A stretch of 64,000 nucleotides of DNA from Holophaga sp. (GTDB lineage: Bacteria > Acidobacteriota > Holophagae > Holophagales > Holophagaceae): NCBI GenBank assembly GCA_031292735.1, contig JARLGP010000310.1:1-64000 (forward strand), given 5' to 3'. Of this stretch, positions 1-64,000 are shown in pieces. Position 1 is the stretch's first letter; every line of letters starts with the position of its first letter. A program made the position numbers and the translations under genes. A model generated the notes under the pieces. The model had not been told where the DNA came from and did no database searches. It was given only the letters and a program-made list of their open reading frames with translations.

Positions 1-2103
<2,103 letters not shown>

Positions 2104-2292
2104 GGGCGTTGGGGCGGCTTTCTGGGCGACGAGGCTGATTCCTTCCATACTATCGGGCGGCGGCCCCGAACGGGGTACCGCCCGTCAAAGGCGAGAAAAG
2201 AAATTTCTTGTTTTTTTCGCTTTTTGCATCATGATTGGAGATGCCCGCAAAGGCATTGATTCGTTTCCCCCCTTTTGTCCTCCGGAGCTCCC

Positions 2293-3345
2293 ATGGCCGC
2301 TACCACCAACGAACAGGATGATCGCTTGAAGGTCTTGAACCGGGCCCTGGCGGACATCGAACGGGCGTTTGGCAAGGGTTCGATCATGAAACTGGGCGAC
2401 CATCTGGCCGTGGACGGGATCGAGGTCATCTCCACCGGCTCGATCTCCCTGGATTCCGCCCTGGGCGTGGGCGGCGTGCCCAAGGGCCGGGTGGTGGAGG
2501 TCTACGGCCCCGAAGCCAGCGGCAAGACCACCCTGGCCCTGCACATGGTGGCCCAGGCCCAGAAGAAGGGCGGCCTGGCCGCCTACATCGACGCCGAGCA
2601 CGCCCTGGATCCCGAATATGCCCGGAAGCTCGGGGTGGACATCGACAATCTGTTCATCAGCCAGCCGGACAGCGGCGAGCAGGCGCTGGAGATCTGCGAC
2701 CAGCTGGTGCGCAGCGGCGCCCTGGACATCATCGTCATCGATTCCGTGGCCGCGCTGGTGCCCAAGGCCGAGATCGACGGCGAGATGGGCGAGATGCAGG
2801 TGGGCCTGCAGGCCCGGCTCATGAGCCAGGCCCTGCGCAAGATGACCTCCTCCATCAGCAAGACCAACACCTGCGTGGTCTTCATCAACCAGATCCGCAT
2901 GAAGATCGGCGTGATGTTCGGCAACCCCGAAACCACCAGCGGCGGCAACGCCCTCAAGTTCTACGCTTCGGTGCGGCTGGACGTGCGCAGCATCCAGAGC
3001 ATCAAGGGCAACACCGGCGATCCCCTGGTGGCCGCCAAGGACGAGGACTCCTCCGTGGTGGGCAAGAAGACCAAGGTGAAGGTGGTGAAGAACAAGGTGG
3101 CGCCGCCGCTGAAGGTGGCCACCTTCGACATCATGTATGGCGAAGGCATCAGCCGCACCGGCGAACTGGTGGAACTGGGCGTCCAGCTGGAGATCATCCA
3201 GAAGAGCGGCTCCTGGTTCAGCTACAAGGATTCGCGCCTGGGCCAGGGAGCCGAGAACGTGAAGAAGCTCCTGAGCGACAACCCTGAACTGGCCGATGAG
3301 ATCGAAACCCTGATCCGCGCCAAGGTGGGCCTGAAGCCGGTCTAG
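2293..3345 (+). CDS. recA: Recombinase RecA
   Basis: Recombinase for homologous recombination and SOS co-protease, 350 aa (the usual size). It shows the Walker [10 protein letters not shown], the MAW-type segment [12 protein letters not shown], Walker [12 protein letters not shown], loop L2 around [18 protein letters not shown], and a C-terminal domain. I chose ATG 2293 because GGAG sits 6 nt upstream at 2283-2286; an in-frame TTG at 2275 lacks such a site. A strong stem-loop terminator follows. I found no convincing LexA box upstream, so SOS control cannot be read from this sequence. Confidence 0.98.
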
Positions 3346-3378
3346 GGTTCCCCCGCCGGGGCCAGAGGGAAGCACGCG

Positions 3379-3413
3379 CAGCCGTTCCGGAACACCTTCC
3401 GGAGCGGCTGTTT
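3379..3413 (+). terminator. Rho-independent terminator after recA
   Basis: A 14-bp stem (CAGCCGTTCCGGAA pairing with TTCCGGAGCGGCTG, one G-U pair) with a CACC loop is followed by a short T-run. It lies 33 bp after the recA stop and just before the 3' end of the convergent gene at 3415, so it isolates recA from the neighbouring transcription unit. Confidence 0.8.
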
Positions 3414-3414
3414 G

Positions 3415-4662
3415 CTACTCGTCGTTGTTCTGCATGCCGAGACTGAGCCCGCGCAGATGCGCCGGCACCGGGCTGGAGGCCTGGCCCGCCAGGGCGCCCG
3501 AGCTGGCCCGGTCCTGCATGGAGGCGTTCACCTGCCGGGTCCGGGCCGGGGCGGAGCCCTTGATCAGTTCGGCCATCTGCTCGCCGGTGGCGAACCGTTC
3601 CAGGCGGGACAGCTGGTCGACGGTGGGGAAACCCTCGTAGCGGAGCCGGCGGGGGCCCCAGATGTCCACCACGGTGCCGTGGAGTTCGGAAATGCGGGGG
3701 AGGGTCTGGCGGAAGTAGATGCCCAGCGGCCGGCCGCTGGCGGCCAGGAAGCCCACCAGGTCGGTATCGGGCAGCAGCACCGGCCGGCCTTCCTGCCAGG
3801 TGGTGTAGCTGACGGAGCGCCCCTGGCTGGTCCGCACCACCCCGGCCTGGGTGGGTTGGCCCAGCTCGGGGGGAAGGGTACTCTCCTGGGCCCGGTAGGC
3901 CTCCATCATGTCCGCCTGGCGCAGCTCCCGCTGGGGCTGGGCGATGGGGTGCGGGTCCTGCAGGGTGGCGGGCAGGAAGTTCTCTCCCACCTGCTGATAG
4001 ATGGTGCCCATGAGCCGCGGTTCGGGGCCGCTCAGGGACCGGGTGATGGCCTCCACCAGCTGGGGCAGCAGCACCTGGGGGGCCACCAGCAGCTCGTCCT
4101 CGGAAGGAATGGCCAGGAAGGTGTTCTGGCCCGGGAACAGGCCGCTCCACAGGTCGGGCAGCAGGAACCTGGAAGCGCTGTGCCCGTCGCCGAAGCTGCC
4201 CCGGTAGATGCCGGACGGCTGGCGCTGGAACGGGATGGCCAGGGAACGTTCCCGAAGCTGGTCGAGGCTTCGTTCCAGCACGTCCTCCCAGGTGACGCCC
4301 CAGAGGGTGAGCCAGGCGGCGGGCATGGTCTGGCCGCCGACGATCATGCGCAGGGCGAGCCCTTCGATGAAGGGCCGGTAGAAGAAGCCGTCCCGCTCCG
4401 CCACCCACGCCGGCACCAGCCGCGGAGCGAGCTCGTACTGGGCATCCAGCCAGGGCGGCGGCAGCGGCCAGCCGTGATTCACCAGATCCTGCAGCGCATC
4501 CCCCCAGAGGGCCCGTTCCTCGGCATTCAGATGGGGGAATTCCTCCGCGATCGGATCCAGGCCGGGCAGGTCCATGGGGATGTTCCTGGGGGTGAGGATC
4601 TCCTCGAGGGTGGGAAGCGGCTTTCGCTCCGGCGAACTGAAAAATCGAGAAAGAAAGGCCAT
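3415..4662 (-). CDS. Hypothetical soluble protein, possibly DUF1444-like
   Basis: Function unknown, 415 aa. No signal peptide or membrane segment is visible. A central block (FLLPDLWSGLF, then FLAIPSEDELLVA) is reminiscent of DUF1444 proteins, where a value predicted from stored data is read back as an instrument-like pattern, but the match is weak and from memory. The tail is rich in Ala, Gln and Ser and ends acidic (NNDE). The ATG at 4662 has only a weak GGATGAG upstream. It runs divergently from moaA with 67 bp between starts, so the two may share a promoter region. No operon partner is visible. Confidence 0.75.
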   Translation of the reverse strand: MAFLSRFFSSPERKPLPTLEEILTPRNIPMDLPGLDPIAEEFPHLNAEERALWGDALQDLVNHGWPLPPPWLDAQYELAPRLVPAWVAERDGFFYRPFIEGLALRMIVGGQTMPAAWLTLWGVTWEDVLERSLDQLRERSLAIPFQRQPSGIYRGSFGDGHSASRFLLPDLWSGLFPGQNTFLAIPSEDELLVAPQVLLPQLVEAITRSLSGPEPRLMGTIYQQVGENFLPATLQDPHPIAQPQRELRQADMMEAYRAQESTLPPELGQPTQAGVVRTSQGRSVSYTTWQEGRPVLLPDTDLVGFLAASGRPLGIYFRQTLPRISELHGTVVDIWGPRRLRYEGFPTVDQLSRLERFATGEQMAELIKGSAPARTRQVNASMQDRASSGALAGQASSPVPAHLRGLSLGMQNNDE

Positions 4663-4717
4663 GGCTCATCCACTTGGTGAAAGTTCATTTTGCCCCAACG
4701 GGGCCTGAAGATTGCCG

Positions 4718-4723
4718 TAATCT
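4718..4723 (+). promoter_or_regulatory. -10-like hexamer directly before moaA (possible leaderless start)
   Basis: TAATCT lies 6 nt before the moaA ATG at 4730, placing a predicted +1 at or beside the start codon. No Shine-Dalgarno sequence is present between them, and no good -35 is visible at standard spacing. Confidence 0.4.
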
Positions 4724-4729
4724 GAATGC

Positions 4730-5737
4730 ATGGGGCCACTCGATTCCTTCTCCAGGCCGTTGCGGGCCCTTCGCGTCTCGGTGACCGACCGATGCAACTT
4801 TCGCTGTCCCTACTGTATGCCAAGGGGGAACTTCGGAGAGGGTTTCCGTTTCCTGGAACGGAAAGAAATTCTGAGCTTCGAGGAGATCCTGCGCCTGGTG
4901 CGGGTGTTCGTGGGGCTGGGGGTGCGCAAGGTGCGCCTCACCGGCGGCGAGCCGCTGCTGCGCAAGGACCTGCCCGACCTGGTGGCCCGGCTGAAAACCG
5001 TGGCGGAGCTGCGCGAGGTGACCCTCACCACCAACGCCGCGCTGCTGGCCGGTCTGGCCCTGCCGCTGAAGCAGGCGGGACTGGACCGCTTGACGGTGAG
5101 CCTGGACTCCCTCGACCCGCAGCGGTTCCAGGCCAATTCCGATTCCACCGTGCCGCTGGAGCGGGTGCTGGAGGGCCTGGAAGCCGCCCGGAGCGCGGGG
5201 TTCGGGGACATCAAGCTCAACTGCGTGCTGCGCCGCGGGGTCAACGAGGCCGACATCCTGCCCTTGGCGGGCTTCGCCCGGGAACAGGGCTACCACCTGC
5301 GCTTCATCGAGTTCATGGACGTGGGCACCCGCAACGGCTGGCGCCTGGACTCCGTGATTCCGGCCGGGGAAGTGGCCGACATCATCTCCCGGCGCTGGCC
5401 CCTGAAGCGGATCTGGAAAGGCGCCCCGGACTGCGTGGCCCAGCACTGGGCCTACCTGGACGGCGTCGGCGAACTGGGCCTCATCGCCTCGGTGAGCGAA
5501 CCCTTCTGCGCCGGCTGCGACCGGGCCCGGCTTTCGGCGGACGGCTCCCTGTTCACCTGCCTGTTCGCGTCCGAAGGTCTGGATCTGAAGACCTTCATGC
5601 GCGGCGGCGCCTCGGACGGCGATCTGACGGCCCTGCTGGAAGCGCGCTGGAAGCGGCGGGACGACCACTATTCCCAGCTGCGCAGCGCCCAGACCGCGGG
5701 ATTGCCCCGGGCGGAGATGTTCCATCTGGGTGGGTAG
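4730..5737 (+). CDS. moaA: GTP 3',8-cyclase MoaA
   Basis: First enzyme of molybdenum/tungsten cofactor synthesis; a radical SAM enzyme turning GTP into 3',8-cyclo-7,8-dihydro-GTP. 335 aa. The N-terminal cluster motif CNFRCPYC (CX3CX2C) and TGGEPLLRKD match MoaA, as do the second-cluster region FCAGCDRARLSADG with a later Cys in FTCLF, and the conserved C-terminal Gly-Gly. It supplies cofactor for the tungsten aldehyde oxidoreductase and works upstream of MoeA, both encoded 40-47 kb away. It ends exactly against the 3' end of the convergent gene at 5738 with no spacer. No moaC, moaB or moaE is adjacent. Confidence 0.97.
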   Translation: MGPLDSFSRPLRALRVSVTDRCNFRCPYCMPRGNFGEGFRFLERKEILSFEEILRLVRVFVGLGVRKVRLTGGEPLLRKDLPDLVARLKTVAELREVTLTTNAALLAGLALPLKQAGLDRLTVSLDSLDPQRFQANSDSTVPLERVLEGLEAARSAGFGDIKLNCVLRRGVNEADILPLAGFAREQGYHLRFIEFMDVGTRNGWRLDSVIPAGEVADIISRRWPLKRIWKGAPDCVAQHWAYLDGVGELGLIASVSEPFCAGCDRARLSADGSLFTCLFASEGLDLKTFMRGGASDGDLTALLEARWKRRDDHYSQLRSAQTAGLPRAEMFHLGG

Positions 5738-6232
5738 CTATAAGAAGCGCAGCACTTCCTGAAGGCAGGATTCCCAGACTTCGTCCGCGGCCTCTTCCAG
5801 GTAGAGCTCGATGGCGTTCCCGGCCGGGCGCGCCTCGGGATGGGCGGACCAGGCCGCGTACACCGCGTCCAGCCCGGTGCGGTCCAGGGGCGTGTCCCGG
5901 TGCTTGTGGGCCTTCCGCACCCGGTCGGTGTCCGGGCCCCGCAGCGACAGGCCGTGCCGGGGGGCGGCATGGAAGGTGAACACGTGCGACCAGGTGGAAC
6001 CGATCATCTGGTTGAAGTGCAGGAACGCGCCGTGATTGGAAAAGGTGGTGGTCAGGTTGCGCTTGGGCCCGGACCAAACGCCCGACCAGCGGGTCAGGAG
6101 CGCCAGGGCCCGCTGCTTCTCCTGGGGGTGCTTCAGGCACACCGAGGCTTTTTCCAGAAACGTATCCAGCTCTTCCAAGGCCGATTCTCCAAGGGAGAAG
6201 GATAACCGCGCCAGGCCTTCCGGCCCACGCAA
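5738..6232 (-). CDS. Hypothetical protein
   Basis: Unknown, 164 aa. No signal peptide or membrane segment is seen. It is Trp- and His-rich in the middle (TRWSGVWSGPKRN, QMIGSTWSHVFTF). An in-frame TAA lies directly before the TTG at 6232, so translation starts there or at a later TTG such as the one about 18 codons in, which has GGAGAAT upstream; no ATG is available near the N-terminus. The stop codon touches the moaA stop in convergent orientation. The codon pattern fits a real gene, and the frame is the only sensible one here. Confidence 0.65.
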   Translation of the reverse strand: MRGPEGLARLSFSLGESALEELDTFLEKASVCLKHPQEKQRALALLTRWSGVWSGPKRNLTTTFSNHGAFLHFNQMIGSTWSHVFTFHAAPRHGLSLRGPDTDRVRKAHKHRDTPLDRTGLDAVYAAWSAHPEARPAGNAIELYLEEAADEVWESCLQEVLRFL

Positions 6233-6620
6233 TTACCCGGGGAGGCTGGAGAGCTGCCTGAAAAAATAAATATTTAGTAGAGGAACCCGGCGCGGGGTCG
6301 TTTCCCCCGGCTCCGGGGGCCGGCAAGGGGTGGGCGGTGGGGCCAACCCTCTGGAAAGTCGTTGCCGAAGGCCTTGCAATTTTGGGACAAATAGCGTATC
6401 TACATAGTTTGAATTGCGAGCCCCGGCGGTGTTGCCACCCTCCCGGCCGCTTCCGGCCCTTGCTGCGGAAGCCGCCCCACCCCGGAACCCCGACGGACGA
6501 GAAAGATCTTTTTTGTAATGAACCTTCCCTTGGTATCTGTCACCTGATATTAATGTTGCACCCTTTCCCCTGCTCCAAAGTCAAGTTGCAGTTCCCTCCC
6601 ACCCAAAAGCTGAGGCATTC
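6233..6620. other. 388-bp non-coding stretch between a convergent-side gene and HU
   Basis: The longest gene-free stretch in the window. It holds an AT-rich patch near 6255-6280, a tight GC hairpin (CCCCCGG-ct-CCGGGGG, 6304-6319) without a T-tail, a promoter candidate at 6374-6402, and an AT-rich leader (about 6500-6600) before the HU gene. I see no coding frame and no tRNA or recognised riboswitch in it. A long regulated leader for the HU gene is plausible. Confidence 0.5.
6374..6402 (+). promoter_or_regulatory. Sigma-70-type promoter candidate for HU
   Basis: TTGCAA (6374-6379), a 17-bp spacer and TATCTA (6397-6402). This is the best match in the intergenic region and would give an HU leader of about 210 nt. 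Confidence 0.45.
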
Positions 6621-6896
6621 ATGATCAAGATCGATATCGCCGGAACCTTGATGCAGACGCTGCCCGTTTCCAAGGCAACCGCCCTCCAGGTGGTGGATCT
6701 CCTGACGGATCGCATGAAGAAGGCCCTTCTGGACGGCCATCGGATCGAGATTCGCGGATTCGGGGTGTTCGAGCCGCGCCCCCGCAAGCGGGGCATGGGA
6801 CGGAACATCAAGACGGGAGCCAGCGTGGACATCCCCAAGGGCCGAAGCATCCGGTTCAAGCCCGGCAAGGATCTGCGGGACATCGAAGTCAAATAG
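6621..6896 (+). CDS. HU/IHF-family DNA-binding protein (first copy)
   Basis: Histone-like nucleoid protein that bends DNA as a dimer. 91 aa, the family length. The signature is visible: helical N-terminus, IEIRGFGVFEPRPRKRGMGRN and the beta-arm with KTGASVDIPKG, where Pro is the intercalating residue, then FKPGKDLRD. GAGG 6 nt before the ATG supports the start. A second, more divergent HU lies at 45010. It cannot be assigned to HU versus IHF alpha or beta from sequence alone. The long AT-rich leader suggests it is controlled separately from its neighbours. Confidence 0.95.
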   Translation: MIKIDIAGTLMQTLPVSKATALQVVDLLTDRMKKALLDGHRIEIRGFGVFEPRPRKRGMGRNIKTGASVDIPKGRSIRFKPGKDLRDIEVK

Positions 6897-6903
6897 GTTC
6901 AGA

Positions 6904-8364
6904 TCATTCCTTGGGATAGACGCGCAGGCTCTTCCACTGCCGCAGGAGCACCTTGCCGGGCGGGAACCCGCGCGGCTTGGACACGTCCGCGGCGTGGCAA
7001 TAGTGGACTTCCACTTTCCCGCCGGCGCGGGCCTTGCTGAAGAAGGCCGCGAGCTCGGCAGCCCGTTCGATGAGGGGGCGGGGCAGTTCCGAGATGTGCT
7101 CCGGGTTGCGCACCACCACGTGGCTGCCGGGGGTGTTGGCCACGTGCAGCCACAGGTCCAGCGGCGCGGCCACCTTGAAGGTGAGCTGATCGTTGTCCGC
7201 ATCGCCTTTGCCGATGAGCACTTCAAAACCTTCCACCATGACCGAGCGGAAGGCCTTGCCCTTTCCGTCCGCTCGTAGGTCTTTTCGCTTTTCCGGTTTT
7301 TCCATGGATTTCCTGCCTCGGGGGGCCTGTTTGGAGGATCTGGACGGTCTGGCCAGGGGATCGGGGAGGCCGGCCGCCAACTGGGCCTCGCGGTAGGCCA
7401 GGGCCTGCATCTGGTGCTGCAACTCCCCTTCCAGTTCGGCCACCCGGCCCAGGCCGCGTTCGGCCCGCTTCACCGCGGCGAACCAGCGCTGCACGGCGTC
7501 CTCGGCCCGGTGCCCGTCGGGCAGGTCGATGCGGGTGCCGTCCAGCAGCAGGGCCTGGCCGCAGGCGCCGCGCAGCCGGTAGAGTTCGCCGGCCAGGGCC
7601 TGGGCCCGGGCGCGCAGGCCCAGGGCCAGGGTGTGCCGGGCCCGGTCGCGGCCCAGGGCGTCCCGGAGCCGCTCCAGGCGCTTGCGCTCGGCAGCCACCT
7701 TGCGGTCGGAGCCGGCTTTGCGCGGCACCAGCACCAGCTTGGCGGCCCGCTCCATGGACCAGGCCCGGTGCCGGGCCAGGAGGGGGCCTTCGCCGGGCAG
7801 CAGGTCCGGGATCTCCCCGGCCAGGGCGGCGTCGGCCTGGTCGCCGAACCGGGCCAGGAAACGCAGGTAGGGGGGCGGATCCTGGTCCGGTTGCGGCGCC
7901 CCGGGCGGGAACATCTGGCCCAGGCCCATGCGGATGGGGTTGAGATCCAGGCCGTCCAGGCGCAGCCCGGCCCGGCCGGGAATGGCCTGGAAGGCCAGGC
8001 GGGCCGCCTCGATCCGCCCGGTGATGGCCCGGCGGCGCAGCACCAGGCCCAGCCAGCGCTCCCGGGGGTCGCCCTCCACCTCGGTGAGACGGGTGCCCTT
8101 GAGCTCCACCTGCCAGCGGCGGGTCAGGTCCTGGCGGGCCTCGGCCTTGAGCAGCAGGTAGGCTTCGTCCCGTTCGTGCAGCAGCCACAGTTCGGGCGCC
8201 GGGTTCAGCATGAAGACCCAGGCCAGGCCCGGTTCCAGGCCGGCCCTGCGGTCGGGCGCCCAGAGCAGCGCCAGGGCCCGGGGGCCGGCCCAGGCGCCCT
8301 GGATGGCGCCTTCCCCGGCGCGCAGCCGGGCCCGGGCCAGGGCGAGCAGGATGGGGGCGTCCAC
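6904..8364 (-). CDS. rqcH: NFACT-family ribosome quality control protein (RqcH/Rqc2 homologue)
   Basis: RqcH binds obstructed 50S subunits and directs C-terminal alanine tailing of stalled peptides. 486 aa, somewhat shorter than typical RqcH (about 570). An N-terminal NFACT-N-like region is followed by helices rich in Arg and Ala, and then a clear NFACT-R (DUF814) domain: EGFEVLIGKGDADNDQLTF, DLWLHVANTPGSHVVVR and VHYCHAADVSKPRG. It starts at GTG 8364, whose G is the last base of the upstream stop codon (TAGTG), so the two genes are translationally coupled. An S4-domain protein at 59419 could be its RqcP partner. The symbol follows the family, not a proven orthologue. Confidence 0.85.
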   Translation of the reverse strand: MDAPILLALARARLRAGEGAIQGAWAGPRALALLWAPDRRAGLEPGLAWVFMLNPAPELWLLHERDEAYLLLKAEARQDLTRRWQVELKGTRLTEVEGDPRERWLGLVLRRRAITGRIEAARLAFQAIPGRAGLRLDGLDLNPIRMGLGQMFPPGAPQPDQDPPPYLRFLARFGDQADAALAGEIPDLLPGEGPLLARHRAWSMERAAKLVLVPRKAGSDRKVAAERKRLERLRDALGRDRARHTLALGLRARAQALAGELYRLRGACGQALLLDGTRIDLPDGHRAEDAVQRWFAAVKRAERGLGRVAELEGELQHQMQALAYREAQLAAGLPDPLARPSRSSKQAPRGRKSMEKPEKRKDLRADGKGKAFRSVMVEGFEVLIGKGDADNDQLTFKVAAPLDLWLHVANTPGSHVVVRNPEHISELPRPLIERAAELAAFFSKARAGGKVEVHYCHAADVSKPRGFPPGKVLLRQWKSLRVYPKE

Positions 8365-8918
8365 TACAACAGCTGCAGGATGGCCGCGGTGGGCAGCACC
8401 ATGGCGAATTCGCCGTGCAGTTCCGCCAGGCCGGCGGTGTGCAGCAGCTCGGCCGGCATCCGGTTGCCGGCCACGTCCTCCAGTTCGAAGGCGACGCAGG
8501 CATCGCTCAGCACCACGGTCTTGAACCCCAGTTCGCAGGCGGTGCGGGCGCTGCTGGAGATGCAGTGGCTGGTGGTGAAGCCGGCCAGCACCAGGCGGTC
8601 GATGCCCTGGTCGCGCAGGAGCCGCTCCAGGCCGGTGCCGTTGAAGGCGCAGTGGCCGGACTGGTGCAGCACGGTTTCCCCGGGCTTCGGCGCGGTTCCC
8701 GGCTTGAAGGCGTGGCCGGGCTCCCCGGGGTGCAGGGGGGAATTGGGATCGCGGGCGTCGCTCTGCACGTGCACCACGCAGAGGCCGCCGGCGCGGAAGG
8801 CCTGCAGCACCTGGGCTTGGTTGGCCTCCGCCTCGGGGTTGTTGCGCTGGCCCCAGTACGGATCATCCCAGGCTTGTTGCGCGGCGATGAGGAGGAGGGC
8901 GATGTTCCGGGGCAGCAT
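8364..8918 (-). CDS. Isochorismatase-fold protein with altered active site
   Basis: 184 aa, member of the isochorismatase-like cysteine hydrolase family: WDDPYWGQRNNPEA, PNSPLHPGEPG and AFNGTGLERLL are typical. The family triad is Asp-Lys-Cys. Here the Asp position (LLIDxQ in relatives) is Ala12 (LLIAAQ), the Lys position is Gln86 (LHQSGHCAF) and only Cys119 (TTSHC) remains. I infer it is not a standard hydrolase: either a pseudoenzyme or changed chemistry. It overlaps the RqcH gene by one base. No ribosome site is seen; a -10-like TAGAAT sits 6 nt before the ATG. Confidence 0.88.
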   Translation of the reverse strand: MLPRNIALLLIAAQQAWDDPYWGQRNNPEAEANQAQVLQAFRAGGLCVVHVQSDARDPNSPLHPGEPGHAFKPGTAPKPGETVLHQSGHCAFNGTGLERLLRDQGIDRLVLAGFTTSHCISSSARTACELGFKTVVLSDACVAFELEDVAGNRMPAELLHTAGLAELHGEFAMVLPTAAILQLL

Positions 8919-8924
8919 AGGCCG

Positions 8925-8930
8925 ATTCTA
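8925..8930 (-). promoter_or_regulatory. -10-like hexamer before the isochorismatase-fold gene
   Basis: TAGAAT on the minus strand, six bases before the ATG at 8918. The arrangement TAGAAT-cggcct-ATG closely resembles TAAAAT-cggatc-ATG at 18343, suggesting a leaderless transcript. Confidence 0.4.
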
Positions 8931-8932
8931 GC

Positions 8933-9421
8933 CTACTGGATTTCCTCCACGAACGGCGAGGGGCCGGTCTTCTCGAAATAGGTGTTGAGAATCATCATGG
9001 TCCGGGTGGTGACATGGGGGCCCAGGGAGCGGATCTTGCGCAGCCGCACGTGCACGCCCATGGGCGATTCGGCCACGATCTTCAGCAGCAGGCTGTCCTC
9101 CCCGGCGATGGTGTAGGCCGCCAGCACATCCGGTTCCCGCTCCAGGGCCTGGATGAAGCGCTCTTCCAGGGCGTCGTCGTTGCCGGCCTGGTAGCGCACC
9201 GCCACGAAGGCCACGCACGGCTTCATCACCGAGGCCGGCGTCACCAGGGCGCAGTAGCCGCTGAGCACGCCTTCGGCCTCCAGCCGCTTGATCCGGTCGA
9301 TGATGGTGGGCCGGCTCACACCCAGCCGTTCCGCCAGCTCCGCGTGGCTCATGCGCCCCTCCTTCTGGAGGGCCGCCACCAGACGGCAATTGAGGTCGTC
9401 CGTCATCAGGTTCTTCGCCAT
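8933..9421 (-). CDS. Lrp/AsnC-family transcriptional regulator
   Basis: 162 aa regulator. The N-terminal AsnC-type helix-turn-helix (SHAELAERLGVSRPTIIDR, then IKRLEAEGVLSGY) is followed by a RAM-like ligand domain (VAFVAVRYQ, AYTIAGEDSLLLKIVAES). The family usually senses amino acids and forms octamers. It is divergent from kdsA (129 bp between starts), and only 14 bp separate its stop from the start of the next minus-strand gene, so it could be co-transcribed into the isochorismatase/rqcH pair. The effector and targets are unknown. Confidence 0.95.
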   Translation of the reverse strand: MAKNLMTDDLNCRLVAALQKEGRMSHAELAERLGVSRPTIIDRIKRLEAEGVLSGYCALVTPASVMKPCVAFVAVRYQAGNDDALEERFIQALEREPDVLAAYTIAGEDSLLLKIVAESPMGVHVRLRKIRSLGPHVTTRTMMILNTYFEKTGPSPFVEEIQ

Positions 9422-9550
9422 CGCTGTGCCTCGTGAACCCCCATTTTATGACAGATAGCCGCCCCGCCCACGCTAGAACCGGCAAGCCGCGGCGCATATA
9501 CTTTGGTACGGTTCAAGCCAGCCAGTGCCGCCACCCGGAAAGAGGACCCC

Positions 9551-10384
9551 ATGGATTTCGTCCGCCCGTTCACCGAGCGCAGTTTCTTCCTCATCGCGGG
9601 GCCATGCGTCATCGAGTCCCGGGAGCACACCCATTTCCTGGCCGCCCAGCTCCAGGACCTGGCCGAGGCCAGGGGCATCCCGTTCATCTTCAAGGCCAGC
9701 TTCGACAAGGCCAACCGCACCTCGCTGGGCAGCTTCCGCGGTTCGGACATGGCCGAGGGGCTGGACATCCTGTCCGAGGTGCGCTCCCGGCTCGGGGTGC
9801 AGGTGCTCACCGACGTGCATGAGTCCGTCCAGTGCGCGCCGGTGGCCGAGGCGGTGGACGTGCTGCAGATTCCCGCCTTCCTGTGCCGGCAGACCGACCT
9901 GCTGCTGGCCGCCGCGGCCACCGGCCGGCCGGTGAACCTCAAGAAGGGGGAATTCCTGGCGCCCTGGGACCTTTCATACGCGGTGGAGAAGCTGCGCAGC
10001 GTGCCGGACCATGGCCCGATCTGGGTCACCGAGCGGGGCTCCAGTTTCGGCTACGGCAATCTGGTGGTGGATTTCCAGTCTTTCCCGCACCTGCGCCGAA
10101 CCGGCTGCCCGGTGGTGTTCGACGCCACCCACAGCGTGCAGAAGCCCGGCGCCCTGGGCAGCGCCACCGGGGGGGCCCGGGAGATGATCCCGACCCTGGC
10201 CCGGGCCGCGGCCACGGCGGTGGACGGGTTCTTCTTCGAGGTGCACGAGGACCCCGCCAAGGCGCTCAGCGACGGCCCCAACGCCATTCGCCTGGATCAG
10301 TTCGGCGCCCTGCTGGACCAGCTCCTGGAGATCTGGCGGGTGGGCCGGAACGCCACCCTGGGCGATTCCGCGTCGAATTCCTGA
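9551..10384 (+). CDS. kdsA: 3-deoxy-8-phosphooctulonate synthase KdsA
   Basis: Condenses PEP with arabinose 5-phosphate to give KDO 8-phosphate for LPS inner core, so the organism makes LPS. 277 aa. IAGPCVIES, FKASFDKANRTS, LTDVHE, QIPAFLCRQTDLL, GxSFGYGNLVVD and FDATHSVQKPG are all diagnostic. Cys19 in GPC marks the metal-dependent class; the metal-free E. coli type has Asn here. ATG 9551 is chosen because GAGGA precedes it; an in-frame GTG or similar at 9503 lacks support. A TATACT hexamer at 9497-9502 may be its -10. The stop overlaps the next start (TGATG). Confidence 0.97.
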   Translation: MDFVRPFTERSFFLIAGPCVIESREHTHFLAAQLQDLAEARGIPFIFKASFDKANRTSLGSFRGSDMAEGLDILSEVRSRLGVQVLTDVHESVQCAPVAEAVDVLQIPAFLCRQTDLLLAAAATGRPVNLKKGEFLAPWDLSYAVEKLRSVPDHGPIWVTERGSSFGYGNLVVDFQSFPHLRRTGCPVVFDATHSVQKPGALGSATGGAREMIPTLARAAATAVDGFFFEVHEDPAKALSDGPNAIRLDQFGALLDQLLEIWRVGRNATLGDSASNS

Positions 10385-11835
10385 TGGCGCCCAAGGCCCC
10401 TCCCGTCGCCGCCTTGCTGGACCGCCTGGCAAAGGCCTACCCGGATGCCCGCTGCGCCCTGGACCACCGGGACCCGTACCAGCTGGTGGTGGCCACCGTG
10501 CTCAGCGCCCAGTGCACCGACGCCCGGGTGAACGTCACCACCCCGGCCTTCTTCCAGCGCTTCCCCGATCCGGCCAGCCTGGCCGCGGGCGATCCCGCGG
10601 AAGTGGAAGCCCTCATCCGCTCCACCGGGTTCTTCCGCAACAAGGCCAAGAACCTGCAGGGCATGGCTTTGGCCCTCCTCGAACGGCACGGCGGCCAGGT
10701 GCCGGCCACCCGGGAGGATCTGGCCCGGCTCCCCGGGGTCGGGCCCAAGACCGCCAACGTGGTGCTGGCCAACGCCTTCGGGGTTCCGGCCCTGGCGGTG
10801 GACACCCACATCTACCGGGTGGCGCGGCGCCTGGGGCTGTCCACCGGCACCACCCCGGACCGGGTGGAGGCCGACCTGTGCCGCCTGTTCCCGGCCGAGC
10901 GTTGGATCGAACTTCACCACCAGTTCATCTTCCACGGCCGCCGGGTGTGCCATGCGCGCAAGCCGGACTGCCTCCCCTGCCCGCTCCGGGACCTGTGCCC
11001 CACTGGCCGGGGGGACATCCCCGATCCCCACACCGGCCAGGCCCTGGTCGCGGCCGCTTTGGAGCCGGAGGCCAAGGCGGTGCTGCCGGGGCCCCCGGCG
11101 GCGGGGCCGGCCAGGATCGTTTCGCTGGTGCCCAGCGTCACGGAGCTGCTGGCGCAATGGGGCCTGGCTTCGCGGCTGGCCGGGCGCACGGCATTTTGCG
11201 TGGAACCCAAGTGGATCCGCGCTTCGGTGCCGTCGGTGGGCGGCACCAAGAACCCCGACCTGGAGCGGATCATCGCCCTGCGGCCGGACCTGGTGATCCT
11301 GGAGGAGGACGAGAACACCCTGCCCACGGCCGAGGCGCTGCGGGCGGCCGGGCTGCGCCTGCTGGTGCTGCGCATCCGTTCGGTGAAGGATTGCCTGGAG
11401 GCGTTCCGCCAGCTGGGCGACGGGGTGGGCCTGCCCGACCTGGGCCGGGCCCGGGCCGCGGAACTGAAAGCCGAGCTCAAGGCCCGCCCGGCCAAAGGGC
11501 CGCGAACCCTGGCGGTGATCTGGAAGGACCCCTGGATGAGCGCGGGGCCGGGCACCTACGTGGCGGACCTGATCCGCCAGGCAGGGATGACGCCCATCGG
11601 GCCGGACCGCTACCCGACGCTCACCGAGGCGCAGCTGGAGGCCCTGGACCCCGAGCTGATCCTGCTGCCGGACGAGCCGTACCGGTTCACCGCCCGGCAC
11701 CAGGCGGAACTGCAGCGCCGCTTCCCCGGGGCCGCGGTGCGCCGCCTGGATGGGCGGCACCTGACCTGGTACCTCAGCCGCACCCGGGACGGGCTTCAGT
11801 TCTTGAGGAATTTCAGCATTTCCGCCGGCTTCTGA
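10384..11835 (+). CDS. nth: Endonuclease III fused to helical-backbone metal/cobalamin receptor domain
   Basis: One 483-aa frame with two domains. Residues 1-215 are endonuclease III, a bifunctional glycosylase/AP lyase for oxidised pyrimidines: helix-hairpin-helix LPGVGPKTANVVLAN with catalytic Lys122, Asp140 in AVDTHIYRV, and the [4Fe-4S] motif C189-X6-C196-X2-C199-X5-C205. After a Pro/Ala linker (about 216-242), residues 243-483 match BtuF/TroA-like receptors (IVSLVPSVTELLAQWGL, SVGGTKNPDLERI, LRPDLVILEEDEN). There is no signal peptide, so the receptor half is cytoplasmic. It is coupled to kdsA by TGATG. Its 3' end overlaps the convergent dsbD by 40 bp. The symbol refers to the first domain only. 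Confidence 0.93.
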   Translation: MAPKAPPVAALLDRLAKAYPDARCALDHRDPYQLVVATVLSAQCTDARVNVTTPAFFQRFPDPASLAAGDPAEVEALIRSTGFFRNKAKNLQGMALALLERHGGQVPATREDLARLPGVGPKTANVVLANAFGVPALAVDTHIYRVARRLGLSTGTTPDRVEADLCRLFPAERWIELHHQFIFHGRRVCHARKPDCLPCPLRDLCPTGRGDIPDPHTGQALVAAALEPEAKAVLPGPPAAGPARIVSLVPSVTELLAQWGLASRLAGRTAFCVEPKWIRASVPSVGGTKNPDLERIIALRPDLVILEEDENTLPTAEALRAAGLRLLVLRIRSVKDCLEAFRQLGDGVGLPDLGRARAAELKAELKARPAKGPRTLAVIWKDPWMSAGPGTYVADLIRQAGMTPIGPDRYPTLTEAQLEALDPELILLPDEPYRFTARHQAELQRRFPGAAVRRLDGRHLTWYLSRTRDGLQFLRNFSISAGF

Positions 11836-13442
11836 TAGCCCAGCAGGCGGCGCAGCTCCTTGCCGTCCCCGTCCAGCAGGATCACCGTGGGGTAGCTCAG
11901 GATGCCCAGCCGGGGCGCCAGGTCCTTGCGCGCCTTGTAGGTGTCGATGCGCACGGCCACGGCGTTGTCGCGGATCCAGGCCGCCACCTGGGGGTCGGGC
12001 CAGGTGTTCTCGTCCAGTTCCTTGCACTGGGCGCACCAGTCCGCGTAGGTGTCCACCAGCACCGGCTTGCCGGTGGCCTTGGCCTGGACCAGGGCGGTTT
12101 CCAGGTCCTGCTCCAGCCAGCCCTGGAGGGGGGCCTGGCCCGGCGTGGAGGCCTGGGTTCCGGCGCCTTTGGGCAGCAGGCTCAGGTCCAGCCCGGTTTC
12201 CACCGCGCGCAGGCCCAGCAGCAGGCCCAGGGCCAGGGCCAGGAAGCCCAGCCCCCTGCCGAACCCGGAGGCCAGGGTTTCCGCCGGGCGGAAGGCGCCC
12301 AGGACCGGGGCGGCCAGCAGCAGCACGAGGCTCCACAGGGCGAAATCCAGCCACCCGGGCAGCACCAGGCGCACATTCCAGATGGCGAAGCCGAGCACCA
12401 CCAGCCCCATGATCTGCTTGAGCCGTTCCAGCCAGGGCCCGGAACGGGGCAGGGAGGCGGAAAACACCCCCACCGCCATGAACAGGACCCCCATGCCCAG
12501 GGCGAAGGTGAACAGCAGCCCGGCCCCCAGCAGCACCCGCCCGTCCTGGGCGATGGCCACCAGCGCGGTGCCGATGAAGGGGCCCACGCAGGGCGCGGAA
12601 AGGGGGCCCAGAACCAGGCCCATGGCGAAGGCTCCGGCCAGGCCCCGGCGCGCCCCCGAGCCCTGCATGCGCGACTGCAGCGCCGCCGGCAGGCGGATCT
12701 CGAAGCCGCCCAGCAGGCTCAGGGCGAACAGGGCGAACAGGATGGAGACCGGGATGAGGAACCCGGGGGACTGGGCGAAGGCGCCGAAGGCGGCGCCGGT
12801 CAGGGCCGCCAGCACGCCCAGGGCGGTGTAGGTGACGGCCATGCCGGCCACCAGCGCCGCGGACAGGGCCAGGCTCCGGGTCCTGCCGCCGCCCTTGGCG
12901 CCGATGATGGCCATGGTGATGGCGATCATCGGGTAGACACAGGGGGTGAGGCAGGCCGCCAGGCCGAAGCCGAAGGCGCCCAGGAACATCCAGAACAGGT
13001 TGCGCCGGACCGGAGCTGCGGCCGGCGCGGCCCCGGAGGGGATGTCCGCGCTGTCCACATGGAGGGTGCGGTCCTTGGGCGGGTAGCAGATCCCGCCTTC
13101 GCCTTCGGTGCAGGGCTGGTAGGTCACCACCAGGTCCACCGCCGGCGGCAGCCCCTGGCCGGCCACGGGGATGGCCACCCGGCCGTGCCAGATGCCGTCG
13201 CCCAGTTCGTCCTTGGCGTTGGTGGCGGGCAGGGGGCCGGTCTTCAGGGTGCCCGGGGTTCCCGGCTTGAGCGCCACGGTCATGAAGGCGGCCTTCAGGT
13301 GGGCGCCGGCGGGCACGGTCAGCACCACCGCGCCGCCCTGGAAGGCCACCGCCACATCTCTGTCGGGATCGAACCGGGAAGCGCCGAACAATCCGCAGAC
13401 CAGCACGAGCCACCCGATCATCCCTGCGGTCATGCGGCGCAT
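11796..13442 (-). CDS. dsbD: Thiol:disulfide interchange protein DsbD
   Basis: Carries electrons from cytoplasmic thioredoxin across the inner membrane to periplasmic disulfide proteins. 548 aa. A signal peptide (about 1-22) is followed by a periplasmic alpha domain with a Cys pair in CTEGEGGICYPPKD (CX7C, E. coli has CX5C), eight membrane segments with the redox Cys in LTPCVYPM and SAPCVGPF, and a C-terminal thioredoxin domain with DWCAQCKELDENTW. All three redox centres are present. The last 40 bp overlap the 3' end of the nth fusion gene on the other strand. Confidence 0.96.
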   Translation of the reverse strand: MRRMTAGMIGWLVLVCGLFGASRFDPDRDVAVAFQGGAVVLTVPAGAHLKAAFMTVALKPGTPGTLKTGPLPATNAKDELGDGIWHGRVAIPVAGQGLPPAVDLVVTYQPCTEGEGGICYPPKDRTLHVDSADIPSGAAPAAAPVRRNLFWMFLGAFGFGLAACLTPCVYPMIAITMAIIGAKGGGRTRSLALSAALVAGMAVTYTALGVLAALTGAAFGAFAQSPGFLIPVSILFALFALSLLGGFEIRLPAALQSRMQGSGARRGLAGAFAMGLVLGPLSAPCVGPFIGTALVAIAQDGRVLLGAGLLFTFALGMGVLFMAVGVFSASLPRSGPWLERLKQIMGLVVLGFAIWNVRLVLPGWLDFALWSLVLLLAAPVLGAFRPAETLASGFGRGLGFLALALGLLLGLRAVETGLDLSLLPKGAGTQASTPGQAPLQGWLEQDLETALVQAKATGKPVLVDTYADWCAQCKELDENTWPDPQVAAWIRDNAVAVRIDTYKARKDLAPRLGILSYPTVILLDGDGKELRRLLGYQKPAEMLKFLKN

Positions 13443-13512
13443 GCGTCCCCCCCAGATGCCTGTGAGCGATGATGCCAGCTCTTAAGGAATCTGGAAGCAG
13501 AACCGGGTGGAG

Positions 13513-13518
13513 TAGAAT
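13513..13518 (+). promoter_or_regulatory. -10-like hexamer before the PTPS-III gene
   Basis: TAGAAT, with CTGGAA 16 bp further upstream (13491-13496) as a possible -35-like element. Nine bases separate it from the GTG start and no ribosome site lies between, suggesting a leaderless or near-leaderless message. Confidence 0.4.
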
Positions 13519-13527
13519 GAACGGGTC

Positions 13528-13875
13528 GTGAGCACCCTTTTATCCCTCAGCCGCCCTTTCGTGGCCGACCATTACCATGACCTGCCGGGGTTCGTGGAGG
13601 CTCGCCATGGCCACAACTGGGAGGCCGAGGCCACGTTCGCCATCCAGGAAGGCAGCCTGGAAGACGCCTGCGCCGCCGCCCTGGACGCCTGGGTGCGGCA
13701 GGTGGACTACACTCTCCTCAACCAGCAGGCCAGTCTCCAGGGGCGCAACCCCACCGCCGAACTGTTGGCCGGGTGGCTGTTCCAGTTCCTGGAAGAGGTC
13801 GGCCGGCCGGCAACCAGGGTGAGGATCCGGGAAAAGGCCAACTACTGGGCCGCCTGCTCAAGGCAAGACTCTTGA
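13528..13875 (+). CDS. PTPS-III-type 6-pyruvoyltetrahydropterin synthase paralogue (probable FolB bypass)
   Basis: 115 aa, PTPS/QueD fold. Zinc ligands are His15 (FVADH), His27 and His29 (HGH). QueD and PTPS carry a catalytic Cys four residues before HGH; here that residue is Val23 and the next is Glu24 (EARHGH). An active-site Glu in ExxHGH defines PTPS-III, published as cleaving dihydroneopterin triphosphate to 6-hydroxymethyldihydropterin and replacing FolB in bacteria including Acidobacteria. So the likely role is folate synthesis, not queuosine; this assignment is inference. The C-terminal Glu (RIREKA) is kept. The start is GTG 13528. It overlaps the deacetylase gene by 4 bp if that begins at TTG 13872. 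Confidence 0.82.
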   Translation: MSTLLSLSRPFVADHYHDLPGFVEARHGHNWEAEATFAIQEGSLEDACAAALDAWVRQVDYTLLNQQASLQGRNPTAELLAGWLFQFLEEVGRPATRVRIREKANYWAACSRQDS

Positions 13876-15560
13876 GGGCCGGGGCAGGCCTGTACCTCCT
13901 GGTCGCCCTGGGAAGCTTGTCCCTGATCCACTGCGACCGCGAGAAGCCCCCGGCCGAGGTGCGCAAGGCCCCGGCGCCGCACACCCTGGAACCCTGGCGC
14001 TGGCATACGGTGGGCGGGCTCCTGGTGGTGGAAGGGGAACTGGAGCAGCCCACGGAACTGACCCTGAAAGGCCGCTTCATCTCGGAAACCTGCCGGGTGC
14101 CCCTGGGCCCGGTGCGCTGGGAACTCTATCGGCCCCCTCCCGGGGAAGTGGCGGAACTGCGCTCGGCGAATGGGAAGCTCCTGGCCAGATGGAACTTCGA
14201 CGTTCCGCCAGGGCCCGTGGAACTGGCCGTGGAACCGGAGCCCAAACCGGCGCCGCCCAAGGCGGCCCAGGCGCCCGCGGTCGCGAAGGTCGACCTGCCC
14301 AGGCCGGTGCCGCCGCCCGCGCCGGCGCGGGTGATTCCGCCGGGGCCCTGGGCCAGGATCGAGCCGCACCTGCCGCTGCCCAGGCCGGTCCAGGCACCGG
14401 CGGTGGCGAAGGTCGAGCCGCCCAGACCGCCGGCGCCGGCCGTGCCGGCCCGGGTGGTTCCGCGGGGGCCCTGGGCCAGGATCGAGCCGCACCTGCCGCT
14501 GCCCAAGCCGGTCCAGGCACCGGCGGTGGCGAAAGCCGAGCCGCCCAAACCGGTCGCGCCGCCTCCAGCCAGGCCCTCGCCGGCGCCGGTTCCCAGGCCC
14601 GCGCCAAGCCTTCCCCCCGTGGCCAAGGGCCAGCCGGTCTCGCGCATTCCCGCGGGCCTTCCCGAAAGGGCGGCCCTTCACCCGATCCCGCCTGTGCCGC
14701 CCCTTCCGGTCCTGCCGGCCACTCCGGCCAAGCCCCTGCCGGTGGTCGCCGACCGCGCGCCGGCCACCCCTCCGGCCACTCCCCCGACCGGCGCGGCCGG
14801 GGCCCAGGACTGGCCGGGCATGGGTGAAGGCCTCAACCTGCTGCGGGGACCCAGGGGCGAGCGGCGCATCTGCATGACCTTCGACGGCGGCTCCACCGCG
14901 GAGGTGGCTGTGGATATCCTCGATGCCCTGCACGAGCACGGGATCCGGACCACCCTCTTCCTCACCGGCGACTTCATCAAGAAATACCCCAACCTGGTGC
15001 TGCGGATGGTCAAGGAAGGCCACGAACTGGGCAACCACACCATGACCCATCCGCACATGGCGCCGCGCATGAAGCGCGATCCCCGGTGGACCAAGGAGCG
15101 GGTCCAGAAGGAGCTGCTGGATGCGGACCGGGCCTTCTACCGGCTCACCGGCCGGCCCATGGACCCCTACTGGCGCTCGCCGTTCGGCGAGAACACCGCC
15201 GAGATCCGCCGGTGGGCGGAGGAGCTCGGCTACCGGCACGTGGACTGGAGCGAAGGCGCCGACACCCTGGACTGGACCACGGTCAAGGAGTACAACCTCT
15301 ACCGGAACGGCACCGCCACCATCGAACGGCTGGAACGGCGCATGAAGAAGACCGACGGGGACGGCCTCATCGTGCTCATGCATCTGGGCTCCATGCGTCC
15401 GGCCCTGGACCGCCCCGCCAGATACCTGGGGCCCTTCATGGACCGGGCGATCCAGCAAGGCTGGCACTTCGTCTGCGTCGGCGACTACCTGAAATCCATG
15501 GGCAAGCCCAGGTGGGATGCCGCCCGGCGTCTGGCGCGACTCCAGCAGGGTGCCGATTAG
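13872..15560 (+). CDS. Polysaccharide deacetylase (NodB domain) with proline-rich repeat linker
   Basis: About 562 aa from TTG 13872 (AAGG at -8); the start is uncertain and upstream in-frame codons exist. An N-terminal hydrophobic segment (about 5-20, LYLLVALGSLSLIHC) anchors or exports it. A small domain (25-105), a 41-aa Pro/Ala repeat region (about 120-310) and a NodB domain follow. NodB motifs: TFDGG in place of the usual TFDDG, HTMTH (metal His pair), RSPFG, DWSEGADTLDW and LMHLG. The substrate is probably peptidoglycan or a surface polysaccharide. The second Asp of motif 1, normally a metal ligand, is Gly, as in some related deacetylases, so the metal site may differ. Confidence 0.85.
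   Translation: MRAGAGLYLLVALGSLSLIHCDREKPPAEVRKAPAPHTLEPWRWHTVGGLLVVEGELEQPTELTLKGRFISETCRVPLGPVRWELYRPPPGEVAELRSANGKLLARWNFDVPPGPVELAVEPEPKPAPPKAAQAPAVAKVDLPRPVPPPAPARVIPPGPWARIEPHLPLPRPVQAPAVAKVEPPRPPAPAVPARVVPRGPWARIEPHLPLPKPVQAPAVAKAEPPKPVAPPPARPSPAPVPRPAPSLPPVAKGQPVSRIPAGLPERAALHPIPPVPPLPVLPATPAKPLPVVADRAPATPPATPPTGAAGAQDWPGMGEGLNLLRGPRGERRICMTFDGGSTAEVAVDILDALHEHGIRTTLFLTGDFIKKYPNLVLRMVKEGHELGNHTMTHPHMAPRMKRDPRWTKERVQKELLDADRAFYRLTGRPMDPYWRSPFGENTAEIRRWAEELGYRHVDWSEGADTLDWTTVKEYNLYRNGTATIERLERRMKKTDGDGLIVLMHLGSMRPALDRPARYLGPFMDRAIQQGWHFVCVGDYLKSMGKPRWDAARRLARLQQGAD
14262..14562 (+). repeat. Tandem 123-bp repeat inside the deacetylase gene
   Basis: Two full copies and a partial third of a 123-bp unit (41 codons), aligned by the shared GGGCCCTGGGCCAGG at about 14344 and 14467. 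The unit encodes VQAPAVAK...PPGPWARIEPHLPLPRP. Copies differ by a few substitutions and form an extended spacer, probably spanning the cell wall. Copy number could vary between strains. Confidence 0.85.
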
Positions 15561-15607
15561 GAGCCCGCGAAAGGACTAGGATAGACTCCAGTATCGGTGG
15601 AGGTGTC

Positions 15608-18292
15608 GTGAAAGGAATGGGCAGGGTGCTGCTCAGAGTGGTGGCGGGGGCGTTCGCGCTGGTGATGGCGCTCTCCCTTCTGAGTTTCCACCCCTTGGAT
15701 CCGCACCCCTTCTCCCAGGGCGCCGTGGGCGCTCCGGTGCACAACCTGTGCGGGGTGCTCGGGGCTTCCATGGCCGGCATCCTGCAAACCATGGTGGGCA
15801 CCGGCGCCTGGCTGTTCCCCCTGTACATCCTTTGGGAATGCTTTCCTTCCGGCAAATCCCAATGGCCCCGCCGACTGGCCTGGCTGGCCCTGGCCGGCTG
15901 CGCCTGGACCCTGCTGGGCGGCCTCGGCCCCCGGCTGTGGCCCCTGGGCGATGGCCAGCGCCCCATCGAACTGCGCTGGGGCGGCTGGGCGGGCCGGACC
16001 CTCTGGCCTCCAGCCCGGCGCGCCTTCGGCCCGGTGGGGCTGCCGGTGGTGATGGGCGCCCTGATCCTGCTGGCCCTACTGGTGCTCGCCCCGTATCTCA
16101 CCCGGGCCATGGGCAACCTGCTGGCGCGATGGTTCGGGCGCACCGCCCTGCCCTGGGTCAAGCCCCTGCCGGGCAAGGGCGCCCGCGGGTTCCTGGGCCT
16201 GCTGCGGCGGCCCTTCCAGCGGCGCCGGGCGGAGGTTCCGGAACTGGATGCCCAGGATGCCCGGGAGATGCTCCACCTGGCCGAGCGCAAACAGGCCGAT
16301 GACGACAGCGTGGCTGCCCTGGACCGGGCCGAGCGCGAGGCCGCCTCGTACCGCAAGGCCTACCACGACACCCCGGAGGAACTGCCCAGCATCAATTCCA
16401 TGCGCCTGGATACCGGCCTGGAGGAATACCGCGAAAGCGAGGACCTGGACGGGGCCGCCCTCATCATCTCCCACCGGATGACCACCGGCGAACAGCTGCC
16501 GCCGCCCGCCCTGCTGCGCGACCTGCCGGTGCCGGTGGTGAAGCCGCCGCTGGTCCAGGCCAAGGTGGACCGGGACGGGTTCGGCCGTCTGGCGGAGCTG
16601 CAGCCCCTGGGCCTCACCGAGCCCACCCCGGCCCTGCCCATTCCCGAAATCTCTTCCCTCGCCCTTCCGGAACGGCCCCGCACCGGCAACCTGACGCCCG
16701 CCCCAGCGCGCCGGACGCCGGCCCCGCGCGTCCCCACCGGGGACACCGGGAGGCTCCCGGCCGCGCCGGCCAAGCCGGTGGAGGAGGGCTTCGGCCTGGT
16801 GGACCGGCTGGAATTGCCGCCCCGGCGCCTGTTCGATCCCCCCGAAGGGGAAAAGCGCCAGAACATGGCCGCGCTGGAGGCGACCCGCCAGCTGCTTCAA
16901 CAGAAGTTCAACGAGTTCAAGGTGAAGGGCACCGTCACCGGGCTGCAGCCCGGGCCCGTGGTGACCGTCTACGAGTTCCAGCCGGACCCCGGGGTGCCGG
17001 TGGCCAAGGTGCTGAGCCTGGAAGAAGATCTGGCCCTGGGGCTGAAGGCCGAGAAGGTGCGCATCGACCGCATCCCCGGGCGCAGCCTGGTGGGCATCGA
17101 GGTGCCCAACCAGGTGCGGGAAGTGATCAGCTTCCGGGAAGTGGTGGACAGCCCGGCGTTCCGCGACCCGTCCCAGAAGGACGCCCGCAGCCTGCTCACC
17201 CTGGCCATGGGCAAGGACATGGCCGGGCATCCGGTGGTGGCCGACCTGGCCAAGATGCCGCACCTGCTCATCGGCGGCTCCACCGGCAGCGGCAAGAGCG
17301 TGGGCGTCAACGCCATGATCTGCTCGCTGCTGCTGCGCGCCCTGCCCAGCGAAGTGAAACTGATCCTGGTCGACCCCAAGATGGTGGAGCTGGGCATCTA
17401 CGAAGACATTCCGCACCTGTGGGCCCCGGTGGTGACCGACATGAAGGAGGCCGGCCGGGTGCTCAAGTGGGTGGTGGCCCAGATGGAGGACCGCTACCGG
17501 CGCCTGGCCATGCTCAGCGTGCGGAACCTGGAAGGCTTCAACGCCAAGCTGATCGAGGCGGGCGGCAGCATCGACCTCAGCGACCGCACCCCCAACCCGC
17601 GCTGGCCGGACCGCCCGGCCCTGCTGGAGCCGCTGCCCTACGTGGTGGTGGTCATCGACGAACTGGCCGATCTCATGATGGTGTGCCGGGCCGACGTGGA
17701 AGACAGCATCGCGCGCATCGCCCAGAAGGCCCGCGCGGTGGGCATCCACCTGATCCTGGCCACCCAACGGCCCTCGGTGGACATCGTCACCGGTGTGATC
17801 AAGGCCAACCTGCCTTCGCGCCTCAGCTACCGGGTGAACACCAAGATCGACAGCCGCACCATCCTGGACTGCGGCGGCGGCGAGCAGCTGCTGGGCAAGG
17901 GCGACGCGCTCTTCCTGGCCCCCGGCAACGCGCGCCCCCGGCGCATCCACGCCCCGCTGCTCACCGAGGAGGAGACCCTGCGCCTGGTGGAATGGCTCAA
18001 GGAGCGCGGCCGGCCCGACTACCATACCGGCCTGCTCAGCGCCATGGAGACCGAGGAGGAGGCCGGGGCGGAAAGCGCCGCCGACGGCGCCACCCCCGGG
18101 GACGATGTCTACCAGCGCGCCGTGGCGGTGGTGAAACGGGAGCGCAAGGCCTCCACCAGCCTGCTCCAGCGCAAGTTGAACATCGGCTACGGCCGGGCGG
18201 CGCGGATGATCGACCGCATGGAGGACGAGGGCGTCATCGGCCCGGACCGGGGCGTCGGCAAGCCCCGGGAAGTGCTGGTGGGCGAGGAGTAG
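15608..18292 (+). CDS. ftsK: DNA translocase FtsK
   Basis: Septal DNA pump for chromosome dimer resolution and segregation. About 894 aa from GTG 15608, with GGAGG just upstream. Four N-terminal membrane segments (about 5-25, 45-72, 85-105, 138-165) are followed by an Arg/Pro-rich linker (170-400) and the motor: Walker A GGSTGSGKSVGVNAM, Walker B YVVVVIDELADLMM and ATQRPSVDIVTGVIKAN. The C-terminal gamma winged helix (DDVYQRAVAVV, SLLQRKLNIGYGRAARMID) reads KOPS-like sites and contacts XerD. It lies 47 bp after the deacetylase gene, with its own TAGACT element near 15583. Confidence 0.97.
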   Translation: MKGMGRVLLRVVAGAFALVMALSLLSFHPLDPHPFSQGAVGAPVHNLCGVLGASMAGILQTMVGTGAWLFPLYILWECFPSGKSQWPRRLAWLALAGCAWTLLGGLGPRLWPLGDGQRPIELRWGGWAGRTLWPPARRAFGPVGLPVVMGALILLALLVLAPYLTRAMGNLLARWFGRTALPWVKPLPGKGARGFLGLLRRPFQRRRAEVPELDAQDAREMLHLAERKQADDDSVAALDRAEREAASYRKAYHDTPEELPSINSMRLDTGLEEYRESEDLDGAALIISHRMTTGEQLPPPALLRDLPVPVVKPPLVQAKVDRDGFGRLAELQPLGLTEPTPALPIPEISSLALPERPRTGNLTPAPARRTPAPRVPTGDTGRLPAAPAKPVEEGFGLVDRLELPPRRLFDPPEGEKRQNMAALEATRQLLQQKFNEFKVKGTVTGLQPGPVVTVYEFQPDPGVPVAKVLSLEEDLALGLKAEKVRIDRIPGRSLVGIEVPNQVREVISFREVVDSPAFRDPSQKDARSLLTLAMGKDMAGHPVVADLAKMPHLLIGGSTGSGKSVGVNAMICSLLLRALPSEVKLILVDPKMVELGIYEDIPHLWAPVVTDMKEAGRVLKWVVAQMEDRYRRLAMLSVRNLEGFNAKLIEAGGSIDLSDRTPNPRWPDRPALLEPLPYVVVVIDELADLMMVCRADVEDSIARIAQKARAVGIHLILATQRPSVDIVTGVIKANLPSRLSYRVNTKIDSRTILDCGGGEQLLGKGDALFLAPGNARPRRIHAPLLTEEETLRLVEWLKERGRPDYHTGLLSAMETEEEAGAESAADGATPGDDVYQRAVAVVKRERKASTSLLQRKLNIGYGRAARMIDRMEDEGVIGPDRGVGKPREVLVGEE

Positions 18293-18342
18293 GCTTAACA
18301 TTTTGGCTTTTTTCAAGTCCTGGAATCGGCCTGGGCGCCGGT

Positions 18343-18348
18343 TAAAAT
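18343..18348 (+). promoter_or_regulatory. -10-like hexamer before the DUF493 gene
   Basis: TAAAAT, six bases before the ATG at 18355, with CTGGAA 17 bp upstream (18320-18325) as a possible -35-like element. There is no ribosome site between the hexamer and the ATG. Confidence 0.4.
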
Positions 18349-18354
18349 CGGATC

Positions 18355-18624
18355 ATGGAAACCGCCCCGCCCCCCGCCCCGACCTTTCCCCAGCGGGTGC
18401 CCATCAAGGTCATCGGCCGGGGCGCTGAAATGGACCCCCAGCGGATCGCCGCGCTCATCGAGACGCACCTGGGCCCCCAGCCGGCCGCGGATCTCGGCCA
18501 CAGCGTCAACCAGCGGGGCTCCTTCACCAGCTTCACCTTCTGGGTCACCCTGCCCGACGAGCACGCCGAACTGCCGCTGAGAACCGCCATCCAGGCCCTT
18601 CCAGGGGTGATGATGCAGCTTTGA
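18355..18624 (+). CDS. DUF493 (YbeD-like) protein
   Basis: 89 aa, small alpha/beta ferredoxin-fold protein of the DUF493 family: FPQRVPIKVIGRG, then RGSFTSFTFWVTLPDE and a C-terminal LPGVMMQL. E. coli YbeD sits beside lipoate genes and has ACT-like structure; its role is unresolved and the same applies here. No lipoate gene is adjacent. No ribosome site precedes the ATG, consistent with a leaderless message from the TAAAAT at 18343. It is followed at 58 bp by the isoaspartyl peptidase gene. Confidence 0.85.
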   Translation: METAPPPAPTFPQRVPIKVIGRGAEMDPQRIAALIETHLGPQPAADLGHSVNQRGSFTSFTFWVTLPDEHAELPLRTAIQALPGVMMQL

Positions 18625-18682
18625 ACCGGGGCCGATGGGATACCATGGAGCATCCGAACCCATCGAAGAGCAGGTGGAACTC

Positions 18683-19654
18683 ATGTTCTCTCAGTGTCTT
18701 ATTCCGGCGACCGATCCTCGTTTCGTCATCCAGGTGCACGGCGGCGCCTGGGCCATTCCGGAGGCCCTCAAGGAGTCCCACCGGCGCGGGGTGCAGCGCG
18801 CCTACGCCGCCGCGCTGGACGCCCTGACCGCCGGGGTGCGCCCGCTGGAGGCCCTGCTGGCCGCTTTGAAGGTGATGGAGGATGATCCCACCTTCGATGC
18901 CGGCACCGGCAGCTTCCTGAACGAGGACGGCGAGGTGGAGCTGGACGCGGCGGTCATGGAGGGCAAGGGCCTGAAGGCGGGCGCGGTGGCCGCCGTCGGC
19001 CGGTTCAAGAACCCCTCCGCCATCGCCCTGGCGGTGATGGAACACACCGAGCACGTGCTGCTGATCGGCGCCGGCGCGGAGCGCTTCGCCCTGGCCGAGG
19101 GCTTCACCCCGGTGGAGCCCCGGAGCCTGGTGCATCCCCGGGAATTCGCCGGCCACTCCGCCTGGGTGGCGGCGGGCAAGCCCGACGCCCGCACCTTCTT
19201 CAGCGAGGAGGGCCGGCTGGATTCCAAGGGCGAGCCGGTGGATCCTTCCAGGCGCGGCACCGTGGGCATCGTCCTGGGGGTGCGCGGAGCGCACGGCTTC
19301 GAACTGTTTTCCGGCATCAGCACGGGCGGAACCCGCGGCAAGAAGGCCGGGCGGGTGGGCGATGCGCCCCTGGTGGGCTGCGGCCTCTACGCCGACGACG
19401 AAGGCGGGGCCATCTGCTGCACCGGCTGGGGCGAGGCCTTCATCCGGACCGTCGCCGCCAAGACCGCCTCGGACCTCATCGGCCGCGGCGCCCATCCCCA
19501 GGAGGCGGTGGAAACCGTCCTGGCCAACCTGTTCCGCCGCACCCAGGGCCGGGGCGGGATCATCGCCGTCGGTCCGGACGGCCGAACCGGCGCCGCGTTC
19601 ACCACGCCGGATATGGGCTACGCCGGGCCCGGCTGCCGGGAACTGCCGCTGTAG
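18683..19654 (+). CDS. Isoaspartyl peptidase / plant-type L-asparaginase
   Basis: Ntn-hydrolase that cleaves beta-aspartyl dipeptides and asparagine after self-processing. 323 aa from ATG 18683 (GGTGGAA upstream); an in-frame ATG at 18635 has less support. HGGAWAIPEA, DDPTFDAGTGSFLNEDGEVELDAAVM and the processing site with nucleophile Thr193 (SRRGTVGIVLG) are intact, as is FSGISTGGTRGKKAGRVGDAPL. Cleavage before Thr193 would give alpha and beta chains. No signal peptide is seen, so it is cytoplasmic. Likely roles are repair-linked peptide turnover or asparagine use. Confidence 0.95.
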   Translation: MFSQCLIPATDPRFVIQVHGGAWAIPEALKESHRRGVQRAYAAALDALTAGVRPLEALLAALKVMEDDPTFDAGTGSFLNEDGEVELDAAVMEGKGLKAGAVAAVGRFKNPSAIALAVMEHTEHVLLIGAGAERFALAEGFTPVEPRSLVHPREFAGHSAWVAAGKPDARTFFSEEGRLDSKGEPVDPSRRGTVGIVLGVRGAHGFELFSGISTGGTRGKKAGRVGDAPLVGCGLYADDEGGAICCTGWGEAFIRTVAAKTASDLIGRGAHPQEAVETVLANLFRRTQGRGGIIAVGPDGRTGAAFTTPDMGYAGPGCRELPL

Positions 19655-19673
19655 CGCCTTCGCTCCGGAGGCG

Positions 19674-19679
19674 TATATT
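19674..19679 (+). promoter_or_regulatory. -10-like hexamer before the acyl-CoA dehydrogenase gene
   Basis: TATATT nine bases before the ATG at 19689. A GGAGG at about 19667-19671 lies upstream of this hexamer and is too far to serve the ATG, so a leaderless message is possible. Confidence 0.4.
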
Positions 19680-19688
19680 GCTTCCGTC

Positions 19689-21284
19689 ATGCCCTTCATC
19701 CAGCCGGCCCCCAGTCTGCCCCAGCCCTACCACGCCGATCCGGCGCTGAGGGCCCTTCTGCGCCGGGCCATGGCCCCGGAGGCGCTGGCGGAGATCGAAC
19801 CGTCGCTGGCGGCCATGGGCGACCTGGCCCTCCGGCTGCACCAGCTCTCCCTGGCGGACCGGCTCAACGAGCCGCGCCACGTGCCCTTCGACCCCTGGGG
19901 CAACCGGGTGGACCGGATCGAGCCGACCCGGCTTTGGCAGGAGGCCGAGCGGATCGCCGCCGAGCAGGGCCTGGTGGCCCTGGCCTACGAGCGCAGGCAC
20001 GGGGCCGCTTCCCGGCTGCACCAGTTCGCCCTGGTGCACCTGTTCCATCCCGGCAGCGACATCTACACCTGCCCCCTGGCCATGACCGACGGCGCGGCCC
20101 GCACCCTGCTGGCCAGCGGCAACGGGGCCCTGGTGGAGCGGGCCGTGCCGCGCCTCACCAGCCGGGATCCGGCCCGGTTCTGGACCTCGGGCCAGTGGAT
20201 GACCGAAAGCAGCGGCGGTTCCGACGTGGGCCTCAGCAGCACCGAGGCGCGCCGGGACGAGGCGGGCGACTGGCGCCTGTACGGGCGCAAATGGTTCACC
20301 TCCGCCGCCGCCTCCCCGATGGCCCTGGCCCTGGCGCGGCCCCAGGGCAACCCCCCGGGCGGCAAGGGCCTGGACCTGTTCTACGTGGAGACCCGGCGGC
20401 CCGACGGCACCCCCAACGGCTTCACCGTCAACCGGCTCAAGGACAAGCTGGGCACCCGCAAGCTGCCCACCGCCGAGCTGGAGCTGGACGGGATGCTCGC
20501 CACTCCGGTGGGCGAGCTGGGCAACGGGGTGCGCGCCATGGCGCCGATGCTCAACGTCACCCGCACCTGGAACGCCGTCACCGCGGCCAGTTTCCTGCGC
20601 CGCGGAATCCTGCTGGCCCGGGACTACGCCGGCAAGCGGTTCCTGTTCGGCGCGCCCCTGGCCGGGCAGCCGCTGCACCAGGACACCCTGGGCGGGCTGG
20701 AGGCCGAGGCCCAGGGCGCCTTCCAGCTGGCCTTCCACGGGGCCGAACTGCTGGGCCTGGTGGAATCCGGGGACGGCGACGGGGCCCTGCAGCGCCTGCT
20801 CACCCCGCTGGTGAAGCTCACCACCGCCCGGCAGGCGGTGGCCGGGTGCAGCGAAATCCTGGAATGCTTCGGCGGGGCCGGCTACGTGGAAGACACCGGG
20901 CTGCCGGTGCTGCTGCGCGACGCCCAGGTGCTCAGCATCTGGGAGGGCACCACCGACGTGCTGTCCCTGGAAGCCATGAAGGCCATGGTTTCATGCGGCT
21001 TCCAGGGCTACCGGGCCCACGTGCAGGAGCTGCTGGAGGGGGCCCGGTCCGAGGCCCTGGCGGTCCCGGAGCGGGCGGCCCGGGCCGCGCTGCTGCGGGC
21101 CGAGGCCTGGTGGGCGGGGGCGGAGGAGGCCGGCGCGCGCCGCTTCGCCCTGACCCTGGGGCGCACGCTGGCCCTGGCCCTGCTGGTGCGCCAGGCCAGG
21201 TGGGCGCTGGACCGGGAAGGGGACCCGGAGCCGTCCCGGGTCGCCCTGCGGTTCGCGGTGAACGGGGTGGACCTGCTGCACTGA
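19689..21284 (+). CDS. AidB-type acyl-CoA dehydrogenase family protein
   Basis: FAD flavoprotein, 531 aa, close in size to E. coli AidB (541). The AidB-like order is visible: long N-terminal helical domain (DPWGNRVDRIEP), MTESSGGSDVGLSSTEARR, KWFTSAAASP, KDKLGTRKLPTAELELDG, CSEILECFGGAGYVEDTG and DAQVLSIWEGTTDVLSLEA with the family catalytic-region residues. E. coli AidB is linked to alkylation stress; related proteins act on acyl-CoAs, and the substrate here is not shown. No ada gene is near. It ends 26 bp before the convergent Che operon. Confidence 0.93.
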   Translation: MPFIQPAPSLPQPYHADPALRALLRRAMAPEALAEIEPSLAAMGDLALRLHQLSLADRLNEPRHVPFDPWGNRVDRIEPTRLWQEAERIAAEQGLVALAYERRHGAASRLHQFALVHLFHPGSDIYTCPLAMTDGAARTLLASGNGALVERAVPRLTSRDPARFWTSGQWMTESSGGSDVGLSSTEARRDEAGDWRLYGRKWFTSAAASPMALALARPQGNPPGGKGLDLFYVETRRPDGTPNGFTVNRLKDKLGTRKLPTAELELDGMLATPVGELGNGVRAMAPMLNVTRTWNAVTAASFLRRGILLARDYAGKRFLFGAPLAGQPLHQDTLGGLEAEAQGAFQLAFHGAELLGLVESGDGDGALQRLLTPLVKLTTARQAVAGCSEILECFGGAGYVEDTGLPVLLRDAQVLSIWEGTTDVLSLEAMKAMVSCGFQGYRAHVQELLEGARSEALAVPERAARAALLRAEAWWAGAEEAGARRFALTLGRTLALALLVRQARWALDREGDPEPSRVALRFAVNGVDLLH

Positions 21285-21310
21285 CCGTGAGCCAACGGCT
21301 CCCGGCTGCC

Positions 21311-22240
21311 CTACTGCGCCCGGCCGGTATCCCGGAACTTGGCGCCCACGATCATCTGCAGGCCGCGGATGTGGTTCAGCACCCGCTCCAGCTTCTGCCG
21401 GGCGATGTCCTGGAACTGCAACTGGTGGATCACCCCGAACACCCGGTCCTGCAGCTCGGAGCCCAGCCGCTCGATCTCGGCCAGGTTCTTCTCCTCGCCC
21501 TTGAGCCGGCCCATGGCCGCCTCCTGCTTGAGCCGGACCAGGGCCTGGAAGCCCTTGTCGCTGCCGGCCAGCATGGCCTCCACGCAGTCGATCACCTTGC
21601 CCATCTCCTGCTCGGTGTGGTTGATGGCCTCTTCCATCTGGGGGATGATCCGGGCGCCGTCCGCCACCGCCCTGGGCGGGGCCATCTGGATGAGCTCCTT
21701 GAGCCCCTGGTCCAGGGCCACTTCCTGGTCCTCGGCGATGGCGGTGTGCAACTGCGACCGGGCGCCGTGGAAGGCGACGATGAAGGTGGGGTCCAGCAGG
21801 GCGATGATCCGCTCGCCCTGGAGGATGAAGCCGCGCACCCAGGCGCCCTCGGGCCCGGTCAGCAGCGGGCTGGCCTGCACCATCTGGTCAGGGGTGGCGG
21901 AGATGACCGCGTCCACCACGTCCACCAGGATGCCCACCGGGCTGGTGCCGCCCAGGTCGAGCACGATGATGTTCCTGGACAGGCTGGCCTCCTGCTCGGG
22001 CAGGTTCATGCGCGAGCGCAGGCTGATCACCGGGATCACCTGGCCGCGATGGTCCAGCAGCCCTTCCACGCTCTTGGGCATGTGCGGGATCCGGTTGAGC
22101 TCGGGGTGCGGGGTGATCTCGGCCACCTGGGCCAGGGGCACGGCGTAGATGTGGCCGTCCAACTGGAAGCTCAGGTACTGGCACGGGGCGGCGGAATCCT
22201 CGAGTGCGGTTTCCTGCACCGCCTCGGCCTGGATGTTCAC
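21311..22240 (-). CDS. CheW domain fused to CheZ-like phosphatase helix bundle
   Basis: 309 aa. Residues 20-165 are a CheW/CheA-P5 SH3-like domain (CQYLSFQLDGHIYAVPL, HRGQVIPVISLRSRM, IIVLDLGG, GILVDVVDAVI). Residues 200-300 form long helices with FQDIARQKLERVLNHIRG, matching the CheZ active-site helix (E. coli FQDLTGQ) and keeping the DxxxQ pair as Asp278 and Gln282. I infer a CheY-P phosphatase tethered to the receptor-kinase array. Its ATG overlaps the cheA stop (ATGA), so the two are co-translated. It is last in the operon. Confidence 0.85.
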   Translation of the reverse strand: MNIQAEAVQETALEDSAAPCQYLSFQLDGHIYAVPLAQVAEITPHPELNRIPHMPKSVEGLLDHRGQVIPVISLRSRMNLPEQEASLSRNIIVLDLGGTSPVGILVDVVDAVISATPDQMVQASPLLTGPEGAWVRGFILQGERIIALLDPTFIVAFHGARSQLHTAIAEDQEVALDQGLKELIQMAPPRAVADGARIIPQMEEAINHTEQEMGKVIDCVEAMLAGSDKGFQALVRLKQEAAMGRLKGEEKNLAEIERLGSELQDRVFGVIHQLQFQDIARQKLERVLNHIRGLQMIVGAKFRDTGRAQ

Positions 22241-24462
22241 AGGGCCTCCTCGATGGCCAGCATCATCAGTTCAGCCGGGTCGAGGATCAGCACCACCCCG
22301 CCGTCGCCCAGGATGCTGGCGCCGGAAATGCCGGGCAGGCTGGCCAGGTACGGGGCCAGGGGCTTGATCACCATTTCCTGGCGGCGCAGGAAGGCATCCA
22401 CGATGATGCCCATCCGCCGGCCGCCGGTGGAGACCACCACCACCGGGAGCTCGTCGTCCGGCTTGGCGTCCAGGTCCACGGCGTCCTTGAAGTGCAGCAG
22501 CTCGCGCAGCCGGGTGATGCCCAGCACTTCCCCGCGCAGGTTGATGGCCTTGCGCCGGGTGAGGTGGGACAAGGTCTCCCGGGGCACCAGCAGGGTCTCC
22601 TCCACGGAGGTGCCGGGCAGGGCGAACACCTGGCCGCCGGCCCTCATGAGCAGGGCATCGATGATGGCCAGGGTGAGCGGGAGCTTGATGGTGAAGATGC
22701 TGCCCTGGCCCACCGCGCTGCTCACCGCCACGCTGCCGTTGAGCTTGCGAACGTTGGATTTGACCACGTCCATGCCGACCCCGCGGCCGGAGATGTCGGT
22801 GACCTTCTGGGCGGTGGAGAAGCCCGGCAGGAAGACCAGGTTGATGGCCTCCTCGTCGCTCATCTGCTCCGCCCGTTCGGGGGTGATGATGCCCTTTTCC
22901 ACCGCCTTGGCCCGGATCACCTTGGGGTCGATGCCCTTGCCGTCGTCCTCGATCTCCACCAGCACCGAATCGCCCTCGTGCCGGGCCCGGAGCACCACGG
23001 TGCCGGTTTCCGGCTTGCCGGCCCGGGCGCGAACGTCCGGCAGCTCGATGCCGTGGTCGGCGCTGTTGCGGATGAGGTGGATGAGCGGATCGCTCAGTTC
23101 CTCGATTAGGCTCTTGTCGATTTCCGTGTCCTCGCCCACCATCTGCAGTTCGATCTTCTTGCCGGTGCTTTTGGCCAGGTCCCGGAGCATGCGCGGGAAC
23201 TTGGTGAAGATGGTCTTCACTGGCACCATGCGGATGCCCAGCACGGAAGCCTGGATCTCCTTGCTCACCTGGTCCAGGTAGATGCTGGCCTTGCGCAGTT
23301 CCTTCACCAGGTCTTCGGCGGTGGAGGGCAGGGCCTCGGTTTCCAGCCGCTCGACGATATGGCTGATCATGGTCTTGCTGATGATCAGCTCGGCCACGGT
23401 GTTCATGAAGGTGTCCAGCTTGCTCTGGGCCACCCGGATGGTGTCCGAGGACTTGTCGATGGCCTTTTCCGGCGCCTTGGCGGCGGCCGCGGCATGCACC
23501 GGGGCGGGAGCAGGACCAGGAGCAGGAGCGGGAGCAGGAGCAGGAGTCGGCGCGGCCGAAGCCGGGGCGGGGACCATCTTCGGGGCCGCCGCCTCCGGAA
23601 CCGGCAGGGCCTTGGGCGGTTCGGGCACGGCCGGGGCCGGGGCGCTGCCGAGGCCCAGCGGGAAGTAGCTCACGTTGACGTTGCGCACGCCGTCGAAGAT
23701 GCTCTTGACCGCCTCGACGGATTCCGCCGGCTGCAGGATCAGCACCAGGTCGAAGGGCACCTCGTCGGACCGGAACCGGTCCAGGTCGAGGTCCTTCATG
23801 ATGCAGGAGGAATGGATCAGGCGGCCCACCAGCTCCACCATGGGCAGCATGGCCAGCGGGTTGAAGTGGGTGCCGAGGATGGCGGGCAGCAGCTCGATCC
23901 GCATGGCCAGCACGGTCTCGCCGCGCTTGAGGGCGGCTTCCGCGGCCTGGACCGCTTCCCGGTCGAGGGTCGCCAGGGGCTCCGGCAGGGTGAGGACGGG
24001 GTCCTGGGGGATCGCCGCGGGCGCGGCTGCGGCCACGGCGGCGGCGGGCTGGCCGCCCCCCTTCAGCGCGCTCAGCCGGGCGATGAGGTCGCTGGTGTCG
24101 GGATCCACCGGGGTCCCCTGCTTGCGCAGGTTGACGCCCACGTCCTCGACCAGGACCTTGAGGGTGTCCTCGGTCTCGAACAGCAGCTCCATCACCTGGG
24201 GGCTCACGGTCATCCGGCCCTTGCGCAGGTCGTCCAGCACGTTCTCGCCGATGTGCGCCAGGGCCTGCACCTTGGCCAGGCCCAGGAAGCCGGAGGCGCC
24301 CTTGATGGTGTGCACGCTGCGGAAGATGGAATTGAGGATTTCCAGATCGCCGGGCGCTCCTTCCAGGGTCAGGAAGTTCTGCTCGATCTGCTCGAAGTGC
24401 TCTCCGGCTTCCACCAGGAAGTCTTCGTAGAAGCTGGGATCATCCAGGGAAAAATCACTCAT
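22237..24462 (-). CDS. cheA: Chemotaxis histidine kinase CheA
   Basis: 741 aa hybrid of P1-P5. The HPt domain has His51 in SVHTIKGASGFLGL; a Pro/Ala linker (about 290-330) follows the P2-like region; the dimerisation domain precedes the ATPase (LIHLIRNSADHGIE, EIEDDGKGIDP, GRGVGMDVVKSNV, GQGSIFTIKLPL); and a C-terminal CheW-like P5 ends the chain. It phosphorylates CheY at 26522. It lies 3 bp after the triple CheW gene. There is no receptor (MCP), CheR or CheB gene in this cluster. Confidence 0.97.
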   Translation of the reverse strand: MSDFSLDDPSFYEDFLVEAGEHFEQIEQNFLTLEGAPGDLEILNSIFRSVHTIKGASGFLGLAKVQALAHIGENVLDDLRKGRMTVSPQVMELLFETEDTLKVLVEDVGVNLRKQGTPVDPDTSDLIARLSALKGGGQPAAAVAAAAPAAIPQDPVLTLPEPLATLDREAVQAAEAALKRGETVLAMRIELLPAILGTHFNPLAMLPMVELVGRLIHSSCIMKDLDLDRFRSDEVPFDLVLILQPAESVEAVKSIFDGVRNVNVSYFPLGLGSAPAPAVPEPPKALPVPEAAAPKMVPAPASAAPTPAPAPAPAPGPAPAPVHAAAAAKAPEKAIDKSSDTIRVAQSKLDTFMNTVAELIISKTMISHIVERLETEALPSTAEDLVKELRKASIYLDQVSKEIQASVLGIRMVPVKTIFTKFPRMLRDLAKSTGKKIELQMVGEDTEIDKSLIEELSDPLIHLIRNSADHGIELPDVRARAGKPETGTVVLRARHEGDSVLVEIEDDGKGIDPKVIRAKAVEKGIITPERAEQMSDEEAINLVFLPGFSTAQKVTDISGRGVGMDVVKSNVRKLNGSVAVSSAVGQGSIFTIKLPLTLAIIDALLMRAGGQVFALPGTSVEETLLVPRETLSHLTRRKAINLRGEVLGITRLRELLHFKDAVDLDAKPDDELPVVVVSTGGRRMGIIVDAFLRRQEMVIKPLAPYLASLPGISGASILGDGGVVLILDPAELMMLAIEEAL
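23502..23552 (-). repeat. Low-complexity GGAGCA repeat encoding an Ala-Pro linker in CheA
   Basis: Imperfect hexamer repeat on the plus strand (GGAGCA/GGAGCG) that on the coding strand encodes alternating Ala-Pro (PAPAPAPAPGPAPAP). It is a flexible linker between the P2-like and dimerisation domains, and is prone to length variation by slippage. Confidence 0.75.
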
Positions 24463-24465
24463 GGC

Positions 24466-25980
24466 TCAGCCTTTTTTCTTTCCCTGGAAGGCCTGTAGCT
24501 GTTGGCCCTCCACCTCTGTGAGGAGACACTGTACGTTCAGCAGGAAGATGACGTTCTGGTCCACGCGGGCCACTTTCTCGATGAAAGCGTTGGCCCCGAC
24601 CGCGGTGACCCGGGGAGGATCCTCCAGCCGCCGCTCGTCGACGCTCTTGACCTCCTCCACGGAATCCACCACCAGCCCGGTGCCCACCCCGCCGATGGGG
24701 GTGATGACGATCCGGGACACGCTGGTGACCGGCTGCCGGGGCAGGCCGAAGCGCTCGCGCAGATCGATCACCGGCATCACCTCGCCGCGCAGGTTGAGCA
24801 CGCCGTCGATGAACGACGGGGCCCGGGGAATGGGGGTGATGTTGCCGACCATGATGATTTCCCGCACCTCGTGCAGGCGGAGCGAGTAGGCCTCGCTGCC
24901 CAGGCGGAACACCACCAGCGGCAGGTCGAAGTTGGCCGCGGTCTCCGCCGGCCGGTCCGGCATGAGGCTGGAGCTCATGGCGGCGATCTTGGCCTGGTCC
25001 TCGCCGTTGATGATGTCCATGACCTTGAGCAGGCTCACCATGCGGTCGGAGCGGAGCACGATCCCTTCCAGGTCGGCCGCCTCCCGCTCGCTCAGGGTCT
25101 GGGGCGGGGGCAGGATGTCCTCTTCCCGGACCCGGATGATCTCCTGGATGCCGTCCACCACGATGCCCAGCTTGGCCTGGCCGAAGCTGAGCAGGATCAC
25201 CATGTCCCCCTGCACCGGCTGTTCCGCCGGCTCGGTGTGCAGCAGCTGGATGAAGTCCAGCAGGGGCAGCACCTGATCGCGCAGGCAGATGACCCCCAGC
25301 ACGTAGGGCGGGGCGTCCGGCACCTTGGTGACCGCGGGCAGTTCGATGATCTCTTCCACCATCTTCAGGTTGATCCCGAAGGATTCCCGGCCCAGGGTGA
25401 AGGTGACGTAGGGCAGCTCGTCGTCCACCTCCTCCACCACCGCCTGGGTGGCGCCGGACGTGAAGATGCCCGAGCCCGCGCCCTTCTCGATCAGGCTGAC
25501 CCGCTCGCCGAACTCGGTGGAATCCAGGATCTTCTCGAGATTGATGAGGGTGATCAGGCGGTTGGCCGCGGTGACCATGCCGGCCAGGTAGTCGCTGCGC
25601 ACGCCGGCCACCAGGGGCGGGGTGTCGCGCAGGGTGAAGTCGTCCAGCTTGACCACCTCGGAAACCGAATCGACCATGAGCCCGGTGGCCTGCCCGGCCA
25701 GATCCAGGATGATGATGCGGGTCTTGGCGGTGGGGGCCTTGGGCGGAAGATGGAAGCGAAGCCGGCTGTCCAGCACCGGGATGATGCTGCCGCGCAGGTT
25801 GACGATGCCCAGGACGAAACTCGGCGAGCCGGGCACCGGGGTGATGTCGGTCCGCTGGGTGATTTCCTGGACCCGGTCGATATCCAGACCGAATTCCACC
25901 TCGTCGAGGGTGAAGGTCACCAGCTGGCCCGAAGGGACGATGTCGAGGGCCTGCTTTGTCTGGAGTTCCGCGGTGGCCAT
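24466..25980 (-). CDS. Protein with three tandem CheW domains
   Basis: 504 aa made of three CheW-like SH3 modules at about 15-160, 185-330 and 345-495. Each shows the family pattern: VTFTLDEVEFGLDI/IVNLRGSIIPVLD, VTFTLGRESFGINL/VICLRDQVLPLLD and VFRLGSEAYSLRL/VLNLRGEVMPVID. Single-domain CheW links receptors to CheA. A triple unit should bridge several receptors or kinases and could shape the array lattice; this role is inference. The N-terminus is hydrophilic, so it is cytosolic. It sits between the CheZ-like and cheA genes with 3-bp gaps each side. Confidence 0.93.
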   Translation of the reverse strand: MATAELQTKQALDIVPSGQLVTFTLDEVEFGLDIDRVQEITQRTDITPVPGSPSFVLGIVNLRGSIIPVLDSRLRFHLPPKAPTAKTRIIILDLAGQATGLMVDSVSEVVKLDDFTLRDTPPLVAGVRSDYLAGMVTAANRLITLINLEKILDSTEFGERVSLIEKGAGSGIFTSGATQAVVEEVDDELPYVTFTLGRESFGINLKMVEEIIELPAVTKVPDAPPYVLGVICLRDQVLPLLDFIQLLHTEPAEQPVQGDMVILLSFGQAKLGIVVDGIQEIIRVREEDILPPPQTLSEREAADLEGIVLRSDRMVSLLKVMDIINGEDQAKIAAMSSSLMPDRPAETAANFDLPLVVFRLGSEAYSLRLHEVREIIMVGNITPIPRAPSFIDGVLNLRGEVMPVIDLRERFGLPRQPVTSVSRIVITPIGGVGTGLVVDSVEEVKSVDERRLEDPPRVTAVGANAFIEKVARVDQNVIFLLNVQCLLTEVEGQQLQAFQGKKKG

Positions 25981-25983
25981 GAT

Positions 25984-26505
25984 TTATTCCTTGTTCAAGC
26001 TGCGCTTGAATTCATCCACCACGGAATCCGCGTGGGCCCGCTGTTCGTCGGGGGTGGTGCCGGTGGAGGCGATGGTGCGGCTGATGGAGGCCCGCTCCCC
26101 TTCGCTCTTGAGCCCGGTGCCCAGGAGGTCGACGATGTAGTCGTGGATCTGGCGCAGGTGGTGCACGATCCGTTCCAGCTTCTGCCGGGTGATGTCCTGG
26201 AACTGCATGAGGTCCATGGCTTCGTAGACCTTGCTCTGGATGTCCTTGGCGGCGGCCATCACCTGGTTGATGGCGTCCTGCACCGAGGGATCCTGGGCGC
26301 CGGCATGGCGCATCACGCCGGTGATGAGGGCCTGCTGGGTGGCCACCAGGTTGCTGATCAGATCCAGCTGGTCCATGACCTTGTTGGTCTCGCGCTCGGT
26401 GACCGCGGTGACCGCGTCCAGCTCGGAGATCACATGCCCCTGGCCGTCCGTCGGGGTGGCCCCGGCGGCCGGGGCCTTGAGAGTGTCGATTTCGGATTGG
26501 TCCAT
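25984..26505 (-). CDS. CheZ-like CheY-P phosphatase
   Basis: 173 aa, helical. The segment YEAMDLMQFQDITRQKLERI aligns with the E. coli CheZ active-site helix (MMAQDFQDLTGQ) and keeps the DxxxQ catalytic pair as Asp104 and Gln108. A Pro/Ser-rich stretch and a short acidic-hydrophobic C-terminal helix (SVVDEFKRSL) resemble the CheZ CheY-binding tail. E. coli CheZ is 214 aa, so this is compact. It lies 16 bp after cheY and 3 bp before the triple CheW gene. A second copy of the same motif is fused to CheW at 21311. The symbol is withheld because overall identity is low. Confidence 0.8.
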   Translation of the reverse strand: MDQSEIDTLKAPAAGATPTDGQGHVISELDAVTAVTERETNKVMDQLDLISNLVATQQALITGVMRHAGAQDPSVQDAINQVMAAAKDIQSKVYEAMDLMQFQDITRQKLERIVHHLRQIHDYIVDLLGTGLKSEGERASISRTIASTGTTPDEQRAHADSVVDEFKRSLNKE

Positions 26506-26521
26506 GAGCCCTCCAGAGGGT

Positions 26522-26878
26522 CTAGCCGAGCAGTGATTCGATCTTTTCCTTGAGGGTATCCGGTGTGAACGGCTTGACCACGTAGTTGTTCACCCCCGCC
26601 TGCAGGGCCTGGACGATGTCCTCCTTGGCGGCGTTGGTGGTGACCATCAGGATGGGGATGGAGGCGTTCTGGGCCCGCACCGCCTGGACGAATTCCAGCC
26701 CGTCCATCTCGGGCATGTTCCAGTCGGTGATGATCATCTCAACCCCGCCCTGGCCCAGCTTTTCCAGCCCGGCCTTGCCATGCTCGCCTTCCACCACGTC
26801 GGTGTAGCCGATCCTGGAAAGGGTGTTGATGATGATGCGGCGCATCGTAGAAGAGTCGTCCACGATTAGGATCTTCAA
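26522..26878 (-). CDS. cheY: Response regulator CheY
   Basis: Single receiver domain, 118 aa. The acidic pair Asp7/Asp8 (LIVDDSSTMRR), phospho-acceptor Asp52 (IITDWNMPEMDG), Thr80/Thr81 and Lys102 (YVVKPF) are all present. It would be phosphorylated by CheA and dephosphorylated by the CheZ-like proteins of the same operon. It could signal to flagella or to type IV pili; no motor gene is in the window. Confidence 0.96.
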   Translation of the reverse strand: MKILIVDDSSTMRRIIINTLSRIGYTDVVEGEHGKAGLEKLGQGGVEMIITDWNMPEMDGLEFVQAVRAQNASIPILMVTTNAAKEDIVQALQAGVNNYVVKPFTPDTLKEKIESLLG

Positions 26879-26909
26879 GGGGAACTCCTTTTAGGTTCGG
26901 TCATCCAGT

Positions 26910-27302
26910 TCACTCGTCCGCGCCGGCGGAGGCCTCGACGAATTTGCGCAGAGCTTCCTGGTCGTCCGGGTAGACATTCAGGAACTTCACACCCAGTTCG
27001 AAATCACCCGCATCCAAGGTCTCGATCCGGACCACCTGGCCCACCGCCACCAGCGGCCGGAGATCCTGGTCGCTCGCGGGCCCGAAGTGCCCCTGGTGCT
27101 TGCCCCAGCCGGGCACCCTCAGCTCCAGCTTGAGCAGGGTTCCCAGCGGGAAGCTCCGGGCCGAACTGAGCAGCAGGCCGCCCGCGGAGATGTCGCCGTA
27201 GACGCTGGTGGCTGGCTCCGGAGTGGTGGAGAAGGAAAGCTCCTGGAAGCCCACGGTGGCTCCCATGGGAATCCGACGAAAATGGCGGCGATCGGAAGGC
27301 AT
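26910..27302 (-). CDS. PilZ domain protein
   Basis: 130 aa. The PilZ c-di-GMP motifs are visible: RRHFRR near residues 5-10 and DISAGGLLL (D/NxSxxG) near 38-46. The rest is the PilZ beta barrel (LLKLELRVPGWG, VVRIETLDAGDFELGVKFLN). It is a stand-alone binding protein probably linking c-di-GMP to chemotaxis or motility output. It is the gene just before cheY (31 bp). Confidence 0.9.
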   Translation of the reverse strand: MPSDRRHFRRIPMGATVGFQELSFSTTPEPATSVYGDISAGGLLLSSARSFPLGTLLKLELRVPGWGKHQGHFGPASDQDLRPLVAVGQVVRIETLDAGDFELGVKFLNVYPDDQEALRKFVEASAGADE

Positions 27303-27445
27303 GGCAAGGGGTCCTATGTCTGCTTAACGGAAAGTACCAATGAAACCATGAATGTTCCTGAGTTCAAGTTTATTGCAACACGGTGCCGCCCCGGCAGAAA
27401 GCTTTGACTTTTGTCCAATTATTAATTCCAGCTCTTCCCGGAACC

Positions 27446-29026
27446 TTACTGCCACGGCACTTCGAACGGACAAACCGGGTGTTCGATCCCCTTGAGCGAC
27501 ACCGGCTGGATGGGCACCAGGCCATCGGTGCCGATCAGTTCCGCGGTGCGCGGGCCGGCCACGACCTGGCCGGGCTGGGCCACCCCGCTTTCCAGCCGGG
27601 AGGCCAGATTCACGGTGGAACCCATGACGGTGTAGTCCATGCGCTTCTCGCAGCCGATGTCCCCGGCGAAGGCTTCGCCGCTGTTGATGCCGATCCGCAT
27701 GCGCAGCTCCGGGTAGCCCTCCGGGCGGTTCCCGTTCATGAGCTTGAGCCCCTGCTGCATGGCGATGGCGGCGTCCACCGCATGGCGGGCGTGGTCCGGG
27801 TCCGGGGCCGGGGCGCCAAAGAAGGCCATGATGGCGTCGCCGATGTACTTGTCCAGGGTGCCCCCGCGCAGGAAGATCTGCTCGGTCATCACCTCGAACG
27901 AGCGGTTGAGGATGGAGGCCAGCTCCAGCGGCTCCATCCCCTCGGACATCCGGGTGAACCCGGAGATGTCGGCGAACAGCACCGAGATCTCGCAGCGGCG
28001 GGCCTGCAGCAGCGGCGCGTCCAGGTTCTGGGCGGCGCGGAGGATCTCGCTCACCACCTGGGGGCTGTGGTAGCGCTCCAGCCGCTGGCGGAACCGGGTT
28101 TCCCGCTCCCGCTGGATGCCCACCGCGGCGAAGTTGGCCATGGCCGACAGCAGGTGCTCGTCCTCCCGCTTGAAGCCGCCCTTGGCCAGGCTGGATTCCA
28201 GGTAGACCACCCCCAGCGCCTGGTCGTCCACGATCAAGGGGGCGCACAGGGCGGAGGAGATGCCGTGGATCTTGATGCTTTCCCCGGCGGCGAAGCGGGG
28301 GTCGACCCGGGCGTCGGTGGTGAGGATGGTCACCTGGTCGGCCATGGCCTTGCGGGCGATGGTCCGGCTGATGGGGGTGGCATTGGCGCCGGGCCTCTCC
28401 TCCCAGACATACTCGGGCACCAGCTCGCCGGCGGGGTTGACCAGCAGGATGAAGCCGCGCTGGCAGCGGATCTGGCCGGTCACCAGGGTCATCACCGAAT
28501 CCAGCAGCTCCGCCAGCCCGGCGGCGCCCAGCAGCTTGCCGGCCATGGCCGCCAGCCGCTGGAACAGGGAGTCCACCACGGCCGCCGGGCTTTCCGCCTG
28601 GTGCTTGGCCAGCATGGCCTCGATGCTGGCGTGGGGCACGAAGATGCTGGCCGAGGGGTCCAGCGCCCGGTCTTCCAGCGCGATCTTCGCTTCGCCCGTG
28701 GCCTTGGCTCCGGCGGCGGTGGACAGATGGGTGGGGGCGGGCTCCTCCTCCACCCAGCGCACCGGCACTTCCCCCAGCAGGGCGGTGTCGCCCGGCAGCA
28801 TGGCCGCCGGTTCCTTCACCGGCACATCGTTGAGGCTGGTGCCGTTCAGGGAGTTCAGGTCGGTCACCCACACCTGGCCGTCCCGGAGGAAGAACCTGGC
28901 ATGCACCCGGCTCACGGCGTTGGAATTGATCCGGATGTCGGCGGCGGTGCCGCGGCCGATGGTGGTCCCCTCCTCGGTGAGGTCCAAGATGTGCCTGGCT
29001 CCTTCCACGAGCAGGATGATTTTCAT
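27446..29026 (-). CDS. Adenylate/guanylate cyclase with FHA and GAF domains
   Basis: 526 aa, three domains. The N-terminal FHA (about 1-95: TIGRGTAADIRI, SRVHARFF, NGTSLNDV) binds phospho-Thr peptides. The GAF domain (about 165-310) includes GFILLVNPAG. The class III cyclase domain (about 335-520) has LFADISGFTRM (first metal Asp), LDKYIGDAIMAFFGAP (second metal Asp, Lys) and TVMGSTVNLASRLE. The metal residues are intact, so it should be active; cAMP is likelier than cGMP but specificity is not certain. It lies 143 bp ahead of PilZ on the same strand and divergent from rimO (73 bp between starts), with TAAAAT near 29051 as a possible -10. Confidence 0.95.
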   Translation of the reverse strand: MKIILLVEGARHILDLTEEGTTIGRGTAADIRINSNAVSRVHARFFLRDGQVWVTDLNSLNGTSLNDVPVKEPAAMLPGDTALLGEVPVRWVEEEPAPTHLSTAAGAKATGEAKIALEDRALDPSASIFVPHASIEAMLAKHQAESPAAVVDSLFQRLAAMAGKLLGAAGLAELLDSVMTLVTGQIRCQRGFILLVNPAGELVPEYVWEERPGANATPISRTIARKAMADQVTILTTDARVDPRFAAGESIKIHGISSALCAPLIVDDQALGVVYLESSLAKGGFKREDEHLLSAMANFAAVGIQRERETRFRQRLERYHSPQVVSEILRAAQNLDAPLLQARRCEISVLFADISGFTRMSEGMEPLELASILNRSFEVMTEQIFLRGGTLDKYIGDAIMAFFGAPAPDPDHARHAVDAAIAMQQGLKLMNGNRPEGYPELRMRIGINSGEAFAGDIGCEKRMDYTVMGSTVNLASRLESGVAQPGQVVAGPRTAELIGTDGLVPIQPVSLKGIEHPVCPFEVPWQ

Positions 29027-29099
29027 GACGATTCCCTGAGAGGGCCGATTTTACCATGGGGCGCCGGGCCGGGATATCCTGGAGCCTTGAGGAGTGTGG

Positions 29100-30419
29100 A
29101 TGACGAAGGTCGGTTTCATGTCCCTGGGATGCCCCAAGAACTTGGTGGATAGCGAAGTGATGCTGGGCCACCTGAAGCTGAAGGGCTTCACCCTCACCCC
29201 CGACGCCCGGGAGGCCGAGGTGCTGGTGGTGAACACCTGCGGCTTCATCGAAAGCGCCAAGAAGGAAAGCATCGAGGCCATCCTCCAAGCGGCCGCGTGC
29301 AAGAAGGATGGGGTCTGCCGCCGGCTGATCGTGGCGGGCTGCATGGTGGAGCGCTACCGGGACCAGCTGATGGCGGACATGCCTGAGATCGACGCCTGCC
29401 TGGGCACCCGGGACATCGAGCACATCGCCGAGGTGGTGGGGGCGTCCGACCGGATGTTCGAACCCGAGCGCGACCCCGCCTACCTCTATGACGAGCACAG
29501 CCCGCGCCTGCTCACTACCCCCAAGGCCAGCGCCTACCTGAAGATCAGCGAAGGCTGCGACCACACCTGCGCCTTCTGCGTGATCCCGGCCATCCGCGGC
29601 CCCCAGCGCAGCCGCAGCATCCCCTCGGTGGTGGCCGAGGCCCGGCAGCTGGTGGAGCAGGGGGTCCTGGAGATCAACCTGGTGGGCCAGGACACCACCG
29701 ACTTCGGCCGCGACCTGGGCGATCCCGACGCCCTGGAGAAGCTGGTGCGGGAACTGGGCCGGGTGCCCGGGCTGCGCTGGTTCCGCATCCACTACGCCTA
29801 CCCCAACCGGCTCACCGACGGGCTGCTGCACGCCATGGCGGAGACCGCCAACTGCGCCAAGTACCTGGACATGCCCCTGCAGCATGCGGACGCCAGGCTG
29901 CTCAAGGCCATGGCCCGGGGCGGCAGCCGGACCGCGTTCCTGAAGCTGCTGGCCAAGGTGCGGCGGATCGTGCCGGGCATCTTCATCCGCTCCAACTTCA
30001 TCGTGGGCTTCCCCGGCGAGGACGAGCTGGCCTTCGAGGACCTGTGCCGGTTCGTGGAGGAGGCCCGGTTCGAGCACGTGGGGGTGTTCACCTATTCCCT
30101 GGAGGAGGGCACCTCGGCCTTCCCGCTGGGCGATCCGATCCCCGCCCGCACCAAGAACAGCCGGAAGCGGAAGATCATGGAGCTTCAGCAGAAGATCTGC
30201 CGGGCCCGCAACCGCGCCCTGGAGGGCCAGGTGCTCGACGTGCTGGTGGAGGGCACCCACGAGGAGACCGACCTGGTGTTCAAGGGCCGGCACTGGGGCC
30301 AGGCCCCGGAAGTGGACGGCCAGGTGCTGATCGTGGGCGGCGACGTGGTGCCCAACTCCATCCAGAGCGTGCGCATCACCAAGGGCCATGCCTACGACCT
30401 GGTGGGCGAGGTGATCTGA
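29100..30419 (+). CDS. rimO: Ribosomal protein S12 methylthiotransferase RimO
   Basis: Radical SAM enzyme adding a methylthio group to the conserved Asp of ribosomal protein S12. 439 aa from ATG 29100, preceded by GAGGAG; an in-frame GTG at 29094 overlaps that site. An N-terminal UPF0004 domain has Cys11 (LGCPKNLVDSE) and Cys47 (VNTCGFI), the SAM-cluster motif is CDHTCAFC, and a C-terminal TRAM domain (LEGQVLDVLVEG to VRITKGHAYDLVGEV) follows. MLGCPKN and PAIRGPQRSR favour RimO over MiaB. Confidence 0.97.
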   Translation: MTKVGFMSLGCPKNLVDSEVMLGHLKLKGFTLTPDAREAEVLVVNTCGFIESAKKESIEAILQAAACKKDGVCRRLIVAGCMVERYRDQLMADMPEIDACLGTRDIEHIAEVVGASDRMFEPERDPAYLYDEHSPRLLTTPKASAYLKISEGCDHTCAFCVIPAIRGPQRSRSIPSVVAEARQLVEQGVLEINLVGQDTTDFGRDLGDPDALEKLVRELGRVPGLRWFRIHYAYPNRLTDGLLHAMAETANCAKYLDMPLQHADARLLKAMARGGSRTAFLKLLAKVRRIVPGIFIRSNFIVGFPGEDELAFEDLCRFVEEARFEHVGVFTYSLEEGTSAFPLGDPIPARTKNSRKRKIMELQQKICRARNRALEGQVLDVLVEGTHEETDLVFKGRHWGQAPEVDGQVLIVGGDVVPNSIQSVRITKGHAYDLVGEVI

Positions 30420-30456
30420 TAGGATCAGGGTCACTCCCAACGAGGTGCGGGCGGCA

Positions 30457-31173
30457 ATGGAGTTCACTCCGGTCAAGACCAGAAGGCTGTACGAAGACAT
30501 CGTCGAGCAGATCAAGCAGTTCATCGACGAAGGCCAGCTGAAGCCCGGCGACCAGTTGCCGGCCGAGCGGGAACTGGCCGAACGGCTCCAGGTGAGCCGG
30601 GTCTCCGTGCGCGAGGCGATCAAGTCGCTTGAAATGCTTGGGTTCGTGGACATCAGGCCGGGCGACGGAACCTTCATCCGCGACACCAACACCGACGACA
30701 TCATCCGGCCCCTGGCCATGTTCCTGGCGGTGGAGCGGCACTCCCTGCTGGACATGTTCGAGCTGCGGCGGATCTTCGAGACCGCCGCCGCGGGCCTGGC
30801 GGCGGTGCGCGCCGATGCCGGGGAAGTGGTCCAGATCGGCCGGTTCCTGGAGCGCATGAAGCAGGGGGTCAACCTGCAGGATTCGGAAAAGGGCGAGGAG
30901 TTCGACACCGCCTTCCACTACGCGGTGGCCGAAGCCACCCACAACAGCCTGCTGATCCGGCTGTTCCGCACCGTCGCCGAGGACTTCGCCAAGGCCAACT
31001 CCACCGCCCGCCGGCAGCTGTTCATCGGCAGCGTGGACAACGTCCAGAAGATCGTCGACCAGCACGTGCGGATCTTCGAGGCCATCCAGGCCCGGAACGC
31101 CGGGGCCGCCTCCGCCGCCATGCTGGAGCACCTCACCTTCGCCGAACTGGAACTGCGCAAGCGCCTGGGATAG
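30457..31173 (+). CDS. FadR-subfamily GntR regulator of the lactate operon
   Basis: 238 aa. The winged helix (PGDQLPAERELAERLQVSRV, then SVREAIKSLEMLGFV) is followed by an all-helical FCD ligand domain with the Asp/His metal ligands (FDTAFHYAV, EATHNS, DQHVRIFEAI, MLEHL). The subfamily includes LldR, which senses lactate. The start is ATG 30457 after GAGG; an in-frame GTG at 30445 is the alternative. It sits just upstream of the EtfB/EtfA/LctD operon, which has a GTGGT-N3-ACCAC palindrome, so lactate-responsive repression is the likely role. Confidence 0.93.
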   Translation: MEFTPVKTRRLYEDIVEQIKQFIDEGQLKPGDQLPAERELAERLQVSRVSVREAIKSLEMLGFVDIRPGDGTFIRDTNTDDIIRPLAMFLAVERHSLLDMFELRRIFETAAAGLAAVRADAGEVVQIGRFLERMKQGVNLQDSEKGEEFDTAFHYAVAEATHNSLLIRLFRTVAEDFAKANSTARRQLFIGSVDNVQKIVDQHVRIFEAIQARNAGAASAAMLEHLTFAELELRKRLG

Positions 31174-31288
31174 GGCCCGTCACGGTCATCCCGGGGTCCC
31201 TGGATCCCGCGGGTCAGGCGGCCGGGGCCCCCCATCCAGCCCGCGCCTTCGGCCGGTCGGAGCGGGACAGGGGTCCCGCAAAAATGAT

Positions 31289-31317
31289 TTGTATTTCCGG
31301 TCGAATGGTCCAATGAT
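31289..31317 (+). promoter_or_regulatory. Candidate promoter of the Etf/lactate dehydrogenase operon
   Basis: TTGTAT (31289-31294), a 17-bp spacer and AATGAT (31312-31317). The predicted start of transcription falls inside the palindrome at 31321. The hexamers are imperfect. Confidence 0.4.
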
Positions 31318-31320
31318 CAG

Positions 31321-31333
31321 GTGGTCCTACCAC
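31321..31333 (+). promoter_or_regulatory. FadR-family operator GTGGT-CCT-ACCAC
   Basis: A perfect 5-bp inverted repeat with a 3-bp spacer, the TGGTnnnACCA core typical of FadR-subfamily GntR sites. It overlaps the predicted +1 region and lies 110 bp before the etfB start. The regulator gene is directly upstream, so repression by steric block is inferred. Confidence 0.6.
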
Positions 31334-31444
31334 TATACCAAGATCCTTTTCCTCTTCTTAACCCCTATTTCGTTCCGCCGCCGCTCGCCTCCGGTCCCCA
31401 GGAGACGCGAGGAGCGGCCTCGTGGCCATTCCCAAGGAGCTTCC

Positions 31445-32233
31445 ATGAAGATCGTGGTCTGCATCAAGCAGGTCCCGGGCACCACCGACGTGGAGGTGGA
31501 CCCCAAGACCGGTGTCCTGAAACGGGACGGCGTCGATTCCAAGCTGAACCCCTACGATCTGTACGCCCTGGAAACGGCGCTCAGGATCAAGCAGGCGCAC
31601 GGGGCCACGGTGCGGGCCGTCACCATGGGCCCGCCCCAGGCGGCGCAGATCCTGCGCGAGGCCTACATGATGGGGGTGGACGAAGGGGTGCTGCTCACCG
31701 ACCGCCGGTTCGCCGGCGCCGACGTGCTGGCCACCGCCTACGCCCTGTCCCAGGGGATCCGCCAGGGCGGCGTGCCGGACCTGGTCATCTGCGGCAAGAT
31801 GACCACCGACGGCGACACCGCCCAGGTGGGCCCGGAGATCGCCGAGTTCCTGGACCTCCCCCACGTGGCCAACGTCCTGCGGATCCTGGAGGTGGGCGCG
31901 GAGGCCGTGACGGTGGAAATGGACATGGCGGCCACGGTGGAGGTGGCCAAGGTCCGCTACCCCTGCCTGATCACGGTGGAAAAGGGGATCTGCCAGCCGC
32001 GCCTGCCGTCGTTCCGGCTGAAGCTGGCCACCCGGGAGCGGCCCATCGCGCAGCTGTCCCTGGCCGACCTGCCGGACCAGGATCCCGCCCACTACGGCCT
32101 GAACGGCTCGCCCACTCAGGTGAAGCGGATCTTCCCGCCCGAGGTGAACGCCAACCGCGAGCACTGGACCGGGCCCGGGCCCGAGCTGGCGGAACGGCTC
32201 GGCGAGCGTCTGCACCAACTGAAATTCGTGTGA
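31445..32233 (+). CDS. etfB: Electron transfer flavoprotein beta subunit (lactate dehydrogenase complex)
   Basis: 262 aa, beta subunit of an EtfAB pair carrying FAD or AMP. KIVVCIKQVPGTTDVEVD, RDGVDSKLNPYDLYALE and ICGKMTTDGDTAQVGPEIAE are diagnostic. The start is ATG 31445 with AAGGAG 5 nt upstream. It is the first gene of the etfB-etfA-lctD operon (14-bp and 9-bp gaps), the order of the LctBCD complex of Acetobacterium woodii. That complex couples lactate oxidation with NAD+ to ferredoxin by electron confurcation; the same role is inferred here. Confidence 0.95.
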   Translation: MKIVVCIKQVPGTTDVEVDPKTGVLKRDGVDSKLNPYDLYALETALRIKQAHGATVRAVTMGPPQAAQILREAYMMGVDEGVLLTDRRFAGADVLATAYALSQGIRQGGVPDLVICGKMTTDGDTAQVGPEIAEFLDLPHVANVLRILEVGAEAVTVEMDMAATVEVAKVRYPCLITVEKGICQPRLPSFRLKLATRERPIAQLSLADLPDQDPAHYGLNGSPTQVKRIFPPEVNANREHWTGPGPELAERLGERLHQLKFV

Positions 32234-32247
32234 CCGGGAGCATCGCC

Positions 32248-33459
32248 ATGGCACGCATCATCATCCATCAGGAAGCCATCAAGGACCGGGAAGCCCTCAA
32301 GACCCTGTGTCCGTTCAACGCGCTCGACTTCGTCAACGAGTACCTGGAGATCAACGCCGCCTGCAAGATGTGCCGGCTGTGCGTGAAGAAGGGGCCCGAA
32401 GGGGTGTTCGAGTGGTGCGAGGAGGCCGAGCCCGGCATCGACAAGTCGCTGTGGCAGGGGGTCGCGGTCTACGTGGACCACCAGGAGGGGCAGATCCACC
32501 CGGTGACCCTGGAGCTGATTGGCAAGGCCCGGGAGCTGGCCGGCAAGATCGGCCAGCCGGTGCACGCCGTGTTCATGGGCGCCGGCATCGGGGCGGCGGC
32601 GGAGGAGCTGCTGCACTACGGGGTGGACCAGGTGCACGTGTACGACGACCCGGCCCTGCGCCACTTCCGCATCGAACCATACACTGCGGTGTTCGAGGAC
32701 TTCATCCGCCAGGTGCGGCCGGCCATCGTGCTGGTGGGCGGCACCACCATCGGCCGCTCCCTGGCGCCGCGCACCGCGGCGCGCTTCCGCACCGGGCTCA
32801 CCGCCGACTGCACCTTCCTGGACGTGCAGGCCAACACCGACCTGGACCAGATCCGCCCGGCCTTCGGCGGCAACATCATGGCCCACATCTTCACCCCCAA
32901 CCACCGGCCCCAGTTCGCCACGGTGCGCTACCAGATCTTTTCCGCCCCGGCCCGGAGCCCGCTGCCACTGGGCCGGATCCAGGCCCGGAGCATCCCGCAG
33001 GAGCGGCTGCGCTCGGGGATCGAGGTGCTGGAGGTGCGCCGCAAGGAGGCCCGCAAGGGCATCGAGGACGCCGAGGTGATCGTGGTGGCGGGCCGGGCGG
33101 TGAAGAAGCCGGCGGACCTGGCCATGATCCGCCGGCTGGCGGAACTGCTGGGGGCCAAGGTGGCCGGCACCCGGCCCATGATCGAGGCGGGCTGGGTGGA
33201 CGCCCGGAACCAGATCGGGCTTTCCGGTCGCACGGTCAAACCCAAGCTGATCATCACCTGCGGGGTATCCGGGGCCATCCAGTTCGTGGCCGGGATGAAC
33301 AACGCGGACTGCATCGTCGCCATCAACGCGGATCCCAAGGCCACCATCTTCAATGTCGCCCACGTGGGCCTGGTGGGCGACATCTACCAGATCGTGCCGG
33401 CCCTGATCGAGCGGATTGAAGGATACGTCCTCGCCACCCCAGCGGAAGCGCTTGTCTAG
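32248..33459 (+). CDS. etfA: Electron transfer flavoprotein alpha subunit with N-terminal Fe-S extension
   Basis: 403 aa, longer than ordinary EtfA (about 310-330) by an N-terminal domain. Four Cys at 21 (LCPFNA), 39, 42 and 45 (CKMCRLC) suit one [4Fe-4S] cluster, as in the LctC subunit of electron-confurcating lactate dehydrogenases. The rest is a standard EtfA with VGGTTIGRSLAPRTAAR, LTADCTFLD, GLSGRTVKPKL and the FAD loop GVSGAIQFVAGMNNAD. GGGAG precedes the ATG at 32248. AGGAGG at its 3' end serves lctD. Confidence 0.95.
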   Translation: MARIIIHQEAIKDREALKTLCPFNALDFVNEYLEINAACKMCRLCVKKGPEGVFEWCEEAEPGIDKSLWQGVAVYVDHQEGQIHPVTLELIGKARELAGKIGQPVHAVFMGAGIGAAAEELLHYGVDQVHVYDDPALRHFRIEPYTAVFEDFIRQVRPAIVLVGGTTIGRSLAPRTAARFRTGLTADCTFLDVQANTDLDQIRPAFGGNIMAHIFTPNHRPQFATVRYQIFSAPARSPLPLGRIQARSIPQERLRSGIEVLEVRRKEARKGIEDAEVIVVAGRAVKKPADLAMIRRLAELLGAKVAGTRPMIEAGWVDARNQIGLSGRTVKPKLIITCGVSGAIQFVAGMNNADCIVAINADPKATIFNVAHVGLVGDIYQIVPALIERIEGYVLATPAEALV

Positions 33460-33468
33460 GAGGTTAAG

Positions 33469-34866
33469 ATGCACTACAAAGCGGTCGAAGCCAGCGACGT
33501 GGAATTCCTGGTGGGCGTGCTGGGGCCGGAGCGGGTCATGGTGGGCGAGGCCATCAACCAGGACTTCAGCCACGACGAGCTGTCCGGCATCCACCGGATG
33601 CCCGAGGTCCTGGTGGAGGTGGGCTCCACCTGGGAGGTGGCCGAGATCATGCGCTACGCCAACGCCAAGCGGATCCCGGTGACTCCCCGCGGCCAGGGCA
33701 CCGGCCTGGTGGGGGCGGCGGTGGCGCTGAACGGCGGGATCATGATGAACATGGCCCGAATGAACAAGATCCTGGAGCTGGACGAGGAGAACCTGACCCT
33801 CACGGTGGAGCCCGGCGTGCTCCTGATGGAGATTTCCAAATACGTGGAGGAGCGCGACTTCTTCTATCCGCCGGACCCCGGCGAAAAGAGCGCCACCATC
33901 GCCGGCAACATCAACACCAACGCCGGCGGCATGCGCGCGGTGAAGTACGGGGTGACCCGCGACTACGTGCGCGGCCTGGAGGTGGTGCTGGCCAACGGCA
34001 GCGTGCTGGAGCTGGGCGGCAAGGTGGTGAAGAACAGTTCCGGATACGCCCTGAAGGACCTCATCGTGGGCTCCGAGGGCACCCTGGGCATCGTCACCCG
34101 GGCCACCCTGAAACTGCTGCCCCTGCCCAAGAAGGCCCTGAGCCTGCTGGTGCCGTTCCCCAGCCTGGAACTGGCCATCGAGACGGTGCCCAAGATCATC
34201 AAGTCCAAGGCCATCCCCACCGCCATCGAATACATGGTGCGGGACGTCATCCTGGCTTCGGAAACCTTTCTGGGCAACGAGTTCCCGGACAGCTCCGCGG
34301 ACGCCTACCTGCTGCTGACCTTCGACGGCAACAGCAGCGAAGAGATCGAGACCGCCTACGAGAAGGTGGCCCACATCTGCCTGGCGGCGGGCGCGCTGGA
34401 TGTGCTGATCTCCAACACCCAGGAACGCCAGGATTCCATCTGGAAGGCCCGGGGCGCCTTCCTGGAGGCGATCAAGGCCTCCACCACCGAGATGGACGAG
34501 TGCGACGTGGTGGTGCCGCGCAACCGGATCGCCGAGTTCGTCACCTTCGCCGAGCAGCTCCAGCAGCGCTTCGACGTGCGGATCAAGAGCTTCGGCCACG
34601 CCGGGGACGGCAACCTGCACATCTACGTGCTGCGGGACCAGCTGTCCGAGCCGGCCTGGCGGGACAAGCTGGGCCAGGTGTTCGAGTGCATGTACGCCAA
34701 GTCCCGGGAGCTGGGCGGCAAGGTCTCCGGCGAGCACGGCATCGGCTACGCCAAGCTGCCCTACCTGAAGGAGGCCATGGGCGCCGAGGGCATGGCCCTG
34801 CTGCGGGGCATCAAGCAGGCTTTCGATCCATTGATGATCCTCAATCCCGGCAAGGTGGTCGCCTAG
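33469..34866 (+). CDS. lctD: FAD-linked D-lactate dehydrogenase (LctD/GlcD family)
   Basis: 465 aa flavoprotein of the GlcD/LctD family with a PCMH FAD domain ([49 protein letters not shown]) and a C-terminal FAD-oxidase domain ([33 protein letters not shown]). It oxidises lactate or glycolate and passes electrons to EtfAB. The symbol rests on operon order and family; the substrate is inferred. AGGAGG lies just before ATG 33469. A paralogue is at 63420. Confidence 0.9.
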
Positions 34867-34907
34867 AAAAACCAGGCAGGGTATCGTGGTGGTTCAGGAG
34901 GTCCGTC

Positions 34908-35357
34908 ATGGCCGAATCCCATCCCGCCACCCTGGTCTGGAGTGGCAGCACCCTGGACCCCGCCTACAGCCGCAGCGCCGAGCTGTCCAAGCCCCAGGGC
35001 CTGGCCGCCATCCCGGTGAGCAGCCTGCCCGCCTTCGGGGGCCTGGCGGAGCGCTGGAACCCCGAAGACCTGCTGGCCGGCACCCTGGCCCATTGCCACA
35101 TGCTCACCTTCCTGGCCCTGGCGGCCAAGGCCCGGATCGAGGTGCTGGGCTACACGGACCGGGCCGAGGCCACCCTGGCCACCGAGGACCGGGTGTCCCG
35201 GGTGGGGGAGATCCTGCTTCAGCCCACCATCCGGGTGGCGGCCGGCACCGATCCGGCCAAGGTGGCGGACCTGTTCCACAAGGCCCACAAATACTGCGTG
35301 ATCGCCAACTCGATCACCTCCAAGGTTGCCATGGAGCCCAAGGTGGTTGAAGGTTGA
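34908..35357 (+). CDS. OsmC-family protein
   Basis: 149 aa OsmC/Ohr-fold peroxiredoxin-like protein. Cys in GTLAHCHMLTFLALAAKA and in HKAHKYCVIANSI correspond to the two redox Cys of the family; the Arg partner is not clearly assigned. OsmC enzymes reduce organic hydroperoxides with a dithiol donor. The start is ATG 34908 after AGGAGG. It may be co-transcribed with pgpA 29 bp downstream. Confidence 0.92.
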   Translation: MAESHPATLVWSGSTLDPAYSRSAELSKPQGLAAIPVSSLPAFGGLAERWNPEDLLAGTLAHCHMLTFLALAAKARIEVLGYTDRAEATLATEDRVSRVGEILLQPTIRVAAGTDPAKVADLFHKAHKYCVIANSITSKVAMEPKVVEG

Positions 35358-35386
35358 ACCTGGCGAACGGTTCCGCAGGAGACGGC

Positions 35387-35992
35387 ATGACGATAAAAGC
35401 GCCCCGTTGGGCATGGGTGGTGGCCACGGGTTTCGGTTCGGGATGCCTGCGTCCCGCGCCCGGCACCTGGGGCAGTCTGGCGGGGCTGGCGGTATGGTGC
35501 CTGCTGTCCCTGCTGCTGGCCACCCCCTTCACCACCTGGGTGATCGCCCACCGGGCCCATCCCAACCTCGCCGCCTACATCTACGGGGTGGAAGCGCTGT
35601 TCATCCTCGTCCCGCTGGCTATGAGCTGGCTGGCGGTGCGCGCCTCGGACCTGGTGGTGCAGGAGACCGGGGAAGAGGACCCGGGCTACATCGTCGCCGA
35701 CGAATGGGCCGGCATGTGGATCACCCTCTGGCCCATGCGCTGGGAGATCGCCCAGAACCTGCACCGGCTCGCCGCCCCCGGCTGGTGGCGCTGGCTGCCG
35801 GCCCTGCTGGTGCCGTTCCTGGTGTTCCGCATCCTGGACATCTGGAAGCCCTGGCCGGTGCGCCAGATCCAGGTGCTGCCGGGCGGCGACGGCATCGTGG
35901 CGGACGACGTGGTGGCCGGGCTCTACGGCATTCCCATCGTGATGCTGGTAGCCCCGATGCTGCTGCATGCGTTGGCGAATTACCTCAGATGA
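35387..35992 (+). CDS. pgpA: Phosphatidylglycerophosphatase A
   Basis: Membrane phosphatase making phosphatidylglycerol from its 3-phosphate. 201 aa from ATG 35387 (AGGAGA upstream); a TTG at 35354 is the in-frame alternative. The PgpA signatures RPAPGTWGSLAG, DPGYIVADEWAGMW, FRILDIWKPWPVRQ and GIVADDVVAGLYG are present, with four or so hydrophobic segments. Confidence 0.94.
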   Translation: MTIKAPRWAWVVATGFGSGCLRPAPGTWGSLAGLAVWCLLSLLLATPFTTWVIAHRAHPNLAAYIYGVEALFILVPLAMSWLAVRASDLVVQETGEEDPGYIVADEWAGMWITLWPMRWEIAQNLHRLAAPGWWRWLPALLVPFLVFRILDIWKPWPVRQIQVLPGGDGIVADDVVAGLYGIPIVMLVAPMLLHALANYLR

Positions 35993-36076
35993 TCGGCGCA
36001 GCGGCCTCAAATCCTATTAAACAACGCTATTTCTTCCTGATCTGATCTCCGGCTAGACTCCAGGTTGGAGGCCAGC

Positions 36077-36397
36077 ATGAAAGTGTCCGCTGAGATTCTG
36101 GACGAGCTGGTGAAACGATTGGTGGCGGGGGTCCACCCCACCCGGATCATCCTGTTCGGCAGCGCTTCCCGGGGCGAGATGCACGAGCATAGTGATCTGG
36201 ACGTCCTGGTGGTGGTGCCGGATGGCATGTCCCAGAAAGAAGGGTGGAATTTGGCTTTTTCCAGTCTCCGCCGGTTCGGCTTCGCCACGGATCTCGTGGT
36301 TGTGAGCGAAGGAAACCTTGCGAAATACGGGAACTGCCCGGGTCTGGTCTATGAACAGGCCATCAAGGAGGGCAGGGAGCTTTACCATGCGGCCTGA
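36077..36397 (+). CDS. mntA: MNT-type nucleotidyltransferase (probable antitoxin)
   Basis: 106 aa minimal nucleotidyltransferase. The GSX10DXD motif is intact: GSASRGEMHEHSDLD, with a third acid expected later (TDLVVV). In MntA/HepT systems the MNT protein adenylylates and silences the HEPN ribonuclease. It overlaps the HEPN gene by 11 bp, a typical pair. GGAGG lies 5 nt before ATG 36077. The symbol is by family; some MNT/HEPN pairs have other roles. Confidence 0.85.
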   Translation: MKVSAEILDELVKRLVAGVHPTRIILFGSASRGEMHEHSDLDVLVVVPDGMSQKEGWNLAFSSLRRFGFATDLVVVSEGNLAKYGNCPGLVYEQAIKEGRELYHAA

Positions 36398-36767
36398 GCC
36401 CAACACCTCCCGGGCCTGGATGGAGCGGGCGGAATCGAGTCTGGCGCTGGCCCGGATGGATGGTCCTGGGATCCGTCTTGAAGACCTTTGCTACCAGACC
36501 CAGCAGGCGGCCGAAAAGGCGCTAAAGGGGGTGTTCCTGGCCAGGAGAGCCCGCTTCCCTTTCTCCCACAACCTGGATCTGCTACTGCAAGGCCTTGAGG
36601 AGCTTGGACTGGAAATTCCAGAATCGGTGGACAACGCCTCCCGGTTGACCCGCTACGCGGTGGAGACCCGCTATCCAGGATTCTTTGAACCCGTCACCCC
36701 CGGCGAATACCAGGAAGCGCTGCTCATGGCGGAGGCTGTTCTGGCGTGGGCCAAGGCGTTCCTCTGA
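36387..36767 (+). CDS. hepT: HEPN-domain protein (probable RNase toxin)
   Basis: 126 aa HEPN helical protein. LCYQTQQAAEKALKGVFL and the Rx4H motif RFPFSHNLDLLL (Arg-x4-His) suit the HEPN active site; the Tyr of the RX4HXY form is Leu here. The start is ATG 36387 after GGGAG. The order is MNT then HEPN, the reverse of Shewanella HepT-MntA. Toxic RNase activity is inferred; the missing Tyr could mean regulation does not use that residue. Confidence 0.82.
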   Translation: MRPEPNTSRAWMERAESSLALARMDGPGIRLEDLCYQTQQAAEKALKGVFLARRARFPFSHNLDLLLQGLEELGLEIPESVDNASRLTRYAVETRYPGFFEPVTPGEYQEALLMAEAVLAWAKAFL

Positions 36768-36807
36768 ACCTGCGGGCCGGATGGGACGCAAGGGCACGCG
36801 CCTGGCT

Positions 36808-38562
36808 CTACCCTGCGGTGTCCTCCAGCAACTTGCGCCAGACCACGGGCTCGCTGAGCCGCCCGGCGTCGTCCAGGTAGCGGCTTTCGATGAAGTAGCT
36901 GTAGCCCTGCTCGGTGAGGAACAGCTGCCGGTTGCGGGCGAACTCCTGTTCGGTGGTGTCCCGGGACACCAGTGAGTAGAAGTAGCTGATGTTGCGTTCC
37001 CCCTTGGGGCGCAGGATGCGGCCCAGGCGCTGGGCCTCCTCCTGGCGGGAGCCGAAGGTGCCGCTCATCTGGATGGCTACGCTGGCGTCCGGCAGGTCGA
37101 TGGCGAAATTGGCCACCTTGCTGACGATGAGCACCTTCAGCTGGCCGCCCTTGAACTGGCGGTAGAGCTCCTCCCGTTCCCGCTCCGGGGTATGCCCGGT
37201 GAGCACCGGGGCGCCCAGGCGCTCGCCGATGATGCGCAGCTGCTCCAGGTACTGGCCGATGACCAGGATGCTCTGGCCCGGGTGGCCGGCCAGCAGCTCC
37301 TCCATGACGTCCAGCTTGAGGCGGTTCTCGCTGGCGATGCGGAACCGCTGGCGCTGCTCGGCCACGGCGTATTCCATGCGCTCGTCGGGCGGCAGCGGCA
37401 CCCGGATCTCCAGGCAGTGGGCGGTGGCGATGAAGCCGCTTTGCTCCAGGGTCTTCCAGGGCACGTCCACCCGCTTGGGGCCGATGAGCGAGAACACGTC
37501 CTCCTCCTTGCCGTCCTCCCGCACCAGGGTGGCGGTGAGGCCCAGCCGGCGCTTGGCCTGGAGTTCGGCCACCGCCCGGAACACCGGGGCCGGCAGCATG
37601 TGCACCTCGTCGTGGATCACCAGGCCCCAGTTGGCCGCCTGGAAGATCTTGAAGTGCTCGAACGGGGAGCCCTTGGTCTTGCGGTAGGTGAGGATCTGGT
37701 AGGTGGCGATGGTCACCGGCCGGATCTCCTTGCTTTCCCCGGTGTACAGGCCGATCTGGTCCTCGCGCAGGGTGGTCTTGTCCAGCAGTTCCTGCTTCCA
37801 CTGCTTGACCGCGGTGACGTTGGTGGTGAGCACCAGCGTGTGGGTCTGCAGCCGGGCCATGCAGCCGATGGCGATGACCGTCTTGCCCGCGCCGCAGGGC
37901 AGCACCAGCACGCCGGCGCCCCCTTCGGGCCCGCCGCCGGCATGGAACACGTCCACCGCCGCCTGCTGGTAGGGCCTCAGCCCGAACGGCTTGCCGGTGC
38001 CGGCCAGCCGCGGGCGCAGCTGGAAGGCCAGCGGATCGCCCGGCTTGAACCCGGCCATGTCCTGCACCGGGTGGCCCAGGCGGATGAGCTGGAGCTTGGC
38101 CTCTCCGCGCATGCCGCTCTGCAGGTAGATCCCGCGCAGGTCGGGGTACGGCTCGGCCAGCAGCGCCTGCAGGCTGCGCTGGTTCTCCAGCTCGTAGAAC
38201 AGGCCGCGGTCGTCCATCTCCAGGGCCAGCCGGCCGTTCCTTTCCACCAGGCGCAGCTTGCCGTAGCGGGTGCCGTGGTCCTCGATCTCCTGGAGCAGGT
38301 TCTGCGGCACCGGGTACTTGGACCACCGCTCCAGGGTTCCGGCGATCTCCTCGCAGGTCACCCCCGAAGCGGAGGCGTTCCACAGGGACAGCGGGGTGAT
38401 CCGGTAGGTGTGGATGTGTTCGGGCGATTTCACCAGCTCGGCGAACCGGGCCAGCTCGTCCCGAACCTCCTCGAAGGACGGGTGCGCCACTTCCAGCAGC
38501 AGGGTGCGATCGCTCTGGACGATCAGGGGATTGTCGGGACGGAGGGCGATCAAGATGGGCAT
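36808..38562 (-). CDS. XPB/Ssl2-type DNA helicase
   Basis: Superfamily 2 helicase related to eukaryotic XPB/ERCC3, 584 aa. An N-terminal XPB-N/Helicase_C_3-like domain (LIVQSDRTLLLEV, YRITPLSLWNA) is followed by the motor: Walker A LPCGAGKT, DEVH box (IHDEVHMLPA), the XPB RED motif LVREDGKEEDVF, and C-terminal motifs QMSGTFGSRQEEAQRLGRIL. It likely acts in DNA repair or transcription-coupled opening. Its ATG (38562) faces the divergent helicase-associated gene at 38708, 145 bp away. Confidence 0.94.
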   Translation of the reverse strand: MPILIALRPDNPLIVQSDRTLLLEVAHPSFEEVRDELARFAELVKSPEHIHTYRITPLSLWNASASGVTCEEIAGTLERWSKYPVPQNLLQEIEDHGTRYGKLRLVERNGRLALEMDDRGLFYELENQRSLQALLAEPYPDLRGIYLQSGMRGEAKLQLIRLGHPVQDMAGFKPGDPLAFQLRPRLAGTGKPFGLRPYQQAAVDVFHAGGGPEGGAGVLVLPCGAGKTVIAIGCMARLQTHTLVLTTNVTAVKQWKQELLDKTTLREDQIGLYTGESKEIRPVTIATYQILTYRKTKGSPFEHFKIFQAANWGLVIHDEVHMLPAPVFRAVAELQAKRRLGLTATLVREDGKEEDVFSLIGPKRVDVPWKTLEQSGFIATAHCLEIRVPLPPDERMEYAVAEQRQRFRIASENRLKLDVMEELLAGHPGQSILVIGQYLEQLRIIGERLGAPVLTGHTPEREREELYRQFKGGQLKVLIVSKVANFAIDLPDASVAIQMSGTFGSRQEEAQRLGRILRPKGERNISYFYSLVSRDTTEQEFARNRQLFLTEQGYSYFIESRYLDDAGRLSEPVVWRKLLEDTAG

Positions 38563-38627
38563 CCCAAAGGCTTGAGCCTAGGAGGAGAATCCGCGCGGGT
38601 CAACGGCCGGCGCGGGGAGGGAAAAGG

Positions 38628-38640
38628 GTGAAATTTTCAC
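38628..38640. promoter_or_regulatory. Palindrome GTGAAATTTTCAC in the XPB divergent promoter
   Basis: A 13-bp perfect inverted repeat (6-bp arms, central T) midway between two divergent starts at 38562 and 38708. A candidate operator for both genes; the protein at 38708 has a WYL-like C-terminus and could be the regulator. No binding data. Confidence 0.4.
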
Positions 38641-38707
38641 TCACTTCGTTGGGGAATTCATGAGAAACTGATCGGTCGTCTGAACTGGCAGATGCAAGTG
38701 AGGAATC

Positions 38708-40621
38708 ATGGTGCCTTCGCATTACCAGCTATTGGCCAATTGCTCCGACGAACACCTTCGCGAAATATGCGCGCGCCGGAAACTGCCCCTGCCCCAGCAC
38801 TGGCAGGAGGGCGCCGAAGGGCGCATGCGCCTGCTGAAGACGATGGTGTTCCATCTTGAAGACAACAAGCTGCTCACCAACACCCTGCTGGACCTGGGCA
38901 GCCGGCAGCTGCGGGCCCTGAAGGGCCTGGCCGAGACCGGGGAACAGCCCGCGGCCGAGGTCCGGGACGAGCTTTCCGGGCTGGGGCTGATCCTGCTGGA
39001 CGGCGACGTGTGGCAGCTGGCGGGGCGGGTGGCGGATGCCCTGGCGGATTTCGACGAGGGGGCCTTCTCGTTCCAGGCGGATCCCGAGGTGACCCTCCAT
39101 CCGGCCCCGCCGTTCGGCTTCTCCCTGGCGCTCACCTCGGTGCTGCTGCGCTGCATGGGCGGGATCCGGGTGCTCAAGGGCGGGCTTCCGGCCAAGAAGG
39201 AGCTGGGCCAGCTCCTGCAGAAGAACGCCCTCATCAGCGAAGAGCGGGACGCCACCCTGATCTTCACCCTGCTGCACCGCCTGGGCCTGCTCTGGAACCG
39301 GGAAGGCCGGGTGGATACCCTGCTGCCCGCGGTCCTGTCCCATTCCCCCCGGTGGGTGGCGGAACGGGCCTTCGCCATCCTGCTGGAGCACGACCTGCGC
39401 CTGTGGAACATGCCGCCCGCCGAGGACCGCCTGTTCTTCATGCAGCACCTCCTGGAGCGCAAGGGCCAGGTGCTGTCGGTGCAGCCGTTCCTGGCCTTCC
39501 TGCAGACCCTCCATCCGCTCGACGCCCAGCGCACCCGCACCGTGTTCCTGCCGTTCCTGGGGCGCATGGGGCTGGTGGACCTGGACTCGGCGGCGGAGCA
39601 CCTGGCCCTGTCGCCCCACGGCCAGGCCCTCACCCACGAGTACCTGCTGCGCGACCATCGGGGCACCGAGCCGCACTGGGCCCCGCTCATGGCCGAACAG
39701 CCGCTGGTGATCCAGCCCACCCTCGAACTGCTCACCCCCATGGCGCAGAACCCGCACCGGCTGCTGCGGCTGGCCCAGATCGCCGAGGTGGAGACCCTGG
39801 ACACCATGGTGGGGCTGCGGGTGGGATGCGACACCCTGATCCGGGCCCTGGACCTGGGCCTGACCCTGGAGGACATGAAGCTCCTGCTGGTGGGGGCGGA
39901 CTGCTCCGACGTGCCGCAGTCCCTGGCCCAGCTGCTGGACGATCTGGCCCGCCGGCTGGGCGAAGTGGAAGTGCAGCAGGGCTGCCGGCTGGTGAAGGCC
40001 CGTTCCGCTGGCCTGGCCGAGGAACTGCGGCTGCGCCCGGAGCTGGCCTCCCTGCACCTGCAGCCCATCTCCGACACGGTCATGGAAGCCAACGGTCCCG
40101 GCAACGCCTTCGCCCTGCTCAAGCAGGCCGGCTTCCTGCCCAAGCCCGGCCGCTTCCTGCCGGTGAGCATCGACGGCGACGAGGCCCTGTACCTGTGGTC
40201 CCTGGCCTGCCTCTGCTTCGTGGACGAGCAGGGCATGAACGACCACCTGGACCCGGTGCGGCACATCATCCATGCCGCCCTGCAGCGCATCCAGAGCGAG
40301 GACCCCAACCTCTACCAGGAGGTCAGGCGCCGGGTGCCCATGCTGCACCTGGGCGGGGGGGCCCAGGCCGCCGAGGAGACCCAGCGCATCCTGGAGTACG
40401 CCGCCAGCTACAACCTCATCGTCGAACTCACCTACCTGCCCCTGGCCGCCCACCGCGCCCAGCTGCGCAAGGTCACCCCCCAGGCCCTGGACGGCGAACA
40501 CCTGCGCGGATTCTGCCACCTGCACCAGGAGGAGATGAGCTTCCGGCTGAGCCGGATCATGGGGGTCCGCCTGCTGAACGAACGCGGCTGGACTCCGCCC
40601 ATGCAGTCCGAGGCGATCTAG
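38708..40621 (+). CDS. Helicase_C_3/WYL-domain protein, XPB partner
   Basis: 637 aa. The middle (about 335-445: LVIQPTLELLTPMAQNPHR, LLRLAQIAEVETLD, GDTLIRALDLGL-like) matches the Helicase_C_3 (XPB/Ssl2 N-terminal-like) domain, and the C-terminus (about 560-637: VELTYLPLAAHRAQLRKV, LRGFCHLHQEEMSFRLSRI) resembles a WYL domain. N-terminal helical repeats may be winged helices. Mycobacteria also pair XPB with such a protein (Rv0862c by Rv0861c), so a complex is plausible. The ATG has GAGG upstream. It is divergent from XPB; the function is unproven. Confidence 0.75.
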   Translation: MVPSHYQLLANCSDEHLREICARRKLPLPQHWQEGAEGRMRLLKTMVFHLEDNKLLTNTLLDLGSRQLRALKGLAETGEQPAAEVRDELSGLGLILLDGDVWQLAGRVADALADFDEGAFSFQADPEVTLHPAPPFGFSLALTSVLLRCMGGIRVLKGGLPAKKELGQLLQKNALISEERDATLIFTLLHRLGLLWNREGRVDTLLPAVLSHSPRWVAERAFAILLEHDLRLWNMPPAEDRLFFMQHLLERKGQVLSVQPFLAFLQTLHPLDAQRTRTVFLPFLGRMGLVDLDSAAEHLALSPHGQALTHEYLLRDHRGTEPHWAPLMAEQPLVIQPTLELLTPMAQNPHRLLRLAQIAEVETLDTMVGLRVGCDTLIRALDLGLTLEDMKLLLVGADCSDVPQSLAQLLDDLARRLGEVEVQQGCRLVKARSAGLAEELRLRPELASLHLQPISDTVMEANGPGNAFALLKQAGFLPKPGRFLPVSIDGDEALYLWSLACLCFVDEQGMNDHLDPVRHIIHAALQRIQSEDPNLYQEVRRRVPMLHLGGGAQAAEETQRILEYAASYNLIVELTYLPLAAHRAQLRKVTPQALDGEHLRGFCHLHQEEMSFRLSRIMGVRLLNERGWTPPMQSEAI

Positions 40622-40629
40622 GATCCAGC

Positions 40630-40923
40630 CTAGCTGGCCAGCTCCGTGATCCGCTTGTCGATCTTTTCGGCGACCTTCTCCAGCACGTCCTTGAGCTCGG
40701 CCTTGGCTTCCTTCTGGTCCTTCTCCCCCTTGCGCTCCAGCTGGAGGATGGACTTCTGCATCTGGATCATCAGCCCCTTCAATTCATCAATCTCATCCAT
40801 CACTTGATTCAGGCGGCCGTCCGGCGGCCGGCTGTTGCTGAACACCGACATCCCGGCCAGCATCGCCGCCAGTGCCGATAACATCAGAATCAAGATAGAC
40901 AGACCGTTGGACATAGCCATCAC
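40630..40923 (-). CDS. Small membrane protein with coiled coil
   Basis: Unknown, 97 aa. One N-terminal membrane segment (about 5-27, LSILILMLSALAAMLAGMS) is followed by a long charged helix (KGEKDQKEAKAELKDVLEKV), a likely coiled coil on one side of the membrane. No family recognised. It is minus strand, ending 8 bp from the convergent gene at 40621. Confidence 0.75.
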   Translation of the reverse strand: MMAMSNGLSILILMLSALAAMLAGMSVFSNSRPPDGRLNQVMDEIDELKGLMIQMQKSILQLERKGEKDQKEAKAELKDVLEKVAEKIDKRITELAS

Positions 40924-40959
40924 CCCATGACTATATCCTATCCGAGTCCCCAGGACCGG

Positions 40960-41499
40960 TTAGCGCGCCTTGACCCGCTCGGTGTCGTTGGCGGTGGGCT
41001 CCGGGGAGCGCTGTACCGGGATGACCAGTTCCTTGGCCTTGTTCTTGGGCGCGGTGCGCCCCATGAGCAGAACCTGGGAGCGCTGGCCCTTGGCCGCCGG
41101 AACGTGGGCCGGAAGCGCCTGCACCGCGGCCGCGGGCGGCGCCGGATGCTGCTGGGCGGCGGCCAGTTGCCGGATCTCCCCCTCCTGCCGGGTCACCGCG
41201 GCGGCCAGCTGGTCGGCCTTGTGCTTCTGGCCGACCCCCCAGACCCCCACCCCGCCCAGGGCCAGGGCGAAGGGCAGCGCGGCGGCCAGCAGCATCCAGG
41301 AGGTCTTCCTGCGGGCCGTGTGGTTGCGGCGCAGGGCTTCCCGCCTGAGATCGTCGGCCAGGGCGATCAGCTCCGGGGTGGGTTCGGCTTCGAAGTAGCT
41401 GGTTTCCGGTTCGGGCAGGCCCAGGAGGCCCCGAAGTTCGTTGCGCAAAGCGGTGTCGGATTCGGGTTCAAGGGCGCGGGCGGGGTCATGCCAGGACAT
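40960..41499 (-). CDS. Probable anti-sigma factor (membrane protein)
   Basis: 179 aa with one membrane segment (about 65-85, SWMLLAAALPFALALGGVG). The N-terminal cytosolic part carries helices rich in Leu and Glu (TALRNELRGLLGL, TPELIALADDLRREALRR) and the C-terminus is a Pro/Ala-rich periplasmic tail. Its ATG overlaps the ECF sigma gene by 14 bp, a standard layout for a sigma/anti-sigma pair. No zinc-finger ASD motif (HxxxCxxC) is present, so the assignment rests on context. Confidence 0.65.
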   Translation of the reverse strand: MSWHDPARALEPESDTALRNELRGLLGLPEPETSYFEAEPTPELIALADDLRREALRRNHTARRKTSWMLLAAALPFALALGGVGVWGVGQKHKADQLAAAVTRQEGEIRQLAAAQQHPAPPAAAVQALPAHVPAAKGQRSQVLLMGRTAPKNKAKELVIPVQRSPEPTANDTERVKAR

Positions 41500-42019
41500 G
41501 GAGACCTCCAGAAGAATTGAGCTGGTTTCTCAAGTGAGCCTTGGCCCGGTGGATTCGGGTCTTGACGGTGGCTTCGGGAATGTCGAGGATTTCGGCGATC
41601 TGGCGGATGGAAAGATCTTCCACCACAAACAGCCAAAGCGTCTCCCGAAAGGTGGGCGAAAGGGCTTTCATTCGTTGCCGGACTTCCTGACTCAAAAGAT
41701 CTTCATCCGCGTCTGGACCCTTGCCGGGTTCCACCACCGCTTCCAGGCTGATGGACTGGTTCTTCAGCGGCCGGCGTTCGGTGAGGGACAAGGTGCGGAC
41801 GGTTCCATACAGGTAGGCGGTGGGGTGCTCCACCGGAGCGTCCCGCTGCATGAGGATCACGAACGCTTCCTGGGCAATATCTTCCGGGTAGGTGGCTCCA
41901 TAACGCCGAGCGTAACTCACCAGCCGGGGATACAGGGAAGCGAAAATATCGTGAAACTCATGGGAATCCCCAAAAGGGACCGTTTGCGTTTTCAATGGCT
42001 CCATGGATGGCTCCAGCAT
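41486..42019 (-). CDS. ECF-type RNA polymerase sigma factor
   Basis: 177 aa sigma-70 family ECF factor. Region 2 (FHDIFASLYPRLVSYARRYG, DIAQEAFVILMQ) and region 4 (SPTFRETLWLFVVEDLSIRQ, AEILDIPEATVKTRIHRAKA) are complete. It starts at ATG 42019 (or the in-frame ATG 42004). It is divergent from the UDG gene. Which stress it answers is not shown. Confidence 0.94.
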   Translation of the reverse strand: MLEPSMEPLKTQTVPFGDSHEFHDIFASLYPRLVSYARRYGATYPEDIAQEAFVILMQRDAPVEHPTAYLYGTVRTLSLTERRPLKNQSISLEAVVEPGKGPDADEDLLSQEVRQRMKALSPTFRETLWLFVVEDLSIRQIAEILDIPEATVKTRIHRAKAHLRNQLNSSGGLHVLA

Positions 42020-42085
42020 TGAAGTGCCGCAGCGAGGTTCAATGTTCCCGCCACTTGAAATGTTTTTTCAGAAACTGGGTAGGCT

Positions 42086-42895
42086 ATGACCATGATCGGT
42101 CCCTTTCATCCATGGCGCGACACCCTTCATGACCTGGGCGTGATGGGTCTGATTCCTGCTCCTGGTCGGCGGGAAGCAGTCCCTGAAAAACCAGTTGCTC
42201 CTATTGTGACCCAATTGGCACAAGAAGTGGAACAGGAAAAAAGCAGCATGCCCGTGCCCCCCCCGCCGGCCGATCCCAAGGCCTTCCCTCCCCCGGAACG
42301 GGTGGCGGCGGCGGCCACCCTGGCCGACCTGGAGGCCGGGATCCAGGGCTGCCTGGCCTGCCCCCTGGGGGCCGGGCGGATCCGGTTCGTGTTCGGCGAA
42401 GGCAGCGGGGCCTCCGGCCTGCTGTTCATCGGCGAGGGCCCCGGGCGGGACGAGGACCTGAAGGGCCGGCCGTTCGTGGGCAAGGCCGGGGAGCTGCTGG
42501 ACAAGATGCTCGCCGCCATCGGCCTGGACCGCGGCCAGGTCTACATCGCCAACATCGTCAAGTGCCGGCCCCCGGACAACCGCACCCCCACCGGTCCGGA
42601 GTCCCAGCGCTGCCTGCCCTACCTCAAGCGGCAGATCGAACTGCTCCAGCCCAAGGTGATCGTCACCCTGGGAGCCACCCCGCTGCGCGAGCTGCTGGGG
42701 GTGCAGACCGGCATCACCCGCACCCGGGGCCAGTGGCAGCGGCTGGACATGCTGGGGGGGATCCCGGTGATGCCCACCTTCCATCCGGCCTACGTGCTGC
42801 GCCAGTACACCACGGATGTGCGCCGGGCGGTGTGGGGCGACCTGGTGGCGGCCAAGAAGTGGCTGGACGACGGCGGCGCGCCGCACCTGCCATGA
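42086..42895 (+). CDS. Family 4 uracil-DNA glycosylase
   Basis: Fe-S uracil-DNA glycosylase removing uracil from DNA, 269 aa. Motifs: GEGPGRDEDLKGRPFVGKAG (catalytic/uracil pocket), NIVKCRPPDNRTPTGPE and FHPAYVLRQY, with Cys for a [4Fe-4S] in GCLACPLG, KCRPP and RCLPYL. The N-terminal ~90 residues are a low-conservation extension with polyproline. The ATG at 42086 has a TAGGCT hexamer immediately upstream; an in-frame ATG at 42092 is an alternative. Confidence 0.94.
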   Translation: MTMIGPFHPWRDTLHDLGVMGLIPAPGRREAVPEKPVAPIVTQLAQEVEQEKSSMPVPPPPADPKAFPPPERVAAAATLADLEAGIQGCLACPLGAGRIRFVFGEGSGASGLLFIGEGPGRDEDLKGRPFVGKAGELLDKMLAAIGLDRGQVYIANIVKCRPPDNRTPTGPESQRCLPYLKRQIELLQPKVIVTLGATPLRELLGVQTGITRTRGQWQRLDMLGGIPVMPTFHPAYVLRQYTTDVRRAVWGDLVAAKKWLDDGGAPHLP

Positions 42896-42938
42896 GCCAA
42901 ACCATGCCAAACTGGGCCGAACAGCATGAGGACTCTCC

Positions 42939-44306
42939 ATGCGTCTGATCAACGTCATTTTCATCGCCATCATCGCCTTCGTGCTGATCTCGGTCGGCTA
43001 CGTCTACGTCCAGAACGCCGCGGTGATGGGCAACGAGGTGGCCCTCTGGCAGCACGCCCAGGTGCGGGTGTCCACCCTGCTGATCGGCGTGTTCCTGCTG
43101 GGCTTCGTGCTGAACCTGCTGTACACCGGGATCATGGAGCTGCGCAGGCTGATCCGCGGGATCTCCGCCTCGGCGGCGACCCGGGCCGGCAAGCGCCTCA
43201 CCAGCCTGCTCCAGGATGCCCGGGAACTGCTGGCCCACGGGCTTCCCGGCCAGGCCCGGGAGGTGCTGGAGGGCCTCCTGAAGGAACGCAGCGACCACGA
43301 GGCCGCCAGCCTGCTCATGGGCGAGGCCCTGCTGAAGCTGGGCGATTCCGACGGTGCGGTGCGCTTCCTGGAGAGCTGCTGCCTGGCCCGGCCTGAGCAC
43401 ATCGAGTTCCACTACCTGCTGGCCGAGGCCCTGATCGCCGCCCGCAACCCCGACGGCGCCGCGGCCGTGCTCAAGAAGCTGGCCGGGGACCATCCCAAGC
43501 TCGCCCTGCGGGCCCTGCGCAGGCTGCGCAGCCTGCACGTGGACGCCGGCCGCTGGGAGGACGCCATGGACGTGCAGAAGCGCATCGCCTCCCGGTTCGC
43601 CCCGTCCATGAACCAGGCCGAGCGGGCCCAGGGCACCGCCTTCCTGTACCAGGTGGGCATGGGCAAGGTGGAGGCGGACCAGTTCAAGGAAGCGGCCCAG
43701 GTGTTCCAGCAGGTGATCAAGGAGGACGCCGCGTTCGTGCCCGCCTACCTGAGCCTCGGGCGCTGCATGATCCTGCAGGATCAGGAGTTGCAGGGGATCG
43801 AAATCTGGCTGGAAGGCTTCCGCACCACCGGCGAAGGGGCCCTGCTGCAGGAGATCGAGGACTACTTCATCCAGAGCGGCAAGCCCGAAGAGGGGCTTTC
43901 CGTGCTGCGCCGGGTGGCCGCCACCAGCGAGCACGCCACCACCGCCAAGTTCTTCCTGGGCAAGATGCTCTACCGGCTGGAGATCCTGGACGAGGCCCTG
44001 GTGCTGTTCCAGGATGTGCGGGCCCAGGTGGTGTATTCGCCCATCCTGTATTTCTTCATGGCCAAGATCCACGCCCGGAGGGGCCGGCTGGACCAGGCGC
44101 TGAACGAGTACCGGCAGCTGCTGCGCAACCTCGGGGTGCTGAAGATGCGCTTCGAATGCAGTGTCTGCGGGCACAAGTCGGCGGACTACGCCGACCGCTG
44201 CGAGGCCTGCTCGAGCTGGAACAGCAACCACTTCCTGTTCAAGGAGAACGAAATGCCGGAACTGCACCTGCGGGCGGAGACCGGCCCCTGGGCCGGCAGT
44301 TTGTAG
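42939..44306 (+). CDS. lapB: LapA-LapB fusion: membrane TPR protein with rubredoxin-like zinc domain
   Basis: 455 aa. An N-terminal LapA (DUF1049)-like region with two membrane segments (about 2-22 and 47-68, LRRLIRG after) is followed by TPR repeats (about 90-410) and a C-terminal rubredoxin-like metal domain (about 418-440) with CSVCGHKSADYADRCEACSS. In E. coli, LapA and LapB are separate proteins; LapB recruits LpxC to FtsH, setting LPS levels. The fusion is inferred from a single open frame from ATG 42939. It lies 44 bp after the UDG gene. Confidence 0.85.
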   Translation: MRLINVIFIAIIAFVLISVGYVYVQNAAVMGNEVALWQHAQVRVSTLLIGVFLLGFVLNLLYTGIMELRRLIRGISASAATRAGKRLTSLLQDARELLAHGLPGQAREVLEGLLKERSDHEAASLLMGEALLKLGDSDGAVRFLESCCLARPEHIEFHYLLAEALIAARNPDGAAAVLKKLAGDHPKLALRALRRLRSLHVDAGRWEDAMDVQKRIASRFAPSMNQAERAQGTAFLYQVGMGKVEADQFKEAAQVFQQVIKEDAAFVPAYLSLGRCMILQDQELQGIEIWLEGFRTTGEGALLQEIEDYFIQSGKPEEGLSVLRRVAATSEHATTAKFFLGKMLYRLEILDEALVLFQDVRAQVVYSPILYFFMAKIHARRGRLDQALNEYRQLLRNLGVLKMRFECSVCGHKSADYADRCEACSSWNSNHFLFKENEMPELHLRAETGPWAGSL

Positions 44307-44475
44307 AAGGGTTCCGTTTGGCAGGGGGATGCGTTAAACTCCAAGGGCAATGCTCAAGGCCTCAACCCACCGAGGGAACGGGCTCCAGTTTCCGGAGATT
44401 CCTGGCAGTGGATGTCCCATTGCCTAACCTAAGAGGGGACAACGCACTAGCGCTGGCCAGAACCAGGAGTGAATC

Positions 44476-44925
44476 ATGGAGATTCTTCTCATCGAAAACG
44501 TCCAGAACCTTGGTGTGCGCGGGGATGTGGTCAACGTCAAAGACGGTTATGCCAGGAACTTCCTCTTGCCCCGCAAGAAGGCCCTGCCCGTCACCTCCGG
44601 TAACAAGCGTCTCATTGAGCTTGAAAAGGAGCGCAACCTGAAGATGCGCGCGAAGGAATTGGCCGACGCCCAGGATCTCCAGACGAAACTGGAAGCCATC
44701 CCGCTCACCCTGGCCAAGAAGGTCGGCGAAAACGGCACCCTGTTCGGCTCGGTCACCAACGGCGATCTGGCGGACCTGCTCAAGGCCAAGGGCTTCGAGC
44801 TGGAGAAGCAGTCCATCACCGTGCCCCATATCAAGACCATCGGCACCTACGACGTCGATATCCGTCTGTATTCCGGAGTCCACGCGAAACTGCATGTGGA
44901 AGTGACGGCCCTCCCCGCCGAGTAG
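44476..44925 (+). CDS. rplI: 50S ribosomal protein bL9
   Basis: 149 aa, usual size. MEILLIENVQNLGVRGDVVN-type N-terminus, GYARNFLLPRKKA, the long central helix and C-terminal RNA-binding domain (LFGSVTNGDLADLLKA, VDIRLYSGVHAKL). Most bacteria place rplI after rpsF-rpsR; here it stands alone, and only the HU gene follows (84 bp). A 169-bp leader precedes it with TTAAACT near 44334; its role is unknown. Confidence 0.97.
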   Translation: MEILLIENVQNLGVRGDVVNVKDGYARNFLLPRKKALPVTSGNKRLIELEKERNLKMRAKELADAQDLQTKLEAIPLTLAKKVGENGTLFGSVTNGDLADLLKAKGFELEKQSITVPHIKTIGTYDVDIRLYSGVHAKLHVEVTALPAE

Positions 44926-44948
44926 CCGTCGGTATCTTTCCGTTTTAC

Positions 44949-44975
44949 GGAACCAGTCCAAGGGGTTCTGGTTCC
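44949..44975 (+). promoter_or_regulatory. Perfect 8-bp hairpin between rplI and the HU gene
   Basis: GGAACCAG and CTGGTTCC form an 8-bp stem with an 11-nt loop. No T-tail follows, so it is more likely an mRNA processing or attenuation element than a full terminator. Confidence 0.45.
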
Positions 44976-45009
44976 ACATAGTCCATTTTCATCTCCAAAG
45001 AGGGATAGC

Positions 45010-45309
45010 ATGAGCAAGACCGCCATCAAACCTGAAACCATCGGCATTCCCGAGCTCTCCGCCTCCCTGGCCGAGGCCCACGACCTGACCAAGGCCCGCG
45101 CCAAGGCGATGCTGGACGGCCTACGGGACGAAGTCGTCCAGTCCCTGCTTGAAGGAAAGCGGGTCAACGTGTTCGGCCTCGGCACCTTCGAGGTCCGCGC
45201 CACCAAGGAGAAGATGGGCCGCAACCCCAAGACCGGGGAGAAGATCCAGATTCCCGCCGGCCGCAAGGTCGTGTTCAAGGCCGCCAAGGGCCTCAAGGAC
45301 CAGATGTAG
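45010..45309 (+). CDS. HU/IHF-family DNA-binding protein (second copy)
   Basis: 99 aa. LTKARAKAMLDGLRDEVVQ and the HU core GKRVNVFGLGTFEVRATKEK, GRNPKTGEKIQIPAG and RKVVFKAAKGLKD are clear. About 8 residues longer at the N-terminus than the 6621 copy, and more basic there. GAGGGATAGC precedes the ATG. A terminator follows. Confidence 0.95.
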   Translation: MSKTAIKPETIGIPELSASLAEAHDLTKARAKAMLDGLRDEVVQSLLEGKRVNVFGLGTFEVRATKEKMGRNPKTGEKIQIPAGRKVVFKAAKGLKDQM

Positions 45310-45328
45310 TTTCCGCCTTTCCGGCAGG

Positions 45329-45358
45329 ACGGCCACCCTCCGGGGTGGCCGTTCTTTT
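45329..45358 (+). terminator. Rho-independent terminator after the second HU gene
   Basis: A 10-bp stem (ACGGCCACCC with GGGTGGCCGT), TCCG loop and TTCTTTT tail, 20 bp after the stop. It separates the HU unit from the convergent AOR operon. Confidence 0.85.
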
Positions 45359-45380
45359 GCCTGGGGCCGGGAAGCCGGTT

Positions 45381-45578
45381 TCAGCCCCCGCTCAGCAGGT
45401 GGATCACCCGCAGCACCGAACCGTCGGGCACCGGGGTGCGGTCGTAGTCGCCCCGTTCCACCGGCTGGTCGTCCAGGGTGACGATGACCAGCGGGAACAG
45501 GTAGTTCTTGGCCCGCAGCACGCCCCGGACGGTGAGCTCCGGGGTCCAGTCCAGGGGGTCGCCGTTCACCTGGATCAT
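45381..45578 (-). CDS. ThiS/MoaD-like sulfur carrier
   Basis: 65 aa ubiquitin-fold carrier ending in the activated Gly-Gly (IHLLSGG). It starts two bases after the AOR stop (TGAGCATG), so it is part of the AOR operon. Such carriers donate sulfur to the molybdopterin of tungsten or molybdenum cofactor; AOR operons often contain one. It would need a MoeB-type activator, not seen in the window. Confidence 0.85.
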   Translation of the reverse strand: MIQVNGDPLDWTPELTVRGVLRAKNYLFPLVIVTLDDQPVERGDYDRTPVPDGSVLRVIHLLSGG

Positions 45579-45580
45579 GC

Positions 45581-47815
45581 TCAGCCGCCGTGGGACTGGA
45601 CGATGGCCACCACCTCGGGCAGCACGTCCAGGCCCAGCTCCTTCAGCCAGGCCTGGGTGGGCACGCCGTCCGGGGTCCAGCCGCGCCGGGCGTAGACCGC
45701 GTCGCACAGCCTGGCGTAGCGTTCCATGCGGTAGGTGCGGGTGATGGCGATCTTCTCTTCGACCGGCTTGCCGGCCGGGTCGACCCCGATCTCCTCCAGC
45801 ATCTGCTTGTCGTAGCGCTCGGCCCGGGACTCGTACTCCTCCCGGGTGACCGGGCCCACGGAACGGTAGGGCGGCAGGTCGTGGCTGCGGAGCCCTTTGC
45901 CCATGCGGATGTTGAACACCCGCTGGAAGTTGTAGACCCGGGCCGACTGCATGAGCATGTCCTGCCGGTCCAGCTTGAGCCCGGTGATGGCGTGGACGAT
46001 GTCCAGGTAGTTCTGCAGGTGCTCGGGCACCTTGGCCGGCTCGGAGGTCTTGCCGTTGTCCGCCGGCTCGATGTCGTTCCAGGGCAGCTTGCAGAACCCG
46101 TGCAGGCCGAACCAGGTGCGCACCAGGGGGAAGAAATACAGCGCCTCGGCCTTGTCCTCGAAGGTGGGGATCTGCTTGTTCACCATGTCCATGAAGATCA
46201 GCCAGGCCTCGTCGTGCTGGGGCCCCTTGTTGGTGAGGGCGAATCCGCCCTGCTGGGCGAGGGATTCCTTGGAGATGTATTCGCTGTATTCCAGGCCCTT
46301 GCACTCCATGCCGATGTCCCGGATGAGCTGCGGATCGCCCCAGCCGTTGGCGATGAAAAGCTCTTTCATCTTTTTCACGCCCTGGCCGGCGATGCGCCCG
46401 AAGCCTTCGCCCCGGGCCATCTGGTGCAGCATCTCCAGGTCGGCCTCGGCGTTGCCCCAGGTGAGGTCCAGGCCGCCGGTGCGCTCCAGGTTCAGGATGC
46501 CGCGCTGATAGCACTCCATGACGAAGGCGACCATGGTGCCGTAGCTGATGGTGCAGATGCCGTAGGTGTCGCAGTAGAAGTTCAGCTCCAGGATCGCGTC
46601 GGGGTCGAACAGGCCGCCGTTGGAACCCAGGCCGGCGGCGTTCTCGTACTCGGGGCCGTCCACGGTGACCAGGTGCCCCTGGTAGGGCCCGGTGCGCAGC
46701 ACCAGGCCGTCCACGCCCTTGGCGCAGGCCATGGAGCACCCGTACCAGCAGCCGTCCACGGTCCGCTGGGTGCAGCGGGCCTGCCAGACCTTGGATGCGA
46801 TCTTGGGCGTGTCGGGGTGGGAGCCGAACTGGTAGTTGTGGGTGGGCAGCAGGTCGTAGGCGTCCATGATTTCCACCAGGTGCGCGGTGCCGGTGCGGCG
46901 CATGTTGCACTGGCTGCTGTCCAGGGTGCGGATCTCCTTGTGCAGCTTGATGCCGGCCTTGGCCAGCGGCTCCGGGTCCACCGGATGGTTCATGTCGCCC
47001 TTGACCACCGGCCCGCGCACGACGATGGCCCGGATCCGTTTGTTCCGGAACACGGTGCCGATGCCGCCGCGGCCTGCCTGCTTGAGCCGGACGCAGCCGC
47101 GCCGCTTGTCCCACCAGGTGAAGTTGAGCATGCCCATGAGGCTGTGCTCGGCGGCCGCGCCGGTGCACACCACTGAGATGTTCACCCGGTCGGCGTCGTC
47201 CTCGGCGTAGATCCGGGTCAGCAGCTCGGCCAGGATGTGGCTGTCGGCGGGCTCCAGCGGCGCGGCCTCCACCCGGATGATGCCCTTCTGGCCGTCCAGG
47301 AACAGGATCACGTCCTGGTCCGCCTTGCCCTGCAGCTCCAGGGCGTCGAAGCCGGAGAACTTGAGCAGCGGACCGAAATAGCCGCCCACGTTGGAATCGA
47401 TGGGGATGTCGGTCTGGGGGGAGAGGGTGACCACCAGGGACTTGCCGCTGCCCGGATACTGGGTGATGCCGGAGGCCGGGCCGGGGCTGATGATGATCTC
47501 GTTCTCGGGATCGTTCCAGCGGGTGGCGGGGGTGACCGCGTTCCACAGCTGCCAGAGGCCGAAGCCGCGGCCGCCCACGAACAGGTCCTTCATCGGCTGG
47601 GTGACCGGCTTTTCCCGGATCTCCAGGGTGCCCAGGTTGATGTACAGGATCCGGTTGGTGTAGCCCTTCTGGGGCAGGCTGGGCGTGTAGCTGACCCGCT
47701 TGAGCACCCGGTGCGCGGCCTTGATGGTCTCGAAGCCGTCCAGATAGTATTCGGTGCGTTTGGTGAAGTCCACTTCGGCCGGGGTGCTGGGGGAACCTGG
47801 TGCTTGAAGGCTCAT
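45581..47815 (-). CDS. Tungsten-containing aldehyde:ferredoxin oxidoreductase family protein
   Basis: 744 aa, longer than archaeal AOR (about 605) and BamB-type proteins. The AOR N-domain (GYTNRILYINLGTLEIREK, VGGRGFGLWQLW, PGSGKSLVVTLSPQTD) and C-domain carry the Fe-S Cys set CWYGCSMAC (CX3CX3C) and a distal Cys in LHGFCKLPW. The cofactor-binding region (GRGGIGTVFRNKRIRAIVVRG) is intact. It oxidises an aldehyde to a carboxylate, or works in reverse, using W-bis-pterin. Encoded directly after a polyferredoxin and before a sulfur carrier, as in bacterial AorABC loci. The substrate is unknown. Confidence 0.93.
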   Translation of the reverse strand: MSLQAPGSPSTPAEVDFTKRTEYYLDGFETIKAAHRVLKRVSYTPSLPQKGYTNRILYINLGTLEIREKPVTQPMKDLFVGGRGFGLWQLWNAVTPATRWNDPENEIIISPGPASGITQYPGSGKSLVVTLSPQTDIPIDSNVGGYFGPLLKFSGFDALELQGKADQDVILFLDGQKGIIRVEAAPLEPADSHILAELLTRIYAEDDADRVNISVVCTGAAAEHSLMGMLNFTWWDKRRGCVRLKQAGRGGIGTVFRNKRIRAIVVRGPVVKGDMNHPVDPEPLAKAGIKLHKEIRTLDSSQCNMRRTGTAHLVEIMDAYDLLPTHNYQFGSHPDTPKIASKVWQARCTQRTVDGCWYGCSMACAKGVDGLVLRTGPYQGHLVTVDGPEYENAAGLGSNGGLFDPDAILELNFYCDTYGICTISYGTMVAFVMECYQRGILNLERTGGLDLTWGNAEADLEMLHQMARGEGFGRIAGQGVKKMKELFIANGWGDPQLIRDIGMECKGLEYSEYISKESLAQQGGFALTNKGPQHDEAWLIFMDMVNKQIPTFEDKAEALYFFPLVRTWFGLHGFCKLPWNDIEPADNGKTSEPAKVPEHLQNYLDIVHAITGLKLDRQDMLMQSARVYNFQRVFNIRMGKGLRSHDLPPYRSVGPVTREEYESRAERYDKQMLEEIGVDPAGKPVEEKIAITRTYRMERYARLCDAVYARRGWTPDGVPTQAWLKELGLDVLPEVVAIVQSHGG

Positions 47816-47830
47816 CGGGGAATCCTTGAT

Positions 47831-48253
47831 TCAGATGATGCGGGGGGCGGGCAGGGGGACATCGACGATCTCCAGCGCGGCGTGCGGGCAGGCCTTGACG
47901 CAGATGCCGCAGGCGGTGCATTTGTAAGGCTCCAGCCAGCCGGGGTTGCGCTGGAAGGCGTCCTTCTCGCAGAAGCCGACGCACATGTAGCAGCCCACGC
48001 ACAATTTCTTGTCGATCATCACCACGCCCAGCCGGTTCCGTTTCAGAGCCTCGGCCGGGCACACCGCCACGCAGTCGCCGCACTGGTCGCAAAGGATGGC
48101 CGCGCTCTGGCCGTCGGCCAGGGGCTGGATGTGCAGCGCCGCGCCCTGCCGGTCGTCCAGCTTGAACACTTTGCCGGCGCAGGCCTGCTCGCATTCGTGT
48201 TGGCAATGGCGGCCGCCGTCGCACGTGGGCAGGTTGATCTTCAGCTGTCTCAT
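47831..48253 (-). CDS. Polyferredoxin partner of the tungsten enzyme (AorA-like)
   Basis: 140 aa with about 16 Cys in four groups. Three are canonical: CDQCGDCVAVCP, CVGCYMCVGFC and CTACGICVKACP. The first (CDGGRHCQHECEQAC) has unusual spacing. It matches the small electron-transfer subunit (HycB/AorA type) preceding AOR in bacteria. No signal peptide. It begins the operon, 15 bp ahead of AOR. It carries electrons to or from AOR. Confidence 0.92.
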   Translation of the reverse strand: MRQLKINLPTCDGGRHCQHECEQACAGKVFKLDDRQGAALHIQPLADGQSAAILCDQCGDCVAVCPAEALKRNRLGVVMIDKKLCVGCYMCVGFCEKDAFQRNPGWLEPYKCTACGICVKACPHAALEIVDVPLPAPRII

Positions 48254-48378
48254 GCCGAGCCGCTCCCATCCAGGACGGATCTTTCAAAACCTTCGAAAAA
48301 CCCGATTTAACTTAAGCCAAACGTACAACGCGGGGCGATCTCCGGCAAGAAACGGCCTGAAGCATGTGACCGTCCTCA

Positions 48379-48388
48379 CCGTATACGG
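48379..48388. promoter_or_regulatory. Palindrome CCGTATACGG between tupC and the AOR operon
   Basis: A perfect 10-bp palindrome in the 142-bp gap, about 130 bp upstream of the ferredoxin start. A candidate site for the ModE-like regulator, or an unrelated sequence. No second copy was found upstream of the ModE-like gene, so the support is weak. Confidence 0.25.
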
Positions 48389-48395
48389 CCGGATA

Positions 48396-49487
48396 TTACG
48401 CTTGTCCCGGCCGCCGGATCAGATGCACCGCGGTGGCCTTGAAAGCGGCCACCACCGCGGATCCGGGCGCCAGGGACAAGGCCTCCAGGGAAGCCGGAGT
48501 GACGAAGGCGGCCACCGGGAAGCCGCAATCCAGCTCGACCTTGAAGCAGGGACCGCGGGGCAGGATGCGGGTCACCGTGCCGGGGAAGCGGTTGCGGGCG
48601 CTGCTGGCGGGGTCCTCATGAACGGCGAGGGTGACGTGCTCGGGGCGCAGGCCCAGGAACACCGCGTCGCCCAGGCCGGGGGAACCCACTGCCTCCACCT
48701 CGCGGCCGGCCACCGACACCCGGCACAGGCCCAGGCCGGAGGCCGTGACCCGGCCGGGGAGGAGCGTCTCCATGCCCACGAAGCCGGCGACGAATTCGCT
48801 GGCCGGATGGTTCACCACATCGTCCCCGGTGCCGCTCTGGACGATCCGGCCCTGGTGCAGCACCGCCAGCCGGTCCGCCAGCTGCAGCGCCTCCAGCTGG
48901 TCGTGGGTGGCCAGCACCGCGGTGGTGCGGCGCTGGCGCAGGGCCGCGCCCAGGTCGTCGAGCAGGGCCTCCCGGGTGGGCGGGTCCAGGGCGGAGAAGG
49001 GCTCGTCCAGGAACAGGATCTCCGGGTCGAGGGCGAAGGCCCGGGCCAGGCTGGTGCGCTGGGCCTCGCCGCCGGAGAGCTTGCGCGCCTGGCGGTCCAG
49101 CAGCGCGGTGATGCCGAACTGCAGGGCCGCCTGCTCCACCCGCCGGGCCCGCTGGGGCGCGGGCACGCCGTGCAGCTTCAGCCCGGATTCCAGGTTGCGG
49201 GCCACGGTGGTGTCGAACAGCAGGGGCTGCTGGAACACCATGGTCACCCGCCGGCGGTAGGCTTCCCGGGCGGCGCGGGAGGCCAGCGGCTGGCCCTGGA
49301 ACCGCAGGCTGCCGGAGGCCGGCTCCTGCAGGCAGGCCAGGGTCTTGAGCAGGGTGGTCTTGCCGGAGCCGTTGGGGCCGATGAGCGCCAGCACGGCGCC
49401 GGCCTGCAGCTCCAGGGCCGGAATGTCCAGCACCTGCACGCCGCCGCGCAGCACGGTCAGGCCGCGCGCCTCCAGGGCCGGGGTCAC
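48396..49487 (-). CDS. tupC: Tungstate ABC transporter ATP-binding protein TupC
   Basis: 363 aa. ABC ATPase with Walker A IGPNGSGKTTLL, signature LSGGEAQRTSLARA and Walker B ILFLDEPFSALD, followed by a C-terminal TOBE-like domain (about 245-360). Its ATG overlaps the tupB stop by 4 bp (ATGA). Final gene of the transporter operon. The TOBE half may sense oxyanion. Assignment as tungstate rather than sulfate or molybdate follows TupA. Confidence 0.9.
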   Translation of the reverse strand: MTPALEARGLTVLRGGVQVLDIPALELQAGAVLALIGPNGSGKTTLLKTLACLQEPASGSLRFQGQPLASRAAREAYRRRVTMVFQQPLLFDTTVARNLESGLKLHGVPAPQRARRVEQAALQFGITALLDRQARKLSGGEAQRTSLARAFALDPEILFLDEPFSALDPPTREALLDDLGAALRQRRTTAVLATHDQLEALQLADRLAVLHQGRIVQSGTGDDVVNHPASEFVAGFVGMETLLPGRVTASGLGLCRVSVAGREVEAVGSPGLGDAVFLGLRPEHVTLAVHEDPASSARNRFPGTVTRILPRGPCFKVELDCGFPVAAFVTPASLEALSLAPGSAVVAAFKATAVHLIRRPGQA

Positions 49488-50182
49488 CGGGGCCGGTCCC
49501 GCTGCTGGATGTGGGTGAGCGCCGCGTTCACGGTGAAGGTGAGCGCCATGAGGATGAGGCTCAGGGCGATGGCGGTGTCGAAGTTGCCCTTGCCGGTCTC
49601 CATCACCGTGGCGGTGGTGAGCACCCGGGTGCTGCCCTGGATGTTGCCGCCCACCATGATGGAGGCGCCCACTTCGGAGATCACCCCGCCGAACCCGGCC
49701 ATGACCGCCGCCATGAGCGGCAGCCGGGCCTCCAGCGCCAGCATGCGCAGCATCTGCCAGCGGCTGGCGCCCAGCGACAGGATCTGCAGGCGCAGGTCGG
49801 CGGGCAGCTGCTGGATGGCGGCCAGGGTGATGCCGGCGATGATGGGGGTGGCGATGACGGTCTGGGCCAGGATGATGGCCGACGGGGTGTACAGGATCTC
49901 AAGGAAGCCCAGGGGGCCGTTGCGCCAGAGCAGGATGGTGACGAACAGCCCCACCACCACCGGCGGCAGGCCCATGCCGGTGTTGACTAGGCTGATCACC
50001 AGCCGTTTGCCGGGAAACCGGGTGAGGGCCAGGGCCATGCCGGCGCTGCCGCCGATGACCAGGCTCGCCGCGGTGGCCAGGATGGAGACCTTCAGGGAGA
50101 ACAGGGTGACGCCCAGCACCTCCGGATCCAGGGTCCAGAGCAGCTCCGCCGCCTTCTTGATGCCTTCCCAGACCAGGCCCAA
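49484..50182 (-). CDS. tupB: Tungstate ABC transporter permease TupB
   Basis: 232 aa, about five membrane segments, with the binding-protein-dependent permease loop (EARLPLMAAVMAGFGGVISE). TTG 50182 is chosen: GGAGG lies 6 nt upstream inside the end of tupA and its first base follows the tupA stop by one. In-frame upstream codons to 50239 would overlap tupA by about 56 bp. It matches TupB-type permeases (NIQGSTRVLTTAT). Confidence 0.9.
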   Translation of the reverse strand: MGLVWEGIKKAAELLWTLDPEVLGVTLFSLKVSILATAASLVIGGSAGMALALTRFPGKRLVISLVNTGMGLPPVVVGLFVTILLWRNGPLGFLEILYTPSAIILAQTVIATPIIAGITLAAIQQLPADLRLQILSLGASRWQMLRMLALEARLPLMAAVMAGFGGVISEVGASIMVGGNIQGSTRVLTTATVMETGKGNFDTAIALSLILMALTFTVNAALTHIQQRDRPR

Positions 50183-50183
50183 C

Positions 50184-51008
50184 CTAGTCCTCCCGCTTTC
50201 CGGCATCCGGGAAGAAGAGGGGGGCCCCGTACTTTTCAACCCCGAACTGGCGGATGATCTCCTGGGTGGCGGGGGCCAGCATGAACTCGGCGAACGCGGT
50301 GCCGCCCGGGCCGTTCACCCTGGGGAACCGGCCCGGGTCCACCTCGATGACATGGTAGATGTTCAGCAGGCTGGGATCCCCCTGGCACAGGATGGCCATG
50401 CCCAGGCTCTTCTGCATGGCCAGGTAGGTGCCCCGGTCCGCCAGGGTGTAGCCGCGCTTTTCGGCGGCCACGTTGAGCGTTTGGCCCATCCCCAGCCCGG
50501 TCTGCAGGTACCATTTCTGGCCGTGGGGATCGAGGCCCGCCGCCTTCCAGATCTTCTGCTCCTCGGCGTCGGTGCCGGAATGATCGGCCCGGGAGATCCA
50601 GGTGCGGCCCTGGGCGGCCAGTTTGCGGAAGGCCTCCGGGGCGGTCCGGGCCGACCGGATGCCGGCCGGATCCTGGGGGGGGCCCAGCACCACGAAATCG
50701 TTGTGCATCACCAGCCGGCGCCGGGAGCCGTGGCCTTCAGCCATGAACTTCTTCTCGGCATCCGGGGAATGGGAAAGCAGCACGTCGGCCTCCCCCTTGG
50801 CGCCCATGGCCAGCGCCTGGCCGGAGCCCACGGCGATGGTCTTCACCTGGATGCCGGTCTGGCGCTGGAACATGGGGACGAGCACCTCCAGCAGGCCGGA
50901 ATCCTGGGTGCTGGTGGTGGTGGCCAGGATGATGGGCCGGGGGGCTGCCAGGGCCGGAACCGCGGCCAGGACGCTCCAGGCCAGCAGGGAACGGAAAATC
51001 ATTTTCAT
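50184..51008 (-). CDS. tupA: Tungstate-binding periplasmic protein TupA
   Basis: 274 aa with a signal peptide (about 1-21, LLAWSVLAAVPALAA). The TupA signature TTTSTQDSGLL binds the oxyanion; VGSGQALAMGAKGEADVLLS and SRADHSGTDAEEQKIW are family blocks. TupA is known to prefer tungstate over molybdate. The ATG overlaps the ModE-like stop (ATGA). Confidence 0.94.
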   Translation of the reverse strand: MKMIFRSLLAWSVLAAVPALAAPRPIILATTTSTQDSGLLEVLVPMFQRQTGIQVKTIAVGSGQALAMGAKGEADVLLSHSPDAEKKFMAEGHGSRRRLVMHNDFVVLGPPQDPAGIRSARTAPEAFRKLAAQGRTWISRADHSGTDAEEQKIWKAAGLDPHGQKWYLQTGLGMGQTLNVAAEKRGYTLADRGTYLAMQKSLGMAILCQGDPSLLNIYHVIEVDPGRFPRVNGPGGTAFAEFMLAPATQEIIRQFGVEKYGAPLFFPDAGKRED

Positions 51009-51373
51009 GAGTGGACCCCCATGGGCTGCAGCAGCGGCAGGAATTCCTGGAGGGCGCCGCGCACCGCCACCCAGGCCAGGTCCTGGAGCTCCCGGTAGCG
51101 CCGCAGCGCCTCCTGGCCAAGGTCGGTCACCTTGGCCCCGCCGCCTCCGGTGCCGCCCAGGTGGGCTTCCACCACGGGGGTGCGGAAGCAGCGGTTCATT
51201 TCATCCACCAGCAGCCAGGCCCGACGATAGCTCATGCCCAAGGAGCGGGCGGCCGCGGAGATGGACCCGGCGGCCTGGATGGCGTCCAGCAGATCCGCCT
51301 TGCCGGGGCCCATGGCGTAGCAGTCTCCCAGCGGGATGCCGATGCGGACGACTTTCCTTATCATGGGATCCAT
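51005..51373 (-). CDS. ModE-like regulator lacking the molybdate domain
   Basis: 122 aa, equivalent to the ModE N-terminal LysR-type winged helix: LLDAIQAAGSISAAARSLGM, SYRRAWLLVDEMN, GGTGGGGAKVTDLG. No C-terminal molbindin (MOP) domains follow, so any metal sensing must differ from ModE. It is the first gene of the operon with tupABC. It probably represses or activates tup and AOR genes; direct evidence is lacking. CTGGAGCC before ATG 51373 serves as the ribosome site; a second in-frame ATG is at 51364. Confidence 0.9.
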   Translation of the reverse strand: MDPMIRKVVRIGIPLGDCYAMGPGKADLLDAIQAAGSISAAARSLGMSYRRAWLLVDEMNRCFRTPVVEAHLGGTGGGGAKVTDLGQEALRRYRELQDLAWVAVRGALQEFLPLLQPMGVHS

Positions 51374-51397
51374 GGCGGCTCCAGGTTTGTGCCTTCC

Positions 51398-51403
51398 TAT
51401 AAT
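51398..51403 (+). promoter_or_regulatory. Perfect -10 TATAAT before moeA
   Basis: Exact TATAAT, 21 bp before the moeA ATG, in the 51-bp divergent gap with the ModE-like gene. No -35 match is seen at 16-18 bp, which may suggest an activator. Confidence 0.5.
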
Positions 51404-51424
51404 GAAACAAGTTGAAGGGTGACC

Positions 51425-52633
51425 ATGACGACATTTCAAGAAGCCCTGGGGCTGGTTCTGGAGCACGCGCTGCCCTTGCCGCCCCGGGCGGTGCCCCTGG
51501 CGGATGCCCTGGGGCTGGCGGCGGCGGAGGACATCCGGGCGCTGGATCCGGTGCCGCCGTTCACCAATTCGGCCATGGACGGGTTCGCGGTGCGGGCCGG
51601 GGACTGCGCCGGGCCGGTGCGGCTGCCGGTGCAGGGGGAGATTCCCGCCGGGCGCTCCGGGGCCGCGGCCCTGGAACCGGGGGCGGCCTACCGCATCATG
51701 ACCGGGGCGGTGATCCCCGCCGGCGCCGACACCGTGGTTCCGGTGGAGGAGGCCACGGCCGGGCCCGGCTGGGTGGAGCTGGGCGGCCCGCTGCGCCGGG
51801 GCGCCCACGTGCGCCTGGCCGGCGAGGACATCCCGGCGGGGGGCCTGGTGGTGCCCCGGGGGCGGATCCTGCGTCCGGCCGAGATCGGCGTGCTGGCGGC
51901 CATCGGCTGCGCCCGGGTGCCGGCGCGGCCGCGGGTGCGGGTGGCGGTCATCACCACCGGCGACGAGCTGGTGGACGCCGGGGACCGCCCCGGGCCCGGG
52001 CAGATCCGGGATGCCAACATCCATTCCCTGGCCGCCCAGGTGCGCGCCGCCGGGGCGGTCCCGGTCTGCTTCCCGCGGGTGCCCGACCGGCGCGAGGCGG
52101 TGGTCGCGGCGCTGGAACAGGCCCTGGCCGACGCCGACGTGGTGCTCACCAACGGCGGGATCTCGGTGGGCGACTTCGACTACATCAAGCAGGTGCTGGA
52201 ACAGCTGGGCGCGGAGCAGGTGTTCTGGCGGGTGGCCCAGAAGCCGGGCGGGCCGCTGGGCCTGTGGCGGCTCCAGGGCAAGCTGGTGTTCGGCATCCCG
52301 GGCAATCCGGTGGCGGCCATGCTCATGGTGGAGGAGTTCGTCCGTCCGGCCCTGCTGCGGATGATGGGGTTCCCCCTGCTGCACCGTCCCGAGCGCACCG
52401 GGCGGATGGCCGCCCCCTGGCGCAGGCCGGCGGCCGACCGCCGGCAGGTGCTGCTGCGGGTGACCGCCCGGGGCCAGGACCTGCGGGTGGAGCTCACCGG
52501 CCCCCAGGGATCGGGCCTGCTGTCCTCCATGATGGCGGCCAACGCCCTGGCGCTGATCGCTCCGGACATCCAGGAGATCCCCGCCGGAGGCCCCGTGCTG
52601 CTGCACCTCATCGATCAGCCGGAGGACCATTGA
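51425..52633 (+). CDS. moeA: Molybdopterin molybdotransferase MoeA
   Basis: Inserts molybdate (or tungstate in a dedicated paralogue) into adenylated molybdopterin. 402 aa from ATG 51425, AAGGG upstream; an in-frame GTG at 51419 is an alternative. FTNSAMDGFAVRAGD, AGADTVVPVEEA, ITTGDELV, NGGISVGDFDYIK and IPGNPVAAMLMVEEFVRP are all diagnostic. Divergent from the tungstate transporter operon, suggesting a tungsten-specialised MoeA (inference). Confidence 0.96.
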   Translation: MTTFQEALGLVLEHALPLPPRAVPLADALGLAAAEDIRALDPVPPFTNSAMDGFAVRAGDCAGPVRLPVQGEIPAGRSGAAALEPGAAYRIMTGAVIPAGADTVVPVEEATAGPGWVELGGPLRRGAHVRLAGEDIPAGGLVVPRGRILRPAEIGVLAAIGCARVPARPRVRVAVITTGDELVDAGDRPGPGQIRDANIHSLAAQVRAAGAVPVCFPRVPDRREAVVAALEQALADADVVLTNGGISVGDFDYIKQVLEQLGAEQVFWRVAQKPGGPLGLWRLQGKLVFGIPGNPVAAMLMVEEFVRPALLRMMGFPLLHRPERTGRMAAPWRRPAADRRQVLLRVTARGQDLRVELTGPQGSGLLSSMMAANALALIAPDIQEIPAGGPVLLHLIDQPEDH

Positions 52634-52650
52634 GCGGAGAGGACCGCAGG

Positions 52651-53010
52651 ATGACCTGGACCCGGGCCGTGCAGGTGGCCCTGCGCTCGGCGCACATCGC
52701 CGCCATGGGCCTGGTGCTGGGGGGGATCTGGCTGGGCGGCGGCTACGGGCGGCTGCGCGCCGCCATCCTGGTCACCGTGGCCAGCGGCCTGCTGCTGGCG
52801 GTCATCGACCTGGCCAAGGGGCCCGGGTTCCTGCTCCAGGGCAGCGGCGTGGCGCTGCTGCTGAAGCTGGCGCTGCTGGGCCTGGGCAACGGGTTCCGCG
52901 GTGCGCGGCTGGAATGGTACCTGGCGGCCGCGGTGGTGGCCTCCATCGGCTCGCACATGCCCGGGGCCTGGCGGCACTTCCAGCTCATCGGGCGCAGTCA
53001 TATGAGATAA
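52651..53010 (+). CDS. Small membrane protein
   Basis: Unknown, 119 aa, about four membrane segments (near 10-30, 35-55, 62-82, 90-108) and a conserved-looking tail SIGSHMPGAWRHFQ. Follows moeA by 17 bp and may be co-transcribed. ATG 52651 has GGACCGCAGG upstream; a TTG at 52630 is in frame. No family is recognised. Confidence 0.75.
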   Translation: MTWTRAVQVALRSAHIAAMGLVLGGIWLGGGYGRLRAAILVTVASGLLLAVIDLAKGPGFLLQGSGVALLLKLALLGLGNGFRGARLEWYLAAAVVASIGSHMPGAWRHFQLIGRSHMR

Positions 53011-53037
53011 AGTAGCGTTCTCCCTCAAGAGGTGCGG

Positions 53038-53907
53038 ATGTTCCTCGTTTTCACCAACCGGCTGGAAGCCTTCACGACCTGGTTCGGCCAGACCGGCTGG
53101 CAGAAACTGCAGAAACTCTGCCTGGTGATGATCACCTGCGTCATCATCCTCTGGGCCATGCGCCTGGTGGCCAAGGCGGTGAACCGCTCCCTGGGCTCGG
53201 CGCTGAAGGAGGGCAACCCGGACGCCATGCGCCGGGCCAAGACCCTGGGCTCGGTGCTGGAGAACTTCGCCCGGGTGCTGGTGATCTCCTTCTTCATCCT
53301 GGAGACCCTTCAGGAGTTCAACGTCAGCGTGGGGCCCCTCATCGCCGGGGTCGGCATCATGGGCGCCGCCCTGGGCTTCGGCTCCCAGAGCATCGTCAAG
53401 GACGTGATCGGCGGCTTCTTCCTGCTGGTGGAAAACCAGTTCGGCGTGGGCGACATCATCTCCATCGGCGACCGGCACACCGGCACGGTGGAACGCATGA
53501 CCCTGCGGGTGACCATGCTGCGGGACATGGAAGGCCAGGCCCACTACATCCCCAACGGCTCCATCGCCGACGTGGTGGTGATGAGCAAGGAGTTCGCCAA
53601 GGCCATGGTGGAGGTGGAGGTGAGCCAGGACGAGGACGTGGTCCGGGTCATGGCGGTGCTGACCGAGCTGGGGGTCCAGATGGCGGCCGACCTGGCCACC
53701 GTGCTGGAGCCCACCGAGGTGCAGGGCATCATCAGCATGACCCCGCACAGCTGCGTCATCCGCACCCTCACCAAGTGCGCCCCCGGCCAGCAGTGGGCCG
53801 TGGGCCGGGAGTACCGCAAGCGGATCGCCATCCGTTTCCAGGAGGAAGGCTTCTCCCGGCCCATGCCCCAGCGCCTGGTGTGGAACCGGAACTGGGAAAA
53901 GCCCTAG
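53038..53907 (+). CDS. MscS-type mechanosensitive channel
   Basis: 289 aa small-conductance channel family. Two to three membrane segments (about 28-45, 80-98, 103-125) with the TM3 pore helix GIMGAALGFGSQSIVKDVIG, then the beta domain QFGVGDIISIGDRHTGTVER and cytosolic cage. Protects against hypo-osmotic shock. Its stop codon TAG shares three bases with the convergent htpG stop (CTAG). Confidence 0.92.
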   Translation: MFLVFTNRLEAFTTWFGQTGWQKLQKLCLVMITCVIILWAMRLVAKAVNRSLGSALKEGNPDAMRRAKTLGSVLENFARVLVISFFILETLQEFNVSVGPLIAGVGIMGAALGFGSQSIVKDVIGGFFLLVENQFGVGDIISIGDRHTGTVERMTLRVTMLRDMEGQAHYIPNGSIADVVVMSKEFAKAMVEVEVSQDEDVVRVMAVLTELGVQMAADLATVLEPTEVQGIISMTPHSCVIRTLTKCAPGQQWAVGREYRKRIAIRFQEEGFSRPMPQRLVWNRNWEKP

Positions 53908-55808
53908 CCTTTTGCCGCGTCCTTGGCGATGAGTTCGTTGATGCGCTGGGCGAAAGCGCTGGGATCGGACAACTTGGAACCCTCGGTCAGCACCGCCTCG
54001 TCATGCAGCAGGTGGGCGTAGACGCCGATCCGGGCATCGGCCGGGTCGGCCTGGTGCAGCTTCTGCAGGGCCTGGACCGCCGGGTGGTCCGGGTTCAGCT
54101 CCAGGATCCGCTGGGCCGGGCCGCCCAGGCCCATGGCCTCGGCCCGCCCCATCTTCTGCAGCAGCCGCTCCATGTTCGCCCCGATGTCCCCTTCGTCGCC
54201 CACCAGGCACGCGGCGCTTTCCTTCAGCCGGCGGGACAGACGGACATCCTTGAGCTCGGTGAAGGTGCCTTTGAGGGCCGTGAGCAGCGGCTGGAAGATG
54301 CCGCTGGCCTCCTCGGTCTTCTTCAGGTCCTCGGCCGGCAGCTCCGGCGCGGACCGGTCGGCGGCCTTGAGCGCCTTGCCCTTGTAGTCGGTGAGCGCCG
54401 GGATCACGAACTCGTCGATGGGGTCGGTGAGCAGCAGCACGTCCCAGCCGCGGTGGCGGAACACCTCCAGGGACGGCGAGTGCTCCAGCACCGAGCGCTG
54501 CTCCCCGGCCAGGTAGTAGATGTCGGTCTGCTCGGCGGGCATGGCCTCCAGATACTGGGCCAGGGTGGTGAACTTGCCGGCTTCGGTCTTGAGGCTCTGG
54601 AACAGGATCAGGTCGGCGATCTGGGTGCGGTGCTCGAAGTCCCGGGCCAGCCCCTCCTTGAGGATCCCGCCCAGCTCGTTGAACACCTCGGTGTAGGTCT
54701 CGTATTCGCTGGTCTTGAGCTCCTCGAGGGCGCCCAGGATGTTCTTCACCAGGCTCTTCTGGATCTTTTCCAGCAGCGGGCTGTGCTGGATCACCTCCCG
54801 GGACACGTTCAGGGGCAGGTCGGAGCAGTCCACCACGCCCTTCACGAACCTCAGGTAGGGCGGAAGCAGCTGCTCGCAGTGGTCCATGATCTGCACCCGG
54901 TTGATGTAGAGCTTGGGCCCCACGCGGCCTTCGGCGAACTGCAGGTCGAAGCCCTTGCGCTTGGGGATGTAGAGCAGCGCCTTGAACTCCAGCATGCCTT
55001 CGGCGGCGTAGTGGATCACCTTGACCGGGTCGTCGAAGGCGTTGGCGATCTGCCGGTAGAAGGCGTTGTGCTCCTCGGCGGTGACGTCGGCCTTGCTGCG
55101 CAGCCAGAGCGCCTTGCGGGAATTGAGGGTCTCCTCGGCGACGGTCTTGGTTTCGCCCTCGGTCTTCTCCACGTCCATGACGACGGGGTGCTCGATGAAG
55201 TCGGAGAACTGCTTGACGATGGTCCGCAGCCGCCAGGGCTCCAGGAACTCCTTCTCCTCGGCCTTGAGCTTCAGGATGACCTCGGTGCCGCGCTCCGGCT
55301 TCTCGGCCGCCTCCACGGTGTACTCGCCCAGGCCGTCGGAGACCCAGCGCACCGCCTCGGTGGCGCCGGCCGCCCGGGAGAGCACCGTCACCTGGTCGGC
55401 AACCATGAACGCAGAGTAGAAGCCCACGCCGAACTGGCCGATGAGGTCGGGCCGGGAAGCGGCGTCCGCCTGCTTGAGGCTTTCCAGGAAGGCCCGGGTG
55501 CCGGAACGGGCGATGGTGCCCAGGTTCTCGATGATCTCCTCGCGGGTCATGCCGATGCCGTTGTCCGACACGGTGAGGGTGCCGGCCGCGGCATCGGTGC
55601 TGAGCTTGATCCGCCAGTCCCGGCTGCCTTCCACCAGGTGCTCGTTCTGCAGCGAGTTGAAGCGGATCTTATCGATGGCGTCGCTGGCGTTGCTAATCAG
55701 CTCGCGCAGGAAGATCTCCTTGTGGGAGTACAAGGAGTGGGTAATGAGGTTGAGAACTTGTTGAAGTTCGCTCTTGAAGGCTCGTTTTTCTACAGCCACG
55801 TCGGTCAT
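53904..55808 (-). CDS. htpG: Chaperone HtpG (Hsp90)
   Basis: ATP-dependent Hsp90 chaperone, 634 aa (usual length). LFLRELISNASDAIDKIRF-type N-box (KEIFLRELISNASDAIDK), DNGIGMTREEI, GQFGVGFYSAFMVAD and the middle domain with RVGPKLYINRVQIMDH and NVSREVIQHSPLL are present. ATG 55808 is preferred, with GAGAGG 7 nt upstream; ATG 55814 (2 codons earlier) is possible. Divergent from the HD-domain gene. Confidence 0.97.
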   Translation of the reverse strand: MTDVAVEKRAFKSELQQVLNLITHSLYSHKEIFLRELISNASDAIDKIRFNSLQNEHLVEGSRDWRIKLSTDAAAGTLTVSDNGIGMTREEIIENLGTIARSGTRAFLESLKQADAASRPDLIGQFGVGFYSAFMVADQVTVLSRAAGATEAVRWVSDGLGEYTVEAAEKPERGTEVILKLKAEEKEFLEPWRLRTIVKQFSDFIEHPVVMDVEKTEGETKTVAEETLNSRKALWLRSKADVTAEEHNAFYRQIANAFDDPVKVIHYAAEGMLEFKALLYIPKRKGFDLQFAEGRVGPKLYINRVQIMDHCEQLLPPYLRFVKGVVDCSDLPLNVSREVIQHSPLLEKIQKSLVKNILGALEELKTSEYETYTEVFNELGGILKEGLARDFEHRTQIADLILFQSLKTEAGKFTTLAQYLEAMPAEQTDIYYLAGEQRSVLEHSPSLEVFRHRGWDVLLLTDPIDEFVIPALTDYKGKALKAADRSAPELPAEDLKKTEEASGIFQPLLTALKGTFTELKDVRLSRRLKESAACLVGDEGDIGANMERLLQKMGRAEAMGLGGPAQRILELNPDHPAVQALQKLHQADPADARIGVYAHLLHDEAVLTEGSKLSDPSAFAQRINELIAKDAAKG

Positions 55809-55888
55809 GGGCATGCCTCTCCATTCATCAGGGAACATCTTAGCGGGAAAGTGACAGGTTGAAGCCGATGCCCTAGGATGAAGGAAGG

Positions 55889-56608
55889 ATGAATAAACCT
55901 GTTTTCTCCCTCTCACGCCCTGCCATGGCCCAAGCGCTCGAAGGTGTCATCGGCGCCTATGAAGGGGTGCTCCCGGCCAAGAATACCGGCGCCCCCGAAG
56001 CCCCCCCGCCGGACCCGGACCACGCCCTGGGGCCCCGGGTGGCCGAAGCGGTGGCCTTCGCCATCCAGAAGCACGGCGGTCAGGTGCGCAAAGGCACTTC
56101 CACCGCCTACCTCACCCACCTGCTGGCGGTGGCTTCCCTGGTGGGGGAGTCCGGCGGCAGCGAGGACGAGGTGATCGCCGGCATGCTGCACGACGCGGTG
56201 GAGGACGGCGGCGGCGCGCCGGTGCTGAAGGAGATCGAGGGCCTGTTCGGACCTTCCGTGGCCGCCATCGTCAAGAGCTGCAGCGACGACGACTCGGTGG
56301 GCGAGAAGGCCCCCTGGCTGGAACGCAAGCGCGCCTACATGGCCCACCTGCTGGATGCGCCGATCCCGGTGCTGCGGGTGGTCTGCGCCGACAAGCTGCA
56401 CAACGTCCAGGCCATCGGCAGGGATCTGCGCCAGCACGGCAGCGCCGTGTTCGACCGGTTCCGGGCCGACCGGGAAGGCACCCTCTGGTACTACCGGAGC
56501 ATCGCCCGGCTGTTCGGGGCCCTGATCCAGGACGAGCCCGGGCTGGATGCCGGGCTGCGCGCCATGATCCGCGAACTGCGCGAGTCGGTGGGGCGGCTGG
56601 AAGCTTGA
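55889..56608 (+). CDS. HD-domain phosphohydrolase (RelA/SpoT hydrolase-like)
   Basis: 239 aa. HD motifs: TAYLTHLLAVASLVGE, the HD pair MLHDAVEDGG and the SpoT-like ICADKLHNVQAIGRDL. Similar to the hydrolase half of RelA/SpoT and small alarmone hydrolases, but no synthetase domain. Likely degrades ppGpp or a related nucleotide; not proven. ATG 55889 follows AGGAAGG. Confidence 0.9.
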   Translation: MNKPVFSLSRPAMAQALEGVIGAYEGVLPAKNTGAPEAPPPDPDHALGPRVAEAVAFAIQKHGGQVRKGTSTAYLTHLLAVASLVGESGGSEDEVIAGMLHDAVEDGGGAPVLKEIEGLFGPSVAAIVKSCSDDDSVGEKAPWLERKRAYMAHLLDAPIPVLRVVCADKLHNVQAIGRDLRQHGSAVFDRFRADREGTLWYYRSIARLFGALIQDEPGLDAGLRAMIRELRESVGRLEA

Positions 56609-56745
56609 GAGATTCCTGCAACCTTTCAACAAGTTGGGCGGTCCAAGTATTTTACAGGGCAAAGGGGGCTGCACTGGGCCTCGCCGCGCACCATAATGTT
56701 ACGATTGGTAGGTCCCCGTTCGGGGGAAAGTGCGAGGTTTGAAAC

Positions 56746-57432
56746 ATGCAATACGACTTGGAAGGAAGATCTCCCTACGGGCGCTCCCGGGCCGAGGATC
56801 GGGTCGCGTTCGTCCGCAACGTCTATCTCTGGCTCATGGGCGGCTTCGGCGTGGCCGCGGTGGGCGCGCTCTGCGCCCCGTACGTGGCCAATGCCCTGTT
56901 CCCGGCCCTGGGCGGGGCCTTCGTGTGGGTCCTGTTCGGCGCCCAGTTCGGGTCGCTGATCTGGGCCAGCGCGGTGAGCCGGCGCAAGCCGCTCAACCGC
57001 TACGCCTACACCCTGTTCACCTTCATCTGCGGGATCTTCGCCGGCATCGTCATCGCCATGGTGTCGCAGACCTCGGGCCCCGGCATCGTCCGGGCCGCCT
57101 TCGGCATGACCGCCGCCGACTTCCTGCTGCTCACCGGGGTGGCGGTGTTCTCCAAGGCCGACTTCAGCTTCCTGCGCAGCTTCGTGATCGTCGGCATCGG
57201 CGTGATGTTCTTCGGCAGCCTGATCTCGGCCATCTTCCACCTGGAGACCTTCGGCCTGCTCATCTCCGCGGTGGCGGTCATCGCCTGCTCCGCCAAGATC
57301 CTTTGGGATACCTCCGCCATGCTCAGGACGGAGGATTACAGTGACCCCGCGGGCTTCGCGCTGTCCCTGTTCGTGAGCCTCTACAACATCTTCCTCTCCC
57401 TCCTCCGCCTACTCGGCGGGCGCCGCAGTTGA
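56746..57432 (+). CDS. Bax inhibitor-1/YccA-family membrane protein
   Basis: 228 aa, about seven membrane segments. N-terminal hydrophilic part (SRAEDRVAFVRNVYLWLMGG), central helices and C-terminal FVSLYNIFLSLLRLLG match BI-1/TMBIM pH-sensitive Ca2+-leak or FtsH-related (YccA) proteins. Function here unknown. GAGG sits 8 nt before the ATG. Confidence 0.92.
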   Translation: MQYDLEGRSPYGRSRAEDRVAFVRNVYLWLMGGFGVAAVGALCAPYVANALFPALGGAFVWVLFGAQFGSLIWASAVSRRKPLNRYAYTLFTFICGIFAGIVIAMVSQTSGPGIVRAAFGMTAADFLLLTGVAVFSKADFSFLRSFVIVGIGVMFFGSLISAIFHLETFGLLISAVAVIACSAKILWDTSAMLRTEDYSDPAGFALSLFVSLYNIFLSLLRLLGGRRS

Positions 57433-57458
57433 ACTGCCCTTTTTCGAAAAGGATGCCC

Positions 57459-58442
57459 ATGCTCCGCAGCGTGATTCTTGCCACGGCCACCCTGGTCCTG
57501 GCTGCCCAGACCCCCGCTCCCGAGGTTCCGAAGGCGACTTCCGCGCCTGCGGCCAGCGCCAAGGCCGTCAAGCCCGCCAAGTCTGCCAAGACGGCCAAGA
57601 CGGCCAAGGCCGCCCCGGACCCGGTTCTGGCCACCATCGGCAAGGACGTCGTCCGGGAATCGGATTTCGAACTGTTCCTGGACACCACCATGACCGACCA
57701 GCAGCGCATGCAGCTCCAGTTCATCGACGGCGCCAGGGACCAGTACCTGTCCCGTTTCCTGGACTTCAAGGCCATGGCCGTGAAGGCCAGGAAAGAGGGC
57801 CTGCAGAACCGGCCTGACCACGCCAAGAAGCTCGCCGTCATGGACATGCAGCTGCTCATCCAGGCCCTGATGGAGCGCGACGGGCCGGCCCTCCAGTCCA
57901 AGCTCGCCCTCAAGGACGAGGAGGTGAAGGCCTACTTCGACGCCCATCCCGACAAGTTCAGGACTCCGGAAACCTTCACGGCCCGCCATATCCTGATCGG
58001 CACCCGGGCCGTGGGTGACCAGAAGGCGCTCACCGAGGCGGAAGCCAAGGCCAAGGTGGACAAGGTTCTGGCCGAGATCAAGGGCGGCAAGACCTTCGAG
58101 GCGGCCGCCAAGGAGTACTCCGACGACCCCGGCAGCAAGGACAACGGCGGCCTGTACGAGGACACCGCGTTCGGCAAGTTCGTTCCCGAATTCGACCAGG
58201 CCGTGCGCAGCCAGGCCATCGGCAAGGTGGGCGACCCGGTGAAGACCATGTACGGCTACCACCTGATCGAGGTGGAGAAGATCACCCCGGCCGTGGCCCA
58301 GACCTTCGACCAGGTCAAGGACGCCGCCAAGGAGCAGGCCACCGCCGATCGCCAGGAACAGGTGTACCAGGCCTACACGGAGAAGGTGCGCAAGGAAGTC
58401 GGTTTGAAGATGAGTTCCGCGCCCAAGAAGGCGGCCCAATGA
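57459..58442 (+). CDS. PpiC-type periplasmic peptidyl-prolyl isomerase
   Basis: 327 aa from ATG 57459 (AAGG 7 nt upstream; ATG 57453 is also in frame). Signal peptide (about 1-18, VILATATLVLAAQ), Ala/Lys-rich spacer, SurA-N-like helical domain and one parvulin rotamase (about 180-280: FTARHILIGTRAVGDQ, YSDDPGSKDNGGLY, YGYHLIEVEKI). Outer-membrane protein folding. Overlaps the next gene by 4 bp (ATGA). Confidence 0.93.
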   Translation: MLRSVILATATLVLAAQTPAPEVPKATSAPAASAKAVKPAKSAKTAKTAKAAPDPVLATIGKDVVRESDFELFLDTTMTDQQRMQLQFIDGARDQYLSRFLDFKAMAVKARKEGLQNRPDHAKKLAVMDMQLLIQALMERDGPALQSKLALKDEEVKAYFDAHPDKFRTPETFTARHILIGTRAVGDQKALTEAEAKAKVDKVLAEIKGGKTFEAAAKEYSDDPGSKDNGGLYEDTAFGKFVPEFDQAVRSQAIGKVGDPVKTMYGYHLIEVEKITPAVAQTFDQVKDAAKEQATADRQEQVYQAYTEKVRKEVGLKMSSAPKKAAQ

Positions 58443-59416
58443 ATCTGCGCGGGTTCGCTCCCTTTTGCCTGCCCTGCTTGATCTTGAGCGCCGGGGAGGT
58501 TCGGGAAGAGATCCTGGTGGTGGTCAACGGCCATATCATCACCCGCCGGGAATTCCAGCAGGCGGTGGAGCAGGGCACCGCCGCCCTCTACCGGGAGTTC
58601 ACCGGCCAGGAGCTTGATGGCAAGTTGCGCAGCGCCAGGGATAAGATCCTCCAGGGGCTGGTGGACAGCGACGTCCTGGGGGACAAGGCCGCCGACCTGG
58701 GCGTGGTGATCAGCGACGATTCGCTGCGCGCCTATGTGGATGAGCTGAAAAAGCAGAACAATTTCACCTCCGACGCGGATTTCGAGCGGGCCCTCAAGGG
58801 CAGCCTGGGCATCGGGCTGCAGACCTACCTGGAACGCTCGCGGCAGGATCTCTTGAAGCAGGAAGTGTTGCGCCGGGAGGTCTTCTCCAAGGTGGCGGTG
58901 GACGAGCAGGAGATGCTGGCCTACTACCAGGAGCACCGGCTGGAGTACCGGTTGCCCAGCCGGTTCCGGATCCGGGAGCTGGTGCTGTCCAAGGGCGGCA
59001 CGCCCGAAGAGCAGAAGGACGCCGAGACCAAGCTGGCTGTGGTCCAGGCGGAACTCAAGAAAGGCACCCCCTTCGAGGCGCTGATCAAGTACTCCACCGC
59101 CCCCAGCCGGAGCACCGAGGGGGATCTGGGATGGCTGTCCAGGGGCGTGCTGCGCGCGGACCTGGAACAGGCGGCCCTGGCCCTCAAACCGGGGCAGGTC
59201 TCCGCCCCGATCACCACCGACAAGGATATCTACTTCATCCAGCTCATCCAGACCGAGCTGGACAAGGTCAAGCCGTTTGCTGAAGTGCGTCCCGCCATCC
59301 TGGCCAAACTACAGGAGCCGAAGGCCCAGAACGCCATTGAAACCTACATTCAAAGCCTTCGGATCCGGGCCAACATCCGCTACATGGTATCCAGGGAAAC
59401 CATTCTGAAGGGGTGA
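58439..59416 (+). CDS. SurA-like peptidyl-prolyl isomerase
   Basis: 325 aa. Short hydrophobic N-terminus (about 3-18) as signal, SurA-N helical domain (VVNGHIITRREFQ, LRAYVDELKKQNNF) and one parvulin domain (RFRIRELVLSKGG, YSTAPSRSTEGDLGWLSRG). The order NGHII...QAV is SurA-like, but only one rotamase domain is present versus two in E. coli SurA. Forms a chaperone pair with the preceding gene. Confidence 0.92.
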   Translation: MNLRGFAPFCLPCLILSAGEVREEILVVVNGHIITRREFQQAVEQGTAALYREFTGQELDGKLRSARDKILQGLVDSDVLGDKAADLGVVISDDSLRAYVDELKKQNNFTSDADFERALKGSLGIGLQTYLERSRQDLLKQEVLRREVFSKVAVDEQEMLAYYQEHRLEYRLPSRFRIRELVLSKGGTPEEQKDAETKLAVVQAELKKGTPFEALIKYSTAPSRSTEGDLGWLSRGVLRADLEQAALALKPGQVSAPITTDKDIYFIQLIQTELDKVKPFAEVRPAILAKLQEPKAQNAIETYIQSLRIRANIRYMVSRETILKG

Positions 59417-59418
59417 GT

Positions 59419-59739
59419 GTGCGCTTGGACCTGTTCCTCAAAAAGACCCACCTGGTCAAACGGCGGGAGTTGGCGCGGGAGCTTTGCGATGAGGGGATGG
59501 TCCGGGTGAACGGAACCCCGCGCAAGGCCAGCCACGAGGTGCGCCTGGGCGACGAACTCCTGTTCCCGCTCTACAACCGGATCATCAAGGCGCGGGTGCT
59601 CAATCTGCCCGAAGGCGCGGTTCCCCGGGGCGACCAGTGGTCTTTCATCGAAATTCTGGAAGAAAAGCGGGCGCCCATGGAGGAATCCATCGGGTTCGAC
59701 CCGTTGGCCGCCAGACCCAAGACCCCCACCAACCACTGA
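59419..59739 (+). CDS. S4-domain RNA-binding protein (Hsp15/RqcP-like)
   Basis: 106 aa. An S4 domain at the N-terminus (VRLDLFLKKTHLVKRRELAR, GMVRVNGTPRKASHEVRLGD). Similar to Hsp15 and to RqcP, which fixes P-site tRNA while RqcH adds alanine tails; an RqcH homologue is encoded at 6904. GTG 59419 is chosen for its AAGGGG at 59408-59413; GTG 59413 overlaps the preceding stop. Follows the SurA-like gene directly. Confidence 0.82.
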   Translation: MRLDLFLKKTHLVKRRELARELCDEGMVRVNGTPRKASHEVRLGDELLFPLYNRIIKARVLNLPEGAVPRGDQWSFIEILEEKRAPMEESIGFDPLAARPKTPTNH

Positions 59740-59749
59740 TAGGAACCCC

Positions 59750-60736
59750 ATGGCCGAGCAGCCCGAACTTCGTTCCCTCAAAGAGGGAGATGCCTTTTCC
59801 GGCTTCCTGCTGGCCCAGGAAGTGGCCTTCAAGACCAGCGCCAAGGGTTCCGAATACCTGGAGATGAAGCTGGCGGACGCCTCGGGCGATCTCAAGGCCT
59901 TCCTGTGGGATCTCCGGGCCATCGAGGGGGACATGGACCTGGTGGCGACCGACGCGTTCCTCAAGGTCAAGGGGCAGGTCTCCATCTACAACGGCCGGAC
60001 CCAGCTTCGGCTGGACAAGGTGCGCTTTGCCGAGGACGCGGAAGTGGGCGATTTCTCCCGCTTCTTCCCCACCAGCCGGCGCCCGGCGGAGGCCATGCTG
60101 CAGGAGCTGGACGCGGTGGTGGCGGGCGTGGGCGACCCCTGGATGCGCAGGCTGCTGGAGCTGCTGTTCCAGGAGGACGAGCTGCTGCGCGCGGCCTTCA
60201 GCCAGGCCCCCGCGGCCAAGAGCCTCCACCACGTGTTCCTGGGCGGCCTGCTGGAGCACACCCTGTCGGTGGCCGGCATGGCCGAACGGGCCTGCGCCCA
60301 TTACCCGGAGCTGAACCGGGACCTGGTGCTGACCGGGGTGCTGCTGCACGACGTGGGCAAGACCGCCGAGCTCACCTACCAGCGCAGCTTCGGCTATTCC
60401 GACGCCGGCAACCTGATCGGCCACATCTCCATGGAGGCCGAGTGGATCAACCGGGCCGTGGCGAAGATTCCCGACTTCCCGGAAGAGCTTCGCCTGCTCA
60501 TCCTGCACATCGTGCTCAGCCATCACGGCAAGCTGGAATACGGCTCCCCGGTGCTGCCCAAGACCCCGGAAGCGGTCCTGGTGCACTACCTGGACGACCT
60601 GGACGGCAAGCTGGAAGCCATATTCCGGACCATCCGGGACGACGCCGGCACCGGCCACTGGACGCCCTTCTCCAGGAGCATGGAGCGGATGCTCTACAAG
60701 CCGCGCTGGCCTTCGGTTCCCGGGGAGAACGCCTGA
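59750..60736 (+). CDS. YhaM-type 3'-5' exoribonuclease (OB + HD)
   Basis: 328 aa. An N-terminal OB-fold (about 10-90: YLEMKLADASGDLKAFLWD) and a C-terminal HD domain (about 150-290) with HHVFLGGLLEHTLSVAG, VLLHDVGKTAELTY and LSHHGKLEYGSPVLPKTPEA, as in Bacillus YhaM/CBF1, a nuclease active on ssDNA and RNA. 10 bp after the S4 gene, probably one operon. An RNA turnover role is inferred. Confidence 0.92.
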   Translation: MAEQPELRSLKEGDAFSGFLLAQEVAFKTSAKGSEYLEMKLADASGDLKAFLWDLRAIEGDMDLVATDAFLKVKGQVSIYNGRTQLRLDKVRFAEDAEVGDFSRFFPTSRRPAEAMLQELDAVVAGVGDPWMRRLLELLFQEDELLRAAFSQAPAAKSLHHVFLGGLLEHTLSVAGMAERACAHYPELNRDLVLTGVLLHDVGKTAELTYQRSFGYSDAGNLIGHISMEAEWINRAVAKIPDFPEELRLLILHIVLSHHGKLEYGSPVLPKTPEAVLVHYLDDLDGKLEAIFRTIRDDAGTGHWTPFSRSMERMLYKPRWPSVPGENA

Positions 60737-60867
60737 GAGGGTGTCGACAAAGGGAAGAATTTGCCGGATACTCTGGGCAGGTACGGCCCTGGGTGTTCGG
60801 CACTGGGCCATATGTGTCCGCCGTTTCCCGCTGGGGATCGGCAAGAATTCCCTTGCGGGTTGCTGCA

Positions 60868-61332
60868 ATGAATCACTCCCGGAAAGCCAAGCGGTTTGAC
60901 GACGCGATCCTGCCTGGTGACTTCCAGGGTTTCGAGCCGTTCCGGGACGGGGATCCCATGCTGGACGGCATGCTGCACGGGGCCCTCCGCCGCACCGGAG
61001 CCTGCGTGGAGCTGGGCGAACTGTTCCTGGAGTGGTTTTCCCCCCGGAAGGAGACCTTCGCCAAGCTGAAATCCCGGGCCGAGCTGCTGCAGCGGCAGGT
61101 GACCTACCTGAAGGAGCACCTGGAGATCGTGGACCACGATCGGCGCGCCATGTACATCCAGTTGCGCAGCCTGCCGCCCTACAAGGACGACCTGCAGATC
61201 CAGTTCAACGAGATCAGCATCGGCAAGGACCGGGTGGAGGTGAAGCGCATCGCCTTCTACCGCCGGGACGAGACCAAGCGGCAGGTGGCGCTGAACCTCA
61301 GCGAGGAGGACCTGGAGCGGCTGATGTGCTAA
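60868..61332 (+). CDS. Hypothetical protein
   Basis: Unknown, 154 aa. A short N-terminal basic segment, one acidic helical block (RTGACVELGELFLEWF), a central Arg/Lys-rich helix (FAKLKSRAELLQRQVTYLKE) and a beta-rich tail (FNEISIGKDRVEVKRIAFY). No signal or membrane segment. 131 bp after YhaM, with no clear ribosome site before ATG 60868. Convergent with the 2-hydroxyacid dehydrogenase gene. Confidence 0.7.
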   Translation: MNHSRKAKRFDDAILPGDFQGFEPFRDGDPMLDGMLHGALRRTGACVELGELFLEWFSPRKETFAKLKSRAELLQRQVTYLKEHLEIVDHDRRAMYIQLRSLPPYKDDLQIQFNEISIGKDRVEVKRIAFYRRDETKRQVALNLSEEDLERLMC

Positions 61333-61373
61333 CTCCGGCAGGTGCTGAGCCCGGCCTGGCCGGGCGCCGCGGG

Positions 61374-62444
61374 TCAGTAGTAGGGCAGCTCTTCATCGAA
61401 GCGCTGGCCGCCGTTGCGGAACCAGGCGATCACGTGCTTGATCGCCTCGGCGGCCTTGGTCCGGGCCGCGCGGTTCGAGTTGAATCCTTGATGGGGCTGG
61501 ACATAGACGTTTCCGGTGCGTTCCAGGGCCATGCCGATGAGGGCCTGGGCCGCCAGCAGGTCCGGGTCGCCGGTGGCCTCCCCGTGGAGCACCTGGGTGA
61601 ATGCGGCCTCGTGGGAAAACACGTCGAGCCCCATCCCGGTGATCCGCCCGGCGCGGTACAGGTCCAGCAGGCCGGCTTCCGGCGCGATCTCGCCCCGGGT
61701 GACGTTGACGAAGATGAGCGGCTTCGGGGCGCTGGCCAGGTACGCCCGGGAGAAATAGCCCACGTTGTGGAGCGGGCTGGCGGGATCCCGGGTGAGGTTC
61801 ATGGCGTTGATGATCAGGTCGGAGCTGGCGATGGCCTCGTCCCTGGATACGAAACGGACCGCGCCGCCGTAGGTTCCGGCCAGGGTCTGCGCGCGCGCGT
61901 CCACCCCCTGGACGTTGAGGCCGTTGGCTTGCGCCAGCTGGTAGATGCGCAGGCCGATCCTGCCCACGCCGAACACGGTCGCGGTCAGGTCGCCGTCCAT
62001 GGCCTGGAAGGCCTGGCAGGCCTGGCGGTCGAAGGATCGCGCGTTATTGCAGTAGTGATTCAGCAAGCCGGTGGTGGCATAGATGAATTTCATCGCCGTC
62101 TGGGCCACCGCGTCCACGCAGTAGTCCCTGAGGGAGGCCACATGCAGCCTGCCCGCCAGGTTTTCCAGGTGGTCGTAGCCGGCGCTGCGGGTGACGACCC
62201 CCTTGCCGCCTTCGGCCACATACCGGTCCGGCAGGACGGAGTGGGTCTTGGTGGTGACCAGGCCGGGCAGGGGCAGTCCGGGATCGGCCTCCAGCAGGCT
62301 CTGGACGGTCAGCGGGGTGATCAGGCACCGGTGGCCCGGCGGGAGCAGCCCCGCAGTCATGGCCCGGGCGGTTTCCTCCTGCAGGTGGGCCGCCTCCGGG
62401 CCGAGCGCCTCGAAATGGATCACATCATAGCTTTCCGTGGCCAT
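61374..62444 (-). CDS. D-isomer-specific 2-hydroxyacid dehydrogenase
   Basis: About 356 aa NAD-dependent enzyme of the D-lactate/hydroxyacid family. Rossmann motif FGVGRIGLRIY, substrate Arg in NVTRGEI, Glu in DVFSHE and catalytic His in QPHQGFNSN are all present; TRSAGYDHL is the substrate loop. D-lactate or another D-2-hydroxyacid is likely. ATG 62444 has AAGGAGG at optimal spacing; ATG 62447 and TTG 62468 are alternatives. Divergent from the FadR gene at 62574. Confidence 0.93.
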   Translation of the reverse strand: MATESYDVIHFEALGPEAAHLQEETARAMTAGLLPPGHRCLITPLTVQSLLEADPGLPLPGLVTTKTHSVLPDRYVAEGGKGVVTRSAGYDHLENLAGRLHVASLRDYCVDAVAQTAMKFIYATTGLLNHYCNNARSFDRQACQAFQAMDGDLTATVFGVGRIGLRIYQLAQANGLNVQGVDARAQTLAGTYGGAVRFVSRDEAIASSDLIINAMNLTRDPASPLHNVGYFSRAYLASAPKPLIFVNVTRGEIAPEAGLLDLYRAGRITGMGLDVFSHEAAFTQVLHGEATGDPDLLAAQALIGMALERTGNVYVQPHQGFNSNRAARTKAAEAIKHVIAWFRNGGQRFDEELPYY

Positions 62445-62573
62445 CATGGCCCTCCTTATGCTGGACAAACCTGCCTATCATGAGTTTCATTGCGCGGGTT
62501 GCCGCCCGGTTTGCCGAGGAGCCCGTAGCTGCGGCCTAACCAGCGAATCGGCATGAGCGGGAGTCCTCCGGCG

Positions 62574-63275
62574 ATGTTCCACAAAATTTCCCAGAAGAAG
62601 ATCAGCCAGGAAGTCTTCGAGCAGATCCGCGAAACCATCACCTCCGGATCGCTCCAGCCGGGCGACCGGCTCCCTTCGGAGCGGGAGCTGGCCATGCAGA
62701 TGGATGTGGGGCGCTCGTCCATCCGCGAGGCCATGCTTCGGCTGGAAGTGCTTGGATTCATTGAATTCCGTTCGGGGATGGGGGCCTTCGTGCGGTCCCT
62801 GACGGCCACTTCGCTTGGCGAGGGGATCGACAACCTGATTTCCGAAGGCCGCACCATTCTGGAACTGCTGGAACTGCGCAAGGTCCTGGAGTCCTGGGCG
62901 GCCTCGGTGGCCGCCCAGCGGGTGACCGCGGAGGAACTCAAGCAGCTTGGCCGGTGCCTCCAGAAGATGCGTCGGGAGGCCAGCAGCCCCAAGGGGGCGG
63001 AACACAACCTCGAATTCCACATGCTGCTGGCCCGGGCCACCCATAACACCCTCTTCTTCCATGTATTCAACACGATCAGCGACTGGATCGCCAAGGTCAC
63101 CCAGGAACTGCAGAAGGGCATGTACCTGGATCCGGTGGTGCACCTGGAACTGGTGGACCAGCACGCTGCCATCCTTTCCGCCATCACCCGGCGGGATCCC
63201 GCCGCGGCTTCGGACGCCATGGGCGCCCATATCGACTTCACGATGGCCAAGATCGGCGAAAGCCACGGGGATTGA
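62574..63275 (+). CDS. FadR-subfamily GntR regulator (second copy)
   Basis: 233 aa. Winged helix (LPSERELAMQMDVGRSSIRE, AMLRLEVLGFIEF) plus an FCD domain (NLEFHMLLARATHNTLFF, DQHAAILSAI, MGAHIDF) with its His metal ligands. Between a D-hydroxyacid dehydrogenase and a GlcD-type oxidase, so it probably answers to lactate or glycolate. The start is ATG 62574; ATG 62553 is in frame without a ribosome site. Confidence 0.92.
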   Translation: MFHKISQKKISQEVFEQIRETITSGSLQPGDRLPSERELAMQMDVGRSSIREAMLRLEVLGFIEFRSGMGAFVRSLTATSLGEGIDNLISEGRTILELLELRKVLESWAASVAAQRVTAEELKQLGRCLQKMRREASSPKGAEHNLEFHMLLARATHNTLFFHVFNTISDWIAKVTQELQKGMYLDPVVHLELVDQHAAILSAITRRDPAAASDAMGAHIDFTMAKIGESHGD

Positions 63276-63312
63276 CACTGCCGGATTCCGGGATGTTTGC
63301 ATGGACCGACCA

Positions 63313-63353
63313 TGGTAGGTTGTCAGACCATAGCATGGTCTGATAACCTACCA
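63313..63353. promoter_or_regulatory. 41-bp near-perfect palindrome upstream of the GlcD-like gene
   Basis: Two 19-bp arms (TGGTAGGTTGTCAGACCAT and ATGGTCTGATAACCTACCA) with a 3-bp centre, one mismatch. It contains nested TGGTCTGA and TGGT/ACCA half-sites typical of FadR-family operators. It lies 67 bp before the next ATG and 38 bp after the FadR stop; a perfect TTGACA at 63272-63277 lies just upstream, though its -10 is poor. No T-tail, so an operator fits better than a terminator. Confidence 0.7.
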
Positions 63354-63419
63354 CAAGTGCCCTGATCAGGACCGGCCACGGATTCCCAGCGCCGGAGGTA
63401 GCCCCAAGGAAGGCGTCCT

Positions 63420-64000
63420 ATGACTGACCCGTTTGAACCCTGGATTCCCGAAGCGTTGCGCCGGATCGTCGGGGCGGAGCATGTGCTGGCTTCCGACCTG
63501 GACCGCTTCGGCTATTCCTACGACTCGTCCTTCCTGCCCCTGGTGCCGGCCCAGAAGCCCGACCTGGTGGTGCGGCCCCGGACCGTCCAGGAGGTGTCCG
63601 GGGTCATGGCCCTGGCCCACCAGCACCACCTTCCGGTCACCCCCCGGGGCGCCGCCAGCGGCCGCACCGGAGGCTGCGTGCCGGTGGCCGGCGGCATCGC
63701 CCTGGCCCTGGACCGCATGACCGGCATCCTGGAGGTGGACGAAGCCAACATGATGGTGACCGTGGAGCCGGGGGTCCGCACCATGGATCTGCACGACGCC
63801 TGCGCGGCCCGGGGGCTGTTCTACCCGCCCGATCCGGGCAGCTGGAAGTACTGCACCATTGGCGGCAACGTGGCGGAGAACGCCGGCGGCATGCGGGCGG
63901 TGAAGTACGGCGTGACCAGCGACTACGTGATGGGCCTCCAGGTGGTCCTGGCCGACGGCGCGATCCTGGAAACCGGCGGCAAGGCCATCAAGAACGTCAC
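63420..64000 (+). CDS. GlcD/LctD-type FAD-linked oxidase (cut by window edge)
   Basis: The first 193 codons of a FAD-linked 2-hydroxyacid oxidase: PCMH FAD domain with TPRGAASGRTGGCVPVAGG, VTVEPGVRTMDLHD, DPGSWKYCTIGGNVAENAGG and [16 protein letters not shown]. Paralogue of the protein at 33469 (both have [13 protein letters not shown]). Possibly glycolate oxidase subunit GlcD or a second D-lactate dehydrogenase. AAGGAAGG lies before ATG 63420. The right end is missing. Confidence 0.9.
   Translation, partial: MTDPFEPWIPEALRRIVGAEHVLASDLDRFGYSYDSSFLPLVPAQKPDLVVRPRTVQEVSGVMALAHQHHLPVTPRGAASGRTGGCVPVAGGIALALDRMTGILEVDEANMMVTVEPGVRTMDLHDACAARGLFYPPDPGSWKYCTIGGNVAENAGGMRAVKYGVTSDYVMGLQVVLADGAILETGGKAIKNV

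Follow-up and report, generated by a model that had tools for sequence, protein, structure and literature searches.

A conserved CheW-CheZ-like fusion protein encoded together with a free CheZ-like protein in a chemotaxis gene cluster of Holophagae-type Acidobacteriota

The window analyzed here, a stretch of 64,000 nucleotides from a Holophaga sp. contig (JARLGP010000310.1), encodes a protein in which a CheW domain is followed by a CheZ-like helical hairpin with a DxxxQ pair, and this arrangement is a real in-frame fusion that is conserved among related genomes. We consider it probable that the protein is an array-resident CheY-P phosphatase that lacks the C-terminal CheY-docking helix of the E. 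coli type; its catalysis, dimerisation, docking and location in the array are what we infer. The fusion gene starts within the last bases of cheA, the two sharing four bases (GTGA), and translational coupling of the two genes is therefore probable. The features of the fusion are:

21311..22240, minus strand: CheW-CheZ-like fusion gene, 309 aa, with a GTG start at 22240 and its end at 21311
21785..22180, minus strand: CheW domain, residues 21-152, PF01584 E 2.1e-29
21677..21718, minus strand: conserved short linker segment LDxxLxxLIxxAP, within residues 175-188, with variable linker around it
21515..21649, minus strand: CheZ-like hairpin helix 1, residues 198-242, as predicted by the model; aligns with the stand-alone CheZ-like protein
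21320..21493, minus strand: CheZ-like hairpin helix 2, residues 250-307, as predicted by the model; NF041271 match at residues 254-300
21395..21415, minus strand: FQDIARQ, residues 276-282, containing Asp278 and Gln282

A previous reading made from the sequence only had claimed a full CheW domain and a CheZ-like part in one frame, and this was borne out: PF01584 covers residues 21-152 with 102.4 bits, exceeding the gathering score of 23.5, and the helical hairpin lies downstream in the same frame. For comparison, 40 fusion sequences with identity down to 53%, the window's own included, were picked from 120 listed of 370 matches and aligned; PF01584 matches all 40 (E≤0.05). An AlphaFold model built from these sequences (mean pLDDT 68.6) predicts a CheW fold, a helix at residues 158-186 and long helices at 198-242 and 250-307, with pLDDT of 50-81 per ten-residue block in the hairpin helices, and its best structural matches are CheW chains. 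A misread frame or a broken gene as the source of the fusion is ruled out, because 51 of the 93 genomes sampled from one class give a match (Holophagae-type Acidobacteriota, by hit names; E≤1e-20), among which two (G028 and G070) are matched in part only and three rows have one stop in the aligned stretch. An in-frame ATG at residue 186 follows AAGGAG by six bases and could start a free CheZ half, comparable to CheA-short; this candidate internal start is Met in only 9 of the 40 sequences.

The C-terminal half was also proposed earlier to be CheZ-like, with Asp278 and Gln282 in FQDIARQ as the active pair. The residue numbering is right, and the two residues have the CheZ catalytic spacing (DxxxQ) and lie on the second helix of the hairpin. 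A looser form of the FQDxxxQ motif occurs also in unrelated frames, and the motif alone is therefore no evidence. PF04344, the profile put forward as a check, returned no match to the window's fusion (E≤1) and matched none of the 40 aligned sequences (E≤0.05). The NCBIfam model NF041271 (Phos_CheZ), on the other hand, matches residues 254-300 with E 4.8e-5, its 23.0 bits not approaching the curated equivalog cut-off of 350, and 39 of the 40 aligned sequences are matched at E≤0.01 (best 2e-7). We take NF041271 to be, probably, the ‘remote CheZ’ type of Campylobacterota; CheZ of this type resembles the fusion in that its model matches the C-terminal half, and differs from it in being a stand-alone protein. 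The model is distinct from that of E. coli CheZ, which matches NF008368 only (E≤0.01). Among 297 genomes of the phylum, 19 are matched by NF041271 (E≤0.001), 18 of them also carrying the fusion gene and the other being G343, and none of 14 control genomes is matched; NF041271 is no general coiled-coil magnet.

A free CheZ-like protein, unmentioned in the earlier reading, is encoded in the same operon, and one gene cluster thus holds two CheZ modules. The neighboring features are:

22237..24462, minus strand: cheA, 741 aa, with Hpt, dimerisation, HATPase and CheW-like domains (Pfam)
24466..25980, minus strand: triple-CheW protein, 504 aa, PF01584 in three stretches
25984..26505, minus strand: stand-alone CheZ-like protein, 173 aa, NF041271 E 5.9e-13
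26182..26202, minus strand: FQDITRQ of the stand-alone CheZ-like protein, residues 102-108
26476..26505, minus strand: N-terminus MDQSEIDTLK of the stand-alone CheZ-like protein, a variant of MDQSEIDALL that resembles the way FliM begins in related genomes, MAKILSQEEVDALL
26522..26878, minus strand: cheY, 118 aa, PF00072 E 5.1e-31 and NF007901 E 1.8e-38, the presumed substrate
26910-27302, minus strand: PilZ protein, preceding cheY
27446-29026, minus strand: FHA-GAF-cyclase protein, preceding cheY

PF04344 does reach the free protein of the window, with E 1.7e-4 and 22.0 bits, under the gathering cut-off of 30.7. We aligned 35 stand-alone CheZ-like sequences, including that of the window and picked from 120 listed of 461 matches, and PF04344 matches 34 of them (E≤0.05); some relatives of the free protein already bear CheZ in their database names. 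Its AlphaFold model (mean pLDDT 60.8) predicts helices at residues 21-65 and 73-130. A profile of the free protein found no match better than E 0.84 among PDB sequences.

The two CheZ-like modules of the operon are similar to one another over both helices of the hairpin, and the earlier caveat that the alignment rests on one helix no longer applies. Fusion residues 198-292 align with the free protein at 27% identity (BLASTP E 4e-10, for the single comparison), and profile-profile comparison of the C-terminal half with the free protein gave a probability of 98.2. A profile of fusion residues 190-309 (n=40) scored 48.0-58.2 bits on all 35 stand-alone CheZ-like proteins. Masking the catalytic 12-mer lowered these scores to 13.0-24.1 bits, still above the maxima of 8.4 for 1050 shuffled and 6.0 for 35 reversed sequences. 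In the reciprocal test the stand-alone profile scored 37.1-54.5 bits on the fusions when unmasked; when masked, its scores fell to 2.9-20.6 bits (median 10.9), the highest among 1200 shuffles being 9.3, so that the signal was only partly above noise. A chance motif is ruled out, since the similarity spans both helices and survives masking of the 12-mer. Taken with the hairpin, the DxxxQ pair and the NF041271 match, this similarity supports the CheZ-like assignment; the PF04344 match put forward as its check fails for the fusion, and the earlier interpretation as a whole is supported in part.

Direct comparison with the classical protein was negative. In a search of 3088 stop-to-stop frames (E≤10), E. 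coli CheZ was missed by both C-terminal profiles. When it was compared on its own by hhalign, the probability was 1.4 for the fusion, with the alignment off the motif, and 3.6 for the free protein. What connects these proteins to classical CheZ is therefore NF041271 together with the sub-threshold PF04344 match of the free protein. A different C-terminal fold had been named as grounds for rejecting the assignment; the AlphaFold model has the two long helices, and for the hairpin the fold lists show common hairpins among the matches listed. Foldseek with the fusion model returned CheW and CheA chains followed by weak unrelated matches, and with VIA-align 2 the helical parts of both the fusion and free-protein models matched hairpins and bundles of common helical types. 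Solved CheZ is absent among the matches listed, which speaks neither for nor against a CheZ fold. Precomputed PF28017 annotations are present for all 120 listed relatives of the free CheZ-like protein and, among the 120 listed for the fusion, for 56; Pfam scans of the fusion and free CheZ-like sequences did not return PF28017.

Asp278 and Gln282 are invariant in all 40 aligned sequences, the window's included, and [FY]QDI[AV]RQ is present at each of the 32 genome loci scanned for the motif. The alignment has 80 invariant columns, and the longest invariant run comprises residues 277-288; residue 275 is also invariant and residue 276 is Phe or Tyr. As a whole the hairpin is better conserved than the CheW domain, with a mean entropy of 0.75 bits in each helix versus 0.99. 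The linker between them is variable except for the 14 residues of LDxxLxxLIxxAP (entropy 1.07 bits versus 2.00 and 1.84 for the pieces on either side), in which L180, L183 and I184 are invariant in 40 of 40 sequences and which is predicted to be mostly helix (residues 175-188 of the AlphaFold model). This segment is a possible CheY-docking peptide, because a short helix that is conserved while the linker around it varies would suit such a role and because its hydrophobic spacing resembles the VDALL of FliM. By alignment and model the fusion ends with the hairpin, and no C-terminal CheY-binding helix past a flexible linker is recognizable in it. The D(D/E)WF motif is absent from all stop-to-stop frames of at least 60 residues with their low end in 21000-27000.

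The conserved cluster has the order cheY-cheZ-cheW3-cheA-cheWZ. Both CheZ-like proteins were found in 50 genomes, and in 45 of these they share contig and strand, the gene of the free CheZ lying 3654-3999 bp upstream of the fusion; in the remaining five they are on different contigs. This count takes one free-CheZ row per genome (53 rows), leaving out a second row of G037 and weaker rows that represent fusion C-termini and other paralogs. In the seven stretches of the cluster that were compared, the order CheZ, triple CheW, CheA and CheW-CheZ is kept throughout, and CheY and PilZ precede it in six, the seventh stretch ending there. The FHA-GAF-cyclase gene is present in three of the seven; in one stretch (L060) a MiaB-like gene adjoins PilZ with no cyclase between them. 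A relative of the triple-CheW protein occupies the same place, between the free CheZ and CheA, in all seven.

At the level of the phylum, the fusion was found in at least 25 of 396 genomes (E≤1e-25; among the matches listed, with up to five candidates per genome given a score), and all 25 belong to the class sample. The whole-genome searches covered this one phylum, and the protein database was the source beyond it. Listed homologs with an organism name are assigned to Holophaga, Geothrix, Mesoterricola or Holophagaceae. Where the 120 listed of 370 relatives of the fusion carry a source name, they are called CheW, CheW-like, chemotaxis signal transduction protein or hypothetical protein, and surveys by name would therefore miss the proposed phosphatase.

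How such a protein might work can be outlined from its parts. As in the CheW family generally, the CheW domain of the fusion would take the place of a CheW beside CheA and the receptors, and the linker would present the CheZ-type hairpin. In E. coli CheZ, Asp143 and Gln147 act on CheY-P; Asp278 and Gln282 may act in the same manner. CheA would phosphorylate CheY, and dephosphorylation could take place at the same site as CheY-P leaves; the phosphatase dose would follow the array, and signal making and erasing may sit in one place on it. Because CheZ works as a dimer, the probable partner of the fusion hairpin is either another copy of the fusion or the operon's free CheZ. Tethering at the source of CheY-P, or the conserved linker helix, may replace the missing docking helix, and the free CheZ could act in the cytoplasm or partner the fusion. 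The presence of that free CheZ counts against the phosphatase reading, as the fused domain might then not be needed for catalysis.

The fused hairpin could instead be an anchor, forming a mixed four-helix bundle with the free CheZ and bringing it to the array, a job that CheA-short does for CheZ in E. coli. Several observations fit such a role: one conserved cluster encodes both proteins (on the same contig and strand in the 45 of 50 genomes given above), their hairpins are similar along their length, and the fusion lacks the conserved segments found at the N- and C-termini of the free protein. A hairpin serving purely as an anchor could do without Asp278 and Gln282, yet both are invariant in the whole alignment, and a mixed dimer would still have an active-site pair on each chain, so catalysis remains compatible with the arrangement. 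We regard anchoring as an unlikely explanation of the fusion.

Two other explanations appear far weaker. That the hairpin is a dimerisation or spacer element linking two CheW domains, with DxxxQ as a relic, would suit the commonness of long helical hairpins, which the fold search cannot separate; a relic, however, would not keep the longest invariant run of the protein precisely where the catalytic segment lies, and we consider this very improbable. Equally little speaks for a phosphatase whose target is a receiver domain other than that of the operon's CheY. Related genomes do contain further CheZ-like genes, and the modules may be split among receiver proteins, but cheY belongs to the same conserved cluster and has the sole receiver domain among the seven proteins scanned (21311-29026), which leaves a different target highly unlikely. 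A phosphatase acting on CheY-P at the array is the reading that we retain.

The N-terminus of the free protein may suggest a further division of labor. It fits the pattern Q[ST][ED]IDx[LM][LM] in 32 of the 35 aligned sequences (e.g., MDQSEIDALL), and that of the window, MDQSEIDTLK, is one of the three outside the pattern. FliM is present in all ten related genomes tested and starts in each with MAKILSQEEVDALL, followed by KSH (nine genomes) or RSH (one). The N-terminal peptide of FliM binds CheY-P. We know of no CheZ with a FliM-like peptide at its N-terminus, and none was found in the portions of the open-licence literature covered. Tentatively, and with somewhat less than an even chance of being correct, we propose that CheZ is split over two sites in one operon, with an array phosphatase placed through CheW and a free CheZ bearing a FliM-like CheY-P peptide. 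The fusion would erase the signal at its source, and the free CheZ would capture cytoplasmic CheY-P in competition with FliM; if so, phosphatase and array adaptor are genetically tied together by the fusion. Bacillus FliY is a phosphatase that likewise has a FliM-like N-terminal CheY-P peptide, as is apparent in the free CheZ here; FliY differs in its CheC-type fold and its location in the flagellar switch.

E. coli CheZ (PF04344, NF008368) shares with the fusion an FQDxxxQ on the second helix of a long hairpin and, presumably, the chemistry on CheY-P. It differs in being a separate protein placed through CheA, in having a C-terminal CheY-binding helix and D(D/E)WF (PMC7750401), and in being missed by sequence searches from the fusion. 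Placement of E. coli CheZ through CheA, to which D(D/E)WF contributes importantly, is described in a study that approached the role of this placement with localisation mutants (PMC7750401), and other reports approach it by simulation and modelling (PMC1447658, PMC2673030). A lineage in which a CheZ-like domain is welded to CheW is a natural experiment on the purpose of CheZ placement at the array.

Other ways of combining array components with an off-switch have been described. CheV consists of a CheW domain and a receiver domain and is proposed to be a phosphate sink (PMC4742279); it resembles the fusion as a CheW adaptor with a second domain that may limit CheY-P, and differs in having a receiver domain in place of the phosphatase hairpin. 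CheA-CheC/CheX fusions occur in Leptospirae (PMC10542144), and like the CheW-CheZ fusion these join a phosphatase domain to a core component of the array, with another phosphatase fold and another partner. The fusion would add another answer, beside CheV and CheA-CheC/CheX, to the question of where the array keeps its off-switch. No CheW-CheZ fusion was found in the portions of the open-licence literature covered, and the sole instance of ‘CheW fused’ found in those portions is a two-hybrid construct. Judged by their titles, the open-licence papers listed include none that treats the chemotaxis genes of the Geothrix/Holophaga group.

Further CheZ-like forms occur in related genomes. In G343, which lies outside the 93-genome class sample, a CheZ-like protein with FQDINRQ is encoded at L055:543-1184 (minus strand). 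A HAMP-CheZ protein is encoded at L062:1741-2727 (plus strand), a locus different from the cheY-cheZ-cheW3-cheA-cheWZ cluster; PF00672 is over its cut-off there, and PF04344 reaches 37.6 bits versus the cut-off of 30.7. Other related genomes have open frames of 315-358 residues with a match to this same stretch of the CheZ model NF041271. In this one architecture, HAMP-CheZ, the CheZ module of the lineage therefore meets the Pfam definition.
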